6,872 bases of DNA from Thermoproteota archaeon (GTDB taxonomy: Archaea > Korarchaeota > Korarchaeia > B14-G2): contig QMWA01000095.1 of assembly GCA_003661385.1 (NCBI GenBank), positions 1-6,872 of the forward strand, read 5' to 3'. This document shows positions 1-6,872 of the stretch, piece by piece. A program made the position numbers and the translations under genes. The notes below the pieces were generated by a model. That model was not told the origin of the DNA and searched no databases. It worked only from the letters and a program-made list of their open reading frames with translations. The first letter of the stretch is position 1. Every line of letters starts with the position of its first letter.

Positions 1-577
1 CTAGCTCAGCTAGGAGCTGCGAGAGCACTGCTCTAGCATACCCTCTCCCCCTGTACTCTGGTGCTGTCAGCACATTGCCTACTACAGCAACAGAGTGTTG
101 GGTTGACATGCAGTGTGTTCCTGCTGCTGACACAACTGCTCCACTGACAGCTATCATGTAGTACACGCCTTCCTTAGCCTGGCTGGGATCCCAGCTCTCT
201 ACACCATACCTCCTGTAGAACCTGTCTAAGAGGGGTATGTCCTTCTCTCCTGCTCTCCTAGCTATCTGAGCTCTGGGCTCAGCTGGCTGCTTCTCTAGCT
301 TCATCCTGATTAGCTTGTGGCTTTCAACTGCGCTCAAGCTGATGGGCTCTAGAGTGTGTACTCTGACTGCTGGGTACTGGAGTGCCTTCAGTGCTCTCTT
401 AGCTAGCTCTAGGTCGCCGTAACATGCTGCAAGTGGGATCTTGAGGCTGCTATACACCATGATTGCAGCTTTTCTGCCCTTGTCTCGGGCTATCAGCCAC
501 CTGCACCCACTTAAGCCGCATATCATAGTCGAGTAAGCCGCCTTGTCCCTCAGGAGCTCCCTCTCGATTTCCTGCAT
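1..577 (-). CDS. GNAT-family N-acetyltransferase, third gene of the pyrB operon (3' end outside the window)
   Basis: Reading the minus strand from an ATG at 577 gives 192 residues with no stop before the window edge, so the C terminus is missing. The end of the visible part carries a GNAT acetyl-CoA binding motif A: a beta strand (VAVVGNVL, about 163-170) followed by TAPEYRGRGYA (171-181), where the R-G-R-G-Y/A loop binds the CoA pyrophosphate. The first 130 or so residues are a mixed alpha/beta N-terminal part that I cannot assign to a family. GNAT enzymes transfer an acetyl group to amines; the substrate here is unknown. The start lies 5 bases after the pyrI stop, with GAGG (583-580) too close to the ATG to be a good ribosome site, so translation is probably coupled to pyrI. 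The same frame is open upstream into pyrI but offers no better start. The position suggests co-expression with pyrimidine synthesis, but a role in it is inference only. Confidence 0.85.
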   Translation of the reverse strand, partial: MQEIERELLRDKAAYSTMICGLSGCRWLIARDKGRKAAIMVYSSLKIPLAACYGDLELAKRALKALQYPAVRVHTLEPISLSAVESHKLIRMKLEKQPAEPRAQIARRAGEKDIPLLDRFYRRYGVESWDPSQAKEGVYYMIAVSGAVVSAAGTHCMSTQHSVAVVGNVLTAPEYRGRGYARAVLSQLLAEL

Positions 578-582
578 TGCCT

Positions 583-1056
583 CTACTGCCTTACTAGCTC
601 GAGTAGGTCTCTGCCGCTGACTATTATACCACAGTAGCTGCACCTCACCTTCACCGGGCTGAGCCCTATTACCTCGAATGCAGGCTCAACAGGCTCTCTC
701 CCGAAGTTGGTGATGCACCTCGCGTTTGGGCACTTTATCAGGTTCCTGAACCTGGCTGGTGGCTTGACTTTCCACTTCTCAACCACCCTGTACTCTCTTA
801 TTATGTTTATCGTCGCTGTCTCTGCTATGAGCGCTATCTTGTTGACTTCCTCTGGCTTGAGAAACCTGTTCTCAATTTTCACTATGTCCTTCTTACCTAG
901 CTTTGTGCTTGGGACATGCATCGCTATGCTGACTACCTCCTCTTCCTCTCCTGTTATCCCCAATATGCTCAGGACTACTAGGGCTCTTCCATCAGGTATA
1001 TGGTCTATCACTGTTCCATCTCTTATCTTCCTTACTCTAAGCTCCTGCTCCTCCAC
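583..1056 (-). CDS. pyrI: Aspartate carbamoyltransferase regulatory chain
   Basis: This 157-residue protein is the regulatory subunit that binds nucleotide effectors and joins PyrB trimers into the allosteric ATCase holoenzyme in the cytoplasm. The N-terminal allosteric domain shows the family start RKIRDGTVIDHIPDG (about 9-23). The C-terminal zinc domain has the expected four cysteines, C109-x4-C114 and C139-x2-C142, nearly at the same positions as in the E. coli protein. Length is normal for the family. The start is GTG at 1056, one base after the pyrB TGA stop (1060-1058), with a good ribosome site GAGGTG five bases upstream inside the pyrB end. The gene is therefore an internal cistron translated right after pyrB, which suits a subunit made in equal amounts. 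I see no truncation or missing ligand. Confidence 0.97.
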   Translation of the reverse strand: MEEQELRVRKIRDGTVIDHIPDGRALVVLSILGITGEEEEVVSIAMHVPSTKLGKKDIVKIENRFLKPEEVNKIALIAETATINIIREYRVVEKWKVKPPARFRNLIKCPNARCITNFGREPVEPAFEVIGLSPVKVRCSYCGIIVSGRDLLELVRQ

Positions 1057-1057
1057 G

Positions 1058-1990
1058 TCACCACCTCAGCTCTAGTATCTCAGCTATCAGAGCTGCTCTG
1101 ATGTAAAGGCCGTTCTTGGCCTGGTCAAAGTACTTGGCATGCCTCGTCTCATCTACCTGCGGTGGCAGCTCCTCTGTCCTAGGTAGCGGGTGTAGCACTA
1201 TGAGCTCTGGCTTAGCCTTCTCCAGGTCGCTTGGCTTAAGCATATACGAGCCCTTTACCCTCTCATACTCATATGGGTCTGGAAACCTCTCTTTCTGTAT
1301 TCTCGTGATGTAGAGGACGTCCAGCTCCCCTATTACCTGCGACAGGTCTCTGACCTCCTCCCACCTCAGCTTACCCTTGACTGTCTCAAGGACTTCCGGC
1401 CTCATCCTTAGCTCCGGTGGCGATATCAGGTAGACCTCATTTCCTGGGAAGAGGCTTAGCCCATAGCATAGGCTACTCGGCGTCCTACCGTACTTGAGGT
1501 CTCCCATTACCCCGACCTTGAGGCTGCTTACTCTGCCTAGCTCCCTCCAGATCGTGTAGAGGTCTAGTAGGGTCTGTGTCGGGTGCTCTCTAGAGCCGTC
1601 TCCAGCGTTTATGACTGGCACACTCGCTACTTCAGCTGCCAGCTTTGATGCGCCTTCACCTGGGTGCCTGAGCACTATCAAGTCTATGAGGTAGGAGTCT
1701 ACCATTCTTATCGTGTCTGCTAGAGTCTCCCCCTTAACTATGGATGTCCTCTCGACTTCTCCAAAGTCTAGGATGCTCCCCCCAAGCTTCAGCATAGCTG
1801 ACTGGAAGCTTAGCCTGGTTCTGGTTGAAGGCTCCATGAACACTGTGGCCATTACTCTGCCTTCAGCTGCGTTCAGCTTCTTTCCTCTCTTCAGCAGCCT
1901 CCTGAGCTCCTCTGCGACCTGGAACACACGTGTTATGTCCTCTGGTGTCAGGTCTAGTATGGAGACTAAACTTTTACCTGAGAGTGGCAA
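1058..1990 (-). CDS. pyrB: Aspartate carbamoyltransferase catalytic chain
   Basis: This 310-residue enzyme condenses carbamoyl phosphate and L-aspartate to N-carbamoyl-L-aspartate, the committed step of pyrimidine synthesis. Catalytic motifs are in order: the carbamoyl phosphate loop EPSTRTR (53-59), the mobile loop TSIVKGETLADT (82-93) with S83 and K86, LRHP (107-110), HPTQ (136-139), GDLKYGRT (163-170), the aspartate loop TRIQKERF (229-236) and HPLPR (267-271). All key residues are present. The start is TTG at 1990, giving MPLSGKSLVS, a normal N terminus. There is no Shine-Dalgarno motif before it, but a TATA-like box is centred 26 bases upstream, so the mRNA is probably leaderless with the TTG at its 5' end. 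The gene leads an operon with pyrI (1-base gap) and a GNAT gene, and diverges from pyrF. Confidence 0.97.
   Translation of the reverse strand: MPLSGKSLVSILDLTPEDITRVFQVAEELRRLLKRGKKLNAAEGRVMATVFMEPSTRTRLSFQSAMLKLGGSILDFGEVERTSIVKGETLADTIRMVDSYLIDLIVLRHPGEGASKLAAEVASVPVINAGDGSREHPTQTLLDLYTIWRELGRVSSLKVGVMGDLKYGRTPSSLCYGLSLFPGNEVYLISPPELRMRPEVLETVKGKLRWEEVRDLSQVIGELDVLYITRIQKERFPDPYEYERVKGSYMLKPSDLEKAKPELIVLHPLPRTEELPPQVDETRHAKYFDQAKNGLYIRAALIAEILELRW
1062..1067 (-). promoter_or_regulatory. Ribosome binding site of pyrI
   Basis: On the minus strand GAGGTG lies 5 bases before the GTG start of pyrI and inside the last codons of pyrB. It matches the 3' end of archaeal 16S rRNA and decides the GTG at 1056 as start. 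The contrast with pyrB, which has no such motif before its start, fits the pattern of leaderless first genes and Shine-Dalgarno-led internal genes. Confidence 0.7.
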
Positions 1991-2012
1991 GTGTACCCTA
2001 GTATCAAGGCTG

Positions 2013-2019
2013 TATTTAA
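2013..2019. promoter_or_regulatory. TATA-like box shared by divergent pyrB and pyrF
   Basis: TATTTAA on the plus strand (TTAAATA on the minus) is the only AT-rich stretch in the gap between the two genes. Its centre at 2016 lies 26 bases from the TTG start of pyrB (1990) and 26 bases from the TTG start chosen for pyrF (2042). Archaeal TATA boxes are centred about 26-27 bases before the transcription start, so the box could serve both directions with both mRNAs leaderless. I see no clear purine-rich BRE on either side, so direction cannot be read from the sequence. Confidence 0.6.
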
Positions 2020-2041
2020 CAATAGCTTCATGGGTGGGTGG

Positions 2042-2860
2042 TTGCCTCTAAAGAGCTTCATCTCCATGTTGGAGGAGGCTGTGAGCGAGAAGAGGAGCGT
2101 TCTATGCCTTGGTTTGGACCCAGCAATGCCAGGTGAGCGTGAGGAGCATGTCGCCTCAAGGAGCTACCTAGATGGGAGGAGCCTTGAGGAGGCTAAGCTC
2201 CAGTTCTGCCTTGATCTCATCGAGGAGCTTCACATGTACTTTGCTGCTGTTAAGGTCAATGAGCAGTATGTGAGGGGGCTGTCAAGCAGCCAGCTTTCTT
2301 CGATAGCTAAGGAGGCTAGGCGGCATGGGCTCGTCTCCATATACGACTGTAAGCTTGGTGACATAGGCGCAAGCGCCAAGATGGGTGTCCTCAGTGTAGC
2401 AAGGCTTGGCTTCGATGCTATTACAGTCAACCCTCTATCCGGGAACCTGGAGAGCGTTGTCAGGTATGCTCACCAGCATGGGATTGCAGTGATCTCGCTT
2501 GTCCTCATGTCTAACCCTGAGGCTGCTCGCTACATGAAGGAGGCTGAGCTCAGAGGAGAGCCTCTCTACATGGCTTTTGCCAGAGATGTCTGCTACTCTG
2601 ATGCAGATGGATGCGTCGTCGGTGCAACAGGGCATGTCAAGCCGGAGGAGATCAGAGCTGTCAGAGAAGCCATTGGGGCAGGCAGGGTCATTTTATCTCC
2701 TGGAGTGGGTGCTCAAGGAGGTGACCTCAGGAAGGCTATCAGGTATGCTGGGAGGCCTCTGCTGGTCAACGTCGGGAGAGCTGTGATCTATGCTAAGAGC
2801 CCTAAGGAGGCTGCTGAGAGGATGTGGAGGGCTTCTCTAGGCTCCAGCTCGCTGGCCTAA
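2042..2860 (+). CDS. pyrF: Orotidine 5'-phosphate decarboxylase (class-2-like)
   Basis: The enzyme decarboxylates OMP to UMP, the last step of UMP synthesis. From the TTG at 2042 it has 272 residues starting MPLKSFISMLEEA. Motifs are GLDP (24-27), KVNEQYV (71-77), the catalytic D-x-K-x-x-D array in DCKLGDIG (D102, K104, D107), NPLSG (130-134), GATGH (194-198), SPGVGAQGG (219-227) and the phosphate-binding NVGRA (243-247). The length and the early SFISMLEEA are typical of the longer, class 2 branch. The frame is open back to a GTG at 1991 and has an ATG at 2030 and another at 2066. I chose 2042 because the TATA-like box at 2013-2019 predicts transcription from about 2042 and because homologues start just before this SFI segment; 2030 would be too close to the box. 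The gene end overlaps pyrC by 59 bases tail to tail. Confidence 0.93.
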   Translation: MPLKSFISMLEEAVSEKRSVLCLGLDPAMPGEREEHVASRSYLDGRSLEEAKLQFCLDLIEELHMYFAAVKVNEQYVRGLSSSQLSSIAKEARRHGLVSIYDCKLGDIGASAKMGVLSVARLGFDAITVNPLSGNLESVVRYAHQHGIAVISLVLMSNPEAARYMKEAELRGEPLYMAFARDVCYSDADGCVVGATGHVKPEEIRAVREAIGAGRVILSPGVGAQGGDLRKAIRYAGRPLLVNVGRAVIYAKSPKEAAERMWRASLGSSSLA

Positions 2861-4166
2861 GCTTCTCCCCATCCCAGAGCAGCAGCCTCCCTAGCGGCTT
2901 CTCAAGGACTCCAACATCTCTCTCAAATACCATGGCTCCCCTCTTAAAGACCATCTCGACTCTCACGCTGACCGTTCTCTCAGCGAACGGCGTGTACTTT
3001 GCCTTCGTGTACAGGCTCTTCTCCTCTATCCTGTACTCTCCTCTGCTCAGGGCTACTATGTCAGCTTCCATGCCTTCCGCTATCTCTCCTTTGTCCCTTA
3101 TCCCAAGAAGCCTAGCTGGCTTCTTGCTAGCCCACTTAGCTACTTCTACTGGGCTTATACCCTGCTTTAGCGCCCAGTCTAAGACGAGCACCAGGGTGAG
3201 CTCCACTCCAGGGAGCCCAGGTGGGCTGTCCTTGAACGCCTTCTTTTTCTCAGCTTCATGTGGGGCATGGTCGCTGGCTATCACATCAACTAGCCCGCCT
3301 GCCAAGGCCTCCTGGAGCCCCTTGACCTCGGCTATGCTCCTTAGAGGGGGGTTCACCTTGCACTCTGCTCCCGCCTGCTCTAAGCTGAGAAGCAGGTGGT
3401 GGGGTGTAACTTCAGTTGAAACTGGGATCCCTTGCTCTCTGAGCTTTAGCGCCTCAGATACGCTCTTCGCTGAGGTTAGGTGGCAGAGGTGCACTCTAGG
3501 GGTCTCTGCTAGTGGAGTTATAGCCTCCGCCACGGCCCTTATTGCCTCTAGCTCGGCTTCAAGTGGCCTGAGCTTGCAGTACTCCTCTGGGCTCTCAGCT
3601 TCACCCTCTCTCAGAAGCCACCTGGCCTCAGGGTGGATCATGAGCAGAGCGCCATGCCTAGCGCATGCTAGAGCGGCTTCCCGTATGATGTCAGCTACCT
3701 CCCTCCTATCTTCCCCCAGCTCGTGTACGTAGAGCTTCACAGCTGGCAGCCCTATTGACAGCAGCTTCTCAAGCTCTCCGAGGTCCCCGCTGTACCCTGC
3801 TGCAAGCGTGTAATCTGTGTAGCATCTCCCCCTGGCTTCAGAGACCTTCGCCAGCAGCACTTCTACCGTATCCAGCGGTGGATCTGTGTTCGGCATATCC
3901 AGCACTGCTGTGACTCCACCCGCGCAAGCTGCCCTGCTTCCGGTTTCAACAGTCTCCTTAGAGCTCTGCTTAAGCCCTCTGAAGTGCACGTGAACATCTA
4001 TGGAGCATGGCATAATAATCATCCCGCTGGCGTCAACTGAGGGCTCTCCTCCTATAGATCTAGCTACCCTGCTAACCACCCCACTGGAGATCTCGATGTC
4101 AGCTCTCACAACCCTGCCATCATAGACGACATGCCCTCCCTTGATCACAAGCTTCTCTTCACCCAC
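2802..4166 (-). CDS. pyrC: Dihydroorotase
   Basis: This 454-residue amidohydrolase cyclises N-carbamoyl-L-aspartate to dihydroorotate, the third pyrimidine step. It shows the full zinc set: HVH (H59, H61) in DVHVHFR, the lysine to be carboxylated K144 in AVKLYVHE, H178 in MIHPE, H229 in HLCHLTSAKS and D299 in ASDHAPH, plus N93 in DMPNT for substrate. After HFR the usual bacterial E-P-G is replaced by GLKQSSKE, which I recall as a crenarchaeal variant but could not check. The first and last 50 or so residues form the beta sandwich. The start is GTG at 4166, giving the standard MGEEKLVIKGGHVV; GGTG lies 7 bases upstream (4177-4174). The frame is open upstream, but that part looks unlike protein. 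The last 20 residues are a Ser/Pro/Gln-rich tail whose codons overlap the end of pyrF. It is transcribed separately from pyrBI and opposite to pyrF. Confidence 0.96.
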   Translation of the reverse strand: MGEEKLVIKGGHVVYDGRVVRADIEISSGVVSRVARSIGGEPSVDASGMIIMPCSIDVHVHFRGLKQSSKETVETGSRAACAGGVTAVLDMPNTDPPLDTVEVLLAKVSEARGRCYTDYTLAAGYSGDLGELEKLLSIGLPAVKLYVHELGEDRREVADIIREAALACARHGALLMIHPEARWLLREGEAESPEEYCKLRPLEAELEAIRAVAEAITPLAETPRVHLCHLTSAKSVSEALKLREQGIPVSTEVTPHHLLLSLEQAGAECKVNPPLRSIAEVKGLQEALAGGLVDVIASDHAPHEAEKKKAFKDSPPGLPGVELTLVLVLDWALKQGISPVEVAKWASKKPARLLGIRDKGEIAEGMEADIVALSRGEYRIEEKSLYTKAKYTPFAERTVSVRVEMVFKRGAMVFERDVGVLEKPLGRLLLWDGEKLRPASWSLEKPSTSSQQPP

Positions 4167-4200
4167 TATGCTACACCAGGCTTCCGCTGAACCTCCCCCA

Positions 4201-4214
4201 GTAAATATGTTTAC
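4201..4214. promoter_or_regulatory. Near-palindromic AT-rich element, probable promoter or operator of pyrC
   Basis: GTAAATATGTTTAC has perfect arms GTAAA/TTTAC around a four-base centre. On the minus strand ATATTTAC can act as a TATA box, placing the pyrC transcript start near 4180 with a leader of about 12-15 bases that includes a GGTG ribosome site. On the plus strand TAAATA could serve transcription starting near 4231 towards the ParA-like gene. The symmetry would also suit a dimeric regulator. Function is inferred from position and shape only. Confidence 0.45.
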
Positions 4215-4520
4215 GTCGCAGACAGTGTTAGAAGAGCTGAAGTCCCACTTCGCCTTCCAGCTTAAGCTCCAGCTGGCAGCTGGTGGTCTGATTGAGAGAA
4301 GCCCCCTCAGCTTCCACTGCAGCAGCCGTCAGCATGCTCTGCTTGCCTAGCGTATGCTATGCCATGCCTCCTCTGGATGCTGCTCCCAGATACAGTGCTA
4401 TGCTAGCTGGCATGAAGCCTGATGCTTCCATTCCAATAGAGCTTCATGCTAGATCAGCCTACGCCCAGCTCAGCCCTCCTAGCTGCCCTAAGCCTTCAGC
4501 TAGGCTGCTTCAGCCAGGTA

Positions 4521-4527
4521 GGTGAGG
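4521..4527 (+). promoter_or_regulatory. Ribosome binding site deciding the start of the ParA-like gene
   Basis: GGTGAGG lies 2 bases before the ATG at 4530, with its GGTGA core 4 bases before it. It favours this ATG over the in-frame ATG at 4446, which would add 28 residues with no resemblance to ParA proteins. A Shine-Dalgarno motif also hints that the gene is not the first thing on a leaderless mRNA. Confidence 0.6.
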
Positions 4528-4529
4528 GC

Positions 4530-5492
4530 ATGAAGGTCTACGTGTTCGGGGCTAGAAGCGGTGGTGTAGGCAAGACTACTGTAAGCTTCAACACGCTAGT
4601 AGCTACGCAGCTCATAGCGCCTCCTCCCCCAGGCCTATTGGACGTGTTCCTCGAGTGCGACTTCGGTAGGCAGTCTGCAGTCCACCTCTGGAACCCCCAC
4701 TTCCTAGAGGAGAGGGAAGCTAGCCCAGATAGCTACCCGACTCTCAGAGAGTACCTGGCTGGGGTAGCTGAACCATGGGAGATAGCATACTCCACCTCTC
4801 ACCCAGCCTACAGGAACCTAGTCATGATCCCGTCAGCTCCGCTGTGCTCAAGCGACAGAGAGCTGCTTAAGAGCTACAGCGAGTACTCAGGAAAGATGCT
4901 TAAGCTACTTGAGTTCCTGAAGCCAAGGTGTAGGCTCCTGGTCATAGACGCTCCAGGAGCAGGAGGCCTATCTGGCCTAGCAGACTACCTCCTCCTAATA
5001 CCGCTGGGAAGCTTCATACCAGTGGTACAGCCTGACAAGCCTAGCATAGATGAGGCAAGCCAGCTAGTCGACATAGCCACCCTAGCTGGGTCAGCAGTCC
5101 CAGCTGCAGTCATAAACAAGTATCGAGGAGGAAAGTGGGCAGTCAGCTATGCTAAGGCTGCGCTAGCAGCTGGTGAAACACAGATTCTGACAATAAGAGA
5201 CGACAAGAAGGCTCGAGAAGCGTATGAAGCTGGGGTTCCAGTTGTCCTCTACTCGCCGAGTTCTAGAGCATCTAAGGACATAAAGCTGCTAGCACAGACC
5301 TTAGCTAGCTCAGCCCCCGCCCACACCATCCAGCAGGCAGAGAAGAGAGCCAGGATACTATCCAAGGTCATAGAAGCCCTAGCAAGGAGGAGAGCTCCCC
5401 AGCTCCAGCTGCCAGACATAGAGAGCATACTCAGGGAGCTCGACAAGCTAATTGGACATGAAGGCGGCTCTGACACCCAAGCACAGGATTAG
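4530..5492 (+). CDS. ParA/MinD-like P-loop ATPase with altered deviant Walker A motif
   Basis: The 320-residue protein begins with a beta strand and P-loop, MKVYVFGARSGGVGKTT (1-17), the hallmark of the SIMIBI-class ParA/MinD/CooC ATPases. In these the motif is normally KGGxGKT; here the signature first lysine is Ser10, with Arg9 before it, while the catalytic K15 and T16 are kept. LECDFGRQSA (41-50) matches the region after the second strand, and LLVIDAPGAGG (136-146) is the Walker B/switch II equivalent with D140. VINKY (194-198) resembles the base-binding Asn segment. A C-terminal extension from about 265 is charged and helical, then ends in a polar tail. There is no signal peptide or membrane helix. 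Partner and cargo are unknown: no ParB-like gene is visible. Chromosome partition, cell positioning or metal-cofactor maturation are all possible. The start is ATG 4530, supported by a ribosome site and by the motif spacing. Confidence 0.85.
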   Translation: MKVYVFGARSGGVGKTTVSFNTLVATQLIAPPPPGLLDVFLECDFGRQSAVHLWNPHFLEEREASPDSYPTLREYLAGVAEPWEIAYSTSHPAYRNLVMIPSAPLCSSDRELLKSYSEYSGKMLKLLEFLKPRCRLLVIDAPGAGGLSGLADYLLLIPLGSFIPVVQPDKPSIDEASQLVDIATLAGSAVPAAVINKYRGGKWAVSYAKAALAAGETQILTIRDDKKAREAYEAGVPVVLYSPSSRASKDIKLLAQTLASSAPAHTIQQAEKRARILSKVIEALARRRAPQLQLPDIESILRELDKLIGHEGGSDTQAQD

Positions 5493-5614
5493 GCTCACCA
5501 ACCTTACCACAAGCCTAAGGCACACTAGCCTTCTAGTAGCAGTCTCTGGAAGGCGATGCAGCCTAGCCTAGTAGCACCACATCTCCCACTAGCATGCTGA
5601 GTGTATAGTCAATG

Positions 5615-5620
5615 TTTAAA
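5615..5620 (+). promoter_or_regulatory. TATA-like box of the phosphoribosyltransferase gene
   Basis: TTTAAA is centred 33 bases before the ATG at 5651, which predicts a transcript starting near 5643 with a leader of about 8 bases. No Shine-Dalgarno motif precedes the ATG. The gap of 158 bases from the ParA-like gene fits a separate transcript. Confidence 0.5.
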
Positions 5621-5650
5621 GCAGCATTGCAGAGAGCCCAGTGATCGAGC

Positions 5651-6214
5651 ATGGAGTTCACAGCACCAAGCTGGCTTAAGATATACAGGGCATGCATTAT
5701 CCTTGCGAGAAAAATCAGAGAAAGCGGGTATAACCCAGAGATGATAGTAGGTATAGCGAGAGGAGGGTGGATCCCAGCTAGGATACTCTCAGATCTGCTG
5801 ATGGTCAGGGAGGTAGCTAGCATGAGGGTACTAGCATACAGGGCTGTGGGAGAGATTCAGAAGGCAGAGGTGCTGCAGCCTGTCTCAGCAGACGTGAGAA
5901 AACTCAAAGTGCTTCTGGTAGATGACGTAGCTGACACCGGAGAGAGCTTGAGAGAAGCTGTAGCACACCTCAAGTCTCGAGGAGCATCAGAAGTCAAGGT
6001 AGCTACCATATACTATAAGCCCTGGTCTGCTGTCAAGCCAGACTACTGGGTGTATGAGACCAGGAAGTGGGTGATATTCCCATGGGAGATAAGAGAGGTA
6101 GTAGAGGAGCTGAGCTCAAGGAGCTCAGATGACCTGAGCAAGGCTATAGATGCGATAAGGAGGGAGTCTGAGCTGAGCGACGAGGACATAAGGGAGGTAT
6201 CAGGCATCAGGTAG
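5651..6214 (+). CDS. Purine-type phosphoribosyltransferase (xanthine/guanine/hypoxanthine PRT-like)
   Basis: This 187-residue type I PRTase would join a nucleobase to PRPP, releasing pyrophosphate. The PRPP motif is VLLVDDVADTGESL (87-100) with the acidic pair D91-D92; the pyrophosphate loop is GIARGGW (34-40). After the PRPP motif comes YYKPWSAVKPDYWVYETRKWVIFPWE (121-146); the W-x-x-F-P-W-E segment is typical of archaeal COG2236-like (Gpt/Hpt) PRTases that salvage xanthine, guanine or hypoxanthine. It is not a typical orotate PRTase, whose motif is usually VEDVxTTGGS, so it should not be taken as the missing pyrE. The core ends by about residue 155; the last 30 residues are a charged helical tail. 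The ATG start gives a normal N terminus. The last 15 bases overlap the end of the convergent Cys-cluster gene. The exact base substrate cannot be told from sequence. Confidence 0.88.
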   Translation: MEFTAPSWLKIYRACIILARKIRESGYNPEMIVGIARGGWIPARILSDLLMVREVASMRVLAYRAVGEIQKAEVLQPVSADVRKLKVLLVDDVADTGESLREAVAHLKSRGASEVKVATIYYKPWSAVKPDYWVYETRKWVIFPWEIREVVEELSSRSSDDLSKAIDAIRRESELSDEDIREVSGIR

Positions 6215-6574
6215 CCCGATTTCACGCAGAGCCTCCAGGAGCATACGAGCCTTAGCTGCAAACTCACTAGATGATATGCTGCTCCATGAAGGGCAACTTC
6301 TATCCACGGTGACAGCCCCCACATCTAGATCATAAACTATGGGATAAGCCCTACAGCCGACAGGCCTGATGCTGTAGATCAGGCACTTTCCTTCAACAAG
6401 GTTCAGGAAAACACATCTGCCACCGACATTCCTAATCCTATAGACGCCGCCTCTACTCTCGCAAAAGTAGCTTAAGGAAAACCCTGTGCTACGAATCCTC
6501 CTCACATCACTTGGAGTAAGAAGCATCTCGGTCTCAGTACAGCACCTAATGCAGCCGTCAATGCACCTAACCAT
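6200..6574 (-). CDS. Cysteine-cluster (YkgJ / UPF0153-like) protein, probably zinc- or iron-sulfur-binding
   Basis: The protein, 124 residues from ATG 6574, opens with C4-x3-C8-x2-C11-C12, the mark of the CxxxCxxCC family. It continues with C38, C54, C64 and then CLIYSIRPVGCRAYP (64-78), the conserved C-x3-Y-x2-R-P-x2-C-R-x-Y-P core, and C94. Family members bind a metal or cluster of uncertain type and their reaction is unknown. The frame is open to a TTG at 6592, which would add MIKVVE. I prefer the ATG because the TATA-like box centred at about 6598 predicts transcription near 6573, which would leave the TTG out of the mRNA. The gene diverges from methylmalonyl-CoA mutase and overlaps the phosphoribosyltransferase end by 15 bases. 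Its third codon positions are rich in T (Ile as ATT, for example), unlike the A-rich phosphoribosyltransferase gene next to it. Confidence 0.85.
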   Translation of the reverse strand: MVRCIDGCIRCCTETEMLLTPSDVRRIRSTGFSLSYFCESRGGVYRIRNVGGRCVFLNLVEGKCLIYSIRPVGCRAYPIVYDLDVGAVTVDRSCPSWSSISSSEFAAKARMLLEALREIGLPDA

Positions 6575-6583
6575 CTCAACAAC

Positions 6584-6613
6584 CTTTATCAACCCTTAAA
6601 GATAAGCTTTATC
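6584..6613. repeat. CTTTATC direct repeats and GATAA/TTATC inverted repeat around the divergent promoter
   Basis: CTTTATC occurs at 6584-6590 and again at 6607-6613, 23 bases apart. The second copy is half of an inverted repeat with GATAA (6601-6605) across three bases. The repeats flank the TATA-like box, where a regulator could control both genes. Such short AT-rich repeats may also arise by chance. Confidence 0.35.
6595..6601. promoter_or_regulatory. TATA-like box between the Cys-cluster gene and methylmalonyl-CoA mutase
   Basis: CTTAAAG reads CTTTAAG on the other strand. Its centre, 6598, is about 24 bases from the ATG of the Cys-cluster gene (6574) and about 27 from the TTG of the mutase gene (6625), so it could drive leaderless transcripts both ways. 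A second AT-rich stretch, TTTAT (6608-6612), is an alternative box for either gene. Confidence 0.5.
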
Positions 6614-6624
6614 TGGGTGGTTTT

Positions 6625-6872
6625 TTGTCTGTTGAGGGTCTTTTGAGGGAGGTTGAGGAGTGGGAGTCTAAGCTTGTCCAGGAGTACTTGAGGAAGCTCC
6701 CAGAGCGCAAGAAGGAGTTCAAGACACCAAGTGGAATCCCCCTAAAAAGAGTATACACACCACTAGACATAAAAGGAACCTACCTAGAAAAACTAGGGCT
6801 ACCAGGAAAATACCCATACACAAGAGGAATACACCCAACAATGTACAGAGCAAGAATATGGACAATGAGACA
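6625..6872 (+). CDS. mcmA: Methylmalonyl-CoA mutase, large (substrate-binding) subunit, N-terminal part
   Basis: Eighty-two residues are visible before the right edge. The start is TTG at 6625, giving MSVEGLLREVEEWESK, a charged helix, followed by PERKKEFKTPSGIPLKRVYTP (about 27-47) and GLPGKYPYTRGIHPTMYRARIWTMR (58-82). The last segment, P-G-x-Y-P-Y-T-R-G-x-x-P-T-M-Y-R-x-R-x-W-T-M-R, is the conserved entry to the TIM barrel of the coenzyme B12 enzyme that interconverts methylmalonyl-CoA and succinyl-CoA. In archaea the B12-binding domain is commonly a separate small subunit, which would lie outside this window. The role could be propionate/branched-chain breakdown or the 3-hydroxypropionate/4-hydroxybutyrate carbon fixation cycle. 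GGGTGG (6615-6620) lies 4 bases before the TTG and could be a ribosome site if transcription starts further upstream. Third codon positions change abruptly at codon 34. Confidence 0.93.
   Translation, partial: MSVEGLLREVEEWESKLVQEYLRKLPERKKEFKTPSGIPLKRVYTPLDIKGTYLEKLGLPGKYPYTRGIHPTMYRARIWTMR

Follow-up and report, generated by a model that had tools for sequence, protein, structure and literature searches.

The 51 bases between the divergent start codons of pyrB and pyrF contain one TATA-like box, and for either gene the top-scoring promoter site falls on the same six bases of it (2014-2019). We consider it fairly probable, judging from the motif and its spacing, that this box serves pyrB and pyrF alike as a weak archaeal bidirectional core promoter. 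The finding is real, had been correctly read in the earlier note and is mostly ordinary, such arrangements having been described before in archaea and being frequent in the source genome. The pyrB/pyrF gap is probably one more case, unconfirmed, of this known kind of promoter, without the in-register flanking BREs that are typical of it and not essential. If true, it would add one more likely archaeal TATA box driving two real mRNAs instead of an mRNA plus antisense noise. Its importance is modest, since little is added on the mechanism of initiation and the regulation of UMP synthesis is not addressed; the sharing of boxes throughout the genome is more interesting than the pyrB/pyrF pair itself.

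Genes and start codons at the pyrB/pyrF locus

The window (the whole stretch of 6,872 nucleotides that was analysed) is contig C95 of a draft archaeal genome of 1.74 Mb. The features of the locus are as follows.

583..1056, minus strand: pyrI, aspartate carbamoyltransferase regulatory subunit (TIGR00240, 186 bits), one base 3' of pyrB
1058..1990, minus strand: pyrB, aspartate carbamoyltransferase catalytic subunit (TIGR00670, 366 bits), TTG start at 1990, start aligned with relatives
1991..2041, no strand: gap between the pyrB and pyrF start codons, 51 bases by direct reading
2042..2860, plus strand: pyrF, subfamily-2 orotidine 5'-phosphate decarboxylase (TIGR02127 cut-off exceeded, with 117 bits), TTG start at 2042 from the N-terminus compared with homologues

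Curated cut-offs were exceeded by pyrB, pyrI and the subfamily-2 pyrF with the models listed, and by pyrC with TIGR00857. As pyrI follows pyrB after only one base, both are probably carried by a common mRNA. The gene pyrC is convergent with pyrF and overlaps its end. The pyr genes are not all grouped here, and pyrF is the sole divergent partner of pyrB at the locus. The genes pyrD and pyrE are located outside the window contig, on contig C16 (C16:14730-16867; C6:5-187). One part of pyrE apparently lies at the end of C16 and the other at the start of C6, so these two contigs are probably neighbours. The earlier note had described pyrB and pyrF as belonging to two branches of UMP synthesis; they are rather steps 2 and 6 of a single linear pathway.

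The letters and coordinates given there for TATTTAA (2013-2019, centre 2016), for the pyrB TTG at 1990 on the minus strand and for the pyrF TTG at 2042 on the plus strand are all correct. TTG 1990 is the only in-frame start of pyrB before the upstream stop, and relatives with about 50-63% identity begin at the same aligned residue, many of them also with TTG. The open frame of pyrF has four candidate starts, GTG 1991, ATG 2030, TTG 2042 and ATG 2066. Subfamily-2 homologues start 1-4 residues ahead of a conserved Phe that is residue 6 when counted from TTG 2042 and residue 10 from ATG 2030, with ATG 2066 located downstream of it, and the N-termini of the homologues relative to this Phe make TTG 2042 the best pyrF start. 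GTG 1991, ATG 2030 and ATG 2066 were discarded, as they fit both the promoter and the homologous N-termini more poorly. The two divergent genes have therefore homologue-supported starts that are 52 bp apart (1990 and 2042).

The two gene starts had also been described as an inverted repeat. Actually, AGAGTGGCAA (1981-1990) and TTGCCTCT (2042-2049) do agree in 7 of 8 positions after inversion of one of them, because both proteins begin with M-P-L. As a signal, the matching start sequences (TTG-CC-N-CT) had to be rejected, 4% of random TTG-TTG gene pairs being equally good.

Promoter motif of the source genome

Promoters were surveyed in a sample of 81 contigs (1.11 Mb) of the genome. Genes were called by codon usage, their starts were assigned with a simple purpose-made caller and a motif was learned upstream of 556 probable transcript-leading genes. 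It turned out to be the archaeal BRE-TATA, approximately AARGY followed by TTWWAA, and its centre shows two peaks of distance from the start codon, one at about -25.5, which fits leaderless transcripts, and one at about -34.5, which fits transcripts with a short leader. Two similar position modes were found in two further archaeal genomes submitted to the same analysis. SD-like words accompany 24% of the leaderless-type (-25.5) promoters and 61% of the short-leader-type (-34.5) ones. Of the 92 leaderless-type promoters in the sampled contigs only 7 precede a TTG start, compared with 51 of the 128 promoters of the short-leader type, perhaps because transcription seldom begins on a pyrimidine.

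The box in the pyrB/pyrF gap

Applied to the gap, this motif and direct reading gave the following features.

2006..2010, plus strand: AAGGC, BRE-like word on the pyrF-direction side, by direct reading against the genome motif (own-register score only 1.3 bits)
2013..2019, no strand: TATTTAA, probable shared TATA box, with 2014-2019 ranking first as a promoter site on either strand according to the genome-trained BRE-TATA motif
2024..2028, minus strand: AAGCT (minus reading), BRE-like word on the pyrB-direction side, by direct reading against the genome motif

The gap has a G+C content of 45%, compared with 53% for the whole window, and TATTTAA is its only 7-mer made exclusively of A and T. 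The top site found with the genome-trained motif was the same for both genes. In the pyrB direction (minus) the box scores 5.1 bits at -26.5 from TTG 1990, with a posterior of 0.81 among positions, and in the pyrF direction (plus) 2.9 bits at -25.5 from TTG 2042, with a posterior of 0.75. The box had been placed exactly midway between the starts, which holds for TATTTAA with its centre at 2016, but not for the six motif bases, centred at 2016.5. Both scores are modest when compared with the median best score of 5.6 bits of the transcript-leading genes. Ranked by promoter support among internal start codons, pyrB falls in the top 3.4% and TTG 2042 in the top 7.6%, all the other starts of pyrF being worse supported than the latter. 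A shared box of equal quality is found at 0.2% of the positions in coding DNA and at 0.85% of those outside it, so it is above chance, yet not overwhelming taken alone.

The lower score of the plus strand leaves some room for a box that works one way only. In such a case the box would serve pyrBI, its stronger direction, and transcription of pyrF would depend on another site within the first part of pyrB. With TAAACTTTTACCTG (1967-1980), for instance, the leader would have about 40 bases, and the GGGTGGG in it would aid initiation at TTG 2042. G-rich SD-like words are found upstream of both TTGs, and TTG starts in this genome are usually preceded by a short leader with such a word, as TTG 2042 would be; moreover, the site at 1967-1980 equals the 2.9 bits of the box. 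However, it lies at -67.5, beyond both position modes of the genome, whereas the shared box sits at the modal leaderless distance, and we regard this explanation as unlikely. A similar objection applies to an A/T run that would be incidental, with pyrB at least initiated further up, from CTTTAG within 2045-2058 (minus), behind a leader of about 34 bases. This site reaches 5.0 bits, nearly the same as the shared box on the minus strand, and has an in-register BRE-like AAGC, but its position at -60.5 from the pyrB start, beyond both modes and within pyrF, makes it very improbable.

An in-register BRE was sought beside the box, and no match to the AARGY of the genome was found on either side, the adjoining bases being GCTGT (plus) and TATTG (minus). 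The BRE-like words are set too far outward, AAGGC three bases and AAGCT four bases beyond the BRE position of the genome. They are symmetric about the box and each of them is correctly placed for a register shifted outward, which would suit two distinct overlapping boxes, TTAAAT (2019-2014) for pyrB and TGTATT plus the BRE AAGGC (2006-2016) for pyrF. The plus-strand register of this kind, at -28.5, has a posterior of 0.11. Nevertheless, the shifted registers score only about 1.3 bits and a single box is the usual case in the source genome (39 of 51 close divergent pairs in which both genes have a site), and we give very little credit to two separate boxes.

Shared boxes in other divergent gene pairs

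The sampled contigs contain 211 divergent gene pairs, about 40 of them with one common box. The starts are 40-80 bp apart in 62 pairs; both genes have a site in 51 of these, and in 39 the two sites fall on one and the same box; this last figure becomes 40 when pyrB/pyrF is counted at TTG 2042. Examples are given below by contig and start positions.

C52, starts 7574/7626: divergent pair with a shared box
C27, starts 10647/10711: divergent pair with a shared box
C31, starts 7111/7165: divergent pair with a shared box

Pseudo-pairs made from tandem genes, used as a chance baseline although they are an imperfect null, share a box in 18% of cases versus 63% for the real close divergent pairs, and 6.6% versus 27% do so at 7 bits or more. 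In addition, the BRE on the opposite strand is better in close divergent pairs than in tandem promoters (p = 0.003). The same comparison in two other archaeal genomes went in the same direction and was not significant. A BRE-TATA-BRE palindrome is frequent among the same-box pairs, and the strongest shared boxes carry BREs on both sides, as in CATGCTTATAAACCTG, with 52 bp between the ATG starts and scores of 12.3 and 12.1 bits. When the 40 same-box pairs are ranked by their lower score, pyrB/pyrF is the weakest.

The high proportion of shared boxes relative to the pseudo-pairs, together with the better opposite-strand BREs, suggests that divergent promoters built on a shared box are a regular trait of the source genome. 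A much bolder proposal, that we put forward only tentatively, is that one symmetric BRE-TATA-BRE links the two genes in about one fifth of the divergent pairs of this deep and poorly studied lineage and is kept by selection to give two mRNAs, as a compact substitute for the operon, with pyrB/pyrF as a pathway-coupled example. The approximately 40 candidate pairs provide a set for testing whether selection keeps two-way promoters.

Proposed initiation from a single box

Several observations favour a bidirectional promoter at pyrB/pyrF. Both pyrB and pyrF have their best site on the same six bases and at a leaderless-type distance, the starts from which this distance is counted, TTG 1990 and TTG 2042, are those best supported by homologues, and boxes are shared in 39 of the 62 close divergent pairs, far above the pseudo-pairs, with better BREs on the opposite strand. 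Furthermore, a TATA box used in both directions, with about 50 bp between the starts, has been published for P. furiosus, including its activity in vitro (PMC6640164). At pyrB/pyrF the near-palindromic box at 2014-2019 would be bound by TBP, and TFB would join on either of its sides and so set the direction, as is established for archaeal initiation, in which direction depends on the contacts between TFB and BRE (PMC7289017). RNA polymerase would then initiate about 25 bases from the box, on the minus strand for a pyrBI mRNA or on the plus strand for a pyrF mRNA, both with almost no 5' leader. Simultaneous occupancy of the box by the two assemblies would be impossible, so both genes would depend on a single common platform, which might or might not bring co-regulation or competition between them.

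The proposal of one TBP site firing two leaderless mRNAs is thus only partly maintained: a single site agrees with the common best box and with its many parallels in the genome, but strictly leaderless TTG mRNAs are doubtful for pyrB and pyrF, given how seldom TTG follows leaderless-type promoters and that archaeal transcription start sites favour purines (PMC7289017). For the same two reasons the 5' ends are more likely located 1-2 bases upstream of each TTG, probably at purines such as A1992 (minus) and G2041 (plus), which are 49 bases apart. The bidirectional, near-leaderless reading is weakened by the modest scores of the box, the weakest of the 40, by the lack of an in-register BRE and by the scarcity of TTG at this type of promoter (7 of 92), and also by the SD-like words before both TTGs, which would need leaders.

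Comparison with known systems

The closest parallel is found in P. furiosus, where two-way initiation from one archaeal TATA box gives starts about 50 bp apart and a case of 49 bp was reproduced in vitro; BREs flank both sides in about 78% of these promoters, being typical and not strictly required (PMC6640164). As there, the pyrB/pyrF gap has a near-palindromic TATA box midway between divergent starts about 50 bp apart, and TFB would set the direction, here as a prediction from sequence. The differences are that the second RNA of P. furiosus is mostly antisense noise, whereas two mRNAs would result at pyrB/pyrF, and that most of its cases have both BREs, while pyrB/pyrF has none in register and its transcription starts are predicted ones.

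A bipolar pyrimidine operon with divergent, overlapping pyrE/pyrB promoters has been described in Sulfolobus acidocaldarius (Thia-Toong 2002 as cited in PMC3584215). In both cases an archaeal pyrB points away from another gene of the pyrimidine pathway, and the promoters overlap in the small space between them, a likeness seen here at the sequence level. The Sulfolobus unit opposite pyrB is pyrE (with pyrF), in a locus that groups the pyr genes, whereas here pyrF stands alone, pyrC is convergent and pyrD and pyrE are on another contig.

Bacterial bidirectional promoters (E. coli, PMC12825309; Salmonella, PMC10268837) also have a pseudo-symmetric core that is read both ways by polymerases that exclude each other, but theirs consists of a -10 element used by sigma70 and the start sites are usually 18 bp apart. 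The basal activity of the two-way promoters examined in E. coli was too low for competition, unless one direction was activated (PMC12825309), which by analogy weakens the idea of competition between pyrB and pyrF.

Relatives and origin of the arrangement

Genomes of the same genus or family were searched for and none was found. A single scan of genome contigs gave three distant relatives of the window pyrF; the nearest matches, with 42-45% identity, are on contigs from uncultured archaea, of which two bear the label Bathyarchaeota. The pyrB neighbourhoods of about 50 archaeal genomes yielded no recognisable divergent pyrF, in a search with the window pyrF as the query and with short flanks, which highly different pyrF genes could therefore escape. 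In genomes of the same class, pyrB is downstream of a co-directional gene and the divergent pyrB/pyrF arrangement is absent; several of them have a different, shorter pyrF upstream of pyrB and in the same direction. The distribution of the two gene types suggests that the subfamily-2 pyrF of the window likely replaced the shorter type. As the class relatives have another arrangement together with the shorter pyrF, the divergent one probably arose in the source lineage with the different pyrF.

In another archaeal genome (C1:1512500-1519000), pyrB is divergent from its own pyrI across a gap of about 46 bases, so a two-way promoter may there be common to the catalytic and regulatory subunits of the same enzyme. 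The window itself contains a second divergent pair (6574-6643), in which the beginning of a methylmalonyl-CoA mutase gene points away from the gene of a CxxCxxCC-domain protein. Several strong TATA-like sites, one of them possibly shared, lie in the approximately 50 bases between the two.
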